Positions 1 to 64,000 of a stretch of DNA of 64,000 bases are shown here, piece after piece. Within the stretch, counting starts at the first letter, position 1. Each line of letters starts with the position of its first letter. This DNA is from Mycobacteriales bacterium (GTDB lineage: Bacteria > Actinomycetota > Actinomycetes > DATLTS01): the NCBI GenBank assembly GCA_035533475.1, contig DATLTS010000035.1, forward strand, positions 1 to 64,000, read 5' to 3'. Under the pieces are notes generated by a model that did not search any database, was not told where the DNA came from, and saw only the letters and a program-made list of their open reading frames with translations. The position numbers were made by a program, and so were the translations under genes.

Positions 1-595
1 GCCAGTTGCCGATCGACCGGGCGCCGAGGTGCTTCTTGGTGTACAGGTCGAAGATGACCCGCACCAGCGGCGCCTCGTCCGGGTGGATCTGCAGGTGGCC
101 GGAGGCGTGGCCGATCGTGTAGCCGAAGGGCCTGGAGCCGCTGCGCCATTCGCCACGTGCAGCCTTGCGCTCCATGCCGGCGATGACACGGTCGATGATC
201 GTGGCACGTTCGAATTCAGCGAAGACGCCAAGCATCTGCACCATCATCCGGCCGGCGGCGGTGGTCGTGTCGAACGGCTCGGTGGCCGAACGGAAGGCGA
301 CGCCAGCGGCGTCCAGTTGTTCCAGAAGCGTGGCGAGGCCACGCACGGAACGGGCGAACCGGTCGACCCGGTAGACGAGCAGCAGGTCGTCGCGGTGCGC
401 TCGGGCCTCGGTCAGCGCTCGTTGGAGGTCGGGCCGCTCGGTGGCGGCGCCGGAGGCCTGGTCGGTGAAGGTACGCACCAGGGTCCAGTCCGGCTGGGAC
501 TCGATGTAGGCGCGCAGTCGTTGCTCCTGGGCTTCCAGCGAGTAGGGCTGGTGGGCTTCGTCGGTGGAGATGCGCCGGTAGATGGCGACACGCAT
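1..595 (-). CDS. Serine recombinase/resolvase, N-terminal part (cut by window edge)
   Basis: 198 codons of a serine recombinase read leftwards off the window. The N-terminal catalytic domain is clear: YRRIS at residues 6-10 places the nucleophile at Ser10, followed by DQASGA (45-50), YRVDRFARS (75-83, the arginine patch) and FEFERATIIDRV-like sequence (124-137) on the long helix. From about residue 150 the start of the Recombinase domain is visible (SRPFGYTIG, then HPDEAPLVRVIFDLY), so this is the large serine integrase/transposon type rather than a short resolvase. The ATG at 595 is preceded by AAGGAG seven bases upstream. It should recombine DNA at specific sites and probably belongs to an element lying mostly to the left of the window. 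Its neighbours to the right are decayed genes. Confidence 0.9.
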   Translation of the reverse strand, partial: MRVAIYRRISTDEAHQPYSLEAQEQRLRAYIESQPDWTLVRTFTDQASGAATERPDLQRALTEARAHRDDLLLVYRVDRFARSVRGLATLLEQLDAAGVAFRSATEPFDTTTAAGRMMVQMLGVFAEFERATIIDRVIAGMERKAARGEWRSGSRPFGYTIGHASGHLQIHPDEAPLVRVIFDLYTKKHLGARSIGNW

Positions 596-769
596 TGGTT
601 CGGCTCCTTGGGTCACAGGCTCGCCGCGGCCGGGTGAACCTGCTTGAGGAGGGCTCGACGGGTCGGCGAAGTCAAGTCGGCCAGCGGACTGGCCAGGCGC
701 CCGCCCCGCCAGGCTGCGTGTGGTACCGGCGGATCGTGTCGAGCTGGAGCGCTTGCCGGCAGGGATCGG

Positions 770-968
770 TCAGCTGTCCTGGTCGGGCTCTTCCCCCGCG
801 GTTGGCCGGAACAGGGGGGCAAGAAGCTCGGCCAGGGCGGCGAGGGCGCGCTGCTCATCCTCCGGTGGCAGCGGCACGAACTGGGGCGGGTGGACGACGA
901 GTGGCCCCCGCGGTTGCCGGTAGCTCCGCCGCCGAGCCGGAGGATCGCCATTGTGGCGGTCGCTCCAT
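770..968 (-). pseudogene. Frameshifted small ORF that probably accompanied the recombinase
   Basis: Read leftwards, ATG at 968 opens MERPPQWRSSG, and about 30-40 bases later the sensible protein continues in another frame as SYRQPRGPLVVHPPQFVPLP, then EDEQRALAALAELLAPLFRP, ending at TGA 770. The second frame has no start codon of its own after the preceding stop. The simplest reading is one short gene of about 65 codons with a single frameshift near 920-955. I recall similar short proteins (proline-rich, then an ALAALAELL helix) next to actinobacterial recombinases, but I do not know a function. It lies 174 bases upstream of the recombinase on the same strand. Confidence 0.5.
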
Positions 969-976
969 TGGACTAG

Positions 977-1746
977 TCAGTGACCCCCGTCGTCGAGGGT
1001 GTGACCGTCGTCCCGGTTTGAGCGACTTTGATCACTTCGCCGCGTTGGGTGGCGGGCCACCGAGGTCAGGTGGGCGCGCAGCCGGGCCGGGTCGGGGATC
1101 ACGATGCGGCGATGGTCCCCGCCGAGGAGGCCCTCGTGCCTCAGGTCGGTCAGGGCCCGGGCCACCGTCTCGCGCACCGCACCGCACCGCCGGCGTCGGC
1201 AAGCTGCTGGTTAGTGATCTCGCAGACTGCACCCTCATTGTCACCCGGGCGGAGAACGGCCAGGGTGAGCAGGTGGCGAAGCACCCGCTCCCCCACCGAG
1301 CCGAAGGCGGCCAGGGTCGTCTCGTGGAGAATGTCGTCGAGGTGCCGTGCGAGCTGCTCGGCCACGGCCACGCCGAGGGTGGGCTGGGTACCTCGGAGCT
1401 CTTCCAGCCGGCTCCTCGACAGCCGGAGCAGCCGGACGTCGGTGACGGTCTGGAGGTCGAGGGGAAAGCGACGGCCGGCCAGGCGGTCCAGACCGACCAT
1501 GTCGCCCGAGCGCAGGTAGGAGACGGCGAACCGGCGTCCGTCGTAGCTGGCGATGGACACCCGCAGCAGCCCGGCCACAACCAGCCCCAGCGGCGGGTCG
1601 TACAAGAAGCGCCCGGCGGGCAACTCCGAGCGGACCGCACCCTCGAGGACGGCGTCCCGAAGCGCCGGTGCCAGCCGCGCCAGAACACTGCGCTCGGCGG
1701 CCCGGCGGACCTCGGCCGCATCAAAGGGATCCGCGTCGCTCGACAC
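977..1746 (-). pseudogene. Crp/Fnr-family regulator, broken by a frameshift in its helix-turn-helix
   Basis: GTG at 1746 opens a cyclic-nucleotide-binding-fold regulator. The effector domain is intact (LPAGRFLYDPPLGLVVAGLL, then GDMVGLDRLAG and VRLLRLSRSRLEEL), followed by the dimer helix and the start of the winged helix (EITNQQLADAGGAVR). There the frame runs out into CARRWPGP and a stop at 1150. The rest of the DNA-binding domain continues in another frame as VRETVARALTDLRHEGLLGG, then DHRRIVIPDPARLRAHL, ending at 977. The switch falls exactly on three tandem copies of GGTGC (minus strand, 1174-1188). Two copies would restore one frame. As written, the protein lacks its recognition helix and could not bind DNA normally. 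Confidence 0.8.
1174..1188. repeat. 5-bp tandem repeat (GCACC)x3 at the frameshift
   Basis: Three perfect head-to-tail copies of GCACC on the plus strand (GGTGC in the coding direction). Because the unit is not a multiple of three, gain or loss of a copy shifts the reading frame of the Crp-type gene. With two copies the two halves of the protein would be in frame. Confidence 0.85.
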
Positions 1747-1755
1747 CCTGGGTGA

Positions 1756-2164
1756 TCACTCCGCTACTCGCTGAGGAGGCCGTCGCCCAAGTCTCGTCCC
1801 CGCCAGGCGACCCCGCCCGCCGGTCAGCCCAAGCGACGGCAACGCGGCGACCGGGTCGCTGATCTCGAGCTCCCCGAAGCGGCGCAGCGCGCCGACCCGC
1901 TCGCCCATCACGGCGACCAGCCGCTTGCCGGTCGGGGCTCCGAGCACCGCCCAGCAAAACCGCAGCGCCACAACGACTTCCGGACGCGTAGCGCGCTGGC
2001 CGCGGCCGGCGCGCTACGGACCACCTTCGGCCGCAACGCGGCAGCCAACGCCCTACGGGCATGGTTGCGATGCCAGCCCCGTGGTGGCGCATAACTCGTC
2101 GAGGCTCTTGCCCTTGTCGGCCCTTGCTCGCCCGCTTATACCGGGTCGCGATCGTCTTCGTCAC
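1756..2164 (-). pseudogene. Degraded integrase-core transposase (N-terminal half)
   Basis: The ATG at 2164 starts MTKTIATRYKRASKGRQG, a typical opening of a helix-turn-helix plus integrase-core transposase. The family-like sequence then hops between frames: KSLDELCATTG, then HRNHARRALAAALRPKVVR, then RRPRPARYG, then VVALRFCWAVLGAPTGKRLV, ending in GELEISDPVAALP and a stop at 1756. The region between the helix-turn-helix and the catalytic core is thus readable, but only across several frameshifts, and no catalytic DDE core follows. I take it as the dead left part of an insertion sequence whose end repeats lie just upstream (2217-2278). Its exact IS family cannot be fixed from this stub. Confidence 0.7.
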
Positions 2165-2216
2165 CGGCCTGATCAGGCCCTACCGGCAACCGGACCCGGA
2201 GCCTGGGAGGCGCGCT

Positions 2217-2278
2217 CTACGCGCATTTCTCGATGAGTCAACGACCCCACCTACGCGCGCATTTTTGATGAGTCAACG
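2217..2278. repeat. Two direct repeats at the end of the dead insertion sequence
   Basis: Copy 1 (2217-2243) and copy 2 (2251-2278) share CTACGCGC, then a T-rich stretch, then GATGAGTCAACG; a partial CGACCCGTTGAC follows to 2290. They lie immediately upstream of the transposase start, where tandem transposase-binding sites form the end of many integrase-type insertion sequences. The element boundary probably falls between 2280 and the Kelch gene. Confidence 0.6.
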
Positions 2279-2366
2279 CGACCCGTTGACCTTGAACCTG
2301 GTTCGTGGCTAGCATGCGCTTTGCGGTGATTTGACCTGCTGTCACCGGCTTCCGGGGGGGTTTCGA

Positions 2367-3662
2367 ATGCCGGCACGGAAGCTCGACAAGGAGCGGGACG
2401 GCGATCGTCTTGGCATCTGGTGGACCCGCCGGCGGGTCATCGCGGGGGTCGTCGCGATGCTGTTGGCCGGCTTGTCCCTTCCCGCGTCGGCGGGGTCGGG
2501 CACCAGTCTCACGTGGACCGAGACCGGTTCGCTGAACCAGGCCAGGTGGCTCGCCACCGCGACCCTGCTCCAGTCGGGCGACGTCCTGCTGGTGGGTGGG
2601 ACCGACGGCAACAAGTCACTGGCGGGGGCCGAGCTGTACGACCCGCAGACCGGTCAGTGGACGCCGACCGGGTCGTTGGCGTTGGACCGGCTGGATCATG
2701 TCGCGGCCCTGCTCCCCGATGGCGACGTCTTGGTGGCGGGGGGCACGAGCCTGTCGCTCGGCTCCCGCTCGTTCAGCACCGAGATCTACTCGCCGACCAC
2801 CGGGACCTGGCACACTGGGCCGGACATGAACTACCCGCACTCCGCCGCCGCGGTCGCGACGCTGCCCGACGGTCGGGTGCTGGTCGCGGGCGGCGCCACC
2901 AGCGACGTGCCGCGGGTGCCGGGCGTCGAGGAAATGGACGCCTCTCCGACGGCAGGCGGGCCGTCGGAGTTGTACGACCCCACGACCAACACCTGGCAGG
3001 TAACGGGACGGATGCTCCAGTCGGACCAGTGGCTGCAATCCGTGGTGCTCCCGGACGGCCGGGTCCTCGTCGGCTGCGGAAACGACCCGGGCGACTTCGA
3101 GATCTACAACCCGGGCGCGGATCCGACGACGGGATTGACGGGGTTGTGGCAGCTGACCGCGCTGGATCCCCACCTGCGCACGCACTGCGCGATGAGCCTC
3201 CTGCCCGACGGCCGAGTCCTGGTCGTCGGCGGCGACAACCACACCTACGTGCCGTCCGTGCCCCAGGAATTTTCCTGGTCCCCCTCCGGCACCATCACTA
3301 TCGGCGGCGGCAACGTCTCGACCGTCGGCGGGGAGGTCCTCGCGAGCATCTACGACCCGGTCGCGAACACCTGGACGGACACGGCCCCGCTGCCCGCGCC
3401 CCGGGTGGCACCGCTTTCGGTGCGTCTCGCCGACGGCAGGGTACTCGTCCTCGGCGGTACACAAGGGCAAGACTTAACGAGCACAGAGGTCTACACCCCG
3501 TCGACGGGCACGTGGACGTCGGGCGGTTCGCTTCTGGTCGGTCGTAACGACCCGATCGCAACCCTGCTGACCAGTGGACAGGTTCTGGTCACCGGTGGTG
3601 GCCTGCCCAGCTCGAACCTGGTTGGCACCCCACTCGCCGAATCCGAGATCGGCACCCCGTAG
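2367..3662 (+). CDS. Secreted Kelch-repeat (galactose oxidase-like) protein
   Basis: 431 residues. A positively charged N-terminus and the hydrophobic run RRVIAGVVAMLLAGLSLPASA (about residues 22-42) form a signal peptide ending in an A-x-A site. The mature part is a series of about six Kelch blades, each with the pattern 'LPDGRVLVAGG ... AELYDPTTGTW' (for example VLLVGGTDGN, VLVAGGTSLS, VLVVGGDNHT, VLVLGGTQGQ, VLVTGGGLPS), so it should fold as an extracellular beta-propeller. No copper-site residues are obvious and no partner domain is present, so an enzymatic role is not supported; binding of carbohydrate or another surface ligand is possible. The ATG at 2367 follows a run of eight G; an in-frame TTG at 2331 has no good ribosome site. 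It is transcribed away from the dead insertion sequence. Confidence 0.85.
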   Translation: MPARKLDKERDGDRLGIWWTRRRVIAGVVAMLLAGLSLPASAGSGTSLTWTETGSLNQARWLATATLLQSGDVLLVGGTDGNKSLAGAELYDPQTGQWTPTGSLALDRLDHVAALLPDGDVLVAGGTSLSLGSRSFSTEIYSPTTGTWHTGPDMNYPHSAAAVATLPDGRVLVAGGATSDVPRVPGVEEMDASPTAGGPSELYDPTTNTWQVTGRMLQSDQWLQSVVLPDGRVLVGCGNDPGDFEIYNPGADPTTGLTGLWQLTALDPHLRTHCAMSLLPDGRVLVVGGDNHTYVPSVPQEFSWSPSGTITIGGGNVSTVGGEVLASIYDPVANTWTDTAPLPAPRVAPLSVRLADGRVLVLGGTQGQDLTSTEVYTPSTGTWTSGGSLLVGRNDPIATLLTSGQVLVTGGGLPSSNLVGTPLAESEIGTP

Positions 3663-4100
3663 CCGCCCGACCAGTGTCCGCACCAGCGCGGCGGCGACGA
3701 CCGACGGCAAGGCTCTGCAACTATCGATCGGGTAAGCGTCGTCACGGGGGGCGCGCGCCACACATCCGGTAGTCGAGAGCACGATGGTTGCAGTCGCGTC
3801 ATTAGCGCCACGGGGACGTGGTCTTGGTGGGTTGATTGTGGCGTGGGCAAGCGTGCCCAGCGCGCACCGAATCCGCAGGCCACCTTTGGACCCTGGAGAG
3901 TGCGCGATGTCGTCAGGTTGCTAGTTCGTTAGCTTCCGACCGCCCTGGGCATCACGTCGACGAAGTGGCACAGGGTCGGCAGCGGGATCGGCCTTGCTGC
4001 GCGACTCGTACGGCCCTGCGGACTAGGCCTCCGCCCGCCGGTGCGACATTCGGGCAACTCTTTCGGGCACGCCGGCCCACGCGTCCCGAACACAGCGGGC
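3663..4100. other. Stretch without a recognisable gene
   Basis: About 440 bases between the Kelch gene and the toxin-antitoxin promoter. Open frames exist on both strands but none has family-like sequence or steady codon use. I see no RNA gene and no strong terminator. It may be residue of earlier insertions. Confidence 0.5.
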
Positions 4101-4150
4101 TGATTCGCTTCAGGCGAGTGGCGGAAGCCAAGTGAATCAGATAATCTGAT
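4101..4150. promoter_or_regulatory. Probable autoregulatory operator/promoter of the first toxin-antitoxin pair
   Basis: Two nested palindromes precede the antitoxin. One is a 15-bp dyad ATCAGAT-A-ATCTGAT at 4136-4150. The other is an inverted repeat TGATTCGCTT (4101-4110) against AAGTGAATCA (4130-4139) that pairs at nine of ten positions. GATAAT at 4140-4145 is a good -10 element and would start transcription at or next to the ATG at 4154, giving a leaderless message. A TA complex bound here would block its own promoter, as is usual for type II modules. Confidence 0.65.
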
Positions 4151-4153
4151 CCA

Positions 4154-4405
4154 ATGCGCGAGGTGACGGCCACCGAGGCCGCCCGACGATTCTCCGCCCT
4201 GCTGACGGCGGTGGAAAAGGGCGGCGAGACCTTTCTGGTTACCCGCGGGGGGCGGGTCATCGCGCGGATCGAGCCGGCCGCGGGCACGTCCGGCGCGGCC
4301 GTCAAGGCACTACTGCGCCACTACCCGAAAGACGACGCCTGGTCTCGCGAGTTGAGCGATGTGCGCGGCCTGTTGAGCACGCAGGAGCGACCGTGGCCCG
4401 ACTGA
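4154..4405 (+). CDS. Antitoxin, Phd/YefM-like (VapB role)
   Basis: 83 residues. The N-terminal 45 residues (REVTATEAARRFSALLTAVE, then FLVTRGGRVIARIEPA) are the Phd/YefM-type DNA-binding dimerisation fold. The C-terminal tail (KDDAWSRELSDVRGLLSTQER) is the flexible part expected to wrap around and block the toxin. It overlaps the toxin gene by 13 bases, typical of translational coupling. The neutralised partner is the PIN ribonuclease directly downstream. The ATG lies four bases after the palindrome, so the antitoxin most likely represses its own operon. Confidence 0.9.
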   Translation: MREVTATEAARRFSALLTAVEKGGETFLVTRGGRVIARIEPAAGTSGAAVKALLRHYPKDDAWSRELSDVRGLLSTQERPWPD

Positions 4406-4788
4406 TCCTCGACAGCACGGTGATCATCGCGGCCGAGCGCAGCGTCAAGGTGCTCAATCAGCTCATCTCCGACGACGACGACGTGGCCATCGCGGCCGTC
4501 ACGGCCGCCGAAATGCTGGTTGGCGTCGAACTTGCCGACGATGCGCGCCGCGCCAGCCGCACCGCGTTCGTCCGCAGCGTTCTGAACACGATCCCGGTCG
4601 AGGAATACGACCTGGACGTGGCCCGCGCGCACGCGCCACTGCTCGCGCACACGCGCCGAACCGGGCGTCCTCGCGGGGCCCACGACTTGATCATCGCGGC
4701 CACTGCCATCGCGCGGGAGCGCATCGTGGTCAGCGCCGACGTGACAGCGTTTCACGACCTGCCAGGCGTCGCCTTCCGCGCCTCCTGA
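4393..4788 (+). CDS. vapC: Toxin, PIN-domain ribonuclease (VapC-like)
   Basis: 131 residues, full length for VapC. The four acidic residues of the PIN active site are all visible: Asp7 (LILDSTVII), Glu40 (VTAAEMLVG), Asp98 (RGAHDLIIAATA) and Asp116 (VVSADVTAF). They would coordinate Mg2+/Mn2+ for endonucleolytic RNA cleavage. The GTG start at 4393 is set by AGGAG at 4383-4387 inside the antitoxin gene. The target RNA cannot be told from sequence; VapC toxins usually cut tRNAs or rRNA. The module appears intact and lies in a mobile, decayed neighbourhood, which suggests horizontal acquisition. Confidence 0.92.
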   Translation: MARLILDSTVIIAAERSVKVLNQLISDDDDVAIAAVTAAEMLVGVELADDARRASRTAFVRSVLNTIPVEEYDLDVARAHAPLLAHTRRTGRPRGAHDLIIAATAIARERIVVSADVTAFHDLPGVAFRAS

Positions 4789-4856
4789 AGCTTAGGCGCG
4801 ACTCTGTTCGTCTCACAGCCCAATTCCCGCCGATCAGACCCGGCGCACCCCAAGCC

Positions 4857-5057
4857 GTGGTACCCGGCCAGCCGGTCGGCGTCCTCCGGTACCAGACGCC
4901 CGAGGGTTGGCGCTGTATGGCAGTCACGAACAGGGACGACGAGCGTGGCATGCTCGACGGTCGGCTGTCCGATCCCCGCTGGTCAGAGACCAAAGCGATG
5001 CAGACCATGCTTAGCCTCCGGACCAGTGGTGGCCGCCTGGGGCCGGACTTGATCTAG
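4857..5057 (+). CDS. Possible small hypothetical protein or gene fragment
   Basis: 66 codons from GTG 4857, reading VVPGQPVGVLRYQTPEGWRC and then AVTNRDDERGMLDGRLSDPRW. Composition is soluble and mixed, with about 80% G/C in third positions, which is coding-like. There is no ribosome site and no recognised domain. It could be a short real gene, or the remnant of a larger one. The 324 bases between the toxin gene and merA hold nothing else I can identify. Confidence 0.3.
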   Translation: MVPGQPVGVLRYQTPEGWRCMAVTNRDDERGMLDGRLSDPRWSETKAMQTMLSLRTSGGRLGPDLI

Positions 5058-5112
5058 CAGCCGCTACCCCACCTGACCGGCTCGCTGCGGTCACGACGAC
5101 TGGACGTCAGTT

Positions 5113-6510
5113 GTGAGCAAGCATCCGTATGACCTGCTCGTGGTCGGCTCCGGTGGCGCGGCGATGAGTGCGGCGATCACCGCCCGGCAGGCTGGCAGGA
5201 CTGTGCTGCTCGTCGAGGCCAAGACGCTCGGTGGGACCTGCGTGAATGCCGGCTGCGTCCCGAGCAAGGCGCTGTTGCGCTTCGCCGCCCACCGCGCCGA
5301 AGCTGCCGCCAACCCGTTTGTCGGCGCACCGACCTCCGCCGGGCCCGTCGAGCTGGGCGCGCTGATCGGGCAGAAAGACGAACTCGTCGGCCGCCTCCGC
5401 TCCGGCAAGTACGCCGCGGTCGCCGACGCCTACGGCTTCGAGGTCCGGCCCGCCGCCGCCGCATTCGCCGACGACGGCACGTTGGCCATCGACGGCCGGC
5501 CCCTGGAAGCCACCAACTACCTGCTCGCAGCCGGCGCTGAGCCGGCCCGCCCGGACCTGCCCGGTTTGGACCGGGTCGACTACCTCACCTCCACCACCGC
5601 GATGGAACTCCTGGAGCTACCGGATTCGCTGGTAGTGATCGGCGGCGGCTACGTCGGGATGGAGCAGGCACAGCTGTTCGCCGGCCTGGGGGTGCGGGTC
5701 ACGCTGGTGGGCAGGCTGGCGCCCAACGCGGAGCCCGAACTTCGTGAGGTGATGCGCACCGCGTTCGGACGGGAAGGCATCCGGGTCGTGGAGCACCGCG
5801 CCCTCGCGGTCGAAGCGGCCGGCAACGGGGATGGCGCCGCCAGCCAGGTCACCGTAGTCACCGATACCGGGCTGCGCGTGGCCGCCGGCCGACTGCTCCT
5901 GGCCGCCGGGCGCACGCCGCGCACCGCAGGGCTGAACCTGCCGGCTGCCGGAGTCAAGACCGACCAGCGGGGTTTCATTGTCGTCGATGCCCAGCAGCGC
6001 ACCACGAACCCACGGGTGTTCGCCGCCGGAGACGTCACCGGCGGTCCCCAATACGTCTACGTCGCCGCTGCACAGGGTCGGGTCGCCGCCTTGAACGCCT
6101 TCGGCGCAAGTGATGCCGTGGACTACGCCGGGCTCCCCGCGGTGATGTTCACCCGGCCGCAGCTGGCCTCCGCCGGACTGAGCGAAGAGCAGGCTCTAGC
6201 CGCCGGGTACGACTGCGAGTGCCGAACCCTGTCGTTGGCCGACGTGCCCCGCGCCCTGGTCAACTTCGACACTCTTGGCGCGGTCAAGCTCATCGCGGAC
6301 GGCGCTTCCGGCCGCCTGCTGGGGGTGCATGCGGCCGCCGAAGGCGCCGGCGAACTGATGCTCGCTGCCACCTACGCGATCCGAGCCCGGATGACAGTGC
6401 GCGACATGGCGGATACCTGGGCGCCGTACCTGACCATGGCCGAGAGCCTCCGCCTGGCCGCGAAACTGTTCGCGCCCGGCGAACGACTCCCCACCTCCTG
6501 CTGCGCCTGA
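5113..6510 (+). CDS. merA: Mercuric reductase, without N-terminal metal-binding domain
   Basis: 465 residues of the pyridine nucleotide-disulfide oxidoreductase family. It reduces Hg(II) to volatile Hg(0) in the cytosol using NADPH. Visible features are the FAD-binding GSGGAAMSAA (12-21), the redox-active pair Cys43/Cys48 in GTCVNAGCVPSK, the NAD(P) fold GGGYVGMEQAQ, the second FAD motif FAAGDVTGGPQYVYVAA, and the C-terminal vicinal pair Cys463-Cys464 that hands mercury to the active site. The C-terminal cysteines distinguish MerA from dihydrolipoamide dehydrogenase. The N-terminal heavy-metal domain found in many proteobacterial MerA proteins is absent, as in short actinobacterial forms. No merR, merT or merB is nearby, so the gene stands alone. 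The start is GTG 5113. Confidence 0.93.
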   Translation: MSKHPYDLLVVGSGGAAMSAAITARQAGRTVLLVEAKTLGGTCVNAGCVPSKALLRFAAHRAEAAANPFVGAPTSAGPVELGALIGQKDELVGRLRSGKYAAVADAYGFEVRPAAAAFADDGTLAIDGRPLEATNYLLAAGAEPARPDLPGLDRVDYLTSTTAMELLELPDSLVVIGGGYVGMEQAQLFAGLGVRVTLVGRLAPNAEPELREVMRTAFGREGIRVVEHRALAVEAAGNGDGAASQVTVVTDTGLRVAAGRLLLAAGRTPRTAGLNLPAAGVKTDQRGFIVVDAQQRTTNPRVFAAGDVTGGPQYVYVAAAQGRVAALNAFGASDAVDYAGLPAVMFTRPQLASAGLSEEQALAAGYDCECRTLSLADVPRALVNFDTLGAVKLIADGASGRLLGVHAAAEGAGELMLAATYAIRARMTVRDMADTWAPYLTMAESLRLAAKLFAPGERLPTSCCA

Positions 6511-6519
6511 CCCGTTTCG

Positions 6520-6536
6520 GCCCGAGAACCTCGGGC
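6520..6536 (+). terminator. Hairpin after merA
   Basis: GCCCGAG-AAC-CTCGGGC: a perfect 7-bp GC stem with a 3-base loop, ten bases after the merA stop codon. No T tract follows, so it is either a GC-type intrinsic terminator or simply an RNA 3' end stabiliser. Confidence 0.5.
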
Positions 6537-6736
6537 GTGATCGGCGCCCTGGGCAGGCCGATGAACCGCGCCGCGCGACGGCGTCCCCGAACGGGCTCAA
6601 CGGCCGAGCCCGGCGCCGCCGTGGCGCAGCGGATGCGGAACATGAAGGCGCAACGGCACGGTAACCCGAATGTTCTCTTGCCTGCGACCGGCTAGGGCCG
6701 TTGATTCCCGCACCAGCGTCGAGGAGGGACTATCCC

Positions 6737-8524
6737 ATGACCCCTGAGGTACGGCACCATCGTCGGCTGAACGGGTGGCGCATGGCAGCGACCGTAGGCG
6801 CGGTCGCGGCGCTTGTGGCTGCCTCGATCGCGGCCACCGGAGCGACTTTCGCCGCGGCCGCAACAGGCTCGGTGTCCCCTCGCGCGACCGGGGAACTGGA
6901 CTGCAACGGGTACTCGACGATCCAGACCTCCGTGCGCCCCGGATTCGTCTGCGCCGACCTGCACGGCGCGAACGGGGGCCGCTTCTACGACAACGGCTGG
7001 TACATCGGCCACGAAGAGCCGACCATCCAGTTTCTGTCTACCGCACCCGGCACCGGCGACAACGTGACCTGGCGCCAGCAATTGCCCCTGGAGCCCACGG
7101 TCGCGCCGACCGACAACAGCCCAGCCAATCCGGTAACTCACAGTTTCGAGCTCACCGTCGCCCCGTGGTTCTCGATGATGATGTGCGACCCGAACTCCTA
7201 CCTGGAAACCCCGTGCAATCCGCAGAGCGATACCAACGCCACGTCGTACGGCGGCGAGGGCGGCGGCAGTGCCTTCATGGAGATGCAGTTCTACCCGCCC
7301 GGCTCGCCGCCGTTCATCAACGCGATCAGCTGTGACGACACGCACTGGTGTGCGGCCTTGACCATCGACAGCCTCGAGGCCACGAACAACTTCGCCTATA
7401 TCAACCCGGCCTGCACAGAGCCGGTGAACTTCGGGTTCATCGAACGGGACACGGCGGCGAACAACGACAACCCGGCACCGAGCGGGCCGCCCAGCCCGCA
7501 GCTGGCGGATGCCTCGACGTTCATTCCGGACGGCGGAACGCTGCTGATGAATCCGAACGATCAACTGAGCGTGCACATGTACGACGCACAGGTTCCGGGC
7601 GAACGCAGCGGAACGAACGCCTTCAAGGTGGTGGTCGACGACCTGACGACCGGGCAGACCGGTTCCATGCAGGCCTCCGCGGCAAACGGATTCATGAACA
7701 CCAACTACGTGACCTGTGCCGGTACCGCTTTCAACTTCCAGCCGGAGTTCAACACCGCCTCGTCGGCGAACATCAGCCCATGGGCGGCGCTGCAGGCCAA
7801 CATCAACACCGAGTTCGAGACCGGGCACTTCACGCCCTGCTCGTCGATCTACCGGACCGCCGGCGGTAGCGGGACCAAGGAGGAATGCATGGGCGCCTAC
7901 GAAACGGCGGCCGGCCCGGACAACTCAAACCCCGAGAACAACAGCAAGTACATCGGCGCGCATTACGTTTCCAGCGGCAACGACGGATTCTGCGCCGTTA
8001 ACGGGCAGACGTTCCCCGGTCTCGGAGTGGGCGGTGCCACGAGTGACCCGGTGACGGTGACCGGCTGCGACGACTTCTACAACGGGGGGGACCTCGACTA
8101 CGACGGGACGCCGTACTACCCGGACTGGCCGAGCGGCACTTCCGCGACTTCCTTCCCGTCGACCATGATTCAGCAGCAGCCCGTCTCGGGTAGCTCCACC
8201 TATTCGCAACTGAGGGTCGAGACCGACCTGGCCGCAACCGAGTACACCTGCAACACCGCCAGCTACCCGGGGCTTACCGGTTGCACCGCGCCCCCACCGG
8301 GGCCGGGGAACTTCTACCCTTACTGGTCGCAGAACACGCTGAACTCGACGTGTGTCTTCGAGTTCGGTCAGGTGCCGGGCAACACGTTTAGCCAGGCTGG
8401 CGCTGCTCCCGATAGCCAGTACGGCACGCCAAGCAGCCGCTACTTCGGGAACCTCGCCGGTCCGGTGCAGTCGAATCCCTGTGCGGTCAGCGGAGGCGGC
8501 GGAGGCGGCGGCAAGAAGCACTGA
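6737..8524 (+). CDS. Large secreted protein of unknown function
   Basis: 595 residues. The start at ATG 6737 is fixed by GAGGAGGGA eight bases upstream. A signal peptide is evident (charged RRLNGWR, then AATVGAVAALVAASIAATGATFAAAA). The mature protein is rich in Asn, Thr, Pro and Gly and has about 19 cysteines spaced throughout, suggesting several disulfides in an extracellular beta-rich fold. Segments such as NGGRFYDNGWYIGHEEPTIQ and FSMMMCDPNSYLETPCNPQS recur in secreted actinobacterial proteins I remember only as hypothetical. The C-terminus is a run of eight Gly after the last cysteine, ending KKH. No catalytic motif is recognisable. It is transcribed alone, between merA and a GntR operon, and followed by a hairpin. 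Confidence 0.75.
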   Translation: MTPEVRHHRRLNGWRMAATVGAVAALVAASIAATGATFAAAATGSVSPRATGELDCNGYSTIQTSVRPGFVCADLHGANGGRFYDNGWYIGHEEPTIQFLSTAPGTGDNVTWRQQLPLEPTVAPTDNSPANPVTHSFELTVAPWFSMMMCDPNSYLETPCNPQSDTNATSYGGEGGGSAFMEMQFYPPGSPPFINAISCDDTHWCAALTIDSLEATNNFAYINPACTEPVNFGFIERDTAANNDNPAPSGPPSPQLADASTFIPDGGTLLMNPNDQLSVHMYDAQVPGERSGTNAFKVVVDDLTTGQTGSMQASAANGFMNTNYVTCAGTAFNFQPEFNTASSANISPWAALQANINTEFETGHFTPCSSIYRTAGGSGTKEECMGAYETAAGPDNSNPENNSKYIGAHYVSSGNDGFCAVNGQTFPGLGVGGATSDPVTVTGCDDFYNGGDLDYDGTPYYPDWPSGTSATSFPSTMIQQQPVSGSSTYSQLRVETDLAATEYTCNTASYPGLTGCTAPPPGPGNFYPYWSQNTLNSTCVFEFGQVPGNTFSQAGAAPDSQYGTPSSRYFGNLAGPVQSNPCAVSGGGGGGGKKH

Positions 8525-8544
8525 CCCGGCGGGCCGCCAGACCT

Positions 8545-8573
8545 GAGCCGGAGGCAACGAGCGCTCCCGGCTC
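8545..8573 (+). terminator. Hairpin after the secreted protein gene
   Basis: GAGCCGG (8545-8551) pairs with CCGGCTC (8567-8573) across a 15-base loop that contains a further AG/CT extension of the stem. It lies 20 bases after the stop codon and just before the GntR promoter. No T tract is present. Confidence 0.5.
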
Positions 8574-8604
8574 CGCCCTGGCGCTGAGGGCTGTGCGGCC
8601 GGTA

Positions 8605-8623
8605 GTACGTACATGCGTACAAT
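8605..8623 (+). promoter_or_regulatory. Promoter and candidate operator of the GntR operon
   Basis: GTACGTAC (8605-8612, itself palindromic) is followed by ATGCGTAC, and TACAAT at 8618-8623 is a good -10 hexamer. Transcription would begin near 8630, exactly where an in-frame GTG (8631) lies. The repeated GTAC blocks fit a GntR operator over the regulator's own promoter. No clear -35 is visible. Confidence 0.5.
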
Positions 8624-9443
8624 CGCGTCCGTGCTTGATGCTTGGCGAGGCGAATGGACGCGCAGTCCGGTGCCCGTGTTGGACCGCGCCAGTCCGATGC
8701 CGCTGTGGGCCCAGCTTCGTGACGGGCTCGCCCGCCGGCTGGACGCCGACGAGTTCGCCGCGGCCTTCCCGAGCGAGGCGGAGCTGGCCCGTGTGTATGG
8801 AGTGTCCCGCCAGACGGTGCGGCAGGCGCTCCAGGACCTTCGCGCCCGGGGCCGGGTGGTGGCCGAACGCGGCCGGGGGAGCCGCGTGGTCGGTGGCGGC
8901 CAGATCGATCAGCCGTTAGGTGCCCTGTACAGCCTGTTTCGAGCCGTGGAGACCGCCGGCCATCGATCGCGCAGCCTGGTACGAGTGCTGGAGGAGCGTC
9001 GCGACCCGGTTGCGGCCGCTCATCTGGGCGTGGGCAAGGCCTCCCCTCTGGTCTTCCTCGAGCGGCTCCGGCTGGCCGACGGCGAACCGCTCGCCTTCGA
9101 CCGGTTGTGGATGCCGGCCCAACTCGCCGCTCCCTTGTTGGAGGCTGATTTCACCCACGCCGCGTTCTACGACGAGTTGGCTAGCCACTGCGGTCTGCGC
9201 GTGCAGCAGGGTGGCGAGCGGATCTATGCGGAGGTGCCGACGGTGGCCCAGCGCCGTCTGCTCAGCATCGGGCCCCGGATCGCGGTATTCCGGATCGAGC
9301 GGCTGGCCACCTGGCGCAGCCAGCCCGCGGAGTGGCGGATCACCCACGTCCGTGGTGACCGGTTCAGCCTGTCCGCGGAGTGGTCTCCGGAACACGAGTA
9401 CAGCATGCATGCCGCTCCCGGCGCGATCAGGAGCGCCGGATGA
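8613..9443 (+). CDS. GntR-family transcriptional regulator (HutC/UTRA type)
   Basis: 276 residues from ATG 8613. If the -10 at 8618-8623 is real, the true start is the leaderless GTG at 8631, in frame and six codons later. The N-terminal winged helix is typical: PLWAQLRDGLARRLDADEFA, then FPSEAELARVYGVSRQTVRQ and LRARGRVVAERGRGSRV. The C-terminal two thirds match a UTRA ligand-binding domain (SLFRAVETAG, FLERLRLADGEPLAFDRLWM, GLRVQQGGERIYAEVPT). It overlaps the next gene by ATGA and heads a four-gene operon with a small membrane protein, an MFS exporter and a PAP2 enzyme. It therefore likely senses a small molecule exported or processed by these proteins. The effector is unknown. Confidence 0.85.
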   Translation: MRTIASVLDAWRGEWTRSPVPVLDRASPMPLWAQLRDGLARRLDADEFAAAFPSEAELARVYGVSRQTVRQALQDLRARGRVVAERGRGSRVVGGGQIDQPLGALYSLFRAVETAGHRSRSLVRVLEERRDPVAAAHLGVGKASPLVFLERLRLADGEPLAFDRLWMPAQLAAPLLEADFTHAAFYDELASHCGLRVQQGGERIYAEVPTVAQRRLLSIGPRIAVFRIERLATWRSQPAEWRITHVRGDRFSLSAEWSPEHEYSMHAAPGAIRSAG

Positions 9444-9682
9444 CCAGCGGCCGGGACGAACCGTCGGGCGCCGGCAGCCCCGCTGGACCACCCGAGTCCG
9501 CCATCCCGAGTGCGCCCGCATCCCGCCACGTGCGATTTGTCGAACTGCTCGCCGGGATCATCGTGTTCGGCGCGGCCGGGCTAGGCTTCGCGGCGCTCGG
9601 CGGCGCCGTTGGCTTGCTGTTGGTCGTGTTCACCGAGGCAGCGGCTCTCGCGCTGCTTTCTCGGTGGTCGGTGTGGGAGTAG
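9440..9682 (+). CDS. Small membrane protein with two transmembrane segments
   Basis: 80 residues. A Pro/Ser/Ala-rich soluble N-terminus of about 30 residues is followed by two hydrophobic helices (FVELLAGIIVFGAAGLGFAA and GAVGLLLVVFTEAAALALL) and ends SRWSVWE. It starts within the stop of the GntR gene (ATGA) and overlaps the following MFS gene, so all three are translationally coupled. No family is recognised. It may assist the exporter. Confidence 0.65.
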   Translation: MTSGRDEPSGAGSPAGPPESAIPSAPASRHVRFVELLAGIIVFGAAGLGFAALGGAVGLLLVVFTEAAALALLSRWSVWE

Positions 9683-11160
9683 ATCCCCTGGGGTCGGAGT
9701 CGCGACATCGTCTTTGGAGCCGGCTACTCGTCGAGCCGGCCCGGCCCGCGTGCATCCGAACCTGGCCGAACGCCCACTGGCTGGTAGTCGGCACTGTCTG
9801 TGTCGGCGCTGTGATGGGTCAGCTCGACGCAAGCATCGTCAGCTTGGCCCTCCCGACCCTGCAGGAGGCATTTCACGCGTCGCTGGACCAGGTGGAGTGG
9901 GTGGCGCTCGCATATCTCCTGGTCCTGGCCGCGACCGTGGTCGCGGTCGGGCGGCTCGCCGACATGGTCGGCCGGAAGCTGCTCTACATCTACGGCTTCG
10001 TCGTGTTCACCGTTGCGTCGGTGGCCTGCGGATTGGCTCCGAACCTCCCAACGCTGGATGTGTTCCGTGCGGTGCAGGCGCTCGGCGCGGCGATGTTGCA
10101 GGCGAATTCGGTTGCGCTGATCGTGACCGCCCTGCCGCCGGGCAAGCTGGGCCGAGGGATCGGGGTCCAGGGCGCCGCACAAGCGGTCGGGCTGGCCCTG
10201 GGACCCACCGTCGGCGGGGCGCTGATCGGGATCGGAGGCTGGCGGCTGATCTTCCTCGTGAATGTCCCGGCCGGCCTGATCGGGATCCTGCTCGGCTGGT
10301 TCCTCCTGCCCCGGAGTCGAGGTCTGGCCCCGCGGGTTCGGTTCGACTGGACTGGCCTTGCCCTGTTCGCCCCGGCTATAGGTGCACTGTTGGCCGCGCT
10401 CTCATTGGGTAGCCGCGGAAGCTTTACCTCTCCGGCAGCGCTCGGCTTGGCCACCACCGCGGTTGGTTGCTCGGTTGCCTTCGTCCGCTGGGAGCGCCGG
10501 GCAACCGCACCCATGATCGACTTCGAGTTGTTTCGTCGGATGCCTTTCGCCGCGGGGATCGCTTCCGGGCTGCTCTCGTACCTGGTGCTGTTCGGGGTGC
10601 TCTTCATCACCCCGTTCTTCATCGAGTCCGTGCTGCATGCGAGCCCCACGCGCACCGGCCTCGAGCTAGCCGTCCTCCCCGTGGCGCTCGGGGCGTCGGC
10701 CCTGTCAACCGGCCGGCTCAGCGACCGGCTCGGCGCCCGGATCCCGACGGTCGTCGGGATGACGCTGACCGCGGTTGGGCTAGCGCTGGCCGCCCTGGTC
10801 CATACCGGGACCGTGGTTCTGCTCAGCGAGCTGGCGGTCGTCGGCGTCGGCCTCGGCGCGTTCACCCCAGCCAACAATGCCGCCATCATGGCCAGCGCCG
10901 CGCGCCACCAGGCTGGCGTGGCCGGTGGGGTGCTCAACATGACCCGCGGTGTGGGGACCGCGCTTGGGGTCGCGGTTAGCGGACTGGTGTTCGGGCTAGT
11001 CGCCGGGCACCGCTCCGGGCTAGGGCCCGCCGGATCGACCGGCCGCGGGTTCAGCGCCGCCCTGCTCGTCCTGGTAGGCCTCTCGATGGGAGCGGCACTG
11101 ATCGCGGCCCTGCCGTCGCGCGCTCGGCCCCGGCAGCGGGCGATGGCTCGGGTCGCGTGA
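9673..11160 (+). CDS. MFS multidrug exporter, DHA2 (EmrB/QacA) family
   Basis: 495 residues with about 14 hydrophobic helices, the DHA2 topology. Diagnostic motifs are LDASIVSLALPTLQ in helix 1, GRLADMVGRK (motif A, loop 2-3), and a helix-5 antiporter segment (AAQAVGLALGPTVGGALIG). It would exchange protons for lipophilic or cationic drugs across the membrane. The start is GTG 9673 (alternative GTG 9664), overlapping the preceding small membrane gene by ten or more bases. The reading frame stays open far upstream (to 8920), but that part is out of frame with the GntR gene and is not coding. The last codons overlap the PAP2 gene (GTGA). The operon context suggests that substrate-responsive GntR controls it. 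Confidence 0.9.
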   Translation: MGVDPLGSESRHRLWSRLLVEPARPACIRTWPNAHWLVVGTVCVGAVMGQLDASIVSLALPTLQEAFHASLDQVEWVALAYLLVLAATVVAVGRLADMVGRKLLYIYGFVVFTVASVACGLAPNLPTLDVFRAVQALGAAMLQANSVALIVTALPPGKLGRGIGVQGAAQAVGLALGPTVGGALIGIGGWRLIFLVNVPAGLIGILLGWFLLPRSRGLAPRVRFDWTGLALFAPAIGALLAALSLGSRGSFTSPAALGLATTAVGCSVAFVRWERRATAPMIDFELFRRMPFAAGIASGLLSYLVLFGVLFITPFFIESVLHASPTRTGLELAVLPVALGASALSTGRLSDRLGARIPTVVGMTLTAVGLALAALVHTGTVVLLSELAVVGVGLGAFTPANNAAIMASAARHQAGVAGGVLNMTRGVGTALGVAVSGLVFGLVAGHRSGLGPAGSTGRGFSAALLVLVGLSMGAALIAALPSRARPRQRAMARVA

Positions 11161-12011
11161 CCGCGCCGGAGCGGCTGCCGGAGGTCCGGGGCCACCCGAG
11201 GGGCGCCGAGCCGGTGAGGCAGCCCCGAAGCCGCCGCGTTGCCAGACGATGGCCGGTCCGGCTGGCGCCCGAGGCAGTCCTCCTGGTCGCCGCCTACGCG
11301 GCCTACACCGTGATCCGCGACTCGGTCCAGGGGTCCGCCCCGGTGGCAGTCGCCCGCGGACGGGCCATTCTGCATCTCGAAGCGGTCCTCCACCTCGATC
11401 CTGAACACGCGTTCAACAACTACCTATCCGCGCACCCGGTGATTGCCCAGATCGCCGACTACTACTACGCGACCGGGCATTTCCTGATCACGATCGCCGT
11501 GCTGGTGGCGGCTTACTCACGAGCTCCGCATATCGCGCGCCGCTATGCGGCCGCATGGTTCGCCATGAACCTGATCGGCTTGCTCGGCTTCTGGCTATAC
11601 GCGTTGGCGCCGCCACGGCTGCTTCCCCACGCGGACTTCGTCGACACGGTCCTGAGATTCGGCACGTGGGGGGGCTGGGGCCAACACTCGGTCGCCGCCG
11701 TGTCGAATCAATACGCGGCGATGCCGTCCCTGCACACCGGTTGGGCTGTCTGGTGCGCCGTGACCATCTGGGCGCTCACCCGGGCGCGGTGGCTCCGAGT
11801 GCTCGCCGCCGCCTACCCGGTTCTCACCGTCGTCGTGGTGCTCGGCACCGCCAATCACTACCTCCTCGACACCATCGCCGGAGCGGCCACCACCGCCGCC
11901 GGTTTCGGTGTCGCACAGGCGGGTGTGTGGCTGCAGGCCCGATTTGCAGGGACCCCGAAACTCCCGGCGACTGGCGGACGGGGCGCACCAACGCCGCCCT
12001 CCCTTCCATGA
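11157..12011 (+). CDS. PAP2-superfamily membrane phosphatase/phosphotransferase
   Basis: 284 residues with about six transmembrane helices after a basic N-terminal tail. Two PAP2 motifs are clear: MPSLHTGWAVW with His193, and GTANHYLLD with His234 and Asp238. These are the catalytic histidines and charge-relay aspartate of the inositol phosphorylceramide synthase/AUR1-like branch. It probably acts on lipid phosphates or transfers a phosphohead group at the outer membrane face. GTG 11157 overlaps the MFS stop codon (GTGA), completing a four-gene coupled operon. The substrate is not predictable. Confidence 0.85.
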   Translation: MTAPERLPEVRGHPRGAEPVRQPRSRRVARRWPVRLAPEAVLLVAAYAAYTVIRDSVQGSAPVAVARGRAILHLEAVLHLDPEHAFNNYLSAHPVIAQIADYYYATGHFLITIAVLVAAYSRAPHIARRYAAAWFAMNLIGLLGFWLYALAPPRLLPHADFVDTVLRFGTWGGWGQHSVAAVSNQYAAMPSLHTGWAVWCAVTIWALTRARWLRVLAAAYPVLTVVVVLGTANHYLLDTIAGAATTAAGFGVAQAGVWLQARFAGTPKLPATGGRGAPTPPSLP

Positions 12012-12152
12012 GCCGCGGCAAGGCGGCAGCGGGGCTGGGTCTGCGGCCCAGTGGGTCAAGCCACGGGGGTGCCGAACCGTCCAAAGTGGTGCTCGGCTCG
12101 CCGTCCCCGGCAACGCGATAGCGGGTGTCGAGGTCGGCTTATCCCTCCATCG

Positions 12153-12481
12153 TCACGCCGGCGGATTCGAGGGGCGGCGGTCCCGGTCCCGGCGGAGCAC
12201 AGCCGTGGGAGGGATCGCCGAGCCGTTGATGCCGGAGCCGTCCAGCCGGGCCTCGTCTGCGCCGGTAATAACGAGCCAGCCGGTCGGGACCGGGTCGCAC
12301 TGCTCAAGGGGCCAACACGGATGTCGCGCCAGGTAGGCGTGCCGGCGACGGATCACCACCGGGTAGGCGAATCGGTCCAGGAAAGGAGTGTGGAACCACA
12401 GTCTTAGCCACCAGGGCGCGGCGGACAGATCCAGGACAGCCCGTAGCCGCGGGGAAGAACGTTCCAGCCATCGATCTTCAT
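12153..12481 (-). pseudogene. Conserved hypothetical gene with one frameshift
   Basis: Read leftwards, ATG 12481 opens MKIDGWNVLPRGYGL. After a single-base slip near 12425-12440 the protein-like sequence continues LDLSAAPWWLRLWFHTPFLD, then RFAYPVVIRRRHAYLARHPC and WPLEQCDPVPTGWLV, ending at TGA 12153. The aromatic-rich, evenly paced sequence looks like a real small protein of about 105 residues, not chance. No domain is recognised. The frameshift could be a sequencing error or a genuine inactivating change. It fills the otherwise empty 590 bases between the PAP2 gene and the ceramidase-like gene. Confidence 0.5.
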
Positions 12482-12602
12482 AACGGCATCATGCGCCCCC
12501 GGCGCGCTCGGGTCGACGCGAATTCCGGGCTCCGTCGCGGCCGGGTACCGACTCGACCCTTCGCTGCCAGCGCCTACAGTGCGGCGACTGGAGGTGCTCC
12601 CA

Positions 12603-14765
12603 ATGATCGGACGTCGGGGCCTGCGGTGGCTGGCGCTAGCCGGAGTCATGCCAATTGCGCTGGCCACCGGTGGGCCTGCGGTCTCGGCGACGGCACCGAG
12701 CCACGGGGCTGCATTTCTGGCGGGTGCCGCGGTCACGGACTTCACCCCGCCGCTCGCTGGGCAGATCGACCCCGCGGACTGCGCAGCAGGCACGGCGCTG
12801 GCCTCGGTCTACAGCGGCCCGCGCCAGTTCGCCTTCGAAGAGCCCTACGTCGATCAGTCGCACGTTGGCCACTACGTCCTCGGTGACCCCTACCTGGACT
12901 GCAACCACAACGGCCGCTGGGACGGAGACCTACTCGGCGGGGGCGGTAGCACACCGCGGTTCTACGACCACGTTGCGGACCCAGTAACGGCGCGCGCCCT
13001 CGTGGTGAGCAACGGCAGGCAGGAGATCGCGGTAGAGGTAGTAGATCAAGAGGGATTGTTCAACGTCTACCAGGCGCGCATCCGGGCGGAGGTGGCCGCG
13101 GATGGCTACCACCTGGATGGCATCTTCATCTCCGCCACGCATGACGAGTCCGCGCCGGACAGCCTCGGGTTGGGCGGGGTGAACAGCGCCACGTCGGGAA
13201 CGAACGACTATTTCGTGGATTACCTCGTACACCAGTCCGCATTGGCCATCGAACACGCCGCGGCGCACCTGGTGCCGGCTCATCTGAAATTCGCGGAGGC
13301 GCTCGAACCGGCCGACCTGCGGCAGTGCTGGTCGTCTTACCCGTTTGTCGACGACCAACTGATGCCGACCGTGCAGGCGGTGGCGAACAGCGGATCGGTG
13401 ATCGCCACACTGGCCGACGTCAGCCAGCACGCCGAGACCCTTGGCTTCAACCCCAACCCGGTGCAGGCGGACTGGGTGAGTGCGGACTGGCCGCATTTCT
13501 TCCGGGCCGAGCTGCAAGCCCGATTCGGTGGCGTCGGCATCGAGATGGCCGGATCGGTCGGCAGCAACGAGACACCTGCCGTGTTCTCCGGTCCGATCTC
13601 CCGCGTTCCGCAGAAGTACTTCTCCGCGGACCACCCGGCCGGATGCCGCACGCTGTTCGCCGCCAATGGCGCCATGGTCCCGCTTGGCTATCAGGAGGAG
13701 ACAGCGACCCTGGGTCGCCAACTCGCCGACGCCGTAGCGGGTGCGATCGCCGACTCGGGAACGTGGTCGGCTACCAACCGGATCTGGGGCGCTCGGACGA
13801 CGATCTGCGTGCCGCTGGCCAACTTTCTTTTCTCGGCGGCCGCCGCGGCCGGGGTCTTCGCCGAACGCCCCGGCTACACCCCCGGCTGCGCGGCGCAGGT
13901 CCCGACGCTACCGAACGGCTCCTCCGCCGGGACATCGGTCCTGAGCGAGGTGGCGGCTTTCCGAATCGGCGACGGGGAATTCGTCTCGATACCGGGGGAG
14001 GTCTTCCCCTTCACCTTCTTGCGCAGCTTCCTCCAAGCCCCGGACATGTCCTATCCGCAGTTCCCCCTGCCGCCGTGGCTGATCCCGCACATGCACACGC
14101 CTTACCGGTTCGTCGATGGGCTCGCCGAGGACATGATCGGCTACATCTTCCCGCGCGGGAACGGGGTGGGCGTTCCCGGTGAGTACCCGGTGACCAACCC
14201 GCAGGCCAGCGGCACGGATCGGTTCGACTGCGGTCACTCCGACGACTCAGAGTCCGCGAGCTCGCAGGCCGGCGACATCATCGGGGCTGCGCTGGTCAGC
14301 GTCCTGGACGCCGAAGGCGGTCCCGCGGAAGACATCCAGCCGGGACGTTACGTGCTGCCCGATGGGCTGATTTCTCCAGACCCGCTCGGCACCCCGGGTT
14401 CGGTCAAGTGCTCGCTCGACACGCTGTTCCACCCGGACGGGCCGGCGGTTGCGGTCTGGCTGCCCGGAGGCGTCATCGTGCGACCGGCCGCCTGGTTGTC
14501 GTTATCCGGCCGCCCGCAGCTCCGTGCGGACCGGAACACGCGCGGGTGGATCGGGGCCGCCGGGACCCACCACTGGCTGGATGTCTTCGGAGCCCTCCGA
14601 TCCCCGACCCGGGTGTCCCTTGCCGGGGCCGCGGGCCCCGGCAAGGTTCGGGGCGGTGCGGGAACCCTGGCGTTGACCGGCTCGACGGGCCGACTGGGGC
14701 TGGCGGGCCTGGTGCTCCTGTCGATCGGTCTCGCGCTGGGCTTACGTGGGCGCCGCCAAAACTGA
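12603..14765 (+). CDS. Secreted, cell-wall-anchored neutral ceramidase-like protein
   Basis: 720 residues. ATG 12603 is preceded by GGAGGTG (12590-12596). A signal peptide (GLRWLALAGVMPIALATGGPAVSA) precedes a domain beginning FLAGAAVTDFTPP, the opening typical of neutral/alkaline non-lysosomal ceramidases. Residues ISATHDESAPDSLGL (177-190) resemble that family's 'SATHTHSGPD' zinc/active-site segment, but with Asp and Glu replacing the second His, so catalysis is uncertain. The C-terminus is LALTG (689-693), a hydrophobic helix and RGRRQN: a sorting signal of the LAxTG type used by class E sortases of actinobacteria. The protein should therefore end up covalently attached to the cell wall. 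A calcium-like motif (DCNHNGRWDGD, about 99-109) is also visible. Confidence 0.75.
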   Translation: MIGRRGLRWLALAGVMPIALATGGPAVSATAPSHGAAFLAGAAVTDFTPPLAGQIDPADCAAGTALASVYSGPRQFAFEEPYVDQSHVGHYVLGDPYLDCNHNGRWDGDLLGGGGSTPRFYDHVADPVTARALVVSNGRQEIAVEVVDQEGLFNVYQARIRAEVAADGYHLDGIFISATHDESAPDSLGLGGVNSATSGTNDYFVDYLVHQSALAIEHAAAHLVPAHLKFAEALEPADLRQCWSSYPFVDDQLMPTVQAVANSGSVIATLADVSQHAETLGFNPNPVQADWVSADWPHFFRAELQARFGGVGIEMAGSVGSNETPAVFSGPISRVPQKYFSADHPAGCRTLFAANGAMVPLGYQEETATLGRQLADAVAGAIADSGTWSATNRIWGARTTICVPLANFLFSAAAAAGVFAERPGYTPGCAAQVPTLPNGSSAGTSVLSEVAAFRIGDGEFVSIPGEVFPFTFLRSFLQAPDMSYPQFPLPPWLIPHMHTPYRFVDGLAEDMIGYIFPRGNGVGVPGEYPVTNPQASGTDRFDCGHSDDSESASSQAGDIIGAALVSVLDAEGGPAEDIQPGRYVLPDGLISPDPLGTPGSVKCSLDTLFHPDGPAVAVWLPGGVIVRPAAWLSLSGRPQLRADRNTRGWIGAAGTHHWLDVFGALRSPTRVSLAGAAGPGKVRGGAGTLALTGSTGRLGLAGLVLLSIGLALGLRGRRQN

Positions 14766-14826
14766 TCCCCGGCTCCGGAGATCGGGACCATCGTCGCCGG
14801 GGGGGCGGCCGGATGAGAACGGCCGG

Positions 14827-16341
14827 TCAGGGCGAGACCGACGTGCTGACCTCACCCGCCGGTTCCCGCAACGGTGGCGCGTCCAGCCCACAGTGGTAGC
14901 CGACGCCCGGTCCGTCGAGCCGCCGGGCGGGGTTACGAATGGTCACCGCCGCGATGGCTCCACCGACGGCGCAGACCACCGCGCCGATCAGGCAGGCGGT
15001 CCGGAATCCGGGTGCGAACACGGCCGGATGCAGGTACGCCGAGCCACTGAGGCCGGATGCCGCCGGCAACACCGCGACTGCGATCAGTCCGGCGGTCCGG
15101 GCAACGTCGTTGTTGACGGCCGATGCCATTCCGGCCCGTTGCACCGGCGCGCTCGCGAGCGCGGTCGCGGTGAGTGGGGCAACCGTCACCGACAGGCCAA
15201 GCCCGAAGACCAGTACCGCGGGCAGCACCTCTGGTAGGTATCCGCCCGAGGCGGTGATCCGGGAGAAGAGGGCGAGCCCCGCGGCCACGACGAGTGGTCC
15301 CACGCTCATCTGAAGCCGGGGGCCGATCCGGCTCGCCAGCGCCCCGGAGCGAGCGGATAGCACCAGCATGCAGGCCGTGACCGGAAGCAGGGAGGCGCCG
15401 GCCCGCAGCGGGCTGTAGCCGGCTACCTGCTGGAGTTCGACAGGAAGCAGGAACAGGGTGCCGCCGAGCGCCCCGTACACCGCGAAGGTCACCAAGTTCG
15501 TTGCGGTGAACTGCCTCGATCGGAACAGTCCGAGCGAAAGCAACGGGTTGGTGGCGAGGCGCTGCCGGACCACGAATCCGACCAGCAGCCCGACCCCACC
15601 GACCAGGCCGCCCACTACCGTGGCCGCCGTCCAGCCGGCGCTGGGGCCGTCGATCAGGCCGGCGCAAAGGGCGCCGAGGCCCAGCGTGGCCAGGGCCGCA
15701 CCGGTGCCGTCGATCCGTCCGCTCGCGGCTTCATCCCGGCTCTCGGGGACGTACCGACGTGAGATGACGACGACCGCAACCGCGAGTGGCAGGTTGATGA
15801 AGAAGATCAGCCGCCACGACACCGCAGAGATGAGCCAGCCACCGACGAAGGGGCCCAGCGCCGTCGCTAGACCCCCGAGACCCGACCACGCGCCGATCGC
15901 GCGAGCCCGGTCGGCGGGCCGGAAAGACGCCTCGAGCAGGGACAGGCTGCCGGGGGTGAGCAGGGCTCCGCCAACCCCCTGGAGCGCGCGGGCGGCGATC
16001 AGCGTCGGCGCGTTCGGAGCCAGAGCGCAGAGCAGGGAGGCGCCGGCGAACCAAGTGACTCCCAGCAGGAAGACCCGGCGCCGACCGTAGCGGTCACCGA
16101 GCGCGCCGGCGAGCAGGAGCAGGCCGGCGACCGTCAGCGTGTACGCGGTCACCACCCATTGCAAGCTCCCCAGGCCGACCCGGAAATCGCGTCCGACGCT
16201 GGGCAATGCGATCCCGACCACGGTGGCGTCGATCGCCGCGATGCCCGAGCCGAGTACGGTCGCCACCAACACCCACCGGCCGCGGGCGCTGTGGTAGACG
16301 AGCCCCTGGCCGGGGAGGCCGTCGCCGATTGTTGTGGCCAT
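14827..16341 (-). CDS. MFS exporter, DHA2 (EmrB/QacA) family
   Basis: 504 residues from ATG 16341, about 14 transmembrane helices. Motifs are IDATVVGIALPSVGRDF (helix 1), GALGDRYGRRRVFL (motif A), and GLGGLATALGPFVGGWLI (helix 5, antiporter motif). It would export hydrophobic compounds with proton exchange. The frame is open upstream of 16341, but that sequence is arginine/proline-rich non-protein and overlaps the divergent comF-like region. It is transcribed towards the ceramidase-like gene and divergently from the phosphoribosyltransferase gene. It is only distantly similar to the exporter at 9673, so it is not a recent duplicate. Confidence 0.9.
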   Translation of the reverse strand: MATTIGDGLPGQGLVYHSARGRWVLVATVLGSGIAAIDATVVGIALPSVGRDFRVGLGSLQWVVTAYTLTVAGLLLLAGALGDRYGRRRVFLLGVTWFAGASLLCALAPNAPTLIAARALQGVGGALLTPGSLSLLEASFRPADRARAIGAWSGLGGLATALGPFVGGWLISAVSWRLIFFINLPLAVAVVVISRRYVPESRDEAASGRIDGTGAALATLGLGALCAGLIDGPSAGWTAATVVGGLVGGVGLLVGFVVRQRLATNPLLSLGLFRSRQFTATNLVTFAVYGALGGTLFLLPVELQQVAGYSPLRAGASLLPVTACMLVLSARSGALASRIGPRLQMSVGPLVVAAGLALFSRITASGGYLPEVLPAVLVFGLGLSVTVAPLTATALASAPVQRAGMASAVNNDVARTAGLIAVAVLPAASGLSGSAYLHPAVFAPGFRTACLIGAVVCAVGGAIAAVTIRNPARRLDGPGVGYHCGLDAPPLREPAGEVSTSVSP

Positions 16342-16477
16342 CGCCCCCACTCGCGGTCGATCCCGACGCCGGGCACCGGCCCGTATCGTGTCAGGACGCG
16401 GCCGACGGCCAGGCGTGGCAGGCGACGAGAAGCGCCCTGTGGACGGTGGCTTCCCGCGGATCCGGTGGAGGCCTACC

Positions 16478-17176
16478 GTGGCCGGCGTGGCACCCGACCC
16501 GCTCGACGACCTCGCCGTCATGCTGCGGCCGATCCCGGTTTCCGGGCCGGGCGTGTGCCGGACCTGCCGGGGTCCGATCCTGGCCGGGTTCGCCACCTGC
16601 TTCAGCTGCGCCGGTCACGTCCGGGTACTGGAAGCCGTGGCCGATGCCGTCGTCCCGGTGTCGCTCGCGGTGAAGGGCGGTGGCTTTGCGCAGGCCCTGT
16701 GGCGCTACAAGTATCCCGACGCCGAAGGCCGGGACAGCCGGCAAATCCTCCGCCGGGTGCTCGCCGGCTTTCTGGACCGCCACGAGCCGTGCGTCGCCGG
16801 CGCCGCAGGCTTGGCGGAACTCGAGCAGGTGACCGTGGTGCCGTCGGCCCGGCGGACGGGGATCCACCCGCTGGCCGAGCTGGTGGCCACCCTGCCGCGG
16901 CTGCGCTCGCGGCTCTGCGGCTTCCGAGGCGCCGGGCGGGCCGGGCCAGCGGGTGTCCTGCTGCTCGACGACACGTGGACCACCGGCTGGCACGCCCAGC
17001 GGGCGGCGGAATGGCTCAAGCTTGCCGGCGTCGGCCGGATCGTCATCCTCGTGCTGGGCCGGCACGTCGCCGCCGGCGGCGAGCTCGGGGATCGAGCCCG
17101 GTCCGATGCCGGGTTCCGCTGGGACGCATGCGCCGTTCACCGCGCCGGACCGGGCGGGCGCGGCTACTGCTGGTAG
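16478..17176 (+). CDS. ComF-like phosphoribosyltransferase
   Basis: 232 residues. The GTG start at 16478 is chosen for GGTGGAG seven bases upstream. An N-terminal zinc ribbon has Cys27-x2-Cys30 and Cys41-x2-Cys44. A type I phosphoribosyltransferase domain follows, with the PRPP loop GVLLLDDTWTTG (159-170) just before its C-terminal end. In other bacteria ComF-family proteins take part in DNA uptake or purine salvage; no competence genes are near here, so the role is open. Its stop overlaps the convergent DUF2630 gene by 13 bases. Confidence 0.8.
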   Translation: MAGVAPDPLDDLAVMLRPIPVSGPGVCRTCRGPILAGFATCFSCAGHVRVLEAVADAVVPVSLAVKGGGFAQALWRYKYPDAEGRDSRQILRRVLAGFLDRHEPCVAGAAGLAELEQVTVVPSARRTGIHPLAELVATLPRLRSRLCGFRGAGRAGPAGVLLLDDTWTTGWHAQRAAEWLKLAGVGRIVILVLGRHVAAGGELGDRARSDAGFRWDACAVHRAGPGGRGYCW

Positions 17177-17400
17177 CCCTCGACCTGGCTGACCGGCTGT
17201 TCGCGTGCTGAGCCGGGGTCCTCGCCAGCCTCCCGCAACGCGCGGCGGCGGCGGAGCAGGTCCCAGAGTTGGTCGAGGTGCTCTTCGAGGTGGCCGAGCC
17301 GGCTGCGTTCCGCCGAGCCGAGGCCGTGGCCGCCCGCTCGCAGGCTGTGCTCCTCGGCTATCAGCGCGTCGATCCGCGCGACGATCTCCTGGTCCTCCAC
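17164..17400 (-). CDS. DUF2630 family protein
   Basis: 78 residues, almost entirely helical: EIVARIDALIAEEHSLRAGG, then RLGHLEEHLDQLWDLLRRRR and the conserved ending PVSQVEGYQQ. Length and motif order match the actinobacterial DUF2630 family, cytosolic small proteins of unknown function. It follows the AGPS-like gene on the same strand by about 60 bases and is convergent with the ComF-like gene. Confidence 0.85.
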   Translation of the reverse strand: MEDQEIVARIDALIAEEHSLRAGGHGLGSAERSRLGHLEEHLDQLWDLLRRRRALREAGEDPGSAREQPVSQVEGYQQ

Positions 17401-17459
17401 GGCGGCCTCCGCATCGACTTCTCACGCCATCCTTACCCGCCACGGCGAACCGGATGCGG

Positions 17460-19085
17460 TCAGGGCAGCAACTTTCCCGGATTCATGATCCCGGCCGGAT
17501 CGACCCGCTGCTTGACCGCGCGGAGGATCTCCAGACCCAGGACGCCGTCCTCGGCCTCCAGCCACTCGGTGTGCGCCGTTCCGATCGCGTGATGGTGGGT
17601 GATCGTCCCACCAGCCGCGACGATGGCATCGCCGGCGGCGCGCTTCGCCGGCTCCCACTGGGCAGCTTCGCTGCCTTGCCTGGCCGCTGCGAGAACCGTG
17701 AAGTACAGCGAGGCGCCGGTGGGGTAGACGTGCGAGACGTGGCATCCGACGAGGACCCGGGGGCCGAGCGACGCCCGCAGGGCGGCGACTACGCCGGCGT
17801 AGAGCCCGGCCAGGTCGGTCCAGGTCGCGGCGGTCTCGAGCGTTTCGGCGAGGACCCCCGCGTCGAGCAACGAATCGCGCAGGTAGGGCCCGGCGTATCG
17901 GCCGTGCTCCCAGGCGGTCCCGGGCCGGGTGCCGAGCCGGACCGCGCCCGCGGCCCGAAGCGCCGCCGCTGCCACCCGGCGCCGGTGGCGCACCTCGCCG
18001 GGTCGCCCCTCGAAACCGAGGATCACCAGGCAGGCCTGATCGCCGACGCGGGCCGACATGTATCGGCTGAGCCCGGACCGGACCAGCCGCGGCGCGGTGG
18101 ACAGCCGCAGGCCCACTCGAGTCTCGTCCGGATCGGAGAGCCGGACGATGTCCGGCGCCGGGCCGTCCTGGGCGAGCCGGCGCAGTGCAGCCAGACCGGC
18201 CGGCCAGGAGCGGACCGTCCAGCCCTCGTAGTGGCGGGTCTCCGGCGCCGGGTGCACCCGCAGCGTGACCTCGGTGATCACCCCGAACGCGCCCTCGGAG
18301 CCGAGGAAGAGTCGGCGCAGATCCGGTCCGGCAGCGGAGCCCGGGCCGGCCGGCAGGTGCAGCATGCCCGAGGGCGTGGCGACCCGCAGGCCGGCGACCA
18401 GATCGTCCATCCGGCCATAACCGGTCGAGGCCTGTCCGGCGGACCGGGTGGCGACGTAGCCACCCAGGGTGGCCCGCTCGTAACTCTGGGGAAAATGCCC
18501 GAGCGTGAGCCCGTGCTCGGCAAGCGCCGCTTCGGTCGCCGGGGTCGTCAAGCCCGGTTCGAGCACCGCTAGACAGGACGTCCGGTCGACCTCGACCACC
18601 CGGTCCAGCCGTCGCAGGTCTAGGGCGATGACCGCCGGGAACCGGCCGGCGAAGGCTTCGACGCCACCGACCACGCTGGTCCCGCCGCCGAACGGCACCA
18701 CGGCGACGCCGGCCTCGGCGCAGGCCGCGAGCACGCTCTCGACCTCGTCCCCGGTCGCGGGCGTGACGACGGCGTCCGGCACTGCCGCCGGACTCCCGGA
18801 ACGGCGACGGACCAGGTCGAGGTAGCTCAACCCGCCGCTGTGTCGAAGCCTGGTCTCGGGGTCGGTCAGCAGCGCCGTGGCGCCGACCAACTCCTCCAGC
18901 CGGGATCGGAACACCGCGGAAAGCCGGGCGGGTGGAACGGGAACGGCGTGCAGGGCGGCGCTCGGTCGGGAGCCGGGGTCAACGGGACCGAGTTCCGCGC
19001 GGAGAAAGGACCACGCGTCCCGGGACAGCTGCGGCCGGTGCGTCCCCCAAGCCGCCCAATCCGGTAGCGGGGCGACTGGCTGCAT
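17460..19085 (-). CDS. FAD-linked oxidase, alkyldihydroxyacetonephosphate synthase (AGPS)-like
   Basis: 541 residues from ATG 19085. It belongs to the vanillyl-alcohol oxidase fold: a PP-loop/FAD domain (PDAVVTPATGDEVESVLA, then VVPFGGGTSVVGGVE), a typical FPQSYERATLGGYVATRSAG segment and the cap domain. Features of AGPS are present: the tyrosine motif SHVYPTGASLYFTV and the triple histidine in GGTITHHHAIG near the C-terminus, followed by VDPAGIMNPGKL. AGPS swaps the acyl chain of acyl-DHAP for a fatty alcohol, making ether lipid precursors, but bacterial homologues can also be D-lactate or glycolate-type dehydrogenases. It is divergent from a TetR-glycerol-3-phosphate dehydrogenase operon across 16 bases. 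A second paralogue lies at 24582. Confidence 0.8.
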   Translation of the reverse strand: MQPVAPLPDWAAWGTHRPQLSRDAWSFLRAELGPVDPGSRPSAALHAVPVPPARLSAVFRSRLEELVGATALLTDPETRLRHSGGLSYLDLVRRRSGSPAAVPDAVVTPATGDEVESVLAACAEAGVAVVPFGGGTSVVGGVEAFAGRFPAVIALDLRRLDRVVEVDRTSCLAVLEPGLTTPATEAALAEHGLTLGHFPQSYERATLGGYVATRSAGQASTGYGRMDDLVAGLRVATPSGMLHLPAGPGSAAGPDLRRLFLGSEGAFGVITEVTLRVHPAPETRHYEGWTVRSWPAGLAALRRLAQDGPAPDIVRLSDPDETRVGLRLSTAPRLVRSGLSRYMSARVGDQACLVILGFEGRPGEVRHRRRVAAAALRAAGAVRLGTRPGTAWEHGRYAGPYLRDSLLDAGVLAETLETAATWTDLAGLYAGVVAALRASLGPRVLVGCHVSHVYPTGASLYFTVLAAARQGSEAAQWEPAKRAAGDAIVAAGGTITHHHAIGTAHTEWLEAEDGVLGLEILRAVKQRVDPAGIMNPGKLLP

Positions 19086-19088
19086 TGG

Positions 19089-19120
19089 TACAGTGTGACA
19101 TATGACGTCCATCAGTCACA
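19089..19120. promoter_or_regulatory. Divergent promoter with candidate TetR operator
   Basis: TGTGAC (19094-19099) and GTCACA (19115-19120) form an inverted repeat with a 15-base spacer that spans the TetR start codon. TACAGT at 19089-19094 can act as -10 for a leaderless message starting at ATG 19102. The divergent AGPS-like gene starts at 19085, so the regulator could control both transcripts. Confidence 0.55.
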
Positions 19121-19707
19121 TCCCGGAGCCACTCCTCGATGCGGCGCGCGACTGCATGCTGGCGGTCGGGATCCGCCGGACGACGCTTACCGACATCGCC
19201 CGCCGGGCGGGGGTGAGCCGCATGACCGTCTACCGGAAGGTCGATGACGTCGACACCCTGCTGCTCGCCGTGGTGACCCGCGAGTTCAGCGCCCTGGTGC
19301 TGGCGGCGGAGGCGGCCGCTCGGGAGCTGCCAACGGCCCGGGAACGGTTGGTCGCCACCGCGGCCCGGGTCATCGCCCGGTTGCCGGCCGAGCCCCTGTT
19401 CCGCCGGGTCGTGGACGTCGACCCGGAACTGTTCCTGCCCTACGTCACCGAGCGGTTCGGGTCGACGCAGCGGATCGCGCAGGGTCATGTCCGCCGGTTG
19501 CTGCACGAGGGGTTGGTCGACGGCAGCGTCGCCGGCTGCGATCCCGAATCCCGGGCCTGGACCGTCGTTGTCGCGCTCACCGCCTTCGCACTCAGTCGGC
19601 CGCTACTCGAGCGGGCGATGGGGGAGGCGGTCGTTGAAGAGGAAGTTCGTCAAATGCTCGATCGGTGGCTTTCCCCGGCGACGCCGGAGCGGCGGCCGCG
19701 CCGATGA
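19102..19707 (+). CDS. TetR/AcrR-family regulator
   Basis: 201 residues. The N-terminal helix-turn-helix is standard (RRTTLTDIARRAGVSRMTVY, then RKVDDVDTLL), and the remaining helices form an unknown ligand pocket. The gene begins at the inferred transcription start (leaderless) and its stop overlaps the glycerol-3-phosphate dehydrogenase start (ATGA), tying regulator and enzyme together. It likely represses its own operon and the divergent AGPS-like gene through the inverted repeat at 19094-19120. Confidence 0.88.
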   Translation: MTSISHIPEPLLDAARDCMLAVGIRRTTLTDIARRAGVSRMTVYRKVDDVDTLLLAVVTREFSALVLAAEAAARELPTARERLVATAARVIARLPAEPLFRRVVDVDPELFLPYVTERFGSTQRIAQGHVRRLLHEGLVDGSVAGCDPESRAWTVVVALTAFALSRPLLERAMGEAVVEEEVRQMLDRWLSPATPERRPRR

Positions 19708-21254
19708 CCGCGACGCTCTCCGCCGCTACCCGGGCCCGCGACCTCGTCGATCTCGCGGAAGGTCCGGCGATCGACGTGCTGGTCATCGGCGGTGGAATCA
19801 CGGGGGTCGGTGTCGCGCTCGATGCCGCCGCCCGCGGCCTGTCGGTGGTGCTCGTAGAGCGACGCGACCTGGCCTTCGGTACGAGCAGGTGGAGTTCGAA
19901 GCTGGTCCACGGTGGCCTGCGCTACCTGGCCTCCGGCCAGTTGGGCGTTGCCTACGAGTCGGCTCGGGAACGCCATGCCCTGATGACCGCGATCGCGCCG
20001 CATCTGGTCCGGCCGCTGGCGTTCGTCGTGCCGCTGAACGCCGACCTCGACCGGGTCGGCGGCGCGCTGGCCCGGGCCGGTCTCGTCGTCGGAGAAGGGC
20101 TGCGGGCCGCCGCACGCACCCCTACCTCGGTCCTGCCGCGATTCCGACGGATCAGCGACCGCGAGGCGCGCGCCCTAGTGCCGCGTCTCGGACCGACCCG
20201 GGGGGCCCTCGTGCACTGGGACGGCCAGCTGATCGACGACGCCCGGCTGGTGATCGCGGTCGCGAGGACCGCCGCGGCACACGGCGCGCGCATCCTCACC
20301 CGCACCCTCGCGGTCTCGGTCGACAGCCGCGGCGCGGACCTGCGCGACGAGATGACCGGGGAGTCGCTGCGGATCGGGGCGCGGCAGGTCGTCGTGGCCA
20401 CCGGGGTTTTCGCCGGTGAACTCGTCGAGACGGTGAAGCTGCGGCCGAGTCGGGGGACCCATCTCGTGGTCCGGGCCAGCGCCCTGGGTGACCCGCAGGG
20501 GGCGCTCAATGTCATCGTCCCCGGAACGAACAACCGCTGGGTTTTCGCCCTGCCCCAGCCGGACCCATATCTCGCGGGGGCCGACACCGTGCTCGTCGGA
20601 CTCACCGACGATCCGATTGACGGGCTACCCACCGAGATCCCCGAAGCTGGGCCGAACGACGAGACCTTCCTGCTTCGTGTGCTGTCTGCTGCGCTAGATC
20701 GGGAGGTGCGCCCGGACGATGTGGTCGGTCGATTCTCGGGACTGCGACCGCTCGTGGCGGGCGGATCGTCGGCCACCGCAGACCTGTCCCGACGGCACGC
20801 CTTGGTCCGCGACCCCGGCACCGATGCCCTCGCCCTGGTCGGGGGCAAGCTCACGACCTACCGGGCGATGGCGGAACAGGCGGTCGATGCGGTCGTCGCC
20901 CGGCTCGGCAGGGGTGGCCCGAGCCGAACCCGACATATCCCACTCGTTGGCGCCGCGCCCCGCGCCCGGCTGGCCACGATCCGGGCCCCGGAGCGCCTGG
21001 TTCGCCGCTATGGCGTCGAGGCGGAGGAACTCGTTCGGCTGGCCGATGGCCGCCCTGAACTCCTGTCCCCGGTCGCGCCAGGGCTGGCCGTGCTCGGCGT
21101 GGAGTTCGTGTTCGGAGTCCGGCACGAGGGGGCCATGCTCGTCGAGGATCTGCTCGAGCGCCGTACCCGGCTCGGGCTGGTCCGATCGGCTGCTGAGTCG
21201 GCGCGCGATGCGGCTGCCGAGGCGCTTGCCGAGCTGTCGACCACGCCCGCCTGA
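19704..21254 (+). CDS. glpD: Glycerol-3-phosphate dehydrogenase (FAD-dependent)
   Basis: 516 residues. It oxidises sn-glycerol 3-phosphate to dihydroxyacetone phosphate and feeds electrons to the quinone pool at the membrane. The FAD Rossmann motif VLVIGGGITGVGVALDAAAR occupies residues 25-44. The GlpD signature FGTSRWSSKLVHGGLRYL follows at 58-75, then LVPRLGPTRGALVHWDGQLIDD-type substrate sequence, the second flavin site FSGLRPLVAGGSS, and the C-terminal helical DAO_C domain (VRRYGVEAEELV onwards). It is coupled to the TetR gene. Its DHAP product is the head-group precursor for AGPS-type chemistry, which may explain the shared regulation with the divergent oxidase. Confidence 0.92.
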   Translation: MTATLSAATRARDLVDLAEGPAIDVLVIGGGITGVGVALDAAARGLSVVLVERRDLAFGTSRWSSKLVHGGLRYLASGQLGVAYESARERHALMTAIAPHLVRPLAFVVPLNADLDRVGGALARAGLVVGEGLRAAARTPTSVLPRFRRISDREARALVPRLGPTRGALVHWDGQLIDDARLVIAVARTAAAHGARILTRTLAVSVDSRGADLRDEMTGESLRIGARQVVVATGVFAGELVETVKLRPSRGTHLVVRASALGDPQGALNVIVPGTNNRWVFALPQPDPYLAGADTVLVGLTDDPIDGLPTEIPEAGPNDETFLLRVLSAALDREVRPDDVVGRFSGLRPLVAGGSSATADLSRRHALVRDPGTDALALVGGKLTTYRAMAEQAVDAVVARLGRGGPSRTRHIPLVGAAPRARLATIRAPERLVRRYGVEAEELVRLADGRPELLSPVAPGLAVLGVEFVFGVRHEGAMLVEDLLERRTRLGLVRSAAESARDAAAEALAELSTTPA

Positions 21255-21258
21255 CCAA

Positions 21259-21281
21259 CGCCCTACGCCGGTCAGAGGGCG
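21259..21281 (+). terminator. Hairpin after glpD
   Basis: CGCCCT (21259-21264) pairs with AGGGCG (21276-21281); an alternative pairing CTGACC (21251-21256) with GGTCAG (21270-21275) overlaps it. It sits directly after the stop codon, with no T tract. Confidence 0.4.
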
Positions 21282-21305
21282 CTTGCGCAGACCGGGACAA
21301 TACGC

Positions 21306-21320
21306 GTTACCCTAGGTAAC
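21306..21320. promoter_or_regulatory. Palindromic operator upstream of acyl-CoA dehydrogenase
   Basis: GTTACC-CTA-GGTAAC, a perfect 6-bp dyad with a 3-base centre, 52 bases before the acyl-CoA dehydrogenase ATG. TTACCC/TACCCT within it can serve as a -10. It is a plausible binding site for the TetR protein encoded two genes downstream (22608). Confidence 0.6.
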
Positions 21321-21372
21321 ACCATTGGACGCGACCCGGAGCGAAGTGCGGGTACCGACCCGAGGAGCCCAG

Positions 21373-22590
21373 ATGGCCGACTTCTCCCTCGCCCTCACCG
21401 ACGATCAACGCACCGTGCAGGACTGGGTGCACGAATTCGCGGTCGACGTCATACGGCCGGCGGCTGCCGAGTGGGACGAGCGTGAGGAAACGCCCTGGCC
21501 GATCATCCAGGAGGCGGCAAAGGTCGGGCTCTACTCCTTGGACTTCTTCGGTCAGCAGTGGTTCGACGAGAGCGGAATCTCGATCGCCTTGGTCATGGAG
21601 GAGTTGTTCTGGGGTGATGCCGGGATCGGCCTGTCCATCGTCGGCACCACCCTGGCCGCGGCGGGTGCACTGGCGAACGGGACCGAGGAGCAGGTCGGCG
21701 AGTGGGTGCCGCAGATGTTCGGCACGCCGGACGACGTCAAAGTCGCCGCGTTCTGTGTCTCTGAGCCCGATGCCGGCTCGGATGTGGGGTCGATGAAGAC
21801 CCGGGCCGTCTACGACGAGGCACATGACGAGTGGGTCCTCAACGGCACCAAGACCTGGGCCACGAACGGTGGCATCGCCAACGTCCACGTCGTGGTCGCG
21901 GCGGTCGACCCCAGCCTCGGCTCGCGCGGTCAGGCGAGCTTCATCGTCCCGCCCGGCACGATCGGCCTCGCGCAGGGCCAGAAGTTCAGAAAGCATGGGA
22001 TCCGCGCGTCGCACACGGCCGAGGTCGTGCTCACCGACTGCCGGGTGCCGGGGTCGTGCCTGCTCGGGGGCAAGGAGCAGCTCGACGCGCGGCTCGCCCG
22101 GGCGCGGGAGGGGACGAGCACCGGGCGCTCGCAGGCCGCGATGGCGACGTTCGAGGCGTCGCGGCCTGCGGTTGGCGCGCAAGCGGTCGGCGTGGCGCGA
22201 GCCGCCTACGAGTTCGCCCTGGACTACGCGAAGCTGCGCATCCAGTTCGGTCGCCCGATCATCGACAACCAGGGCGTGGCGTTCACCCTGGCGGACATGA
22301 AGACCCGGATCGATGCCGCCCGGCTACTCGTCTGGCGGGCCGCTTGGATGGGCCGGAACGGCAAGGAATTCACCAACGCCGAGGGCTCCATGTCGAAGCT
22401 GTTCGCCGGCGAGACCGCGGTTTGGGTGACCGAGCGGGCGATCCAGATCCTCGGCGGCAACGGCTACACCCGCGACTACCCGGTAGAGCGGATGGCGCGG
22501 GACGCCAAGATCTTTACGATCTTCGAGGGAACGTCGGAGATCCAGCGGTTGATCATCAGCCGGGCCATCTCCGGCTTGCCGATCCGCTGA
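21373..22590 (+). CDS. Acyl-CoA dehydrogenase
   Basis: 405 residues from ATG 21373 (GAGGAG eight bases upstream). It carries out the first step of beta-oxidation or a related acyl-CoA desaturation, with FAD. Family signatures are visible: [19 protein letters not shown] (signature 1), [36 protein letters not shown], and [20 protein letters not shown] with the terminal [16 protein letters not shown]. The glutamate of FEGTSE is the catalytic-base position used by short/medium-chain enzymes. A TetR gene follows 17 bases after, and a palindrome precedes, so the pair probably forms a self-regulated catabolic unit. The substrate chain cannot be inferred. Confidence 0.92.
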
Positions 22591-22607
22591 CGTTCCGGCC
22601 TCCGCCG

Positions 22608-23258
22608 ATGTCTTCGACCGCGGGCCCCCAGGGGCTGGGTGTGCCCAGGCGGAACCCCGATCGCCGGCGGGCGCTGCTCGAGGCGGCTGACCGGGCGATC
22701 CTGCGCGACGGGCCGGACACGTCGATGAGCGTCATCGCCGCCGAGGCCGGTGTCACCAAACCCATCCTGTATCGGCACTTCGGGGACAAGGGCGGGCTGT
22801 ATCGGGCGCTCGCCGAACGGCATACCGACGAGGTCTTGGCCGAGATCCGGGACGCGCTGGGCGCGCCCGGTGACCTGCGCCGGCGGGTGACGGCGGCCGT
22901 CGACCGGTACCTCGCCCTGATCGAAGCGCGTCCGACGCTGTACCGATTCCTGCTACAGCGGGCGACCGTCGAGGATCCCGGCGTCGCCAGCGATCTCGGC
23001 TTGTTCGTGCGCCGGCTCGGTGACGAACTCGGTAGCGCGATCGTCGCAGAACGCCGGCTCCGCGGTTCGGCCGCGGTCCGCGGCCGAACCTGGGGACACG
23101 CGATGGTCGGGATGGTCCAGGCGGCCGGCGACTGGTGGCTGGAGGAGCGACCCTGTGGACGGCGGGTCCTGGTCGGCAACGTCGTCGACCTGCTCTTCGG
23201 CGCGTTTCCCCCCGGACCGGGCCCGGCCGGGCGCGGGGCTTCCCCGCGGGCCGGCTAG
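22608..23258 (+). CDS. TetR-family regulator
   Basis: 216 residues. The helix-turn-helix is SMSVIAAEAGVTKPILYRHF followed by GDKGGLYRALAERH. The C-terminal domain resembles the regulators of fatty-acid and acyl-CoA genes that contain a WWLEE helix (GDWWLEERPCGRRVL). It is co-transcribed with the acyl-CoA dehydrogenase and is the natural candidate to bind GTTACC-CTA-GGTAAC at 21306. Start ATG 22608; an in-frame GTG at 22638 is an alternative. Its end overlaps the convergent DUF3099 gene by four bases. Confidence 0.85.
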   Translation: MSSTAGPQGLGVPRRNPDRRRALLEAADRAILRDGPDTSMSVIAAEAGVTKPILYRHFGDKGGLYRALAERHTDEVLAEIRDALGAPGDLRRRVTAAVDRYLALIEARPTLYRFLLQRATVEDPGVASDLGLFVRRLGDELGSAIVAERRLRGSAAVRGRTWGHAMVGMVQAAGDWWLEERPCGRRVLVGNVVDLLFGAFPPGPGPAGRGASPRAG

Positions 23259-23611
23259 GCCAGATCCGGCGGCTCCCGTTCGGCTGTTGCGGGGGTCGAA
23301 CCCCGGCCCGGTTCGAGTTCCGGGCGCGGCGTCGGCGTGAACGCCATCGGGGTCCCGCGCTTGCGCTGTGGTCCGGCGTTGGCCACGACAACGGCGACCC
23401 AAGGCAAGACCATGGCCAGCGCCGAGGAGAGCACGCGAACCCCGGTGGCGCCGGGCAGCACCTCGTAGAGCGCGATCGCGAGCACGAAGCAGACCACCCG
23501 CACCGCCATGGTCCACAGGTAGCGGCGCTGCCGTGCGGCGAGTTCGTCGCGTGGGCTTTCCGGGGCGGTCGTGACGAGGAACGCATCCCGGTCCCGGCTC
23601 CGTTGCGTCAC
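23255..23611 (-). CDS. DUF3099 family membrane protein
   Basis: 118 residues. The start is GTG 23611, behind GAGGAGG. It reads VTQRSRDRDAFLVTTAPESP, then a two-helix membrane region (YLWTMAVRVVCFVLAIALYE and VLSSALAMVLPWVAVVVANA), and a charged Pro/Thr-rich C-terminal tail. Size, the RRYLWTM motif and topology fit DUF3099, an actinobacterial family of unknown function. The open frame continues far upstream but with low-complexity non-family sequence. Confidence 0.8.
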   Translation of the reverse strand: MTQRSRDRDAFLVTTAPESPRDELAARQRRYLWTMAVRVVCFVLAIALYEVLPGATGVRVLSSALAMVLPWVAVVVANAGPQRKRGTPMAFTPTPRPELEPGRGSTPATAEREPPDLA

Positions 23612-23734
23612 AGCAGCCTCCTCGGGGCCCGGCCCCCAGCATCCTCCGCCGACCCACGGCCCGGCGGCCGGGTTCGACCCCGGGTGGCCGCTGGGGGCCG
23701 GTCGGGGGCCGGTCGGGGTTGGCCGCTGGGCGCC

Positions 23735-23801
23735 GAGTGTGCAATTTCCGACACGGGCCCACGCTTGACCGCCGGCAAGAGGCGTCGGAAATTGCACACT
23801 C
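23735..23801. repeat. 18-bp perfect inverted repeat between genes
   Basis: GAGTGTGCAATTTCCGAC (23735-23752) is repeated in exact reverse complement at 23784-23801 with a 31-base loop. It is AT-richer than everything around it, and sits in the 266 bases between the divergent DUF3099 and CBS genes. Just before it lie imperfect copies of GGGGGCCGGTC (about 23692-23718). It could be a small mobile palindromic repeat (REP/MITE-like), a structured RNA, or a bidirectional terminator, although the flanking genes are divergent. Confidence 0.75.
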
Positions 23802-23877
23802 GCGGCTGGTCACGCCGTATCGAGGGGTTCGCGGCGGGCGTTAGGCTGTGCGGAGCCCCGCGCAAAGGAGCCTTCCG

Positions 23878-24336
23878 GTGTACATCGCCGAAATCATGAC
23901 GAAGGCCAGCGTGTCCGAATCACCCTCGGACTCGCTCAAGGCCGCCGCCGCTCGGATGTGGTCGCAGCAGACCGGATCCCTGCTCGTCATGGACGGTGAC
24001 GATCTGGTCGGCATCATCACGGAGCGGGACATCATGAAAGCAGTCGCCCAAGGGACCGACGTCGACTCCACCCCGGTCAGCTCGATCATGACGACCGGGG
24101 TGCTCACGGTCGCGCCGGACAGCTCGCTGCACGAGGCGGCCCGGCTGATGGCGCTGCGCTGGATCCGGCACCTGCCGGTCCTCGACAACGGAGCCGTGGT
24201 CGGCATGGTGAGCCAGCGCGACCTCGTCGGGGTCTTCGCCGCCCTGAGCAAGGACCCCGAGGCCGCCGGCCTGGCGACCGACGAGCTAGTCCGTGAGCGT
24301 CGGTTGGCCCGGATCGAGCACGGTGACCTCGACTGA
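23878..24336 (+). CDS. CBS-domain protein
   Basis: 152 residues made of two CBS motifs in tandem: IAEIMTKASVSESPSDSLKA, then GSLLVMDGDDLVGIITERDI, followed by VSSIMTTGVLTVAPDSSLHE and HLPVLDNGAVVGMVSQRDLV. Such stand-alone CBS pairs bind adenosyl nucleotides and act as energy or second-messenger sensors. AAAGGAG at 23864-23870 fixes the GTG start at 23878. The last 44 bases overlap the next small gene. No target is evident from the neighbourhood. Confidence 0.85.
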   Translation: MYIAEIMTKASVSESPSDSLKAAAARMWSQQTGSLLVMDGDDLVGIITERDIMKAVAQGTDVDSTPVSSIMTTGVLTVAPDSSLHEAARLMALRWIRHLPVLDNGAVVGMVSQRDLVGVFAALSKDPEAAGLATDELVRERRLARIEHGDLD

Positions 24337-24544
24337 GCTGACGCCGACGCCGACACCCACGCCCACGCCCACGCCGGCACCTACGCCTACGCCCACGCCG
24401 ACACCCACGCCCAGGTCGGCCCCGGAGCCCCCGGTCCTGCCGGTCGGCGCCGCCGAGGACAGCGACGAGTCCTGGGGCGATCGGCCGGACGACGAGGTGA
24501 CCCGGCTCACCGCGGACCGTCCGCCGCACCACGACAGACCTTGA
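24293..24544 (+). CDS. Small Thr-Pro-repeat protein
   Basis: 83 residues from GTG 24293 (alternative GTG 24323). A central stretch of about 12 Thr-Pro dipeptides (one Ala-Pro) is followed by an acidic tail DSDESWGDRPDDEVTRLTAD and then RPPHHDRP. The tail resembles the conserved C-terminus of small acidic actinobacterial proteins that end in RPPHW-like motifs, which is why I consider it real rather than a repeat artefact. It overlaps the CBS gene by 44 bases in another frame. Function unknown; the repeat would form an extended, rigid rod. Confidence 0.55.
   Translation: MSVGWPGSSTVTSTELTPTPTPTPTPTPAPTPTPTPTPTPRSAPEPPVLPVGAAEDSDESWGDRPDDEVTRLTADRPPHHDRP
24341..24412. repeat. Degenerate hexanucleotide tandem repeat ACGCCN
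   Basis: About 12 head-to-tail copies of ACGCCC/ACGCCG/ACACCC encode Thr-Pro dipeptides on the plus strand. The unit is a multiple of three, so copy-number changes keep the frame and only lengthen or shorten the Thr-Pro rod. Confidence 0.9.
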
Positions 24545-24581
24545 CCCGTAGCGCGACGACCGGAAGGAGCCGAGGGGTGCG

Positions 24582-26171
24582 CTACTGGGAGGGCTTCGCC
24601 GCCCCGAGCCCGAGAACGCCCGGGTTGCACACGCCGGCCGGGTCGAGCACGCCTTTCGCCGCGAGAAGCGCGGCCGCGAACGGTTCCGGGCGCTGCCGGG
24701 CGTAGTGGGAGGCGTGGTCGCGGCCGACCGCGTGGTGGTGGGTGATCGTGCCGCCGCCGCGGAGGATCGCTTCGCTGGCGGCGGATTTGATCTCGGCCCA
24801 CTGGGCTAGTTCCGAACCGGGCCGGGTGGGAGCCAGCACGGTGAAGTACGGAGCCGCGCCGTCCGGGTAGACGTGCGTGAGCCGAGTCGTCACCGTGCCG
24901 CCACCGCAGACGCGGGCCAGTGCCTGCCGGGTCTCCTCGAGCACTCCGGCGACGAGAGCGTCGAACCCGGACCAGGGGACCGCAGTCTCGAACGTTTCCG
25001 CCAGCGCCCCAAGTTGGACCAGTTGCTCTCGCAGGTACGGTGCGCGCAGGAACGCCGCCCGCCAATTCGTGCCGGCCGTTCCGCGGGAGCCGGACTCCAG
25101 GCAGCGCAAGCCGTGCGTGCCGAGCAGCTCGCCGGCCTCCGCGGCGGCCGCGTCGACGGTGACCGCGATCGCCTCGAAACCCAGCACGAGCGCCGCTTCC
25201 CCGGTGGTCAAAGCCCCGGTGATCGCGGCCTCCGTCGGGTCGAGCAGGCGGCAGGTCGCGGGCATCAGCCCGGCCTGGACCAGCTCACGGACCGCGCGCG
25301 CACCAGTCGACAGGTCCGGGGCGGCATAGGTCGCCGACCAGCGGTGCGCAGGTCGGGGCTGGACCCGCAGCCAGACCTCGGTGATGACGCCGAGGCTGCC
25401 CTCGCTGCCGAGCAGCCAACGGTCCGGGCTTGGGCCCGCTCCGGATGCCGGCAGCCGGCGGGACTCCCACCAGCCTGCCGGGGTCACCGCCCGCACCGAC
25501 TCGACGAGGTCGTCGATGTGGGTGAGCCGGGTGGAGAAATGACCAGCCGCGCGGGTAGCGACCCAGCCGCCGACGGTGGACCGCTCGAAGGACTGCGGGT
25601 AGAAGCGCGCGGTTAGTCCGGCCCGGCCGAGCGCGGCCTCGAGATCCGGCCCGCGCGTGCCGGCTGCGACCCGGGCCGCACGCGACACCGGGTCGATTTC
25701 CCGGACGCCGGCGAGCCGGGACAGGTCGAGGCTGACTACTCCGGTGAAGCCGTCGCCGACCACCGGCTCCACCCCGCCGACCACGCTCGTGCCGCCCCCG
25801 AACGGAACGCAGGCGACGCGCTCGGCCGAACACCAGTCGAGGGCTGCCTCGACCTCCGCCTCGTTCGCCGGGTAGAGCACCGCGTCCGGAACCGCGTCGA
25901 ACTGGCCGCGCCACCCGCGCACGACATCGCGATATGAACGCCCGATCCCATGCCGGGCCCGATCCTCATCTTCAACGCCAACCGCCCCCAGCCCACGTGC
26001 CAGCCGAGCGCTGACCCGGTCGGGCGGCAACCGGGGCATCGGGGCCGGGGGTTCCGGGTCGCGCAGGGCGAACCCGAGATGTGCCTCGAGGGCCGGCCGG
26101 GCCGCGGTCAGATCCGCGAGGGTGGCGGCGTCGGCGGGTTCTCCCCAGCCCCAGACGCGGTAGCTGGTCAT
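24582..26171 (-). CDS. FAD-linked oxidase, AGPS-like (second paralogue)
   Basis: 529 residues. It has the same architecture as the gene at 17460: FAD loop VACVPFGGGTSVVGGVE, FYPQSFERSTVGGWVATRAAG, LLGSEGSLGVITEVWLRV, the tyrosine motif THVYPDGAAPYFTV, and the triple histidine in GGTITHHHAVG followed by LDPAGVCNPGVL. The conserved N-terminal VWGWGEP opening is typical of AGPS (shared by the eukaryotic enzyme). That makes this copy the better candidate for a true alkyl-DHAP synthase or a close homologue. ATG 26171 overlaps the stop of the SAF-domain gene (ATGA), which in turn overlaps the MTA phosphorylase gene, giving an unlikely-looking but tightly coupled operon. Confidence 0.82.
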   Translation of the reverse strand: MTSYRVWGWGEPADAATLADLTAARPALEAHLGFALRDPEPPAPMPRLPPDRVSARLARGLGAVGVEDEDRARHGIGRSYRDVVRGWRGQFDAVPDAVLYPANEAEVEAALDWCSAERVACVPFGGGTSVVGGVEPVVGDGFTGVVSLDLSRLAGVREIDPVSRAARVAAGTRGPDLEAALGRAGLTARFYPQSFERSTVGGWVATRAAGHFSTRLTHIDDLVESVRAVTPAGWWESRRLPASGAGPSPDRWLLGSEGSLGVITEVWLRVQPRPAHRWSATYAAPDLSTGARAVRELVQAGLMPATCRLLDPTEAAITGALTTGEAALVLGFEAIAVTVDAAAAEAGELLGTHGLRCLESGSRGTAGTNWRAAFLRAPYLREQLVQLGALAETFETAVPWSGFDALVAGVLEETRQALARVCGGGTVTTRLTHVYPDGAAPYFTVLAPTRPGSELAQWAEIKSAASEAILRGGGTITHHHAVGRDHASHYARQRPEPFAAALLAAKGVLDPAGVCNPGVLGLGAAKPSQ

Positions 26172-26752
26172 TCCAGGACCGCCGAGATCTGGTCCACGGC
26201 GGCGGCGGCGGCGATGGTCAACGCTTCGGCGGGCGTGACGGCGACGACCAGGATCCCGTTCGCCGGGAGCAGGAGGACCGGCACCTGGGCACCTACGACC
26301 CGGGCCGCGGAGCCGTCCGCCCGCGCGGCGATGAGGTCGACCACGTCGCCGACCGTCAGCACCGACGCGTCACCGTCGGCCGATAGGTGGACGGTGGCCG
26401 CGACCCGGCCGGCCGGAACGATGGCCGGCCCGACGAGCGTTTCCCCGGTGATCGGCAGACCGCGCGGGGCGCTCGCGGCCAAGGTGCGGCCGAACAGCGC
26501 GGCGCCCGGGCCGGCCGCACCGTCGGGCACGTCGGCGGCCGGGAGTTGCTCGGCGCGCAGATCGCCGGGGGTGAGCACCGTGCCGGCGGGGAGCTCGCGG
26601 GCGGCGACGAGAACGGTGACCCCGCCGGGTGGTTGCGCGCGTAGCGCGGAGATGGTCGCCGCCACCGCAAGGGCGGCGAACGCCCCGGCCAAAGGCCGCC
26701 GGTGGCGGAGCAGGAGCCGGCGCACCCGCGGGTCGACCTGCGGGCCGGTCAC
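26168..26752 (-). CDS. SAF-domain membrane protein (CpaB/RcpC-like)
   Basis: 194 residues from GTG 26752. One membrane anchor (LAGAFAALAVAATISAL) is followed by VTVLVAARELPAGTVLTPGD, the SAF domain, and a second beta-rich half (SVLTVGDVVDLIAARADGSA and VPVLLLPANGILVVAVTPAE). CpaB/RcpC proteins assist Flp/Tad pilus assembly; SAF-domain proteins of this length are common as orphans in actinobacteria. No tad genes are visible in the window. GTGA and ATGA overlaps join it to the genes on both sides. Confidence 0.75.
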   Translation of the reverse strand: MTGPQVDPRVRRLLLRHRRPLAGAFAALAVAATISALRAQPPGGVTVLVAARELPAGTVLTPGDLRAEQLPAADVPDGAAGPGAALFGRTLAASAPRGLPITGETLVGPAIVPAGRVAATVHLSADGDASVLTVGDVVDLIAARADGSAARVVGAQVPVLLLPANGILVVAVTPAEALTIAAAAAVDQISAVLE

Positions 26753-27558
26753 GGTAGCCGGATCGGCAGGCTGAGCCCGTCGAGGGAGTCGCCGCACCGG
26801 CAGGCCCGCACCTCCGGCAGGGCGGCGACGCAATCGACGAGCAGGGAGCGGAGCCGGGCGACGTTGGCCTCGAACACGCGGAAGACCTCGGCGTGGCTTA
26901 CGCCCTCGCCCGGGTCGATCCCCGCGTCGAGGTCGGTGACGAGGCAGACCGCCGTGTAGCAGAGGGCAAGCTCCCGGGCGAGCACCGCCTCCGGGTGGCC
27001 GGTCATGCCCACGAGCGTCCATCCCGCGGAGGCGAACCAGCGGGACTCGGCCCGGGTGGAGAACCTGGGGCCGTCCACGACGACGAGCGCCCCCGCGTCG
27101 GTCACCGGCCAGCCGGCCGCCCGGGCCGCGCCGATCGCCGCCGACCGGCCCGCGGGACAGTAGGGGTCGGCGAAGGACACGTGAACGGCGCCGTCGTCGT
27201 AGAAGGTCTGCGTCCGGCCGCCGGTGCGGTCGACCAGCTGGTCGGGAACGACGAGCGCGCCGGGGCCCAGTGCCGTTGTCAGGGATCCGACGGCGCACGG
27301 GGCGAGGACCTGCCGGACGCCCAGCTCGCGCAGCGCCCAGATGTTCGCCCGGTACGGGATCCGGTGCGGTGGGTATCGGTGGTCACGACCGTGGCGGGGG
27401 AGGAAGGCGACCCGTCGGTCCGCGACCTCGGCGAGCACGACGGGGTCGCTCGGCGCCCCCCAGGGTGTCGAAGGGTGCACTTCCTCGACGCCGTCGAGGA
27501 AGGCGTAGAACCCCGAGCCGCCGATGACCGCGATGTCGGCGCGACTGCCGTCCGGCAT
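26749..27558 (-). CDS. S-methyl-5'-thioadenosine phosphorylase / purine nucleoside phosphorylase
   Basis: 269 residues. It phosphorolyses methylthioadenosine (or a purine nucleoside) to base and (methylthio)ribose 1-phosphate in methionine salvage. Family features are visible: IAVIGGSGFYAFL at the N-terminus, the phosphate and substrate segments FLPRHGRDHRYPPHRIPYRANIW (split by RH and PH), VVVDGPRFSTRAES, and GMTGHPEAVLARELALCYTA; canonical MTAPs read GMTxxPE here. The usual 'NMT' reads GMT, as in several actinobacterial MTAPs. It is the first gene of a unit with the SAF and AGPS-like genes. No other salvage genes are near. Confidence 0.85.
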   Translation of the reverse strand: MPDGSRADIAVIGGSGFYAFLDGVEEVHPSTPWGAPSDPVVLAEVADRRVAFLPRHGRDHRYPPHRIPYRANIWALRELGVRQVLAPCAVGSLTTALGPGALVVPDQLVDRTGGRTQTFYDDGAVHVSFADPYCPAGRSAAIGAARAAGWPVTDAGALVVVDGPRFSTRAESRWFASAGWTLVGMTGHPEAVLARELALCYTAVCLVTDLDAGIDPGEGVSHAEVFRVFEANVARLRSLLVDCVAALPEVRACRCGDSLDGLSLPIRLP

Positions 27559-27617
27559 CCGCCGACCTTAGCCGGGCCGGAGCCTCGGCGGGGGTGCCGG
27601 CAGCTGGCTGTGGACGA

Positions 27618-27986
27618 CTACGCGACCTTGGAGGAGTCGCCGGCCTTCGCCGGGGCGGTGGTCCCGGCCGCACCTTTCGCCGGAGTGGCGTCCCCAGATT
27701 TGGCGTCCTTGGCCGCGGCGGGGGCAGCGGTCCCGTCCGGGGTCGTTCCGGTGGGCGTTCCGGCGGCGGGTTCGGCGTCCTTCTTCTTCTCCGTGCCCGC
27801 CTTCGCCGCGGCGCGAGAATCGTTCTTGTAGAAGCCGGAGCCTTTGAAGACGACGCCGACCGAGGAGAACACCTTGCGCAATCGACCCTGGCAGGCCGGG
27901 CATTCGGTGAGCGGGTCATCGGAAAATGCCTGGACCGCCTCGAGGTGCTCGCCGCACTCGGTGCACGCGTACTGGTAGGTCGGCAC
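27618..27986 (-). CDS. FmdB-type zinc-ribbon protein
   Basis: 122 residues. The N-terminal zinc ribbon uses Cys8, Cys11, Cys29 and Cys32 (PTYQYACTECG, then LTECPACQGRLRKVFSSVGV), matching the FmdB/CxxC_CxxC_SSSS regulatory family. The rest is a long disordered Ala/Lys/Thr/Pro tail. The start is GTG 27986, behind GGAGGG that touches a CIRCE operator (27997-28023). Expression should therefore be controlled by the heat-shock repressor HrcA. The family is small and poorly characterised; links to formamidase regulation come from one organism only. It likely binds zinc and a protein or RNA partner under protein-folding stress. Confidence 0.85.
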   Translation of the reverse strand: MPTYQYACTECGEHLEAVQAFSDDPLTECPACQGRLRKVFSSVGVVFKGSGFYKNDSRAAAKAGTEKKKDAEPAAGTPTGTTPDGTAAPAAAKDAKSGDATPAKGAAGTTAPAKAGDSSKVA

Positions 27987-27996
27987 TGGCCCTCCG

Positions 27997-28023
27997 TTAG
28001 CACTCTTTAGCCTTGACTGCTAA
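27997..28023. promoter_or_regulatory. CIRCE element (HrcA operator) in front of the FmdB-type gene
   Basis: TTAGCACTC (27997-28005), nine bases, then GACTGCTAA (28015-28023). The consensus is TTAGCACTC-N9-GAGTGCTAA, so 17 of 18 arm positions match with the exact spacer. It lies 11 bases upstream of the GTG start on the minus strand, abutting the ribosome site. HrcA bound here would block transcription or translation initiation of the gene until heat stress inactivates it. Confidence 0.88.
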
Positions 28024-28140
28024 TTGTGCGACATCGCGGTCGCCGACGTCCAGCGCCGCGCGGGCAGACTGGGGCCGACGCCCCGGCGATCGTCGGTGTC
28101 GCCTGGACCTGCCGGAGGCTCGACCGTCGCGTGGCCCGGC

Positions 28141-29784
28141 TCAGTGGCCGATTCGGATCGCCTTGATCAGCAGGAGCGCGGCCGCGAGGACCAGGTAGCC
28201 GCGCAACGCGCCCATCCCCAGTTTCAGCCCCGGGGACCAGCTCACCGGCTTCAGCAGGGCCAGCTGCGGCATCCGCCAGGTCGCGCGTTGGCTGCGATCC
28301 ACCGCCGGCGGGACCACCCCGCGCCGGCGTTGCGCGATCCGGACCCCCGCCGCGGCGGCGCCGCCACCGAGGACGAGGGCCGCCCCCAGGTATTCGGTGA
28401 GCCGGGTCACGTCCAGCTTCGGGAACAGCGTGGTCGCCATCAGAGTCCCGGACAGCACGAGCAGGACCCCGACGATCAGCGCGGCCAGCAGGTTGAGCCA
28501 ACGCGGGTTCACCCACGGTCCGAGAACCTCACGGTCGTTGCACAGCAGCAGCAGGAACACGCTCGCCGAGGGCAGCAACAAGCCGGCCAGCGCCTGCACG
28601 CTGGTCGTGATCAGGCCGAGCGGCGCCCGCGGGATCAGCACGACCCCGGCGGCCACCGCAACGAGCGCGGTGTAGCTGGCGTAGAACGCCTTCGCGTCCC
28701 GGAAGTTCCGGTGCAGGGAATGGCGCATGTTGAACACGTCGCCGAACGCGTAGGAGGTCGCGAGCGTGACCGCTGCGGCGCCGACGATGCTTGCGTCGAG
28801 GAGCACGACGGCGAACATCACCCCGAGCGGATGTCCGAGTCGGCCCAGCGCGTGAGCCACCCCCGCCGCGTCGGTGAAATGCCCGGCCAGTGACGAACCG
28901 CGGAAAGCGTAATCCGCGATGATCATCAGCGCGGCGGCGCCGACCACGACGATGACGCTGCCGAACACGGTGTCTACGCGCTCGTAGTTGATGAAGCGCG
29001 GGGTGATCCGCTTGTCGATGATGTTCGACTGCTGGAAGAACAGTTGCCACGGCGCGACGGTCGTGCCGACGATGGCGATGACGAGGAGCACCGCGTCGGA
29101 GCTGATCCCGCCCTGGATCCCGGGGACGACGAAGTCGTGAGCCAGCGTGCCCCACCGCGGGTGGGACATCAGCGCCAGCGGGACGAAGATGATGCTGATC
29201 GCGATGAAGAGGAACATGGCTCGTTCCCACCGGCGGAAGCTGCCACTCGCGGTGATCGCGACCAGGACTCCAGCGGCAACCGGCACGGCGACGTACTTGC
29301 TCACCCCCAGGTAGCTGAACGCCAGATCGACGCCGATGAACTCGGTGACGATGGTGAGGAAGTTGAGCAGGAACAGGTCGCCAACCGAAAACCAGCCCCA
29401 GAATCGGCCGAAACGTTCGTTGATCAGCCGGGCATGGCCCACGCCGGTTACCGCCCCGAGCCGGACCACCATCTCCTGGTTGACGACGAGAACGGGGACG
29501 AGCAGGAGAAGGACCCACAGCAGCGAGTACCCGTAGTTCTGTCCGGCCTGGGCGTAGGTGGATACCCCCCCGGCGTCGTTGTCGCCGACCATGACGATGA
29601 GGCCGGGTCCGACGATGGCGAGCAGGGTGAGCAGGCGGACCTTGAAGGAGCGACCTTCGCGGCCGTCGTCGGCCCTGATGCTGCCGAGGGCGCCCTGGAT
29701 ATCGCCCTGGTGGGCTTCGTCGAGAACCGCGCTTGGCGCCGCCAGCCGAGCGCGCTGCCCCTCGGCCGGGGTGCCGAGGCTCAT
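28141..29784 (-). CDS. NRAMP-family divalent metal transporter, probably the Mg2+-type (NRMT) branch
   Basis: 547 residues with about 11-12 membrane helices. Helix 1 reads GPGLIVMVGDNDAGGVSTYA: the canonical DPGN metal site is replaced by D-A-G-G. Helix 6 reads GTTVAPWQLFFQQS, where the usual M-P-H is A-P-W. Loss of the Asn and Met ligands is what I recall for the NRAMP-related Mg2+ transporters, as opposed to Mn2+/Fe2+ importers. The gene is translationally coupled (ATGA) behind a soluble PRC/MgtE-N/CBS protein that has the Mg2+-sensor domains but no channel of its own, which supports magnesium as substrate. An alternative is a manganese or iron carrier with altered selectivity. A short GGGGC-CGAC-GCCCC hairpin (28071-28084) lies downstream. 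Confidence 0.85.
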   Translation of the reverse strand: MSLGTPAEGQRARLAAPSAVLDEAHQGDIQGALGSIRADDGREGRSFKVRLLTLLAIVGPGLIVMVGDNDAGGVSTYAQAGQNYGYSLLWVLLLLVPVLVVNQEMVVRLGAVTGVGHARLINERFGRFWGWFSVGDLFLLNFLTIVTEFIGVDLAFSYLGVSKYVAVPVAAGVLVAITASGSFRRWERAMFLFIAISIIFVPLALMSHPRWGTLAHDFVVPGIQGGISSDAVLLVIAIVGTTVAPWQLFFQQSNIIDKRITPRFINYERVDTVFGSVIVVVGAAALMIIADYAFRGSSLAGHFTDAAGVAHALGRLGHPLGVMFAVVLLDASIVGAAAVTLATSYAFGDVFNMRHSLHRNFRDAKAFYASYTALVAVAAGVVLIPRAPLGLITTSVQALAGLLLPSASVFLLLLCNDREVLGPWVNPRWLNLLAALIVGVLLVLSGTLMATTLFPKLDVTRLTEYLGAALVLGGGAAAAGVRIAQRRRGVVPPAVDRSQRATWRMPQLALLKPVSWSPGLKLGMGALRGYLVLAAALLLIKAIRIGH

Positions 29785-31082
29785 CCGACCGGACTCTCCG
29801 GACTCGTCGCCGGCTCTTCGGTACTCAGCTCGGCGGGTGCGGGTTCGGGATGGGGGGCGGGTTCTCGACGGCGCCAGTCCTCCGGAATGGTCGCTTCGAG
29901 CACATCGTCGACCGTGATGACCCCGACAACGTGATGCTCGTCGTCGGCGACGGGGATCGTCACGAGGTTGTAATCGCTCATCAGCAGCGCCACGTCGATA
30001 ACGTCCGAGTCGGCGTGGACATGAACCGGGTCGGACTCGCCGATCTCGGCGAGCCGAACGTCCGGAGCGGACTGGACGAGCGTCGTCAGCCGGACGAAGC
30101 CGGCCAGCTGGCCGAACTCATCGTGGGTGTAGATCCCGGTGAGCGCCTCCGGTTGGACCGCGGTCGCCACCCGGACCGCGTGCAGCGCCGCCGCGACGTC
30201 GGCGGTCGCCGGTACCGAGACGAAGTCGACCCCCATCAGGCCACCGGCGCTGCCCGGGTTGAACCCGAGCAGGGTCAGGACCCGGGTGCGCTGGCCCGCG
30301 GGAAGCAGGTCGAGGACCGGCTGCCGGCGGCTCTGCGGCAGCTCCGCGACGGCGTCTGCGGCATCGTCAGCCCGCATGTGGGCGAGCACGTCGGCGACCT
30401 GATCGTTGGTCCGCGCGCCGAACAGGCGGCTCTGTAGGTCCGGGTCGATCTCCTCGAACACATCCGCCTCGAGTTCGGGGTCGCTGTGCACCACGTCGAG
30501 GATCTCGGTGCCCTCCTCTTTCGACGCGTCCTCGAGGAGATCCGCGATCTGGGCGGGCTTGAGCCGTTTGACCCGGCCGAAGGGGCCGCGCAGGGTAGCG
30601 CTGGCCGCGTGTCCGATCAGGGGCTCCAGCGCCTTCCAGTCCTCCTTGCCCTGGGCCATCGCTCCAGAGCCCCTCCGGAACAACCGGGACGGTCGGTGGG
30701 TGTCGACGGCACAGACCGACCAGCCCTCCGGCCCGTGGACCAGCTCGACGTCCCAGGCGCGGACCAGCCGTGCGTCGGCCACGTCGATGAGCCTGTGCCG
30801 CAGGACGTCCGCGCGCAGCAGCACCTCCCCCTCACGGCGCTCGAACCGGCGGACGTCGACGGTCTGCCGGGCGAGCTGGAGCGGAGCCTGCGACAGCTCG
30901 CCAATCCCGCCGGCGGGGACGAACACCTCGCGCCGCGCAACCTTGGCGGCGATCCCGATGACCAGCGGGTAGGCGTCACCCTGGAGCCGGACCACCACAT
31001 CGGAGAGCCGGCCTACCGCCTCGCCACGCCGATCGACGATTGACCTGCCGAGCAGCTGGGAGAGGTGCACGCTGTCGGTCAC
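29781..31082 (-). CDS. Soluble PRC-barrel / MgtE-N / CBS protein, putative transporter regulator
   Basis: 433 residues with no membrane segment. The order is a PRC-barrel (LSQLLGRSIVDRRGEAVGRL, residues 7-75), a linker, the MgtE intracellular N-domain (about 165-275, repeats such as PAQIADLLEDASKEEGTEIL and ELPQSRRQPVLDLLPAGQRT, ending FNPGSAGGLMGVDFVSVP), then two CBS motifs (ALTGIYTHDEFGQLAGFVRL and VTIPVADDEHHVVGVITVDD). In MgtE channels the N and CBS domains bind Mg2+ and close the pore. Here they are detached and coupled to an NRAMP-type transporter, suggesting a regulatory subunit that gates it. Its start is 33 bases after the stop of the helical-partner gene on the same strand. Confidence 0.88.
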   Translation of the reverse strand: MTDSVHLSQLLGRSIVDRRGEAVGRLSDVVVRLQGDAYPLVIGIAAKVARREVFVPAGGIGELSQAPLQLARQTVDVRRFERREGEVLLRADVLRHRLIDVADARLVRAWDVELVHGPEGWSVCAVDTHRPSRLFRRGSGAMAQGKEDWKALEPLIGHAASATLRGPFGRVKRLKPAQIADLLEDASKEEGTEILDVVHSDPELEADVFEEIDPDLQSRLFGARTNDQVADVLAHMRADDAADAVAELPQSRRQPVLDLLPAGQRTRVLTLLGFNPGSAGGLMGVDFVSVPATADVAAALHAVRVATAVQPEALTGIYTHDEFGQLAGFVRLTTLVQSAPDVRLAEIGESDPVHVHADSDVIDVALLMSDYNLVTIPVADDEHHVVGVITVDDVLEATIPEDWRRREPAPHPEPAPAELSTEEPATSPESPVG

Positions 31083-31115
31083 AGGGTCACCCTAAAGGTC
31101 CCAGGTTCGGCCCGG

Positions 31116-31589
31116 CTATCGGTATTCCGGCCACGGGGTAGGGGCCGCACCGGCCAACTGGCGGCTGAATTCGCCGAGAAACCAACGGCGGAACCGGACT
31201 TGATCGGGCGCGGTGGCGAGGGTCAGCAGATGCCGGCCGGCCCGGCAGTACTCGTCGGCCTCGTCGAGGATCTCCGCCAGGTGCATCACGGCGGGACCGA
31301 CCTCGGCCGGCACGTGGTAGGTGAGATCGGGGATCGTCGTCTCCCCGTCAGCCACGGCGTCCGCGAGACGCTCTTCCTGTTCGGCGGCGAGGCCGCCGTA
31401 GCTCGCATTCAGCTCCCCGATCAGATCGATCAGCCGGAGCGGGAGCGCCGTCTCGCTTCGCTGCCGCAGCTGCTCGGCGATCAGCGAGAGCTCCCGCCGG
31501 AGCGCTTCGCTGTGCTCTTGCGTGCTGGCGTACAGGCCCACCGGCAATTCCAGCAGGTGGACCTCGTGCAACTCCGCGATCACGGTCAC
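31116..31589 (-). CDS. Helical partner protein of an RsbW-like kinase (module A)
   Basis: 157 residues, mostly alpha-helical, no membrane segment. The C-terminal half has a conserved pattern shared with the gene at 32617: LTYHVPAEVG, EADEYCRAGRHLLTLA, FRRWFLGEFSRQLAGAAPTP. I know proteins with this ending only as hypothetical neighbours of anti-sigma-type ATPases. Its ATG overlaps the stop of the ATPase gene (ATGA), so the two are made together. It may be a partner that controls or is controlled by the kinase. Confidence 0.7.
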   Translation of the reverse strand: MTVIAELHEVHLLELPVGLYASTQEHSEALRRELSLIAEQLRQRSETALPLRLIDLIGELNASYGGLAAEQEERLADAVADGETTIPDLTYHVPAEVGPAVMHLAEILDEADEYCRAGRHLLTLATAPDQVRFRRWFLGEFSRQLAGAAPTPWPEYR

Positions 31590-32062
31590 GCGGCGGATGC
31601 CCGGGGTCCGCCCGGAGCCGGCCGGCCGCCGTCTTCGAATGCGGCGAGCAGGGTTTCGACGTCGGCGACCTCGACGTCGTCGGTCGCCACGTCGTGGCTC
31701 ACCAGCTCGGACCAGACCACCTTGCCGCCGGCGTCCCGATGCGTTCCCCAGGCCCGACTAACGTCCCGGACCAGGGCGAGTCCCCGGCCGGTCGTGGCGT
31801 CCGGACCGTAGTTCCGGACGCCGGGTCGGCGGGACGAGCCGTCCCGAACCTCCAGCCGGAGCGAACCGTCGGACAGGATGAGGGTGACCGTGAAGGGGGT
31901 GCTCGCGTGCAGGACGGCGTTGGTGGCCAGCTCGCTGAGCACCAGCCCGGCGACCCACTCGAAGTCCGTGGCTGACCAGCTGGCGAGAACCTCCGCGGAG
32001 AATCTGCGCGCGCTGCGGACGCTGCTCGCATCCGGGGGGAAGACACGCTCCGCCTGCCGCAC
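31586..32062 (-). CDS. RsbW-like ATP-binding (anti-sigma/serine kinase) protein (module A)
   Basis: 158 residues from GTG 32062. It is a GHKL-type HATPase_c_2 domain: N box LVLSELATNAVLHA, the strand LRLEVRDGSSRRP with the ATP-binding D-x-S, and G box TTGRGLALVRDVSRAWG. Proteins of this size act as anti-sigma factors or as kinases of STAS anti-anti-sigma proteins in actinobacteria. No sigma or STAS gene is adjacent. It is followed by the helical partner and faces a mirror-image copy starting at 32159. The open frame continues upstream, but no better start with a ribosome site is seen. Confidence 0.85.
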   Translation of the reverse strand: MRQAERVFPPDASSVRSARRFSAEVLASWSATDFEWVAGLVLSELATNAVLHASTPFTVTLILSDGSLRLEVRDGSSRRPGVRNYGPDATTGRGLALVRDVSRAWGTHRDAGGKVVWSELVSHDVATDDVEVADVETLLAAFEDGGRPAPGGPRASAA

Positions 32063-32108
32063 CTCGGCATCGTAGCCAGGCGCCCACGGGACCCTGGGTC
32101 TCGCCCGA

Positions 32109-32119
32109 CACAATAGGAG
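32109..32119 (+). promoter_or_regulatory. Candidate -10 region between the divergent kinase modules
   Basis: CACAATAGGAG, 40 bases upstream of GTG 32159. An identical 11-mer occurs at 34133-34143, 52 bases upstream of the L,D-transpeptidase ATG. ACAATA/CACAAT is a reasonable -10. The shared sequence suggests the same sigma factor or regulator at both sites, or coincidence. Confidence 0.35.
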
Positions 32120-32158
32120 GATCGGGCTGGGGCGGACTTGGGCCTTCGGAGGTTGCGC

Positions 32159-32620
32159 GTGGCGATGCGCGGCGACAGCGCCCGCTGGCCGCTCGCTGCC
32201 GAGGCGATCTCGTTGCCGCCGAGTCCGGGGTCGGTGCGCCTTGCCCGTGACTACGTTCGGGTGCTGCTCCGGCGGTTGGGATGCGAGCCGCTCGTCGAGG
32301 CCGCCGCGGTGGGAGTGACCGAGCTGGTGACCAACGTGGTGTTGCACGCCCGGACCCCCATGACCGTGGGAGTCCGGCTGTCCGGCCGCGGGGAGGTCCG
32401 GATCGAGGTCGCCGACGGGTCCGCCGTCCCCCCGCAGCCACGGGCCTACGGGCCGACCTCTGGGACCGGGCGGGGCCTGCTGCTTCTCGGGTCGGCGTCG
32501 ACCGCCTGGGGAGTCGAGCGCGCCGGTCCGGACGACGGCAAGGTGGTCTGGTTCCTTCCGGCGAGCGATCTGGCAGCTGGCGACTCCGGCCGCTCCGGGT
32601 CGGGGGGCACGCGGAAGTGA
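32159..32620 (+). CDS. RsbW-like ATP-binding (anti-sigma/serine kinase) protein (module B)
   Basis: 153 residues. GGAGG at 32148-32152 selects GTG 32159 over ATG 32165. The HATPase_c_2 fold is clear: N box VGVTELVTNVVLHA, VRIEVADGSAVPP, and G box GTGRGLLLLGSASTAWG. It is homologous to, but clearly diverged from, the gene at 31586, with the same size and the same downstream partner type. Its stop overlaps the partner start (GTGA). It probably phosphorylates or sequesters a regulator encoded elsewhere. Confidence 0.85.
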   Translation: MAMRGDSARWPLAAEAISLPPSPGSVRLARDYVRVLLRRLGCEPLVEAAAVGVTELVTNVVLHARTPMTVGVRLSGRGEVRIEVADGSAVPPQPRAYGPTSGTGRGLLLLGSASTAWGVERAGPDDGKVVWFLPASDLAAGDSGRSGSGGTRK

Positions 32621-33150
32621 CGGCGGGCGACGATTCGGCGGCGGTTCTCGGCCGGTACACGGCCGGCGCTCCCCCCGGCGAGGAGAGCGTTTCCGTGGAA
32701 CTGCTCAACTTCCCGCTTCAGCTGTTCGCCGCGGCCCGGGAGCGCCACGACGAGTTGATGCGTGAGTTCGCACTGCTCGCGCTCGCGCCCGACCTCGAAG
32801 CCGACCGCCGCGCGCTTCCGGCCCGGCTCGCCCAGCTGGTCGAGCTGCTCGGCCGGCGCTACGCGGCGGCCGGGGTGCGCATCGACTCGAGCCGGGACGC
32901 GGCGGTCGCCCGAGGCGAGCTGGCGATGGATCTCACCTACCAGGTGCCTCGGTCGGCCGGCGCGGAGATGGCGAGCCTGCATGACCTGATCGTGGAGGCT
33001 GACGCCTACTGTCGGGACGAGCAGCTGCTGACCCTCGCACCCGACGCCGAGCAGAAGAGCTTCCGGGACTGGTTCCTCCAGGAGTTCGTTCGCCAGCTCG
33101 CCGGTGAGCCACCGCGCCGGTGGGACGGACCCATGACCGCGAGCGGTTGA
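32617..33150 (+). CDS. Helical partner protein of an RsbW-like kinase (module B)
   Basis: 177 residues from GTG 32617 (GTGA overlap with the kinase). An N-terminal extension of about 25 residues precedes the helical body (LLNFPLQLFAAARERHDELM, then FALLALAPDLEADRRALPAR). The C-terminal block LTYQVPRSAG, EADAYCRDEQLLTLAP, FRDWFLQEFVRQLAGEPPRR matches the module A partner nearly motif for motif. The invariant Tyr-Cys-Arg and the Trp-Phe-Leu helix hint at a common binding surface. Function unknown. Confidence 0.7.
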   Translation: MTAGDDSAAVLGRYTAGAPPGEESVSVELLNFPLQLFAAARERHDELMREFALLALAPDLEADRRALPARLAQLVELLGRRYAAAGVRIDSSRDAAVARGELAMDLTYQVPRSAGAEMASLHDLIVEADAYCRDEQLLTLAPDAEQKSFRDWFLQEFVRQLAGEPPRRWDGPMTASG

Positions 33151-33167
33151 CCGATGGCAGCGCTTCG

Positions 33168-34064
33168 ATGAGCGGTCACGGGCGTCCGGCCGATCTGCGC
33201 CGGCTCACCGCAGCCCTCGCCCTGGTCGGCGGATTCACCGTGATCGAGGTCGTCGCCGGGGTGTGGTCGGGGTCCCTCGCACTGCTCGCGGATGGCGGCC
33301 ACCTGCTCGTCGACGCGGTGTCACTCGCGGCGGCGATCCTCGCCGCCCGGCTGGCCTCGAGACCGGCCCGCGGCTCGTGGACGTTCGGCTTCCAGCGGGC
33401 CGAGATCCTTTCCGCGGCGGGGAACGGGGTCACGTTGCTGGTCGCCGCGGCACTGGTCACCGTCGAGGCGATCCGGAGGCTGCTGCACCCGTCAGCGGTC
33501 GGCGGCCGGACGATGGTCGCCGTCGCCGCGGCCGGGATCGTGCTCAACCTCGCGGTGGCGTGGGTGCTGCTCCGGGCCGACCGGTCCAACCTCAACGTCG
33601 AAGGCAGCCTGCGCCACGTCCTTGCCGACCTCGGGGCTTTTCTAGCCACCCTCGTCGCGGGGGTCGTCGTCCTCGCGACGGGATCCCGGCAGGCGGACTC
33701 GGTTGCCTCGCTGCTCGTCGCGTTGCTGATGGTCGACGGAGGTCGGCGGCTGCTCGCGAAGTCCGGGCGGGTGCTACTCGAGGCAGCGCCCAAGTCGGTC
33801 GACCTGGCCACGGTTCGGGCGCACCTGCTCGAGACCCCCCACGTGCGCGACGTACACGACCTGCACGTCTGGACGGTGACCAGTGACCTGCCCGCCTTGT
33901 CCGCGCACGTGGTCGTCGCCGACTGTTGTTTCCGAGAGAACCACGCGCCGCGGATTCTCGACGATCTCCAGGGTTGCCTCGTCGGTCATTTCGACGTCGA
34001 TCACTCGACGTTCCAGCTGGAGGCCGCGGACCACGCGGCGCACGAGGCCGGGCTACACGACTGA
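33168..34064 (+). CDS. Cation diffusion facilitator (CDF) metal exporter, CzcD/ZitB-like
   Basis: 298 residues, six membrane helices and a cytosolic C-terminal domain. The transport site is complete: Asp42, His45 and Asp49 in LLADGGHLLVDAVSL (helix 2) and His150/Asp154 in SLRHVLADLGAF (helix 5). This His-rich pattern fits zinc/cadmium rather than manganese or iron CDFs. The C-terminal domain has the usual VRDVHDLHVWTVTSDLPALS motif. It exports Zn2+ (or Cd2+) in exchange for protons. ATG 33168 follows the kinase-partner gene by 17 bases, on the same strand. Confidence 0.9.
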   Translation: MSGHGRPADLRRLTAALALVGGFTVIEVVAGVWSGSLALLADGGHLLVDAVSLAAAILAARLASRPARGSWTFGFQRAEILSAAGNGVTLLVAAALVTVEAIRRLLHPSAVGGRTMVAVAAAGIVLNLAVAWVLLRADRSNLNVEGSLRHVLADLGAFLATLVAGVVVLATGSRQADSVASLLVALLMVDGGRRLLAKSGRVLLEAAPKSVDLATVRAHLLETPHVRDVHDLHVWTVTSDLPALSAHVVVADCCFRENHAPRILDDLQGCLVGHFDVDHSTFQLEAADHAAHEAGLHD

Positions 34065-34132
34065 GCAACCCTCCACCGGGTTACGGCGTCATCTAAATGG
34101 GGATGCCGGATGCGCGGAACCCGGCACCCGGG

Positions 34133-34143
34133 CACAATAGGAG
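34133..34143 (+). promoter_or_regulatory. Candidate -10 region of the L,D-transpeptidase gene
   Basis: CACAATAGGAG, identical to the 11-mer at 32109-32119. A second possible -10, GATACG, lies at 34151-34156. It occupies the 130-base gap after the CDF gene. Confidence 0.35.
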
Positions 34144-34194
34144 TCCCGCGGATACGCTGGACCCGGCGCGGGGGCCGAAAGGGTGGACGACACG

Positions 34195-35394
34195 ATGAGG
34201 GTCAGGTTCGGACGCTACATCGTGCCGCCCATGATCGCCGGCGCCGTGCTCGTGGCCGGAGGCGTCGCCGCAGCTGTCGTCGTCGGGTCCTCGCACGGCT
34301 CGGCGGCGGCTGCCCCAACCGCGACCAAGGCGCCGCCGCCGCCGGTCGGAGTGTCGGTGGTCGGGCTGCGGGCCGGCGTGGTTCCCTGGAGCCACCCGCT
34401 CACCGTCTCGGTCACCAACGGGCGGCTGGTCGCGGTCGTGGCCACCGACCCGTCGGGCGGCGTCGTAAACGGCAGCTTCGATCCGAGCCAGAGCGTGTGG
34501 CGGGGCGCGACGACACTGATTCCGCTGACCCATTACTCGTTGACGATCGCCTACGCCAACCTGGCGCACCAGCTCGCCCGGGAAACCGCGACGGTCACCG
34601 CCAGTGACTCCGGAGAGCACCTCGATGGCACGCTGACCCCGGGCGACGGGGACGTCGTCGGCGTCGGGCAGCCCGTGGCGCTCTACCTGGACCGATGGGT
34701 TCCCGAGGCCGAGCGTGCGGCGGTACAGGCCCGGCTGCGGGTTAGCACCTCGCCATCGGTCGTGGGGGCCTGGTCGTGGATCGACGGCCAGGAGGTGCAC
34801 TGGCGGCCGCAGCACTACTGGGCCCCGGGAACGGCCGTTCACGTCTCCGAGAACTTCGCCGATCTCTACCTCGGGAACGGCGTCTGGGGGCGTGGCATCC
34901 ACTCGGTGTCGTTCAGGATCGGCGATTCGCACGTAAGCATCGCCGACATCAACCAGCACATCATGACGGTGTACGACAACGGCAGGGTCGTGAACGTGTT
35001 CAAGATCAGTGCCGGCCGGGACAAGTACCCGACCAAGCAGGGAGTGCACATCGCCCTCGAGAAGGAGCCCTCCGTGCAGATGATCTCCTCGACGGTCGGA
35101 ATCCCGGTCAATTCACCGGACGGATACGACGAGACGGTCTACTGGGACGTTCGGATCTCCGATGGCGGCGAGTTCGTGCACGCGGCCCCGTGGTCGGTGG
35201 CCCAGCAGGGCCACGTGAACGTTTCGCATGGGTGCATCAACCTCGCGCCGGCCAACGCCCAGTGGTTCTACTACTTCTCCCAGCGCGGCGATGTCGTCGA
35301 CGTTATCGACGGCGGGGCGCCGACCGACACCGGCGACCCGGGAATGGCCGACTGGAACATGTCCTGGTCCAGCTGGCTGGCCGGCTCGGCCTGA
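34195..35394 (+). CDS. L,D-transpeptidase with Ig-like domains
   Basis: 399 residues from ATG 34195 (GGGTGG eight bases upstream; in-frame GTG 34183 is the alternative). One N-terminal membrane anchor (PPMIAGAVLVAGGVAAAVVVG) without a lipobox cysteine is followed by two Ig-like domains (about 55-240) and a YkuD catalytic domain. The catalytic centre is His345-Gly-Cys347 in VNVSHGCINLAPANAQWFYY; the family block FVHAAPWS precedes it. The enzyme makes 3-3 cross-links in peptidoglycan or attaches proteins to it, outside the membrane. Size and domain order match the mycobacterial LdtMt2-type enzymes. The C-terminal tail DWNMSWSSW is typical. Confidence 0.92.
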   Translation: MRVRFGRYIVPPMIAGAVLVAGGVAAAVVVGSSHGSAAAAPTATKAPPPPVGVSVVGLRAGVVPWSHPLTVSVTNGRLVAVVATDPSGGVVNGSFDPSQSVWRGATTLIPLTHYSLTIAYANLAHQLARETATVTASDSGEHLDGTLTPGDGDVVGVGQPVALYLDRWVPEAERAAVQARLRVSTSPSVVGAWSWIDGQEVHWRPQHYWAPGTAVHVSENFADLYLGNGVWGRGIHSVSFRIGDSHVSIADINQHIMTVYDNGRVVNVFKISAGRDKYPTKQGVHIALEKEPSVQMISSTVGIPVNSPDGYDETVYWDVRISDGGEFVHAAPWSVAQQGHVNVSHGCINLAPANAQWFYYFSQRGDVVDVIDGGAPTDTGDPGMADWNMSWSSWLAGSA

Positions 35395-35401
35395 TCCAGG
35401 C

Positions 35402-35974
35402 CTAGCCGAACCGCTCCGTTCCAGCCGGCCGGAGCACCCCGTCGACCGGCTGATCGGCGGCCCCGCCGGGCACCCGGTCGAGCAGTTCGCCGTCGTACAC
35501 CACCGCAAAGACCAGGCGTGGTCGTCCACCGGACAGGGCGCGGTCGATGTACCCACCGCCGCGGCCCAGCCGACGTCCACTCCGGTCGACGCCGAGCGCC
35601 GGGACGAAGGCCAGCCCCACCTTCGCCAGTGCCTCCGGTCCAAAGCGTTCCCCGACCGGTTCGGGCAGGCCGAACCGGCCCGGGACGAGCGGCTCGCCCG
35701 GGTAGTAGCGGATCCAGTCGAGTGCGCCGTCGCTGCGCACCGCCGGCAGCAGGACCTGCCGGCCGGCCCTGGCCAGAGCCGCGAGCAGCGGCCCGGTCGG
35801 CGGCTCCGGGGCAACCGACGCATAGCCCGCGACGAGCTGCGCGCCGACGCCGACCGCCAGGGCTACGCCGGCGCGGCCGATCGCCTCCCCGGCGACCGCC
35901 TGCTCGGCCGCGGTGAGCGCCGCCCGCGCGCCGGCCAGCCGGCGGCGAACCACCGGTTTCGACTCGATAATCAC
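35402..35974 (-). CDS. 5-formyltetrahydrofolate cyclo-ligase family protein
   Basis: 190 residues from GTG 35974. It converts 5-formyl-THF to 5,10-methenyl-THF with ATP. Motifs are VIIESKPVVRRRLAGARAAL (N-terminal Lys/Arg for ATP), VAGYASVAPEPPTGPLLAAL, and FVPALGVDRSGRRLGRGGGY-IDR with the glycine-rich nucleotide loop and the basic cluster. The end, VYDGELLDRVPGGAADQPVD, has lost the usual 'E.. H. D' order only slightly. It is convergent with the transpeptidase (7 bases apart) and divergent from the GGDEF gene. Confidence 0.88.
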   Translation of the reverse strand: MIIESKPVVRRRLAGARAALTAAEQAVAGEAIGRAGVALAVGVGAQLVAGYASVAPEPPTGPLLAALARAGRQVLLPAVRSDGALDWIRYYPGEPLVPGRFGLPEPVGERFGPEALAKVGLAFVPALGVDRSGRRLGRGGGYIDRALSGGRPRLVFAVVYDGELLDRVPGGAADQPVDGVLRPAGTERFG

Positions 35975-36066
35975 GTTCGTGCCGCCGATCGTATGGACGG
36001 GCCGCTGCCCGATGCTGCGCGTGCGAGCATCGCACCGGACACGGGAACAGGTGCGGGAGGTGCCCG

Positions 36067-37953
36067 GTGACCTTGCGGGTGCGCCTCTCCGTGGTGTTCG
36101 CGTTCGTCGTGCTCGCGCCGCTTGTCGTGGCCGCGATCCTCGTCGGCACGATCGTGCCTCGAACGCTGGACAACGAGGTGATGACCCGGCTGGTCGCCAC
36201 CCGGGCGGCGGCCGTGGACGCAATCACCGCCGCATGCACCCAGGCCCGGTTGGCCGCGGAGGTGCTCGGCCGCGAGGCCACGGGTGCCGGGTCGCCGGCG
36301 GCAGCGGTGGTCGACGTTGTCCGTCGCGGCCTGGGCGCCTACGCGGTGGTCGCCGACCCCCGTGGCCGCACTGAGGCGCACGCCGGTTCCCTTCCGGGCA
36401 CGGCGAGCGCGCCGTCCGTAGCGGGGCTGGGCAGCTGCGGCGCTGGTCGCCCCCAACCGGAGCCGGGCGTCGTCAGCGACGCGGTCGCGGTCCGCGACCC
36501 GGCCGGGCGGATCCTTGGCCAGGCCGCGGTCGGGTTGCCGATCGCCGCCACGCTCACCCGGTTGGCCGCGGGGTCGCACGTCGACGTCACCCTCGTCGCG
36601 GGCGGTCGGTCGGTCGCGAGCACGCTGCCCGCCGCCGCCGCCCGCTCGATCGCGGCGGTCGCCGCCCGGGCCGTCACCGATCCCCATCCGCTCAACATCC
36701 CGAGCGGGATCGCTCTCGGCGCGCCGGCCAATGGCGCGGTCGTGGTCGTCAGCACCTCCGATCCGTCGCTCGCCGGGTTGGAAGCTGTGCTTTGGATCGT
36801 CGTCGTCGCCGGCGTGGCACTGGCCGGCGTGATCGGATGGCAGTTGGCGCGGCTGACCGTGCGCCCGCTCGCCGAGCTCTCCGACGCGGCCGCCCGGATC
36901 GCCGGCGGGGACCTGGACACGCGGATCGTTGTGAGCTCGCGGGACGAGGTCGGCCGGCTGGCGCGGGCCTTCAACGCCATGACCGACGATCTGCGCGGCT
37001 ACATCGGGCAGATCGAGTCGAGTCACGGTGCGCTGCGCCAGACCCTCGACCGGCTCGGGGAGACCCTGTCCGGAACGCTGGATCTGGACCACATCCTCTC
37101 CGCCGTCCTCGACGGCGCCATGACGATGACCGGTGCCGCCAGCGCGGCCATCTACCTGCCCCGGACGTCGGGGGAGGCCTGGCTTGCGCATCGGCGTGGG
37201 TTGCCCGGGCGGGATGTGCCACCCATGCTGCCGATCCCGGTGGTGGATCGGGGCGGGGAGGGGGAGATTGTCGTTGAGCTGAGAAGCAGTGGGGCCGTGC
37301 GCGGGATCCTCCTGCTATTCGCGTCACCCGGCACCGGTTTCGACCAGCGGGCCGACTTCGCGGTGCGCGGGTTCGCCGCCCAGGCCGCCGTTGCGATCGA
37401 CAACGTCCGGCTGCACGAGGAGGCCCGGCGGTTGTCGGCTACCGACGAGCTCACCGGTCTGGCCAACTTCCGGGCCTTCCAGTCGACCTTGCGCCACGAG
37501 GTCGACCGGGCCAGCCGGTTCGACCGGCCGGTCGCCTTGCTCATGCTCGACCTGGACAATTTCAAGGCGGTCAACGACACCTTCGGCCACCTGCCCGGGG
37601 ATGCCGTCCTCGCCGAGGTGGCCCGTCGGATCTCCGGCTGCGTCCGGGAGGTGGACTCTGTGGCCCGCTACGGCGGTGAGGAGTTCGCGGTCATCCTCCC
37701 CGAGACCGAGGCGGAGGGGGCGGCGGTCACCGCTGCGCGGATCTGCGCCGCCGTCCGGGACCGTCCGATCGCCGAGGAGGTCGCCGTACCGATATCGGTG
37801 ACGATTTCGATCGGGGTAGCCGCGGTACCGTCCGACGCCGCGACCGCCGAAGCGCTGATCGGTGCCGCCGACCGTGCCCTTTACGAGGCCAAGCACGCCG
37901 GCCGGGATCAGTGGTGGCTCGCCACCGGCCACAGCGGTGCCGCTCCACCCTGA
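36067..37953 (+). CDS. Membrane-bound HAMP-GAF-GGDEF diguanylate cyclase
   Basis: 628 residues. Helix 1 (VVFAFVVLAPLVVAAILVGT) and helix 2 (AVLWIVVVAGVALAGVIGW, about 240-258) flank an extracellular sensor region of about 210 residues. After it come a HAMP linker (LTVRPLAELSDAAARIAGGD, then DEVGRLARAFNAMTDDLRGY), a GAF domain (about 335-450) and a GGDEF domain with YGGEEFAVILPE, the active signature for making cyclic di-GMP. An I-site RxxD is visible as RDRPIAEE-type sequence but not convincing. The enzyme would respond to an external signal and to a ligand of the GAF domain. The start is GTG 36067. Confidence 0.9.
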   Translation: MTLRVRLSVVFAFVVLAPLVVAAILVGTIVPRTLDNEVMTRLVATRAAAVDAITAACTQARLAAEVLGREATGAGSPAAAVVDVVRRGLGAYAVVADPRGRTEAHAGSLPGTASAPSVAGLGSCGAGRPQPEPGVVSDAVAVRDPAGRILGQAAVGLPIAATLTRLAAGSHVDVTLVAGGRSVASTLPAAAARSIAAVAARAVTDPHPLNIPSGIALGAPANGAVVVVSTSDPSLAGLEAVLWIVVVAGVALAGVIGWQLARLTVRPLAELSDAAARIAGGDLDTRIVVSSRDEVGRLARAFNAMTDDLRGYIGQIESSHGALRQTLDRLGETLSGTLDLDHILSAVLDGAMTMTGAASAAIYLPRTSGEAWLAHRRGLPGRDVPPMLPIPVVDRGGEGEIVVELRSSGAVRGILLLFASPGTGFDQRADFAVRGFAAQAAVAIDNVRLHEEARRLSATDELTGLANFRAFQSTLRHEVDRASRFDRPVALLMLDLDNFKAVNDTFGHLPGDAVLAEVARRISGCVREVDSVARYGGEEFAVILPETEAEGAAVTAARICAAVRDRPIAEEVAVPISVTISIGVAAVPSDAATAEALIGAADRALYEAKHAGRDQWWLATGHSGAAPP

Positions 37954-37984
37954 CCGCCTGGGGGGCGCTGGGTAGGGTCGCGGC

Positions 37985-38911
37985 ATGCACCGGCGCGTAC
38001 GAAAGGCCGTCATCCCGGCTGCCGGGCTGGGGACCCGCTTCCTGCCGGCGACGAAAGCCACGCCCAAGGAAATGCTTCCCGTCGTCGACAAGCCGGCGAT
38101 CCAGTATGTCGTTGAAGAGGCTGTCAGCGCTGGACTCGATGACGTGCTGATGGTGACCGGCCGGAACAAGAGTCCGCTCGAGGATCACTTCGACCGTAAC
38201 GCCGAGCTCGAGGCCAGCCTCGAACGCGATCCCTCCAAGCGGCACCTACTCGACCTGGTTCGCGTGTCGAGCGAGCTGGCCACGGTGCACTACGTGCGGC
38301 AGGGGGAGCCGCGCGGGCTGGGGCACGCGGTGCTGTGCGCCGCGCGGCACGTCGGCGATGAGCCGTTCGCCGTGCTGCTCGGCGACGACCTCATCGACGA
38401 ACGCGACCCGTTGCTTCCGCGCATGATCGACATTCAGGAACGGCACGGCGGGTGCGTCGTCGCGCTGCTCGAGGTGCCCGCCGAGTCGATCAGCCTCTAC
38501 GGTGCCGCGGCGGTGGAGGCGACCGACGACGCGGATGTGGTGCGTATCCGGGGGCTGGTCGAGAAGCCAGCCGTCGGTGAGGCCCCCAGCAACCTGGCCA
38601 TCATCGGTCGCTACGTGCTGGCCCCCGAGATCTTCGGGGTGCTGGAGAAGACCGATGTCGGGCGCGGCGGGGAGATCCAGCTCACCGACGCCCTGGAGAC
38701 CTTGACCGGCCGAGACAGCGGTGGGGGGCCGGTGCACGGCGTGATCTTCCGCGGGCGGCGCTACGACACCGGCGATCGGGCCGACTACCTTCGGGCGATC
38801 GTGCAACTAGCGTGCGATCGAGCCGATCTAGGCCCGGATTTCCTCCGCTGGCTCCGGGAGTTTCTCGCGGGCCGCCCGGGCGACCAGTCGGTCGAGCCGC
38901 TCACGCCATGA
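37985..38911 (+). CDS. galU: UTP--glucose-1-phosphate uridylyltransferase
   Basis: 308 residues. It makes UDP-glucose from UTP and glucose 1-phosphate for cell envelope and glycan synthesis. The nucleotide-binding start KAVIPAAGLGTRFLPATK (8-25) is followed by KEMLPVVDKPAIQYVVEEA, QGEPRGLGHAVLCA, FAVLLGDDLID and GEIQLTDALETL, all family signatures. It heads a conserved actinobacterial cluster: its stop overlaps the moeA-like start (ATGA). Confidence 0.95.
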   Translation: MHRRVRKAVIPAAGLGTRFLPATKATPKEMLPVVDKPAIQYVVEEAVSAGLDDVLMVTGRNKSPLEDHFDRNAELEASLERDPSKRHLLDLVRVSSELATVHYVRQGEPRGLGHAVLCAARHVGDEPFAVLLGDDLIDERDPLLPRMIDIQERHGGCVVALLEVPAESISLYGAAAVEATDDADVVRIRGLVEKPAVGEAPSNLAIIGRYVLAPEIFGVLEKTDVGRGGEIQLTDALETLTGRDSGGGPVHGVIFRGRRYDTGDRADYLRAIVQLACDRADLGPDFLRWLREFLAGRPGDQSVEPLTP

Positions 38912-40140
38912 CGGACGAGCTGGTCGCGGTCGATGATCACCTCGGGGTTGTCCTGGACGCGGTCCGTCCGCTCGGCGAGTTCGATGTCACCCTGCTCGAC
39001 GCCCACGGCTGCGTGCTCGCCGAGGACGTCTCGTCGCCGATCCCGTTACCTCCCTTCGACAGCGCGGCGGCCGACGGGTACGCAGTGCGGCTGGCCGATG
39101 TCGCCGCTGCGACGCAAGGCGTGCCAGCGGTCCTGCCGGTCGTCGGCGAGGTGACGGCGGGCTCTACCGATCCGTACACGGTCCAGCCCGGGCTCTGCCT
39201 TCGGATCGCGGCCGGAGCGCCAGTGCCACCCGGTGCCGAGGCGGTCGTCCCGGTGGAGTGGACCGACGGCGGCTCGGTCCAGGTGGCCATCCACCGTTCC
39301 CCGCCGGACGGGGCGAACATCCACCGGACCGGCGAGGACGTCACGGCCGGTTCGCCGCTCCTGACGGCGGGGGTGCACCTCGGAGCGGCGCAGGTGGGTC
39401 TGCTGGCGGCGAGCGGGCTGGACCGGCTCCGGGTGCGACCACGCCCGCGGGTCGTCGTGCTGTCCACCGGCCGGGACCTGCTCGACCCCGGTCAGCCGGC
39501 GACGGCCGGTCGCCGATACGACTCCAATAGCTTCCTGCTCACCGGGGCGGTCCGCGAGACCGGCGCGATCGCCTATCGGGTGGGGATCCTCCCGGAGGAC
39601 CTGGCAACGCTGCGGGACACCCTCGAAGATCAGCTGATCCGGGCGGACGCCGTCGTCAGTTCGGGCGGCCTGAGCCGCGGCTCGGGGGACGCGATGACCG
39701 AGGTTCTCAGCCGGATGGGGTCGGTCCGGTTCAGCCGGGTCGCCCTGGCGGCCGGCGAACGGCAGGGCTTCGGCACGATCGGCCCGGACGCAGTGCCATT
39801 CTTCGCCCTTCCCGGCAGCCCGGTGAGCGCGTTCGTCTCCTTCGAAGTCTTCGTCCGCCCTGCGCTGCGCCGGATGCTCGGGGTAGAGCCGATCCAGCGT
39901 CCCCAGGTGCGGGCCACCGCGACCGCGGCGATGCGCTCCCCATCCGGGCTGCGCTCGTACCTGCGCGGCCGGCTTGCTGTCCGCGACGGTGCCTACGCCG
40001 TCGAGCCGCTCAGCAGCCGGGACCATTCGCTCGCCGGTCTGGCTGAGGCGAACGCCCTGATCGTCATCCCCGAGGACGTCACGGACGTGCCCCCGGGCGA
40101 TCCGGTGGCGGTCATGATGCTGGAACGCCGGCACGGGTGA
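38908..40140 (+). CDS. glp: MoeA/gephyrin-like protein, probably the divisome factor Glp
   Basis: 410 residues with the complete MoeA fold: the N-terminal hinge FDSAAADGYAVR, the segment GAPVPPGAEAVVPVEWTD, a central MPT-binding domain (VVVLSTGRDLLDPGQP, then VVSSGGLSRGSGDAMTEVL) and the final GSPVSAFVSFEVFVRPALR with domain IV. The MPT loop reads SGGLSRGSGD rather than the usual SGGVSVGxxD, which may mean loss of molybdenum-insertase activity. In Corynebacterium a MoeA-like protein, Glp, binds FtsZ and works with a membrane receptor GlpR. Here the GlpR/SepX homologue is two genes downstream, so a cell-division role is more likely than molybdenum cofactor synthesis. Confidence 0.85.
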   Translation: MTDELVAVDDHLGVVLDAVRPLGEFDVTLLDAHGCVLAEDVSSPIPLPPFDSAAADGYAVRLADVAAATQGVPAVLPVVGEVTAGSTDPYTVQPGLCLRIAAGAPVPPGAEAVVPVEWTDGGSVQVAIHRSPPDGANIHRTGEDVTAGSPLLTAGVHLGAAQVGLLAASGLDRLRVRPRPRVVVLSTGRDLLDPGQPATAGRRYDSNSFLLTGAVRETGAIAYRVGILPEDLATLRDTLEDQLIRADAVVSSGGLSRGSGDAMTEVLSRMGSVRFSRVALAAGERQGFGTIGPDAVPFFALPGSPVSAFVSFEVFVRPALRRMLGVEPIQRPQVRATATAAMRSPSGLRSYLRGRLAVRDGAYAVEPLSSRDHSLAGLAEANALIVIPEDVTDVPPGDPVAVMMLERRHG

Positions 40141-40226
40141 GGTGACAGACCGGTGGCTCGGTCGACACGATCGTCGGTACCGACCCGGTGTTCGGCCGGG
40201 TCGTGAGCGCGCACGGAAGGCAGCGC

Positions 40227-40859
40227 ATGCGCACCCGGGGCTGGCCGAGGAGTCTGCAAGAGGGCTCGGTGGGCGTGCGCCCGCTGCGACTTCGAGACGG
40301 TGTCGTGTGGGCGGAGGTTCGTCGGCGTAACGCCGAATGGCTCGGACCGTGGGAGGCCACCCCGCCGGGGGGTGATCTCGCCTACCGCGATTCGGTGGCG
40401 ACCTTCACGACCATGACCCGCGCCCTGCGCCGTCAGGCGCGGCAGGGAACGGCTTTCCCCTTCGTCGTCACTCTCGACGGAGGGCTGGTTGGCCAGCTGA
40501 CCATCGGCAACATCGTGCGCGGATCGCTCAACTCCGGCTACGCCGGCTATTGGGTCGACGGACGGGTGGCCGGCCGCGGCATCATGCCGACGGCCCTCGC
40601 CCTCGCCGTCGACCACTGCTTCGCCGTGGGGCTCCACCGGGTCGAGGCGAACATCAGGCCGGAGAACACCGCAAGTCGCCGGGTGGTCGAAAAGCTGGGG
40701 TTCCGGGAGGAGGGGGCTCGCCGCCGATATCTGCACATCGCCGGCGCCTATCGGGATCATCTCTGCTTCGCGATTACGCCCGAAGACGTGCCGGAAGGGC
40801 TGCTGGTTCGCTGGCGAAGTGTTTTGGCGACTTCGCGACACACCGACGGCGGTGCGTGA
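40227..40859 (+). CDS. GNAT acetyltransferase, RimJ/RimL type
   Basis: 210 residues from ATG 40227 (GAAGG nine bases upstream). The opening RGWPRSLQEGSVGVRPLRLR and WLGPWEATPPGG match the actinobacterial RimJ-like proteins that sit between moeA-like and sepX genes. The acetyl-CoA loop is YWVDGRVAGRGIMPTALALAV, and RVEANIRPENTASRRVVEKL with GFREEGARRRYLHIAG completes the fold. It probably acetylates an N-terminus or an amine of a protein. An in-frame GTG at 40188 is possible but lacks conserved sequence. Confidence 0.85.
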   Translation: MRTRGWPRSLQEGSVGVRPLRLRDGVVWAEVRRRNAEWLGPWEATPPGGDLAYRDSVATFTTMTRALRRQARQGTAFPFVVTLDGGLVGQLTIGNIVRGSLNSGYAGYWVDGRVAGRGIMPTALALAVDHCFAVGLHRVEANIRPENTASRRVVEKLGFREEGARRRYLHIAGAYRDHLCFAITPEDVPEGLLVRWRSVLATSRHTDGGA

Positions 40860-40913
40860 AGACTGGCGGAGGCATAGCTAGCGTCGGAGACGAGCGAATT
40901 CCGAGACCGGTCC

Positions 40914-40928
40914 GGGGAGGATCCGCTG
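40914..40928 (+). promoter_or_regulatory. Ribosome site pointing to a CTG start codon
   Basis: GGGGAGG at 40914-40920 is followed five bases later by CTG (40926-40928), in frame with the sepX/glpR gene. The first conventional codon, GTG 40938, is 17 bases from the site, too far for normal initiation. The four extra codons would read (M)SNG before VIYA, as in homologues that begin with a short polar leader. Confidence 0.6.
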
Positions 40929-40937
40929 AGCAACGGG

Positions 40938-41747
40938 GTGATCTACGCAGCCATCGTCGTGATCTGGGCGGTCGTGCTCGTCCCGATGTGGCTGCGCCGC
41001 CACGACTCGGCGACCGAGTCCAGGTCGGTCGACAAGTTCGCCGCCGCGATGCGCACGCTGTCCCGTCGCACCTCTTCCACCCCGGACAAGAGGTATGTAG
41101 TCATGCCCCGTCGCCTGCCCGACTCGGTCAGTTGGCACGTCTCCGGTTCCCCCACGCCGGCTTCCCCCCGCGCCGGCCGCTCGACCACCGCGGCGGCTCC
41201 GCAGGAGGATCCTGCCCGGGTGCTGCGTCCCGTCACTGCACGGTCCCGCCTGCTCGCGCGCCGTCGCCGGCTAGCCGCCGGCCTCGGCGGGGGGGTCGTG
41301 CTGACGGCTCTGCTGGTCGTCGTCGGAGCGTTCCCATGGCCGCTGCAGCTTCTCCTCGATCTTGCCCTCGCCGGGTACGCCGTGCATCTGCGCGGCGAGG
41401 CGAGGCGGGCCGCGGCCGTGTCCCGCCACCGTCGCCGGGCCACCGCCGTGCCGCGGGAGTACCGGGGTGACGTCGTGGCCGACGAGGCGGATCAGGTTCT
41501 GCTGACCGAGCCGTTGGTCGGACAGGAACTCGACCCGGCCGTCGGCTACGGGGACAGCTGGGATCCGGTTCCGGTGCCGCCGCCCACCTACGTAACCAAG
41601 TCACAAGCCGGATCACCGGAGGCCCCGCAAACGATCGTGGACCTGACCCAGGCCGGGACCGGGCTGATCGACGACCTCGGGCTGTGGGAGGACGACGAGG
41701 ACGAGCTCGACGTCATCGTCGAGCGGCGCCGCGCAGTCGGAGACTGA
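40938..41747 (+). CDS. sepX: SepX/GlpR-type divisome membrane protein
   Basis: 269 residues from GTG 40938; initiation is more likely at CTG 40926. Helix 1 (VIYAAIVVIWAVVLVPMWLRRHD) is the hallmark opening of the actinobacterial SepX/GlpR family. A basic linker, a second hydrophobic hairpin (GGVVLTALLVVVGAFPWPLQ, then LLLDLALAGYAVHL) and a disordered acidic tail (GLWEDDEDELDVIVERRRAV) follow. In Streptomyces SepX supports division septa, and in Corynebacterium GlpR anchors Glp to the membrane. The clustering with the moeA-like gene, galU and rimJ is the conserved arrangement. Confidence 0.85.
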   Translation: MIYAAIVVIWAVVLVPMWLRRHDSATESRSVDKFAAAMRTLSRRTSSTPDKRYVVMPRRLPDSVSWHVSGSPTPASPRAGRSTTAAAPQEDPARVLRPVTARSRLLARRRRLAAGLGGGVVLTALLVVVGAFPWPLQLLLDLALAGYAVHLRGEARRAAAVSRHRRRATAVPREYRGDVVADEADQVLLTEPLVGQELDPAVGYGDSWDPVPVPPPTYVTKSQAGSPEAPQTIVDLTQAGTGLIDDLGLWEDDEDELDVIVERRRAVGD

Positions 41748-41831
41748 GGCCTCGGTTCCCCGCCCGGGCCACCGCCGCCGGTGGATCTTGGAGTTCGCCA
41801 GCCGGCACGAATGGTAGGTTCGGGATCTTCT

Positions 41832-41905
<74 letters not shown>

Positions 41906-41937
41906 AAGGACGTCTTCACCGAAGTCGCCTGTTCATG

Positions 41938-41957
41938 TTCACCGAAGGGTGTGACAT
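41938..41957. repeat. Left terminal inverted repeat of a three-gene transposon
   Basis: This 20-mer begins TTCACCGAAGGGTGTGAC and matches the reverse complement of 44987-45006 at 16 of 20 positions. A shorter direct copy of TTCACCGAAG lies outside it at 41915-41924. Together with the right copy it brackets the transposase, the recombinase-like gene and the DUF6788 gene (total about 3.07 kb). Confidence 0.65.
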
Positions 41958-42084
41958 TTTCGGGCGGGGCGCTGGCGTGGGGCTGGACGGGCTGTGTTTT
42001 GGCCTGGGAGTGGCCGGGCGGGATGTTTGGGCCGCGCGCGACCGGCCGGCTGGCTTTCGGTGGAGCGGGGTGGGTCGTTGCCGG

Positions 42085-43587
42085 CTAGGGCGGGGTGGCG
42101 GCGGTGACGAGGTCGGCGAGGGTGCGCCGCCGCCGACGGCGGGTCCTCGGTGGGAGTCCGGCCGTGAGTCGTCGGGTGTTGTCGGCTTGCCGGTTGTCGT
42201 AGGCGGTGAGGATCCGCTCGTTGCGCACGACGAATAGGCAGGCTGCGAACACGGTGATGGCGGTGAGTCCCATCAGTCGGCACCAGCCCCGGTTGATGTC
42301 GTTGCTGGCTGGGTCTTTGGCGGTGGCGAAGGTCCGTTCGGCGGCACTGCGACGCGCGTAGGACGCCCGGTGGGCGCGGGAGGGGTAGTCGTGTTTCTGT
42401 GCGGTTTTCGCGGTCACTTCCGGTGGCACGGTGATCGTGCGCTGGGTGCAGCAGACCGGGGCGGGTTCGGGTGGGGTGAGCACTTCGGGACGCTGGTAGC
42501 CGAGGGTCATCGATTCGCCTCGGCGGGGGCAGCGGAGTTTGCCGGTGGTGGCCGGGCAGGTGACCCGGTGGTAGCCGTCGGCGTCGTGGTTGGTGATCCG
42601 GCCGAGTTTGTAGTGGGAGAGCTCGGTGGTGGACCGGTCGTGGTCGGCGGTTTGCTGTTCGCTGGCGCCGCGGGCGAGCGGGCCTAGTTCGAGGAGGGCT
42701 CGCGGGGTGGCCGGGCAGTACAGGTTGCCGTTGGAGATGACCGCGCCGGCGTGGGTGCCTTTGGGCCCGCGGTCGTGCGGGTGCAGGTCGGTGACCAGTG
42801 CCGCGCCGAGCTGGCGCAGGGGCAGGGCCCAGGCTTCGGCGTCGCGGTGGGCGTAGCCGGAGTCGGCGAGTACGTCGCCGAGAGCTACGCCGGTGGCCGT
42901 CAGGTTCGCCAGGACGGGGAGGAAGGCGCGGACCGGGTCGTGGTCGCAGGCGGTGAGTGAGATACGGCGGGCGAGTTCGGGCACGGGGGGTCCGGTCTCC
43001 TCGTTGACCATGGTGGCGGCTTGCAGGTAGTAGCCGTAGAACAGTTCGTGTTTCTGCCCCGGGGCACCGCCGCGGCGGTGTCCCCAGGCGGCTTCGTCGT
43101 CCGCGCACGGGCCGCCTTTCTCGGCGGGCGGGTTGGAGAAGGTCTCGTGGTCGCTCCAGTCGATGGCTAGCGCGCTACTCGCCGTCTTGTGCTCCTCGGG
43201 CACGCTGGCCTCCAGCAGCGCGTCGACGAGTTGGGAGAGCGCTGCGCTGGGCGTGCCGTTGGGGAGGTCTTTGGCTAGCGCGCGCACCACGAGGCGGTAG
43301 GTGCGTTCGACCTGCCGGTAGGTGAGCTGGTGCGGGCCGGCGGCCCAGTCGAGCAGGACCTGTAGCCGGCGTTGGTCGGCCTCGGGTAGCGCGACTAGCG
43401 CGTGGTGGACTCGGGTCAGGTGCGCGGGGCGGCCATCGGCTAGTGCCAGCAGGATGCCGAGCAGCAGGGTGCGGACCGGTAGCTGGCGGGGCCGGCCACC
43501 GATCGGGAGCGCCAACTCGACGCGGATGGCCACCGCGGCGCGGTCCACGACGGCTTCCAGCCGGGCCAGGGTCCTCGGTTCGCTCAC
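42085..43587 (-). CDS. DDE-type transposase
   Basis: 500 residues. An N-terminal helical DNA-binding region (TLARLEAVVDRAAVAIRVEL onwards) is followed by an RNase H-like core: first acid in SALAIDWSDHETF, a long insertion, second acid in GVALGDVLADSGYAHRDAEA, and the third in YARRSAAERTFATAKDP. A cysteine-containing insert (YCPATPRALL, then CPATTGKLRCPRRGES) may bind zinc. The ending VVRNERILTAYDNRQADNTR is characteristic of a transposase group I know mostly annotated as hypothetical in actinobacteria. GTGA-type overlap (stop of the upstream gene at 43584) couples it to the recombinase-like gene. It appears full length and possibly active. Confidence 0.8.
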   Translation of the reverse strand: MSEPRTLARLEAVVDRAAVAIRVELALPIGGRPRQLPVRTLLLGILLALADGRPAHLTRVHHALVALPEADQRRLQVLLDWAAGPHQLTYRQVERTYRLVVRALAKDLPNGTPSAALSQLVDALLEASVPEEHKTASSALAIDWSDHETFSNPPAEKGGPCADDEAAWGHRRGGAPGQKHELFYGYYLQAATMVNEETGPPVPELARRISLTACDHDPVRAFLPVLANLTATGVALGDVLADSGYAHRDAEAWALPLRQLGAALVTDLHPHDRGPKGTHAGAVISNGNLYCPATPRALLELGPLARGASEQQTADHDRSTTELSHYKLGRITNHDADGYHRVTCPATTGKLRCPRRGESMTLGYQRPEVLTPPEPAPVCCTQRTITVPPEVTAKTAQKHDYPSRAHRASYARRSAAERTFATAKDPASNDINRGWCRLMGLTAITVFAACLFVVRNERILTAYDNRQADNTRRLTAGLPPRTRRRRRRTLADLVTAATPP

Positions 43588-44498
43588 CGCCGGGTGCCGC
43601 CGAGGAGGACGACCGCGCTCGCCTCGTCAACCGGGGGGAGGGTGGCGAGCAGGTCGCCGAGGCGCTGTGAGCACACGATCCCGGCGGCGGTCATGAACGC
43701 AGAAAGACCCAGTCCGGCGGCAGCGTCGGTCAGCCAGGTGGCCCGCAGTCGGCCCGCGTGCAGCCGCGGCAGGTCCAGCCCACCCGATAGCGAGGACACC
43801 AGCGGAGTGGTCAGGTTACGGCGGGTTTCGTTCACCCCGCCGATCAGCGAGGCGGTGCCGGCGAAGGCGGCTGCCGCCAGCAGCCGATCGTGGTAGTTGG
43901 CGCGCACCGGCACGGCCCGCGGGCGCCGGCCGCGCACGTCGACGACGACCCCGCCCGAGCGCGGGTGCACGTCGGCGCCGGTGATCCCACGCAGGTCGGC
44001 GCCGATCAACCCGGCTCCGGCACCCAGGCAGATCAACGCGGACAGCCGCATCCGCCGAGCCAGGGTGGGCTGCGCATCGGCCAAGCCCAGATAACCGGCG
44101 ATGTCGGCACTGGTGTAAGGAACTTGGGCTTTCTCCCGGGGCAGTCGTGCCGGCGGCGGAGCCGACGGCGGCCCGACCCGGGACGCGACGAACCGTAGAT
44201 TCGTCCGCCATGTGCGCCGCGCCGCCGGGGACGCCGTGGCGCAACCGGCGACGGCGAACCGTTCGATCACCGACGGGTGCAGGAGCACCTCAGGCTCGCA
44301 GCACAGCCCGACCGACACGCCGAACGCGGCCAGTTTCCCCGTCGCCCACAACAGGTTGCGGGCCCGCTCCGCGCTGGGTGGCCCGGCTGCGGCTACCACC
44401 GAGCGGGCGAACGTGATGGCCGGCTCCGGCAGCGACCATGGCCGCCACCGGTCGATCGCCGCGGCCACCGTCGGATCAAGGACCGGCAACCCGTTCAC
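43584..44498 (-). CDS. Tyrosine recombinase-like protein with degenerate active site
   Basis: 304 residues from GTG 44498. An N-terminal helical core-binding-like part (WSLPEPAITFARSVVAAAGP) is followed by a catalytic-domain-like part: LICLGAGAGLIGADLRGITG, then HPRSGGVVVDVRGRRPRAVP, then HAGRLRATWLTDAAAGLGLS. In tyrosine recombinases the first block should carry the catalytic Arg ('GLRxxEL'); here it is Ile. The HxxR block reads HAGR, and the terminal nucleophile Tyr is not evident. It therefore probably binds DNA but does not cut. It is co-transcribed with the DDE transposase and may act as an accessory target or end-binding factor. Confidence 0.7.
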   Translation of the reverse strand: MNGLPVLDPTVAAAIDRWRPWSLPEPAITFARSVVAAAGPPSAERARNLLWATGKLAAFGVSVGLCCEPEVLLHPSVIERFAVAGCATASPAARRTWRTNLRFVASRVGPPSAPPPARLPREKAQVPYTSADIAGYLGLADAQPTLARRMRLSALICLGAGAGLIGADLRGITGADVHPRSGGVVVDVRGRRPRAVPVRANYHDRLLAAAAFAGTASLIGGVNETRRNLTTPLVSSLSGGLDLPRLHAGRLRATWLTDAAAGLGLSAFMTAAGIVCSQRLGDLLATLPPVDEASAVVLLGGTRR

Positions 44499-44514
44499 AC
44501 GGTCTATATACCGT
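44499..44514. promoter_or_regulatory. Palindromic divergent promoter inside the transposon
   Basis: ACGGT-CTATAT-ACCGT, a 5-bp dyad centred on TATATA. Read leftwards, TATATA is a -10 that would start a leaderless message at GTG 44498. Read rightwards, TATATA or GATACC (44517-44522) would serve the DUF6788 gene. One factor bound to the dyad could control both directions. Confidence 0.6.
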
Positions 44515-44562
44515 AAGATACCCTGGAAGGGGTGGATCTCGATGCCGTGTCAAGGTAGAACC

Positions 44563-44913
44563 ATGCGTCCCGACCCGGTCGCGCGAGCCGAAGCCCGGCG
44601 CATCACCGCCGAACTCGCCGCGATCGCACGCACCGGGCAGCTCCTGCCCGGCTCGATCGGCTCCCGGCTCACCCGCTGCGGGCACCCCACCTGCCGCTGC
44701 CGCCAAGACCCCCCGCAACGCCACGGCCCGTACTGGCAATGGACCCGCAAGATAGCCGCCAAAACCGTCGGCCGATGGCTCAGCCAAGACCAAGCCGCGG
44801 ACTACCAACCCTGGGTCGACAACCACCGGCGAGTCCGCGAGCTACTCACCCAACTCGAGGCGCTCGGCATCGCCACCCTTGAAAACGACCCCCGCACCGG
44901 CAAACGGCATTAG
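44563..44913 (+). CDS. DUF6788 family protein
   Basis: 116 residues from ATG 44563 (AAGGT upstream; ATG 44542 is an alternative). Helix ARAEARRITAELAAIART, then the signature RLTRCGHPTCRCRQDPPQRH-GPYWQWTRK with three cysteines and a histidine spaced like a small metal-binding knuckle, then TVGRWLSQDQAADYQPWVDN and a final helix. The family is common in actinobacterial mobile elements next to transposases; its role is unknown, possibly DNA binding. It is divergent from the recombinase-like gene and lies inside the inverted repeats. Confidence 0.8.
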   Translation: MRPDPVARAEARRITAELAAIARTGQLLPGSIGSRLTRCGHPTCRCRQDPPQRHGPYWQWTRKIAAKTVGRWLSQDQAADYQPWVDNHRRVRELLTQLEALGIATLENDPRTGKRH

Positions 44914-44986
44914 CCCGCCAGCCCGGCCGGTGTGGATGATCACTTGTTAACCCGTGCACCGCCCCCCGACAACCCAACGAAATCCC

Positions 44987-45006
44987 AGGTCAAACCCTTA
45001 CGTGAA
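44987..45006. repeat. Right terminal inverted repeat of the three-gene transposon
   Basis: AGGTCAAACCCTTACGTGAA; its reverse complement matches the left copy at 41938-41957 in 16 of 20 positions. No clear target-site duplication is visible next to either end. Confidence 0.6.
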
Positions 45007-45121
45007 GACCTCACCAACCAAATCGAGTGATCGCGGCGCTATTCGAACTGTGAGTCGCGAGCTGGACGAACTGTTGTTCGACGGAGTGTGGTGAGAGACG
45101 CGTTGCTCTCCGACAACTACG

Positions 45122-45680
45122 TCACTCGACGAACCGGCCGAGCTGCAAGCGGTGGGAGAAGTCGCTGGGATCGAACGCCTTGGGGTCGAAGGCGCCGCCC
45201 GCCCATTCGAGCATCGAGTCGTGCTCGGGATGTGTCGGGTCGCTGATGGCGGTGAGGAAGTCGGCATAGCCCCACACGCCTCCGCAGTCCTCGGGAGGAC
45301 AGGCTCGGCGTCCTGCGACGCAGGCCGGGTAGGTCGTACCCGGCGCGGCAGTGACGATCTTCTCCACCACGAGCCTGTGCTGCCAATTGTCGCCGAAGTC
45401 GTAGACGTATTCGAAGGTCGTTCCTTCCTCGATCTACGCCCCCCAGCCGAGTCCGGCGTTCGCTCCTCGGCGGGGGACCCCAGCCCTCTCCGTCGTCGGT
45501 GCCGGAGCGGACACCGTCGATCTCGAACTCGTGCAGGTGGGAATCCCACCAGCCGAAGGCCGCTTGCAACACCTCGTGGAGCCGAAGGAGCGTGGCTGCC
45601 TCCGGTACGAGAACCCGACGCCATACCGGCGGCTTGGTGCCAACGATCGTGGCTTTCAGTTGGTAGATCCGTCCTGGCAC
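45122..45680 (-). pseudogene. Plasmid pRiA4b ORF-3-like (TnpR passenger) gene, frameshifted
   Basis: ATG 45680 opens PGRIYQLKATIVGTKPPVWR, then LLRLHEVLQAAFGWWDSHLH, typical of the pRiA4b ORF-3 family (IS1096 passenger TnpR). After GEGWGPPPRSERRTRLGG, near 45431-45445, the frame slips. The family sequence resumes in another frame as EEGTTFEYVYDFGDNWQHRL, then GGVWGYADFLTAISDPTHPE and FSHRLQLGRFVE, ending at TGA 45122. All conserved blocks are present, so a single small insertion or deletion inactivated it recently (or is a sequencing error). Confidence 0.75.
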
Positions 45681-45687
45681 CGGCCCG

Positions 45688-46092
45688 TTACACCTTGAGG
45701 ACGTGGAGTGCTCGGTGCGCTCTCGCCATCTGGTCGTAGTCGTCGTCCTGGGTCACCACCGGCAAGCCGAGGTCGATCGCAGTCGCGGCGATCAGCGCGT
45801 CGATGAGCTTGACCGTCCGCTGGATACCGGCGGTACGGCAATCGACCACGAGCCGAGCCCACGCCCCCATGATTGACTCGCTGATCGGGACAGGCTCCGC
45901 CGTCTTGGCGAGCGCCAGGGTGTCACCCCGGCGAGCCCGGGAGGCCGCATCGACGGCGCTTAGCACTCCTAGTTCGAGCTCGCCAATGGTGACCACAGAG
46001 ACCGTCACCCGGGCCGGCAGCTCGCCGAGTGGTCGCTCGACCTCTCGGGCGATGAACACCGAGGTGTCGAGGAGGCCGGCCGGCTCGCTCAA
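45688..46092 (-). CDS. vapC: Toxin, PIN-domain ribonuclease (VapC-like), second module
   Basis: 134 residues with the PIN acidic set: Asp9 (GLLDTSVFIA), Glu38 (VTIGELELGVL), Asp98 (KLIDALIAATA) and Asp116/118 (VTQDDDYDQMA). Presumed Mg2+-dependent endoribonuclease, blocked by the antitoxin encoded immediately upstream with an ATGA overlap. It differs strongly from the toxin at 4393, so the two modules were acquired independently. It ends eight bases from the frameshifted pRiA4b-like gene. Confidence 0.93.
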   Translation of the reverse strand: MSEPAGLLDTSVFIAREVERPLGELPARVTVSVVTIGELELGVLSAVDAASRARRGDTLALAKTAEPVPISESIMGAWARLVVDCRTAGIQRTVKLIDALIAATAIDLGLPVVTQDDDYDQMARAHRALHVLKV

Positions 46093-46331
46093 AGCTCGTC
46101 CAGGGTCTGTCCGGCGAGGCTGTCGAGATCGTCACGAAGCGCCGGGTCGGCTGCCCGTTCGGCGAGTTCCCGCCACAGATGATCACCGGGCAGCCAGCGA
46201 GCCCGCTGACCGTGGGGCACGATGTCGGCGACCGCCTCGCCGTGCACGGTGAGGACCACCCGCTCGCCAGCCCGCACGGCATCGATGACCTGACTCGTCT
46301 GATTGCGGAGTTCACGCACGCCGACCTTCAT
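46089..46331 (-). CDS. Antitoxin, Phd/YefM-like (VapB role), second module
   Basis: 80 residues. KVGVRELRNQTSQVIDAVRA then VVLTVHGEAVADIVPHG is the Phd/YefM DNA-binding fold; the acidic helix DPALRDDLDSLAGQTLDEL is the toxin-binding end. The ATG is 'leaderless': a -10 TACGCT (46339-46344, minus strand) lies seven bases before it. A palindrome overlaps the start, consistent with autorepression. Confidence 0.9.
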   Translation of the reverse strand: MKVGVRELRNQTSQVIDAVRAGERVVLTVHGEAVADIVPHGQRARWLPGDHLWRELAERAADPALRDDLDSLAGQTLDEL

Positions 46332-46350
46332 GTGCGATAGCGTAGCACAT
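46330..46350. promoter_or_regulatory. Operator/promoter of the second toxin-antitoxin pair
   Basis: ATGTGC (46330-46335) and GCACAT (46345-46350) form a 6-bp dyad with a 9-base centre containing the -10 (TACGCT on the minus strand). The dyad overlaps the antitoxin start codon. Confidence 0.6.
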
Positions 46351-46550
46351 CGGTTCGTTCTCCCACGTCAGGATCGTGGCAGGACCGGCTGTGTCGTGGG
46401 GCGAGTCGGTGCCTAGGACGATCTCCAAGCCAGTGCATCGGGGCGTTCCCGCAGCTCAGCCGGGTTTGAATAGAGATCATCTTCTCCACCAGATCGCCGT
46501 ATTCGAACTCGCTCGAAGAAAAGGCTCATCCGGGAAAGTCCGTGGGTTTG

Positions 46551-46709
46551 AGGGTAAAGCTGCAACCCGCCGAGGTGGAAGTAGATGGCGGTCTTGAAGT
46601 GCTCCCGATTGCGGTGGCCCCGGGCGGAAACGCGGATCGCCTGGATGCGGGAGTTGAGGCCTTTCGCGCCGGCGGTGCCAGCTTCCCCCCATTGCCGCTC
46701 AGGTGGCAA
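46551..46709 (-). pseudogene. Transposase C-terminal remnant
   Basis: About 35 recognisable residues, LNSRIQAIRVSARGHRNREH then FKTAIYFHLGGLQLYP, match the extreme C-terminus of a DDE transposase group (the 'ARGYRN...FHLGGLDLYP' ending). Sequence before and after is unrelated, so only the tail of the insertion sequence survives. The rest of 46351-46808 shows no other gene. Confidence 0.6.
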
Positions 46710-46808
46710 CGCTCCAGGAGGTGATGGGGGATCACCGCGGTGGTCTAGATGCTGCGGCCATGTCGCTATACGGGCGTGGGGCGCGACGTTCGGCCTCGGG
46801 ATGCCTGG

Positions 46809-47006
46809 ATGGGTTTCGTGCCGATTCTGATCTTCGGAGCAGCTGGTGCGATCGGCTCGCGTATCCCGGGTTGGCTGGGTTGGCCTGGCTGGCTCAACCT
46901 TCTCATCGGCCTCGTAGGATCAGTTGCAGGTTACTTCGCATCGCGCCAGGTAATGCGCTGGTACTGGAATCGCGGGCCAGCGGAAAACGCCACGGTCGGC
47001 GCGTGA
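46809..47006 (+). CDS. Possible small membrane protein
   Basis: 65 residues from ATG 46809: MGFVPILIFGAAGAIGSRIP, then WLNLLIGLVGSVAGYFASRQ and VMRWYWNRGPAENATVGA. Two short hydrophobic helices with a charged end look protein-like. No ribosome site or family is recognised. It is wedged between a transposase remnant and the IS607-type element, so it may be a passenger or a fragment. Confidence 0.4.
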   Translation: MGFVPILIFGAAGAIGSRIPGWLGWPGWLNLLIGLVGSVAGYFASRQVMRWYWNRGPAENATVGA

Positions 47007-47062
47007 CCGGCATCTGCGTACCCGCACCGCAGCGCGGGGTGCCGATTCCTCACACCGTTCCT

Positions 47063-48845
47063 TTACGAGGTAGCACTTGGGACAGTGCTCCTCGGGGCGC
47101 CGCGAGCGGTCTTCGGCGTCCTGGTCGCCCGGGGAGGTGGTTCGGCCGGTCGGGTCCTCTGCCGCTGGTGCGGCTGCCCCCGGGCCTCGCTGTTTCCGGG
47201 TTCCCTGTTTCGCTGCTCGCGCAGGCCGGGCGATGCCGGCGTGGGCCGCACGGCGGAGTCGGTAGCTCTCTGTTGCCGATCCTCTGGTCGGGTCGAGTCA
47301 CACCTTTCCCGTCGCCGTGCTCGCTGTGCGAGCCCGCGTCTGCCGATCACCAGGGCCGCCGCATGGTGGCCGCTCGCGTCGGGCGAGATATCGTGCAGGG
47401 CGCCGAGCCAGTGCTCGACGCCCCAACGTGATGTGTAGGCCGGGTCGACGGCGATGACGCTCAGCCCGGCGTTGGTGGCCATCTGGGTGAGCCGGTTCCG
47501 GAACTTCGCAGTCGGGATGCCCCCAACCAGGCGCCGGAAGGCCCGTCCCCGCCGGCCCCGGCCGGGGCGGCGCCCGGAGTGCTCGCGTCCCTCGGCCCGA
47601 GCCTCGGCGAAGTCGAGGTCCTCGACCACGACCGCACGGCAGCCGTTGGCCCGAGCCATGCCCACCAGTTCGGAGATGGCGGCGCGCAGGCGCCCGTCTC
47701 TGGTCGGCGCCGGCAACCCGGCCAGGTCCAGGGGGACCGTGGCCGGCGCACCCACCGGGTTGCCCGAGGCGTCGACGACAACGACAGCCAGGTGCCCGGC
47801 GTTCAAGTCGACCGCCAGGACACGATCACGGCGCACGTCGTCGAGCACCACGATGGCGGGGTCGGTCTTCCACGACGCGTCCAGGTACCAGCGGGCCCTG
47901 TCGGGGTCATAGGAGATGTCGTAGCGGACCGCCCCCGTGGCCGCCTGGGCGGCCACGTCGTCATTGCGGTAGGGGAAGCTCACCGGTGTCGACACTCGAT
48001 AGCGGCCATGGGGAGCGTTGGCCAGATGGGACAGTTGTGCTGGCAGCTTCACCTCCAGCCAATGCTGGTCGGGGTGCCAGCGGATGGTCTCGTTGCCCCA
48101 CGTCTTTCCCGCCTCGCCGTCCGCGGTGATGAACCACCGCGACGACTCCCACCGGCGCCGCCACCGGTGCTCGCTCAGGCCGGCTTGGTCGAGGTGGTGG
48201 CGGGTAGCGGCCAAGCGCTTCCCGCCCCGGCAGATCGACACCCGACCCGCTTCGAGACCGGAGCTGACCTCGCCGAGACGGAAACTGGAGTGCCTGGAGC
48301 CGGCGGCCCTTCTCGAAGCGCTCGGCGGTGGTCGCATATCCGCGGGTCTTACCTCGCCGCTCGCCCACCGCGACGCCAAGGCGGGCTCGGATACGCCCGA
48401 TCCTGGCCCGAAGGCTGCGGGCCTCGGCGGCCAGGTTGCGCTCGGCCAGGCACCAGGCGTCCTCGGAAGTCCGGGTGATCGCACCCGCCCAACGCGACGA
48501 GCACGATGAGGTCAGGGCGGCCTTGCGTTCCCGGCGCGACACCGCAGCACCCTTGGCGTCCAAACGGCCCTCAGCGCAGCGTCGGGCTAGGTCAGCTCCG
48601 GCCAGCGATCCCAGATGCTCCCCGAGTGCGCACAGCACCTCGGCGTCGACGTCGTCCGCCATCAAACGGGTGCGCACCCTCGCCCCGGCCGGCGGCGCCA
48701 CTACGAAGGGGGCGGCGACAGTCCGCAAACGGCGGCGACGGCCCATCAGCGCAGCGCCTTCAGCACCGGCGGCAGCACGGAGAGCACGCGCCTCGCTTCG
48801 CCCAGACAGGCCGTGGTAGTCATGGCGCGATCTTCCCACCGGCAT
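47063..48845 (-). pseudogene. tnpB: TnpB-related RuvC-domain protein of an IS607-type element, frameshifted
   Basis: The N-terminal frame (ATG 48845) reads ALRAAAGAEGAALMGRRRRL ... LNLAAEARSLRARIGRIRAR-like helices up to FEKGRRLQALQ. Near 48283-48286 one base too many shifts it, and the family sequence continues in the next frame as RLGEVSSGLEAGRVSICRGG, KRLAATRHHLDQAGLSEHRW, WHPDQHWLEVKLPAQLSHLA and the RuvC motifs DRVLAVDLNAGHLAVVVVD and CRAVVVEDLDFAEARAEG. The third motif region reads SPDASGHHAAALVIGRRGL, with His where TnpB nucleases normally have a zinc knuckle and Asp. It belongs to the 'TnpB-related' actinobacterial branch, RNA-guided nuclease relatives, here probably inactive. The tail overlaps a low-complexity region to 47063. 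It overlaps tnpA by 26 bases. Confidence 0.75.
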
Positions 48846-49443
48846 GTGACAGTGCCATCGGTCCTACGTCGTGCCCGGCGCAACGCAGCGCCTTTTCCGC
48901 CCTGTTCCTGGCCGAACGCCGCCCGTACAGGCGGGCACAGAAGCTGGTGAGCACCTCGGTCATGTCCCGGACCAGATCGTCGTCGACCTCGCCCGCGTCG
49001 AGCACCAACACGCTGCGACCCTGGGCCGACAATGCCGCCTCGACCAACTCGATGTTCATCCTCCCCAGACGATCCCGATGCTCGACGACCACCGTGGTCA
49101 CCTTCGGGTCAGCGAGCAACCGGCGCGCCTTGCTGCGAGCCCCGCTCATCCCCGAGCCCACCTCCGCCTCGACGCGCTCGACTCGCCTTCCCGCCTTAGC
49201 CGCCCATTCGCTCAGCCGGGCCACCTGCCGGTCAAGATCGGCACGCTGATCGGGAGAAGACACCCGGGCGTACAGCCCGACGCCGCCCCCACCCTTAGCC
49301 CGCGCCGCCATACCTGGGTCGTCGACCAAGATCACCCTGGCGTTGACCTGGCGAGCCGGCACCGGCAACGTCCCCGCCCGCCACCACCGATACGCAGTCT
49401 TCGGGTGCACGCCGTTCGCCCGAGCCCAATCGGCCAACTTCAC
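48820..49443 (-). CDS. tnpA: IS607-family serine recombinase (transposase TnpA)
   Basis: 207 residues. A MerR-like N-terminal helix-turn-helix (KLADWARANGVHPKTAYRWW, residues 2-21) precedes the catalytic domain, the reversed order typical of IS607. The catalytic core has GLYARVSSPDQRADLDRQVA (nucleophile Ser62), VVVEHRDRLGRMNIELVEAA and LDAGEVDDDLVRDMTEVLTS. It inserts the element at short GG-type targets without duplicating them. The gene is intact and is followed by the frameshifted tnpB-related gene. Direct repeats CTACTACC at 49453-49460 and 49483-49490 upstream of its start are probably recombinase-binding sites at the element end. Confidence 0.9.
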   Translation of the reverse strand: MKLADWARANGVHPKTAYRWWRAGTLPVPARQVNARVILVDDPGMAARAKGGGGVGLYARVSSPDQRADLDRQVARLSEWAAKAGRRVERVEAEVGSGMSGARSKARRLLADPKVTTVVVEHRDRLGRMNIELVEAALSAQGRSVLVLDAGEVDDDLVRDMTEVLTSFCARLYGRRSARNRAEKALRCAGHDVGPMALSHAGGKIAP

Positions 49444-49452
49444 ACGATCACC

Positions 49453-49490
49453 CTACTACCACGAACGCCCATGAGTTACTAACTACTACC
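49453..49490. repeat. Direct repeats at the presumed IS607 end
   Basis: CTACTACC at 49453-49460 and again at 49483-49490, 30 bases apart, lie between the tnpA start and the 3' end of the ABC exporter gene, whose stop codon (49486-49488) is inside the second copy. They mark the likely element boundary. Confidence 0.5.
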
Positions 49491-51441
49491 ATCTAGGTGA
49501 GCAGTTCTCTACCCCGCAGGGCTGGTCTTCCACGTGGGTGATCCAGGCTCGGTACATCTGCGCGTAACGGCCGCCAGCATCGACGAGTTCGGCGTGCGAG
49601 CCGGACTCGACGATCGCCCCGTCGTCCACGACGACGATCCGGTCGGCCTTCATCGCGGTAGTGAGCCGGTGCGCGATGAGGATCGCGGTCCGGCCGTCGA
49701 GGAGAAGGTCGAGCGCCGCTTCGATCCGGGCTTCGGACCGAAGGTCGAGGTTCGAGGTGGCTTCGTCGAGGACAAGCACCCGCGGCCGGGCCAGGAACGC
49801 TCGGGCCAGGGCGATCAGCTGCCGCTCCCCGGAAGACAGCGACTGCCCCCGCTCGTGAACGACGGTGTCGACGCCGTCCGGCATCCCGGAGATCAGTTCG
49901 CTCAGCCCGACCGCGCCGACGGCGTGCTCGACCTCGTCGTCGGTGGCGCCGGGCCGGGCGAAGGCGATGTTCTCCCGCAGCGTCCCGGCGAACAGGAACG
50001 GCTCCTGGGGCACCACCCCGACCTGCTTGCGTAACGACTGAAGCGTCACCTGGCGCAGGTCGTGGCCATCGATGAGCAGACGGCCCTCGGTCGGGTCGTA
50101 GAAGCGGGATACGAGCTTGGCGAGGGTCGACTTGCCGGCTCCCGTCGGCCCGACGAAAGCCACGGTCTCGCCCGGCTCGATCAGCAGCGACACCTGCGAG
50201 ATGACCGGCGTGGCCGGGTCGTAGCCGAAGGTCACGTCCTCGAACTCGATCCGACCCTCGATCGGCGGCAGGGGGGCGGCGTCCGGCAGCTCTGCGACGC
50301 TCGGCGTCGTGGCGAGCAGGGTCCGCAGCTTGACCATCGAAGCTTGGCTCTGCTGATAGGTGTTGTACTGCTGAACAAGGAGTTGGATCGGCGCGAAGAA
50401 TCGGTTCAGGTAGAGGAAGAAAGCGACGAGCTCTCCGATGCTCAACGAGTGGTGCAGGACCATCTCGCCACCGACCGCGAGCAGAACCGCCTGACCCAGG
50501 TAGCCCAGGGCCTGGGTACCCGGGCCGTAGATCGCGGCGATCTGCGCCGTGTACATGTTGGCGTCCCGGTAGGCGCCGACAACGTTGCGGTGATGGATCA
50601 CGTTGTGCCGTTGCCGATTGTGCGCGGTGACCACCCGCACGCCGTGGAGGCTTTCCGACAAGTCGGCTAGCACGTTTGCGATGCCGTCGCGGACCCGTTG
50701 GTAGCCACGCTCCGACCGCGAGCGGAACCACAGGGACATCCCCGTCAGGGCGGGCACGATTAGAACCAGCGTTATCGCCGCTAGCCTGACGTTCATCGAG
50801 AACAGCAGGCCGGCGATGACCAGCATGGTCAGCACCTGCACGGCGATCTGCGCCAGCCCGTCCTGGAGTAGCTGTTGGAGATTCTCGATGTCCGAGGTCA
50901 TGCGGGTCATGACGACGCCGGCCTTTTCACCGGTGTAGAAGTCGAGGCCGAGCCGCTGTAGGTGGCTGAACACGCGCACCCGCAGGTCGTTCATCACCCA
51001 GGCCGCCAGCCGCCCGGTGACCCGGGCCAGGGACCGCTGGGCCAGCGCGGTAACCACGGTCGCGAGCAGGTAGATGACCGCGACCACGACGATGGTGGCG
51101 AAGCTGTGATGGCGCAGCATGCCGTCGTCGATTCCGATGTCCACCAGCTTGGGACCGGCCTGGTTGGTGACGCTCACCAGCGCAACGAGGGCCACCGCCA
51201 CGACCCCCGAACGCCAGTGCGCGAACAGGAGCCGGCGCAGGGTCAGTCCGGCTCGCTCCCTCGCGGGCTCGGAGTAGCTGAACTGCGCGGCCGGCTCCCC
51301 GTGTTCGGGTTCGCCCGCGAGCAGGGCGTCCACGCCAGGCTGCATCTCCGATGGCACCCCGGCGAACGGCAGGCCCCCGCCGGGGTTGGCCCCCGCACGC
51401 GGTCCACCGCCGAATCCCGCGCCACCCACGTCCCAAGCCAC
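49486..51441 (-). CDS. ABC exporter half-transporter (active-site subunit)
   Basis: 651 residues: six membrane helices (about 70-360) then a nucleotide-binding domain with Walker A VGPTGAGKSTLAKL, signature QSLSSGERQLIALAR, Walker B VLVLDEATSNLD with catalytic Glu, and the H-loop AILIAHRLTT. It forms a heterodimer with the subunit encoded four bases upstream. An unusual Gly-rich N-terminal tail of about 50 residues (GGAGFGGGPRAGANPGGGLP) precedes helix 1. The C-terminus HVEDQPCGVENCSPRW reads into the IS607 end, so the last residues may have been replaced by the insertion. The substrate is probably a drug, lipid or peptide. Confidence 0.9.
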   Translation of the reverse strand: MAWDVGGAGFGGGPRAGANPGGGLPFAGVPSEMQPGVDALLAGEPEHGEPAAQFSYSEPARERAGLTLRRLLFAHWRSGVVAVALVALVSVTNQAGPKLVDIGIDDGMLRHHSFATIVVVAVIYLLATVVTALAQRSLARVTGRLAAWVMNDLRVRVFSHLQRLGLDFYTGEKAGVVMTRMTSDIENLQQLLQDGLAQIAVQVLTMLVIAGLLFSMNVRLAAITLVLIVPALTGMSLWFRSRSERGYQRVRDGIANVLADLSESLHGVRVVTAHNRQRHNVIHHRNVVGAYRDANMYTAQIAAIYGPGTQALGYLGQAVLLAVGGEMVLHHSLSIGELVAFFLYLNRFFAPIQLLVQQYNTYQQSQASMVKLRTLLATTPSVAELPDAAPLPPIEGRIEFEDVTFGYDPATPVISQVSLLIEPGETVAFVGPTGAGKSTLAKLVSRFYDPTEGRLLIDGHDLRQVTLQSLRKQVGVVPQEPFLFAGTLRENIAFARPGATDDEVEHAVGAVGLSELISGMPDGVDTVVHERGQSLSSGERQLIALARAFLARPRVLVLDEATSNLDLRSEARIEAALDLLLDGRTAILIAHRLTTAMKADRIVVVDDGAIVESGSHAELVDAGGRYAQMYRAWITHVEDQPCGVENCSPRW

Positions 51442-51445
51442 GCGG

Positions 51446-53302
51446 TCAGCCGTCCGGGTCCGGGTCGGCGTCGGCCTGCGCCAGCACCTGCACGTACAGG
51501 GGCACGCTGGCCATCAGCTCTGCGTGGGTGCCGTCGGCGACGATCCGACCCTCATCGAGGAGGAGCACCCGGTCGGCCAGACTGATCGTGGACAGTCGAT
51601 GCGCGATGATCAATGTCGTCCGACCTCGCATGAGCACGCGCAGTGCGTCGTGGATCCGCTGCTCGACCTCGACGTCGATCGAGCTCGTGGCGTCGTCGAG
51701 CACCAGGATCGGTGGGTTGACGAGCAGGGTGCGGGCCAACGCGATCCGCTGCCGCTGACCGCCGGACAGGGTGTAGCCGCGTTCACCGACGACCGTGTCA
51801 TAGCCGTGGGGCAGCTCCTGGATGAACTCCTCCGCCCCCGCGGCCCGGGCCGCCGCCTCCACCTCGGCGAGCGTCGCCGCGGGCCGGCCGTAGGCGATGT
51901 TGTCGCGGATCGACACCGAGAACAGGAACGGCTCGTCGAGCACGATGCCGACGTTCGCCCGCAGGCTCGTCAGCGTCAGGTCCCGCACGTCCAACCCGTC
52001 TATGCGAACCGCCCCGGCGTCGACGTCGTAGAAGCGGGTGAGCAGCCGCGCCACCGTCGACTTGCCGGACCCGGTCCGGCCCACCAGGGCGACCGTCTCC
52101 CCAGGAGCCAAGCCGACGTCGAAGCCGAGCAACACGGCCGACCGATCCGGCCCGTAGCTGAAGTCGACCGCATCGAAGCGGACCTCGCCCGCGGCCCCGA
52201 CGAGATCCACCGCGCCCGGACGGTCCACGACCGTTGGCATCTCGTCGAGGATCTCGTAGATCCGCCCCGCGGAGGCCGCCGCCCGCTGCCCCATCATGAC
52301 GAGCATGCCGAGCATTTGAAACGGCGCCTGCAACATGACGATGTAGGCGCTGAACGCGAGGATCGCTCCCACCCCGAGCTGCCCGTGCAGCACCTGATAC
52401 CCGCCGAAGAGCAGCACCAGGGCCAGTCCGACCTGCGGCAGGTTCTGCACCAGCGGTGCGAAACGGGCCCGCAGGTCGGCGTCCTTCACGTAAGCCCACT
52501 GCAACTTGTCGGCCGCTCGCGCCAACGCCCGCAACTGCTGCGGCTCGGCGGCGAACGCCTTCACCACCCGAACCCCGCTGATGTTCTCATCGACGATCGT
52601 GGCTACGTCGGCGAGCCGACTCTGGATCAGCCAGGACACCGGGAACATCCAGTTGCGCATCCGGACCCCGAGCAAGAACACGAGCGGAGTCGTGGCCATG
52701 GCCACGAACGCCAGCGGCACGTCGATGGACAGCATGAAGCCGAACGCGACCACGGCGATCGCACACTGCACGAGGATGAACGGCGCGAACGTCAGGTACA
52801 TCTGGACCGAACGGATGTCGGAGTTCGCCCGGGAGATGAGCTGCCCGGACTGCACCCGGTCGTAGAACCCGAACGACATGCGACTGAGGTGCTCGTAGAG
52901 CAGGTTGCGCAAATCGAACTCGAGGCCGTACGCGGTCCTCATCAGCAGCAGCCGCGCCAGGTAGCCACTGACCGCGGCCAGCGCCGCTAGCACCAGCACC
53001 CATCGGACATAGTGCGCGAGCGGGGTCACATGCGAGGCGATCGAGCGGGTAATAGCCTCGTTGAGCAGGTTCGGGATCTCCACCGTCATCACGAGACCCG
53101 CGAAGGACAGCACGAGCGCGGAAACGAAGGCCCGCCGGTGCGCGAGCACGAGCGGCATCGCCCTGCGCAGCCAAGAGTGCGTCCGCACCGGGTCGATTCC
53201 AGAACGCGGGGCCCGGTACCTCGGTTGCACCGCCACCGGGACGAAAGTGGACGTGCCCGCGACGTCCGGGGCCGAATGCGCGGTCGGCACGCTCACGGCC
53301 AT
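51446..53302 (-). CDS. ABC exporter half-transporter (degenerate-site subunit)
   Basis: 618 residues, six membrane helices plus a nucleotide-binding domain: Walker A LVGRTGSGKSTVARL, signature YTLSGGQRQRIALAR, H-loop LIIAHRLSTI. Walker B reads ILVLDDATSSID, with Asp replacing the catalytic Glu. In heterodimeric exporters such as TM287/288 and TmrAB one of the two ATP sites is degenerate in this way. Together with the downstream subunit this gives an asymmetric pump. The gene overlaps a small upstream gene by ten bases. Confidence 0.9.
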   Translation of the reverse strand: MAVSVPTAHSAPDVAGTSTFVPVAVQPRYRAPRSGIDPVRTHSWLRRAMPLVLAHRRAFVSALVLSFAGLVMTVEIPNLLNEAITRSIASHVTPLAHYVRWVLVLAALAAVSGYLARLLLMRTAYGLEFDLRNLLYEHLSRMSFGFYDRVQSGQLISRANSDIRSVQMYLTFAPFILVQCAIAVVAFGFMLSIDVPLAFVAMATTPLVFLLGVRMRNWMFPVSWLIQSRLADVATIVDENISGVRVVKAFAAEPQQLRALARAADKLQWAYVKDADLRARFAPLVQNLPQVGLALVLLFGGYQVLHGQLGVGAILAFSAYIVMLQAPFQMLGMLVMMGQRAAASAGRIYEILDEMPTVVDRPGAVDLVGAAGEVRFDAVDFSYGPDRSAVLLGFDVGLAPGETVALVGRTGSGKSTVARLLTRFYDVDAGAVRIDGLDVRDLTLTSLRANVGIVLDEPFLFSVSIRDNIAYGRPAATLAEVEAAARAAGAEEFIQELPHGYDTVVGERGYTLSGGQRQRIALARTLLVNPPILVLDDATSSIDVEVEQRIHDALRVLMRGRTTLIIAHRLSTISLADRVLLLDEGRIVADGTHAELMASVPLYVQVLAQADADPDPDG

Positions 53303-53517
53303 AAGACCCCAGAGTCCACGGCCCGCTCCCCTTCAGCTTCCCGCCGTACCGCGATCTTGGCTGCTCGGTGACGTTGCAGTGCGGCACGCCACCGACCCGA
53401 GTCGTCGAGGGCCGCCACCCGATCCTCGCTCCCCTCGAGGTGAGCGAGGATGGCCGTCAAACGCTCGTCCACCGCCGCGTCAGCGGCAGCCAGCGTCGGA
53501 ATGTTCGACCCACACAT
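53293..53517 (-). CDS. Small cytosolic protein at the head of the ABC operon
   Basis: 74 residues, helical: TLAAADAAVDERLTAILAHL, then EDRVAALDDSGRWRAALQRH and RAAKIAVRREAEGE. Its end overlaps the exporter start by ten bases, indicating coupling. A -10 TATTCT (53522-53527, minus strand) five bases before the ATG makes this the leaderless first gene of the operon. No family is recognised. Confidence 0.55.
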   Translation of the reverse strand: MCGSNIPTLAAADAAVDERLTAILAHLEGSEDRVAALDDSGRWRAALQRHRAAKIAVRREAEGERAVDSGVLWP

Positions 53518-53713
53518 CGTTAGAATATCGAACGGGTGCGGCGCGGCAGGAGTGACGACTCGTCGGGCCCGTGATCAGGGAGTTCGGGTCGTGTTGACTG
53601 GCTGAGTGACCGCCGCGGGCACGACCAGAGCCGGGCTCCCCCGGGTCGGGCAGCCGTCCGCGCCGCATGTTCGGCACCCACCGGTTGCGAAAGTCGCATC
53701 GGGTCGAGCGGGC

Positions 53714-54556
53714 TCAGCCCAGCGGCAGTATGTAGTAGTCCTCCGTCGTCACGGTGGCGAACCCGATGGCCGAATACAGCCCGAGTGCGCGTTCGTTGTC
53801 CACCGCCACCTCCAGGCAGATGCGCTGAGCCCCCTCCCGGCGAAGCTGCTGACAGACCCGCCGCAGCACGTCGCGTCCAACGCCGCGCCCCTGCCAAGCC
53901 GGGTCGACGACAAACCCATAGATCCCAGCGTCCTCGCCCCGGCGCGTCAGGCGCAGGGAGCCGACCGGGGAGCCGGCCATCTCGATCAGCAGAGTCTGCT
54001 CCCCCTCGGCGGCAAGCTGCTCAGCGAGCCCTACCGCCGGGTGCCCGAAGCCGGCTTCCAGCAGGCGGGAGACCTGGGCGGCGTCCGCGGGCCCCGCACG
54101 GCGCAGCGTCATCGCGGTGTCACGGGGCACGCCCGCCGGCTCAGCGAGGAGAACGAGCGCATGCTCGGAATGGTCCAGGGTCGCGCCGCGACCCAGCGCC
54201 AGTGAGCGGCCGGCCTCGGACGGGCGGGGGACGACGAGCAGCGCCCGCCGATGACCACGCACACGGGCCAGCGGCAGCGCGGCATCCAGCAGGGCGGCGC
54301 CGATACCGCGTCGACGTGCAGCCGGCGCGACCATCCCGGCCAATTCCAGCGCAGAGCCGAACGCGTACATGCCGAGGAACCCCAGCAGATGCTCGTCATC
54401 CCACCACAGCAGGTCTTCGACTTGCTCGCCGGTGCGAGCCTGCAACGTGCCCCACTCCAGTTTCAGGCGACCACCGTCGGCCTCTACAACGCGCCGCTCG
54501 AGGTCGGCGATCGCCCGAAGGTCACGCGGCGAAAGACCGCGAGCAACGTGCAACAC
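53714..54556 (-). CDS. Double-GNAT acetyltransferase (MshD-like layout)
   Basis: 280 residues with two GNAT folds. The N-terminal one has GMVAPAARRRGIGAALLDAA. The C-terminal one has the stronger acetyl-CoA motif GFVVDPAWQGRGVGRDVLRR, then ICLEVAVDNERALGLYSAIG and FATVTTEDYYILPL. Two fused GNAT domains of this length match mycothiol synthase MshD, but the sequence lacks enough of its specific motifs for me to assign that function. The start is a GTG at 54556. It follows the BREX-type ATPase gene on the same strand by about 97 bases. Confidence 0.8.
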   Translation of the reverse strand: MLHVARGLSPRDLRAIADLERRVVEADGGRLKLEWGTLQARTGEQVEDLLWWDDEHLLGFLGMYAFGSALELAGMVAPAARRRGIGAALLDAALPLARVRGHRRALLVVPRPSEAGRSLALGRGATLDHSEHALVLLAEPAGVPRDTAMTLRRAGPADAAQVSRLLEAGFGHPAVGLAEQLAAEGEQTLLIEMAGSPVGSLRLTRRGEDAGIYGFVVDPAWQGRGVGRDVLRRVCQQLRREGAQRICLEVAVDNERALGLYSAIGFATVTTEDYYILPLG

Positions 54557-54652
54557 CAGAACATTTCACCACCGCGGTCAACGGATTTGCCCCCTCATCG
54601 TCGCCGACTGGGTGCCTCAGCCGGGCATCCGGCGCCGATCCCAGATACCCGA

Positions 54653-55942
54653 CTAGCCAGGCTCGTCGTGGTCGTCCCCCGAGGCGCTGCCGCCGAGCGC
54701 CTCGTCCTCCCGATAGTCGCTGGCGATCTGGATGGCTTCGCTCTGCGGCTGGTACCCGGGGTCGAGCCGGATCAGATCCCATTCGTTGATCCAGGCCCGG
54801 ACGTACTGTCGCATCCGTGTTGCGCCGAGTCTTTCCAAACCCGAGACGTCCGGCGGTGACCAGCCGAACGCGGCAGCGTGCAGCTGTTTGATCGTCGAGT
54901 ACGCTCGATCAAGCTCGCCACGGTCGGGTGGGCTGAGCAACAGCATGTCTCGATCGATGTGGCGCATGCCCGCCTCGGCGAGAGTCGCCGTCTCGTCCCA
55001 CTCCGGGGTCTCCCTCCCCCGCAGCTTCGCGGGCACCTGCCCGCGATCGTCCTTGCCGGACAGCACGGCCGCCTCGAAGTCGTCCGTCATGGCCAGCACA
55101 CCGACGAGCGGCGCCCGCTGCGCTGCGTCGCCGTCGAGCCAACGGGCCACCTCCGCGTACGACCGGCCGCGCTGAAGCAGGGTGTACCGCCCGATCAGCT
55201 CGACCTCGTCAAAGAGAATCACCCAGCCGGCGTGCCCCGCGGCTCGCAGCAGCCGGGCGATGAAGCGGAACCGCTGCCTGGCCAGGTCACGGGCGGAGAT
55301 CGGGGAGAAGGTGTACATCCCGCCGGCGCCGACCGCCCGCAAGGCACGGCGCAGGTCGGACACTCGCAACGGGTCACCCGCCCAGAATCGGACGAGGGCG
55401 TCGACGGTTTCGTCGCTGCCCGGCACCTCCCCACCCCGCAACCGCTCATGGCAGAGCAGTGTCGCCGCGAAGCGCTCGTCCGGGGCACCGGATTGCGCGT
55501 TCAGCCAGCGGCTGAGCTCGGCGTAACGCGGGGAATCGGCGTCGAGTGACGCCGCGGCGTCCGACACGACCCCGTGGGTGCGGCCGGGGCCGACAGCGCC
55601 GTGGACCGCTGCCCGAAAGGTCTTCACCGGGTCGTGCAGTGGTGTTTCCTTGCTGATCACCACAGTGCTGACCACGAAGCCGGCGGACAACGCGAGATGG
55701 GCCAGATGCGTCAGGAGGTGGGACTTGCCGGATCCGAAGCCACCTCCGACCAGCAGCGCCGTCGAAGCGCCGGAAGCGGGTATCGAACCGTCCAGCGCGG
55801 AGAGCAACGCAGTGAACCGGTCCTCGGCCTCGGGCTGACCCGAACCCAGGGCGGCGACCGCGTCCCAGCTCGGCACACCCGAGCGCAGCGCCTCCACGGC
55901 GCGGCGGCGACTGACCTGTTCGGCGCTCATGCGGTTGCTCAC
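54653..55942 (-). CDS. BREX-type (DUF2791/BrxD-like) ATP-binding protein
   Basis: 429 residues. It is a P-loop ATPase: Walker A GGGFGSGKSHLL (66-77), Walker B WVILFDEVELIGRY (240-253), the DUF2791-type segment TFSPISARDLARQRFRFIARLL, and later GVLAMTDDFEAAVLSGKDDR and RMRQYVRAWINEWDLIRLDP. The layout resembles the ATP-binding subunits of BREX-related defence systems. It is the third gene of a coupled trio: ATG 55942 overlaps the preceding stop, and that gene in turn overlaps the first. The function is probably nucleic-acid-linked (defence or genome maintenance), but no helicase, methylase or nuclease is present beside it. Confidence 0.8.
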   Translation of the reverse strand: MSNRMSAEQVSRRRAVEALRSGVPSWDAVAALGSGQPEAEDRFTALLSALDGSIPASGASTALLVGGGFGSGKSHLLTHLAHLALSAGFVVSTVVISKETPLHDPVKTFRAAVHGAVGPGRTHGVVSDAAASLDADSPRYAELSRWLNAQSGAPDERFAATLLCHERLRGGEVPGSDETVDALVRFWAGDPLRVSDLRRALRAVGAGGMYTFSPISARDLARQRFRFIARLLRAAGHAGWVILFDEVELIGRYTLLQRGRSYAEVARWLDGDAAQRAPLVGVLAMTDDFEAAVLSGKDDRGQVPAKLRGRETPEWDETATLAEAGMRHIDRDMLLLSPPDRGELDRAYSTIKQLHAAAFGWSPPDVSGLERLGATRMRQYVRAWINEWDLIRLDPGYQPQSEAIQIASDYREDEALGGSASGDDHDEPG

Positions 55943-56961
55943 GGAACCGCCTCCAAGCGCACGTCCAGGCGGACCAGAGCGGCGAACGGGTTCGCCCGCC
56001 GACGGTCGCGAACCTCATCGGCGACGCGCAGCTGCAATGCGGTGTACGCGGGCAACCCGCGCGTCTCGTCGGTCACCAGCTCTGGCGGCATGACAGCGAT
56101 CACAAGCGCGCCGCGGAACTCGTCCGTCGCGTCGATGAACTGGCGGAGCACCTCGTATGCGTCGAGCGCGGCGGCCTTCGCGTAGTAGAAGCCGGAACGG
56201 GAATCGATCGGCGGCCGACGCGCCTCCGCCACGCGGGTGTAGTCGAGATACAGCACCAGCCCGGCGTGACCTGCGGACAACATCAGGGCGGCCGTCGAGG
56301 TGAGCATCGCTCGTGCGTTATGCCGGCCGATCCGCTGGTAGATGAGCGACCCCCGCAACGCGGTGATCGAGCGCAATTCGCCTCGGAGCCAGCCGAGCAC
56401 CGCCTCGCGTTCTGCCGGGTCGACGTCACCTGCCCCGAGCCGACTCTGGGCGAGCCGCAGGATCGCGCGGCGCATCTCGGGGGCCAGCGCCTGGTCGGCC
56501 AGCAGGCGTCGCTCCAGCACCCGGCGGACGCTGCGGTAGAGCTCACGGGAGTCGACGTCGTGGAGCCGCGCGACGGCCTCGAGGATCAGCCCGTCACCGG
56601 GCGGAACCGGGAAGCCGGCGGCGTCATAGGCCGCCCGGACATGCGCCCCGGCCAGGTCGTCCCAGTCAAGGGACCTGGAGACGGCAAAGAAGATCTGGTC
56701 CACCATATGCAGTCGGGTCGACTCCGCGGACACCGCCAGGTGCAGGCAGCCGACACGCGCGGCAGCAGCGGCGAGCGTCGCCTCGAACCGGTCGGCCGCG
56801 CCGGCGTCGCCGACGACCGCGACTTTGACCGCACCCCCGCCGGCCGGCAGATAGCACGTCAGGTACTCGTCGGCCAGGAAGGCCGCATAGTCGTCGACCT
56901 TGAGGACGCCGCCGCCGAGGACACCGCTCGGCGGCACGGCGGCCGGCCCGGGCGCGGTCAT
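55939..56961 (-). CDS. Probable ATP-site-dead paralogue of the BREX-type ATPase
   Basis: 340 residues. It aligns in order with the ATPase encoded next to it. Where that protein has a Walker A loop, this one reads VAVVGDAGAADRFEATL (47-63, no GKS). Where it has Walker B after the shared AGHAG, this one reads AGHAGLVLYLDYTRVAEA (230-246, Asp-Tyr instead of Asp-Glu). The body is helical with LHDVDSRELYRSVRRVLERR. I infer a non-hydrolysing partner that forms a mixed complex with the active ATPase. It is coupled on both sides by 4-base overlaps. Confidence 0.7.
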   Translation of the reverse strand: MTAPGPAAVPPSGVLGGGVLKVDDYAAFLADEYLTCYLPAGGGAVKVAVVGDAGAADRFEATLAAAAARVGCLHLAVSAESTRLHMVDQIFFAVSRSLDWDDLAGAHVRAAYDAAGFPVPPGDGLILEAVARLHDVDSRELYRSVRRVLERRLLADQALAPEMRRAILRLAQSRLGAGDVDPAEREAVLGWLRGELRSITALRGSLIYQRIGRHNARAMLTSTAALMLSAGHAGLVLYLDYTRVAEARRPPIDSRSGFYYAKAAALDAYEVLRQFIDATDEFRGALVIAVMPPELVTDETRGLPAYTALQLRVADEVRDRRRANPFAALVRLDVRLEAVP

Positions 56962-57740
56962 CGGGCGTTTGGCGCGGTGAACGACACTCCCCAGTATCGC
57001 TGCTGCTGGCCGGTCTGGGCGACGGTGGTGAGCACGCCTGCGTTGCGGGTGCCGCTGCTCGCGTGCCAGCGCAACGTCCGGCCGCCTTTGGTCGTCAGGG
57101 TGCCCGTCTGGTCAAGCAGGTACAGGTCGCGGGCGAACTCGGGCCGGGTGTAATCCCTCGCCTGGCCGGGCAGCAAGGTCAGGACGGCCCAGACGTCGGT
57201 CAGCCGAACGACTGCATCCGGCTTCTTGCCCGTCCGAGCGACGGCCAGCTCATAGCCTGAGGCGAGGCTTTCGAGGAACTGATCGGCCCGGAACTTCGGC
57301 GGACGCTGCTGGAGCACCGCCAGCAGCTCGACCACGACCGATGGCCGTAAGCGCCGCTCCCGACGCCGGTCGATCTCGATTGCCGAGTCGCTCGGCACGA
57401 CCCGGACCAGGGACGGGTAGCACAGCAGCCGCTCGTCCTCCTCGAACATCGCTATCCGGCGTTCCGCGGCCACCGACAGCAGCTCCTTGGAGTACTCACC
57501 CGACGCCAGGTACGCGGTCTCGTCGAAGTCGAACGCGGCGCGGCCCTCACCCGCCGCGGCCGCCAACTCCGTTGCCAGCCCCGCCGCCACCTCCAGGGCG
57601 CGCCGCAGTTCGCGTACCTGACCGGCGGCGGCCGCCGTCCGCGCCTTGCGAAGCTCGCGAGTGACCCCGTTGGCCACCTTCAACGTAGCCTCCGCCCGCG
57701 CCTGCGCGGCCCCGAGCGCGCCTTCCAAGCCAATCGACAT
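56958..57740 (-). CDS. First gene of the BREX-type trio, helical protein of unknown function
   Basis: 260 residues from ATG 57740, behind GGAGGGGAG. A coiled-coil-like N-terminus ([20 protein letters not shown], then [20 protein letters not shown]) precedes a mixed domain with [60 protein letters not shown] and [20 protein letters not shown], ending [11 protein letters not shown]. Similar proteins accompany DUF2791 ATPases in some actinobacteria, as far as I recall. Its stop overlaps the start of the second gene. The transcript begins in the 130 bases shared with divergent typA. Confidence 0.65.
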
Positions 57741-57859
57741 CGCCGACTCCCCTCCGGACCACGGACCCAACGAAGGACGCTACCCGTCCAGCTCGGACAT
57801 CTCGGGAGTACTCCACCCGAAGCCAACCGGCCCCGAGCCGAAGCGCTCGGCGCAACCCG

Positions 57860-57865
57860 TAGACT
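57860..57865 (+). promoter_or_regulatory. Probable -10 of typA (leaderless)
   Basis: TAGACT eight bases before GTG 57874 would place the transcription start at the start codon. No ribosome site precedes the GTG, in line with a leaderless message. Confidence 0.5.
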
Positions 57866-57873
57866 CGGGAGTC

Positions 57874-59742
57874 GTGCCCACCCGCGCCGACCTCCGCAAC
57901 GTCGCAATCATCGCGCACGTCGATCACGGCAAGACCACCCTCGTGGATGCCATGCTCTGGCAGTCCGGTGCCTTCTCCGCGCATCAGGCGGAGAACGACT
58001 CGGTCCGTGACCGGGTAATGGACTCGATGGATCTCGAGCGCGAGAAGGGCATCACCATTCTCGCGAAGAACACCGCGGTCCGTTGCGGCGACGTCACCAT
58101 CAACATCGTCGACACGCCCGGGCACGCCGATTTCGGCGGCGAGGTGGAGCGCGGGCTGGCCATGGTCGACGGCGTCCTGCTCCTGGTAGACGCCAGCGAG
58201 GGACCGCTCCCGCAGACCCGCTTCGTATTGCGCAAGGCCCTGGAGAGCCGGTTGCCGGTCGTGCTGGTCGTCAACAAGGTCGACCGCCCGGACGCCCGGA
58301 TCGCGGAGGTCGTCGACGAGGTGTACGAACTGTTCCTCGACCTCGACGCCGACGAGCAGCAGATCGATTTCCCGATCCTGTACTGCTCGGCCCGTTCCGG
58401 CCGGGCTTCGATCGAGCGCCCGAAGGACGGCGACCAACCCGACAGTCCGGACCTGCGCCCGCTGTTCGACGTCCTGCTGACCACGGTCCCCGCGCCCAGC
58501 TACGACGAGGCCGTGCCGCTGCAAGCGATGGTGACCAACCTCGACGCGTCGCCCTACCTCGGCCGGCTGGCGATCTGCCGGATCCACAACGGGGTGATCC
58601 GCCGCGGCCAGCTGGTCGCGTGGTGCCGACTCGACGGCGGGATCGAGAAGGTGCGGCTCTCCGAGCTCCTGATCACCGACGCGCTGGAGCGCCGCCCGGC
58701 CGAGCAGGCCGGCCCCGGCGACATCGTCGCCCTCGCTGGGATCCCGGAGATCACGGTGGGCGAGACGGTCGCCGATCCCGACGATCCCCGGCCGCTGCCG
58801 GCGCTTCGGGTGGACGAGCCGAGCATCTCGATGACCATCGGCGTCAACACCGCCCCGCTCGCGGGCGGCAGCGGGACCAAGCTCACCGCCCGGCTGATCC
58901 AGAACCGGCTGGCCACCGAGCTGGTCGGGAACGTCTCGCTGCGGATCGCGACCACCGAACGACCGGACACCTGGGAGATCCAGGGCCGCGGGGAGCTCCA
59001 GCTCGCCGTCCTGGTGGAGTTGATGCGCCGGGAGGGCTTCGAGCTCACCGTCGGCAAGCCCCAGGTGGTCACCCGCCACGTCGACGGCAAGCTGCACGAA
59101 CCGGTAGAGCGGCTCACCGTGGACGTTCCCGAGCAGTTCGTCGGCGTCGTGACCCAGCTGCTCGGCATGCGCCGGGGCCGGCTCGAGCAGATGGTCAACC
59201 ACGGCACCGGGTGGGTCCGGATGGAGTACCTGGTGCCCGCCCGCGGGCTGATCGGTTTCCGCACCGAGTTCCTGACCGAGACCCGCGGCACCGGGCTGAT
59301 CCACCATGTCTTCGAACGGTACGAGCCCTGGCACGGTGAGCTGCGGACCCGGCCCACCGGCTCGCTGGTGGCCGACCGGTCGGGGGTGACGACGGCCTAT
59401 GCGCTGTTCGCGCTACAGGATCGCGGGCAGCTTTTCCTCGGCCCGGGCACCGAGGTCTACGAAGGCATGATCATCGGCGAGAACGCCCGCGCCGACGACA
59501 TGGATGTCAATCCCACCAAGGAACGCAAGCTCACCAACATGCGCTCGTCAACGGCCGAGGAGCTCGAGCGGCTGGTGCCACCGAGGCCGCTCGGCCTCGA
59601 ACAGGCCCTCGAGTTCTGCCGGGAAGACGAGTGCATCGAGGTGGCGCCGGCGATGGTCCGGCTGCGCAAGGTCACGCTGTCCGCAGCCGCGCGGGGCCGC
59701 AGCCGGGGTCGGCGCGCGGCGGCCGACGCCGCAGCGGATTAG
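57874..59742 (+). CDS. typA: Translational GTPase TypA/BipA
   Basis: 622 residues. It is a ribosome-binding GTPase related to EF-G, acting in stress adaptation and 50S assembly. G motifs are complete: [19 protein letters not shown] (9-27), the switch [30 protein letters not shown], and [10 protein letters not shown]. The BipA-specific C-terminal part has [18 protein letters not shown] and the loop [16 protein letters not shown], then [18 protein letters not shown]. The start is GTG 57874; the frame is open further upstream but reads non-conserved, low-order sequence that overlaps the divergent gene. The C-terminal Arg-rich tail [16 protein letters not shown] is an actinobacterial trait. Confidence 0.95.
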
Positions 59743-59787
59743 GCGCAGGGCGGCGGATCGGCCAACCCCGTAGGCGAGGATGGCCTG

Positions 59788-60807
59788 GTGAGGACCGTCC
59801 CCCGCCGGCGCGCCCGCTGGCTCGTGCCGATCCTGGCGGCCGCACTAGTGGCACTCGCCACGGCAATCCCGGACCTCGCCGCGGGCAGCCCGGCGCCACG
59901 ACTGCCGGGCGTGACCCCGTTGCAGCTGCTCGGTGCGCTCGGTCACGTCGACTTCCCCGGCGTGGTCGGGGAGGCGGAGCTGACCGTCAACCTCGGGCTA
60001 CCCGACCTCCCGGACGGCGCCCTGGGCAGCTCTCCGTTGCTGGGGCTGCTCGGGAGCCATCCGGTCCAGGTCTGGATCGCCGCGGACGGTCGTTTCCGCT
60101 TGGCCGTCCTGGGCCGCCTCCAGGAGCAGGACATCGTCGACGACGGCCACCTGGTGTGGATCTACAACTCGGTCGACAACTCGGTGATCCGGATCCCGCT
60201 GTTCGCGGCGAGATCGCCGGCGCGGGCAAACCGTTCGGGTCGGCCCGGCATCGGCATCGGCGTGCTACTGGCCGCAGCCGCCGCAGACACGGCGAGCGGC
60301 GTCGGGCCACCGGTCCGGATCGCCGGCCGCCCTTGCTACCAGCTGGTCCTCGCGCCACGCAGCCCGGACACCCTGCTGCGCTCGCTCCGGCTGGCGATCG
60401 ACCCGCAGAGCGACCTCCCGCTGCGCCTCCAGTTGTTCGGCAGGTCGAGCACACCCGCGGTCGAACTGACCTTCACCTCGATCCGGGTCGCGGCGCCACC
60501 GGTTGCCCTGCTGAGCTTCACCCCACCACCGGGTGTCGGGACCGGCCAGCTGCTCACCACCGCCCGCTCCGGAACGCCGACGAGCACGCAGATCAGGCTC
60601 GGGGATGGATGGGACGCGGTCGCCGTCCTGGACCATTTTCCCCTCAACGGCGGCTCCGCCGCCCTCATCACCGAACTCGGCAGTAGAACCCAGACGGGTG
60701 TGCTGCTCACCACCAGCCTGCTCTCCGTGCTGCTCACCCGGTCGGGACGGCTGATCGCCGGGCCGGTCCCGCCCGACCGACTCGCCAACGTTGCCGGCAG
60801 TCCATGA
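59788..60807 (+). CDS. Secreted LolA/RseB-like (DUF2092-type) protein
   Basis: 339 residues from GTG 59788. A signal peptide/anchor (RRRARWLVPILAAALVALAT) is followed by LGALGHVDFPGVVGEAELTV, the repeating-strand layout of LolA-like domains (VQVWIAADGRFRLAVLG, DDGHLVWIYNSVDNSVIRIP, YQLVLAPRSPDTLLRSLRLA, LPLRLQLFGRSSTPAVELTF). It probably binds a lipid or peptide at the outer membrane face. Its stop overlaps the ATPase start (ATGA), so it works with the ABC transporter that follows. Confidence 0.75.
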   Translation: MRTVPRRRARWLVPILAAALVALATAIPDLAAGSPAPRLPGVTPLQLLGALGHVDFPGVVGEAELTVNLGLPDLPDGALGSSPLLGLLGSHPVQVWIAADGRFRLAVLGRLQEQDIVDDGHLVWIYNSVDNSVIRIPLFAARSPARANRSGRPGIGIGVLLAAAAADTASGVGPPVRIAGRPCYQLVLAPRSPDTLLRSLRLAIDPQSDLPLRLQLFGRSSTPAVELTFTSIRVAAPPVALLSFTPPPGVGTGQLLTTARSGTPTSTQIRLGDGWDAVAVLDHFPLNGGSAALITELGSRTQTGVLLTTSLLSVLLTRSGRLIAGPVPPDRLANVAGSP

Positions 60808-61754
60808 CCGCGGCGATCGCGACCGACGGGCTCACCAAACACTTCCGGGGGGCACCCAGTGCGGCGGTCGACCACCTGGCGCTCGACGTGCCGGTCGGCG
60901 CGGTCTACGGGTTCCTCGGTCCGAACGGCTCGGGCAAAACCACCACGATCCGGATGCTGCTCGGCCTGATCTCCCCAACCGAGGGGTCGGTCGAGCTGTT
61001 CGGCCAGCCGATCCCCGGCGCGTCGGCCCGACTCCTCCCCCGGGTCGGTGCGCTGGTCGAGGGGCCCGCCTTTCATCCTTACCTGTCCGGCCGGGCGAAC
61101 CTGCGCCGGCTGGACGCGGTGGACGCGACCGTGGACCCCGGGACCTCGCCGGCCCGGGTCGACTCGGCACTCGACCGGGTCGGCCTGCTCGCCGCGGCCG
61201 AAAAGCGCTACCGGGTGTACTCGCTGGGCATGCGGCAGCGGCTCGGGCTGGCGGCGGCGCTGCTCCGACCGCGTGACCTGTTGGTGCTCGACGAGCCGAC
61301 CAATGGCCTGGACCCGCAGGGCACCCGCGAGGTGCGGACGCTGATCCGCGACGTCGCCGCCGACGGGCTCACCGTCTTCGTCTCCTCGCACCTGCTGGCC
61401 GAGGTCGAGCAGACCTGTAGCCATGTGGGGATCATGGGCGCCGGGCGGCTCGCATACCAGGGTTCGCTCCGGGACCTGCACGCCCAGGGCGTCCGGCGGG
61501 CCCAGGTCACCACCCCCGACCCGGGCCTGGCCCGGGACATCCTGGCCGGCCTGCCGACCGTCGACGTGGCGACCACCGCCGACGGCCCCGAGGGCGCGCT
61601 GCTGAGCGTCGCGCTGGGCTCCGCCGCGGCGGAAGACGTGGTCGCCGCGCTGGTTCGAGCTGGCGTGCGGATCCGGGGTTTCACGGTGGAACGGGCCACG
61701 CTCGAAGACGTCTTCGTCGCGTTGACCGGTGAGGGTTTCGATGTCGCCCGCTGA
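60804..61754 (+). CDS. ABC transporter ATP-binding subunit
   Basis: 316 residues. Walker A LGPNGSGKTTTIRMLLG, Q-loop region, signature YSLGMRQRLGLAAALLRP, Walker B LLVLDEPTNGLDPQGTREVR and H-loop VFVSSHLLAEVEQT. The C-terminal ~80 residues carry a regulatory extension as in antibiotic-export or Nod-type ATPases (DrrA/CcmA-like). It is coupled with the LolA-like gene upstream and the permease downstream (14-base overlap). Confidence 0.92.
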   Translation: MTAAIATDGLTKHFRGAPSAAVDHLALDVPVGAVYGFLGPNGSGKTTTIRMLLGLISPTEGSVELFGQPIPGASARLLPRVGALVEGPAFHPYLSGRANLRRLDAVDATVDPGTSPARVDSALDRVGLLAAAEKRYRVYSLGMRQRLGLAAALLRPRDLLVLDEPTNGLDPQGTREVRTLIRDVAADGLTVFVSSHLLAEVEQTCSHVGIMGAGRLAYQGSLRDLHAQGVRRAQVTTPDPGLARDILAGLPTVDVATTADGPEGALLSVALGSAAAEDVVAALVRAGVRIRGFTVERATLEDVFVALTGEGFDVAR

Positions 61755-62583
61755 GCCGCCGGCCCACCCCGGGGCGTTTCGGCGGGCACTGGGCAGCGAG
61801 CTGCGGCTCGTCTACGGACGCCGGCGCAACCAGGTTCTGCTCGTCGTCCTGGGGGCCGGCGCGATGCTGCTCGGGATCGCGGTGAAGGCGTCCAGCCCGC
61901 ACACCGGGCAGGGGCCCCAGTTCCTCGACCGGGTCGCCGGCAACGGCATGTTCCTCGTCTTCGGCGCCCTCGTGGTCATGCTTCCGGTCTTCCTCCCGCT
62001 GGTGGTAGCCGTCGTCGCCGGTGACAGCCTGTCCGGCGAGGCGAGCAGCGGAACGCTGCGCTACCTGCTCACGGTGCCGGTGGGGCGGACCAGGCTGCTC
62101 GTCATGAAATGGCTGGCCGCACTGCTGTTCGCGACCAGCGCCGTGTTCACCATCGCCATCGTCGCCCTGATCACCGGCGCCGTTCTCTTCCCGTTCGGCC
62201 GGGTCACCCTGCTGTCCGGGAGCACGGTCAGCCTGGCCGACGGGCTGCTCCGCTCGGCCGGCATCGCCGGGTACGTCGCGATCTCGCTGGTCGGACTGGT
62301 CACCATCGGACTGGCCTTCTCGACCCTGACCGAGGTGCCCGTCGCGGCGATGGCCCTGACGCTCGGCTTCGTCATCGTCGCCGCCGTGCTCGACACGGTG
62401 CCGCAGGTCGCCTGGTTGCACCCCTACCTGCTCGACGAGCATTGGCTCGACTTCGGGGAACTGCTCCGGGCCGCCCCCCGGGCCGGGCCGCTGCTCGCCG
62501 GGATATGGGTGCAGGTGTCGTACACGGTCGTCGCCGGCGCGGTCGCCTGGGCCAGGTTCGGCTCAGCCGACATCACCGTTTGA
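61741..62583 (+). CDS. ABC transporter permease (ABC-2 type)
   Basis: 280 residues from ATG 61741. Six membrane helices, among them VLLVVLGAGAMLLGIAVKAS and VVMLPVFLPLVVAVVAGDSL, with the ABC-2 cue SGEASSGTLRYLLTVPVGRT, KWLAALLFATSAVFTIAIVA, and AGYVAISLVGLVTIGLAFST. It completes the export system begun by the two genes before it. The last 21 bases overlap the convergent BrkB-type gene. Confidence 0.9.
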   Translation: MSPAEPPAHPGAFRRALGSELRLVYGRRRNQVLLVVLGAGAMLLGIAVKASSPHTGQGPQFLDRVAGNGMFLVFGALVVMLPVFLPLVVAVVAGDSLSGEASSGTLRYLLTVPVGRTRLLVMKWLAALLFATSAVFTIAIVALITGAVLFPFGRVTLLSGSTVSLADGLLRSAGIAGYVAISLVGLVTIGLAFSTLTEVPVAAMALTLGFVIVAAVLDTVPQVAWLHPYLLDEHWLDFGELLRAAPRAGPLLAGIWVQVSYTVVAGAVAWARFGSADITV

Positions 62584-63552
62584 GCCGCGCTGGAGCCAGC
62601 TCTGCCGCGCCCCGATGTCGGCGTTCGCGCGGCCAGCGGAACGGGCGGCGGCGGTCACCGGGGTGGGCCATAGCTTGTCGATCTCGGCGTTGAGCTCGGC
62701 ACCGACGAGCACCGCCAGCGCAGTGATGTAGAGCCAGATCAGCACGGCGACGACGGCACCGAGCTGGCCGTAGGCCGACGTGCCGGTCACCTGGGTGGAC
62801 AGGTACAGCCGGAGCAGGTAGCTGCCGAGCAGCCACAGCGCGAGCGCCACGGCCGCGCCCGGCAGGGTCCGTCGCCACGGCACCCGGACCGGCACGGCGA
62901 CGTGGTAGAGCGTCGCCAGCAGCGCGGTGCTCACCACCGCGACGACCGGCCAGTACAGGATCCCGACCACCGTCGAGGACAGTGCCCGGGAGACCAGCTT
63001 CGGCCCGGCGACGAGCAGCGGAAGCACGGCGATCCCGACGACGACCCCCGCGAGGTAGATGGCGAAGCTCACCAGACGGCTGCGGATGATCCCGCGGATG
63101 CCGTGCAGCTCGTAGGCGATCGTGATCGCATCCACGTAGACGTTCATCGCCCGCGAGCCCGAGTACAGGGAGATCAGGAAGCCGATCGACACCACCCCGG
63201 CCCGCCCGGAGGTGAGGACGTTGTTCAGGATCGGTTGCACGACCGTGGTCACGGTGTGCGGGGCGAGCACGGCCTGCGCGGCCTTGAGCACCTCCAGCCG
63301 GATGTCGTTGATCGTGTCGGCGCCGAGGACCCCATGCAGGTATCCGAGGGTGCCGAGCACCCCGAGCGCGAGCGGCGGCAGGGACAGCAGCGCCCAGAAG
63401 GCCGCCTCCGCGGCGAGGCCGGTGACCCGGTCCCGGAACAGCTCGACGACGGTGCCCCGGACCAGCGTCCAGGCGGCCGGCAGCCCGTGCGGCCGGGCCG
63501 GTACGGGCAGGGCCCCGCCCTCGCCAGGCTGCGTCTCGACGGCGGATGCCAC
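62563..63552 (-). CDS. YihY/BrkB family inner membrane protein
   Basis: 329 residues with about six membrane helices. Typical elements are LVRGTVVELFRDRVTGLAAE, AAFWALLSLPPLALGVLGTL, SLYSGSRAMNVYVDAITIAY, and QLGAVVAVLIWLYITALAVL followed by VGAELNAEIDK. The family has unclear function (the ribonuclease BN label was withdrawn); roles in stress or complement resistance have been proposed. It is divergent from the TetR gene, with a palindrome in the 58-base gap. Confidence 0.88.
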   Translation of the reverse strand: MASAVETQPGEGGALPVPARPHGLPAAWTLVRGTVVELFRDRVTGLAAEAAFWALLSLPPLALGVLGTLGYLHGVLGADTINDIRLEVLKAAQAVLAPHTVTTVVQPILNNVLTSGRAGVVSIGFLISLYSGSRAMNVYVDAITIAYELHGIRGIIRSRLVSFAIYLAGVVVGIAVLPLLVAGPKLVSRALSSTVVGILYWPVVAVVSTALLATLYHVAVPVRVPWRRTLPGAAVALALWLLGSYLLRLYLSTQVTGTSAYGQLGAVVAVLIWLYITALAVLVGAELNAEIDKLWPTPVTAAARSAGRANADIGARQSWLQRGSNGDVG

Positions 63553-63588
63553 TCAACCACGGTAGGGGTGGGGCACTCCACACCGGAC

Positions 63589-63602
63589 TGAACCATGGTT
63601 CA
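63589..63602. promoter_or_regulatory. Perfect 14-bp palindrome, probable TetR operator
   Basis: TGAACCATGGTTCA reads the same on both strands. It lies nine bases before the TetR ATG and 37 bases before the divergent BrkB-type start, so a repressor bound here could control both. Confidence 0.75.
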
Positions 63603-63610
63603 CTCTTTAG

Positions 63611-64000
63611 ATGGCCTACCGGCGCACCGCCTCCGTCGAAGCCCGGCTCGCCGGAACCCGACGCCGGCTGCTCGACGCGGGCGTCGATCTGCTCGCGCAG
63701 GACGGGTACAACGGGCTGACCGTCGATGCGCTGGCCCGGGCGGCCGGGGTCGCCACCGGCACCGTCTACCGGCACTTCAGCGGCAAGCCGGCGCTCGTCA
63801 CCGAGCTGTTCCGGGAGCTGGCGGCCACCGAGCTCGCGGCGGTGCGGCGGGCCGCCGCCGGTCCCCGGCCGGCCCCCGACCGGCTCGCGGCCGCGGTCGC
63901 CACCTTCGCCGCGCGCGCGCTCGCGGCGCCACGGGTCGCGTTCGCCTTGCTCGCCGAACCCGCCGATCCCGCCATCGACGTCGCCCGGCTGGCCTTCCGC
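63611..64000 (+). CDS. TetR-family regulator (cut by window edge)
   Basis: 130 codons from ATG 63611 to the window end. The N-terminal helix-turn-helix LTVDALARAAGVATGTVYRH, then FSGKPALVTELFREL, is standard. The ligand domain has just begun (AFALLAEPADPAIDVARLAF). It probably recognises TGAACCATGGTTCA at 63589 and represses itself and perhaps the BrkB-type gene. Confidence 0.9.
   Translation, partial: MAYRRTASVEARLAGTRRRLLDAGVDLLAQDGYNGLTVDALARAAGVATGTVYRHFSGKPALVTELFRELAATELAAVRRAAAGPRPAPDRLAAAVATFAARALAAPRVAFALLAEPADPAIDVARLAFR

Follow-up and report, generated by a model that had tools for sequence, protein, structure and literature searches.

Among described systems, the locus reported here most resembles those that contain an ATPase of the BrxD type. 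BrxD itself, which belongs to type 2 BREX (PF10923, NF033438), has been described as an AAA+ ATPase of the ORC-Cdc6 type that has an arginine finger and possibly loads BrxHI; BrxD-type ATPases are usually paired with helicases, and BrxD-like ATPases are scattered through several defense systems, the loading of helicases being only a proposal (PMC12839542). One of these systems, the anti-phage system Shango, is a three-gene unit made of the TerB protein SngA, the BrxD-like ATPase SngB, and the helicase SngC (PMC10250203). In a 64,000-nucleotide stretch of DNA, the whole of which is called the window below, we analyzed a trio of genes, p1, p2, and p3, of which p2 and p3 both align over the BrxD ATPase core. 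Compared with BREX, the trio differs in having two BrxD-like paralogs, one of them catalytically dead, and in standing alone, as PglZ, the PglX methylase, BrxC, and BrxHI were found neither among the scanned neighbors of the window trio nor at related trio loci. The BrxD equivalog model NF033438 gave 54.6 bits for p2 and 59.5 bits for p3, far under its cut-off of 350 bits. With PADLOC models, the two proteins matched BrxD and, weakly, SngB, the latter with 22.7 bits each versus 576 bits for the real SngB of the same genome. The trio is, like Shango, a three-gene unit with a BrxD-like ATPase, but it lacks both a TerB protein and a DEAD/DEAH helicase and thus does not qualify as Shango. The genome from which the window comes (G000) does carry a complete Shango-like system on contig C44 (L010:7283-13468), in which overlapping reading frames encode a TerB_N/TerB/TerB_C protein, the 576-bit SngB ATPase (PADLOC SngB), and a DEAD/DEAH helicase.

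The trio consists of consecutive genes on the minus strand: p1 (56958..57740, 260 aa), p2 (55939..56961, 340 aa), and p3 (54653..55942, 429 aa, with a GTG start). An earlier sequence-only reading of this DNA had described the genes as joined by 4-base overlaps, and the ORF calls and the window sequence do show an ATGA shared by the p1 stop and the p2 start (56958..56961, minus strand) and a GTGA shared by the p2 stop and the p3 start (55939..55942, minus strand). The gene for TypA/BipA is divergent to the trio, 133 bases away, an acetyltransferase gene lies downstream, and ABC transporters are also among the neighbors; no helicase, methylase, or other defense gene was found among those scanned. 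A protein with a serine-resolvase N-terminal domain (PF00239) is encoded in the window at 48823-49443, ~5 kb downstream from the trio. Next to it are several small ORFs and one of 473 aa without Pfam match, and this region is possibly a small mobile element.

The third protein, p3, is an AAA+ ATPase of the BrxD family in which both Walker A (GGGFGSGKS) and Walker B (ILFDEVE) are intact. It matches the BrxC_BrxD family PF10923 with an E-value of 2e-17 (64 bits, for a curated Pfam cut-off of 22.2), as do 13/13 of its orthologs (E ≤ 0.001), and in a profile comparison it aligns with BrxD/SngB over 271 columns (E = 2e-22). In the 13 aligned p3 sequences, F69, G70, G72, K73, S74, and H75 as well as D245, E246, and E248 are invariant, and the Walker motifs are retained in these 13 loci and also in L049, which was read for motifs as an additional, 14th locus. 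The C-terminal RxYxRxWIxxWD motif is conserved.

The second protein is the dead paralog. In the window, it carries GDAGAADR in the place of the Walker A motif and YLDYTRV in that of Walker B, following an AGHAG stretch common to p2 and p3, which is what the sequence-only reading had reported when it proposed that p2 was an ATP-dead relative of a BREX-type ATPase. Both parts of this proposal are borne out. The relationship rests on matches to PF10923, found for the window p2 (E = 7e-14, 52 bits, for the same cut-off) and for 13/13 p2 orthologs (E ≤ 0.001), and on a profile alignment with BrxD/SngB spanning 294 columns (E = 4.5e-14), in which the degenerate Walker A and B are in register; because both p2 and p3 match PF10923, their relatedness is not due to chance. 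As for the loss of the ATPase motifs, it is fixed in the 13/13 p2 orthologs of the final alignment, which comprised 13 orthologs each of p2 and p3, and in the 14th (L049), so that a dead p2 accompanies an intact p3 in 14/14 loci where both were read. The GxxGxGK[S/T] form of Walker A present in BrxD and p3 is lost from p2, whose relatives show varied sequences at this position but never a Walker A motif, and at Walker B the aspartate is mostly retained whereas the catalytic glutamate is gone. p2 also lacks the C-terminal lid of BrxD, its match stopping at position 327 of the 440 of the PADLOC model. Taken together, the comparisons support the assignment of p2 as a BrxD-family pseudo-ATPase.

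In p2, R301, Y306, A308, L309, and R312 are nevertheless invariant in the 13 aligned orthologs, and the corresponding segment, R301-G-x-x-x-Y306-x-A-L-x-x-R312, aligns with the R-G...L..R of BrxD, which is its arginine-finger region according to the literature. A motif specific to p2, R213-H-N-A-R217 in the window, has the invariant form R-x-N-A-R in the same 13 sequences. A clean split, in which p3 would have lost the finger and p2 kept it, was not adopted, because p3 carries arginines of its own near this position and the alignment is uncertain there. A tentative assignment of the pair to the ORC/Cdc6 clade of AAA+ proteins follows from the homology with BrxD and its published classification (PMC12839542), and the finger region does align in p2. 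Structure prediction was too weak to decide on the fold of p2: from a three-sequence alignment, the AlphaFold2 model had low confidence (pLDDT 61), and a Foldseek search of the PDB with it returned mostly P-loop NTPases, none significant. On the question of fold, it is therefore the profile evidence that favors a relationship with BrxD.

The first protein, p1, had been called a coiled-coil protein, a description that applies to part of it. Residues ~5-70 are predicted to form an N-terminal helical hairpin, which was also the confident part of an AlphaFold2 model (pLDDT 63, again from three sequences), while the remaining two thirds constitute a different, conserved C-terminal domain. p1 is conserved across the 13 aligned loci; no reliable Pfam match, to TerB or otherwise, was found in any member, and Foldseek returned nothing for the low-confidence model.

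A survey of gene neighborhoods had been suggested as a check on whether the three genes belong together, and it identified the trio in the same order at 13 further loci (L007, L008, L009, L020, L029, L030, L044-L049, and L101), which supports its being a conserved unit. L007 (genome G1016) and L008 (G1017) are from public actinobacterial MAGs, and the first gene of L020, the layout of which is alike, is only 20-23% identical to p1. In the class to which the window genome belongs, p1 was found in 3/395 sampled genomes; in a sister class, that of genome G467, where the six further trios L044-L049 were found, there were p1 matches in 8/299 genomes, one of them weak. No relative was found in plasmid records (tblastn of p2 and p3), in phage records (tblastn of p2), or in three scans of viral contigs, so these collections give no sign that the trio is carried by phages or plasmids.

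In a tree of the paralogs rooted on BrxD/SngB proteins, p2s and p3s fall into two separate clades that branch internally in a similar way, L020 separating first, followed by L030 together with the loci that carry an SNF2-Mrr gene, and then by the loci that consist of the trio only. This pattern implies an old duplication and joint inheritance, and we read p2 and p3 plainly as old paralogs that have been inherited as a unit, the sister grouping of p2 and p3 and some deep nodes having weaker support. The trio-only loci form one clade, supported at 98.5/100 in p2 and 98.7/100 in p3. Given that this clade is nested within the wider family, the most plausible reading of the window copy is that of a derivative without helicase, and the trio-only form probably arose once, by loss of a linked effector. 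The divergence of the trio does not follow that of TypA: G009, the closest genome by this protein (80%), is only 57% identical in p3, whereas G1016 has 75% in TypA and 74% in p3. This disagreement, which concerns one reference gene, and the patchy distribution suggest that the trio has spread horizontally.

The relatives of the trio-only loci are longer. The operon p1-p2-p3-p4-p5 is found in L044, L047, L048, and L049; altogether, five of the six loci L044-L049 continue into p4 and an SNF2 gene, with p5 split between two frames in L046, and in the sixth, L045, the contig ends after p4 and the start of p5. p4 is a protein of 185-194 aa without Pfam match, conserved in the six loci and encoded between p3 and the SNF2-Mrr gene (L048:12676-13230, L044:11866-12447, with equivalents in L045, L046, L047, and L049). 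A weak partial p4 match also occurs elsewhere in G467 (C1:962042-962344). p5 is an SNF2 helicase, with a C-terminal Mrr_cat domain in both p5 proteins scanned (E = 4e-23 and 9e-23); for one of them, the top-scoring model is ZorD, "SWI2/SNF2 helicase, Mrr-like nuclease" (E = 1e-75). When the p5 sequences are aligned, the GVD...QCK motif of the nuclease appears intact in L044, L048, and L049 and altered in L047. In L030, which has no p4, p3 is overlapped by an SNF2 gene, the tail of which is short and degenerate. The fifth gene thus resembles the ZorD of Zorya, but its partner is the AAA+ pair, and ZorA and ZorB were not among the scanned products beside it, so that the operon does not qualify as a Zorya system; the ZorD-like gene is missing from the window. 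In the distant L020, the trio lies 44 bases from a divergent gene (L020:3714-8417) encoding a 1567-aa protein, the N-terminus of which is TmtA-like (E = 2e-46). In contrast to Tiamat TmtA, this part is joined to a DEAD/ResIII helicase at the C-terminus and stands beside the trio; the window has no such gene. On the other flank of L020, an 899-aa gene (L020:11532-14231) gives weak matches to an HTH and to a homing-endonuclease zinc loop. None of the models applied, from PADLOC, Pfam, and NCBIfam, recognizes the five-gene form as a unit; it combines an AAA+ pair with a ZorD-like helicase-nuclease and is a concrete candidate for a new anti-phage system.

Mixed AAA+ assemblies that contain inactive subunits are well known, examples being clamp loaders and ORC. 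By analogy, the three proteins of the trio may form one complex, in which p3 would be the active BrxD-type ATPase, p2 a dedicated pseudo-ATPase partner, and p1 a helical adaptor. p2 would sit beside p3, where its arginine-finger region could complete the ATP site of p3 and where, itself without ATP binding, it could fix the geometry of a ring or arc; p2 may not be needed for the finger, however, given the arginines of p3 near that position. The ATP cycle of p3 would then load or remodel the complex on DNA, with p1 as a possible link to DNA or to a partner. In the sister lineages, the complex would recruit or license the SNF2 translocase and Mrr nuclease encoded with p4 in the same operon, against foreign DNA; in the lineage of the window, where the dedicated helicase-nuclease is missing, the trio would either act by itself, bound to DNA as a sensor or roadblock, or borrow a host helicase. 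We put at about even the chances that the trio is such a sensor/loader module, of the ORC/Cdc6 AAA+ type, belonging to a defense system not yet described and here without its nuclease. In favor of a role in defense, two of the longer loci are next to restriction- or defense-type genes, namely an Eco57I-type methylase in L044 and PLD-like and helicase genes in L045. Against it, no defense island surrounds the window copy or any of the five other intact trio-only copies.

The claim of the sequence-only reading that no helicase, methylase, or nuclease accompanies the trio is correct for the window and for the five other intact trio-only loci, beside which none was found, but it does not extend to the family, in which p4 and an SNF2 gene, usually fused to Mrr, are found. 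Its suggestion of a minimal and undescribed complex fares likewise: our literature searches found no description of an active/dead BrxD pair, but the minimal state is confined to one clade, the relatives of which have a helicase. A stronger version of the defense reading is that the trio is a self-sufficient defense or DNA-surveillance machine derived from an undescribed five-gene helicase-nuclease system, in which the pseudo-ATPase and the active BrxD-type ATPase would stop invading DNA by ATP-driven binding alone, with no nuclease, helicase, or methylase. We regard this version as rather unlikely. As a naturally simplified version, in which separate genes encode the active and the dead subunit and no effector is attached, the trio is a tractable system for studying how BrxD-type ATPases act on DNA.

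The trio might also serve the chromosome rather than defense, as a housekeeping or stress complex (e.g., in DNA repair, replication restart, or proteostasis) whose helicase-nuclease was lost on adopting a cellular role. The trio-only copies all belong to a single clade and lie among ordinary genes (TypA, ClpB, aldehyde dehydrogenase, transporters, and similar), with no adjacent defense genes, and their identity to the window copy (51-74%) indicates clear purifying selection. A trio that is so rare and patchy is nevertheless unlike a core function, and its disagreement with TypA points to transfer; we hold this explanation to be unlikely.

Alternatively, the trio may be complete only in trans, loading a helicase encoded elsewhere, such as a HelZ-type SNF2 protein of the same genome. 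p4 is absent from G000, G009, G434, G1016, and G1017. A search of the trio-only genomes for a dedicated helicase yielded only a HelZ-like SNF2 gene with a SWIM-like neighbor, in G000, G1016, and G009. In the window genome, this 40%-identical SNF2 helicase is on contig C52 (L081:6080-10182) and is followed by a conserved second gene, as are its homologs in L082 and L083. The usual pairing of BrxD-type ATPases with helicases would fit such an arrangement. However, the pair resembles what we take to be a common actinobacterial combination of HelZ with a SWIM protein, and pairing is inconsistent, as in G1017, which has the trio, the best SNF2 match is only ~28% identical and no pair of the C52 type occurs in that form. 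The C52 pair looks generic and was not accepted as dedicated to the trio, and we consider completion in trans quite unlikely.

Lastly, that the trio is an incomplete, decaying, and functionless remnant of the five-gene system, as the missing p4 and helicase-nuclease and a broken related locus (L100) might suggest, is very improbable, because the six trio-only loci, which are monophyletic, have kept intact reading frames, overlaps, and ATPase motifs down to p3 identities of 57-74% to the window copy. In L100 (L100:7197-10528, contig C89 of G1085), which is adjacent to groEL, p1 is cut, its C-terminal part running in frame into a VapB-like antitoxin that is followed by a PIN-like toxin, and of p2 and p3 only an out-of-frame remainder and the p3 tail are left; this breakage could be a real disruption, by a toxin-antitoxin-like insertion, or an error in the MAG.
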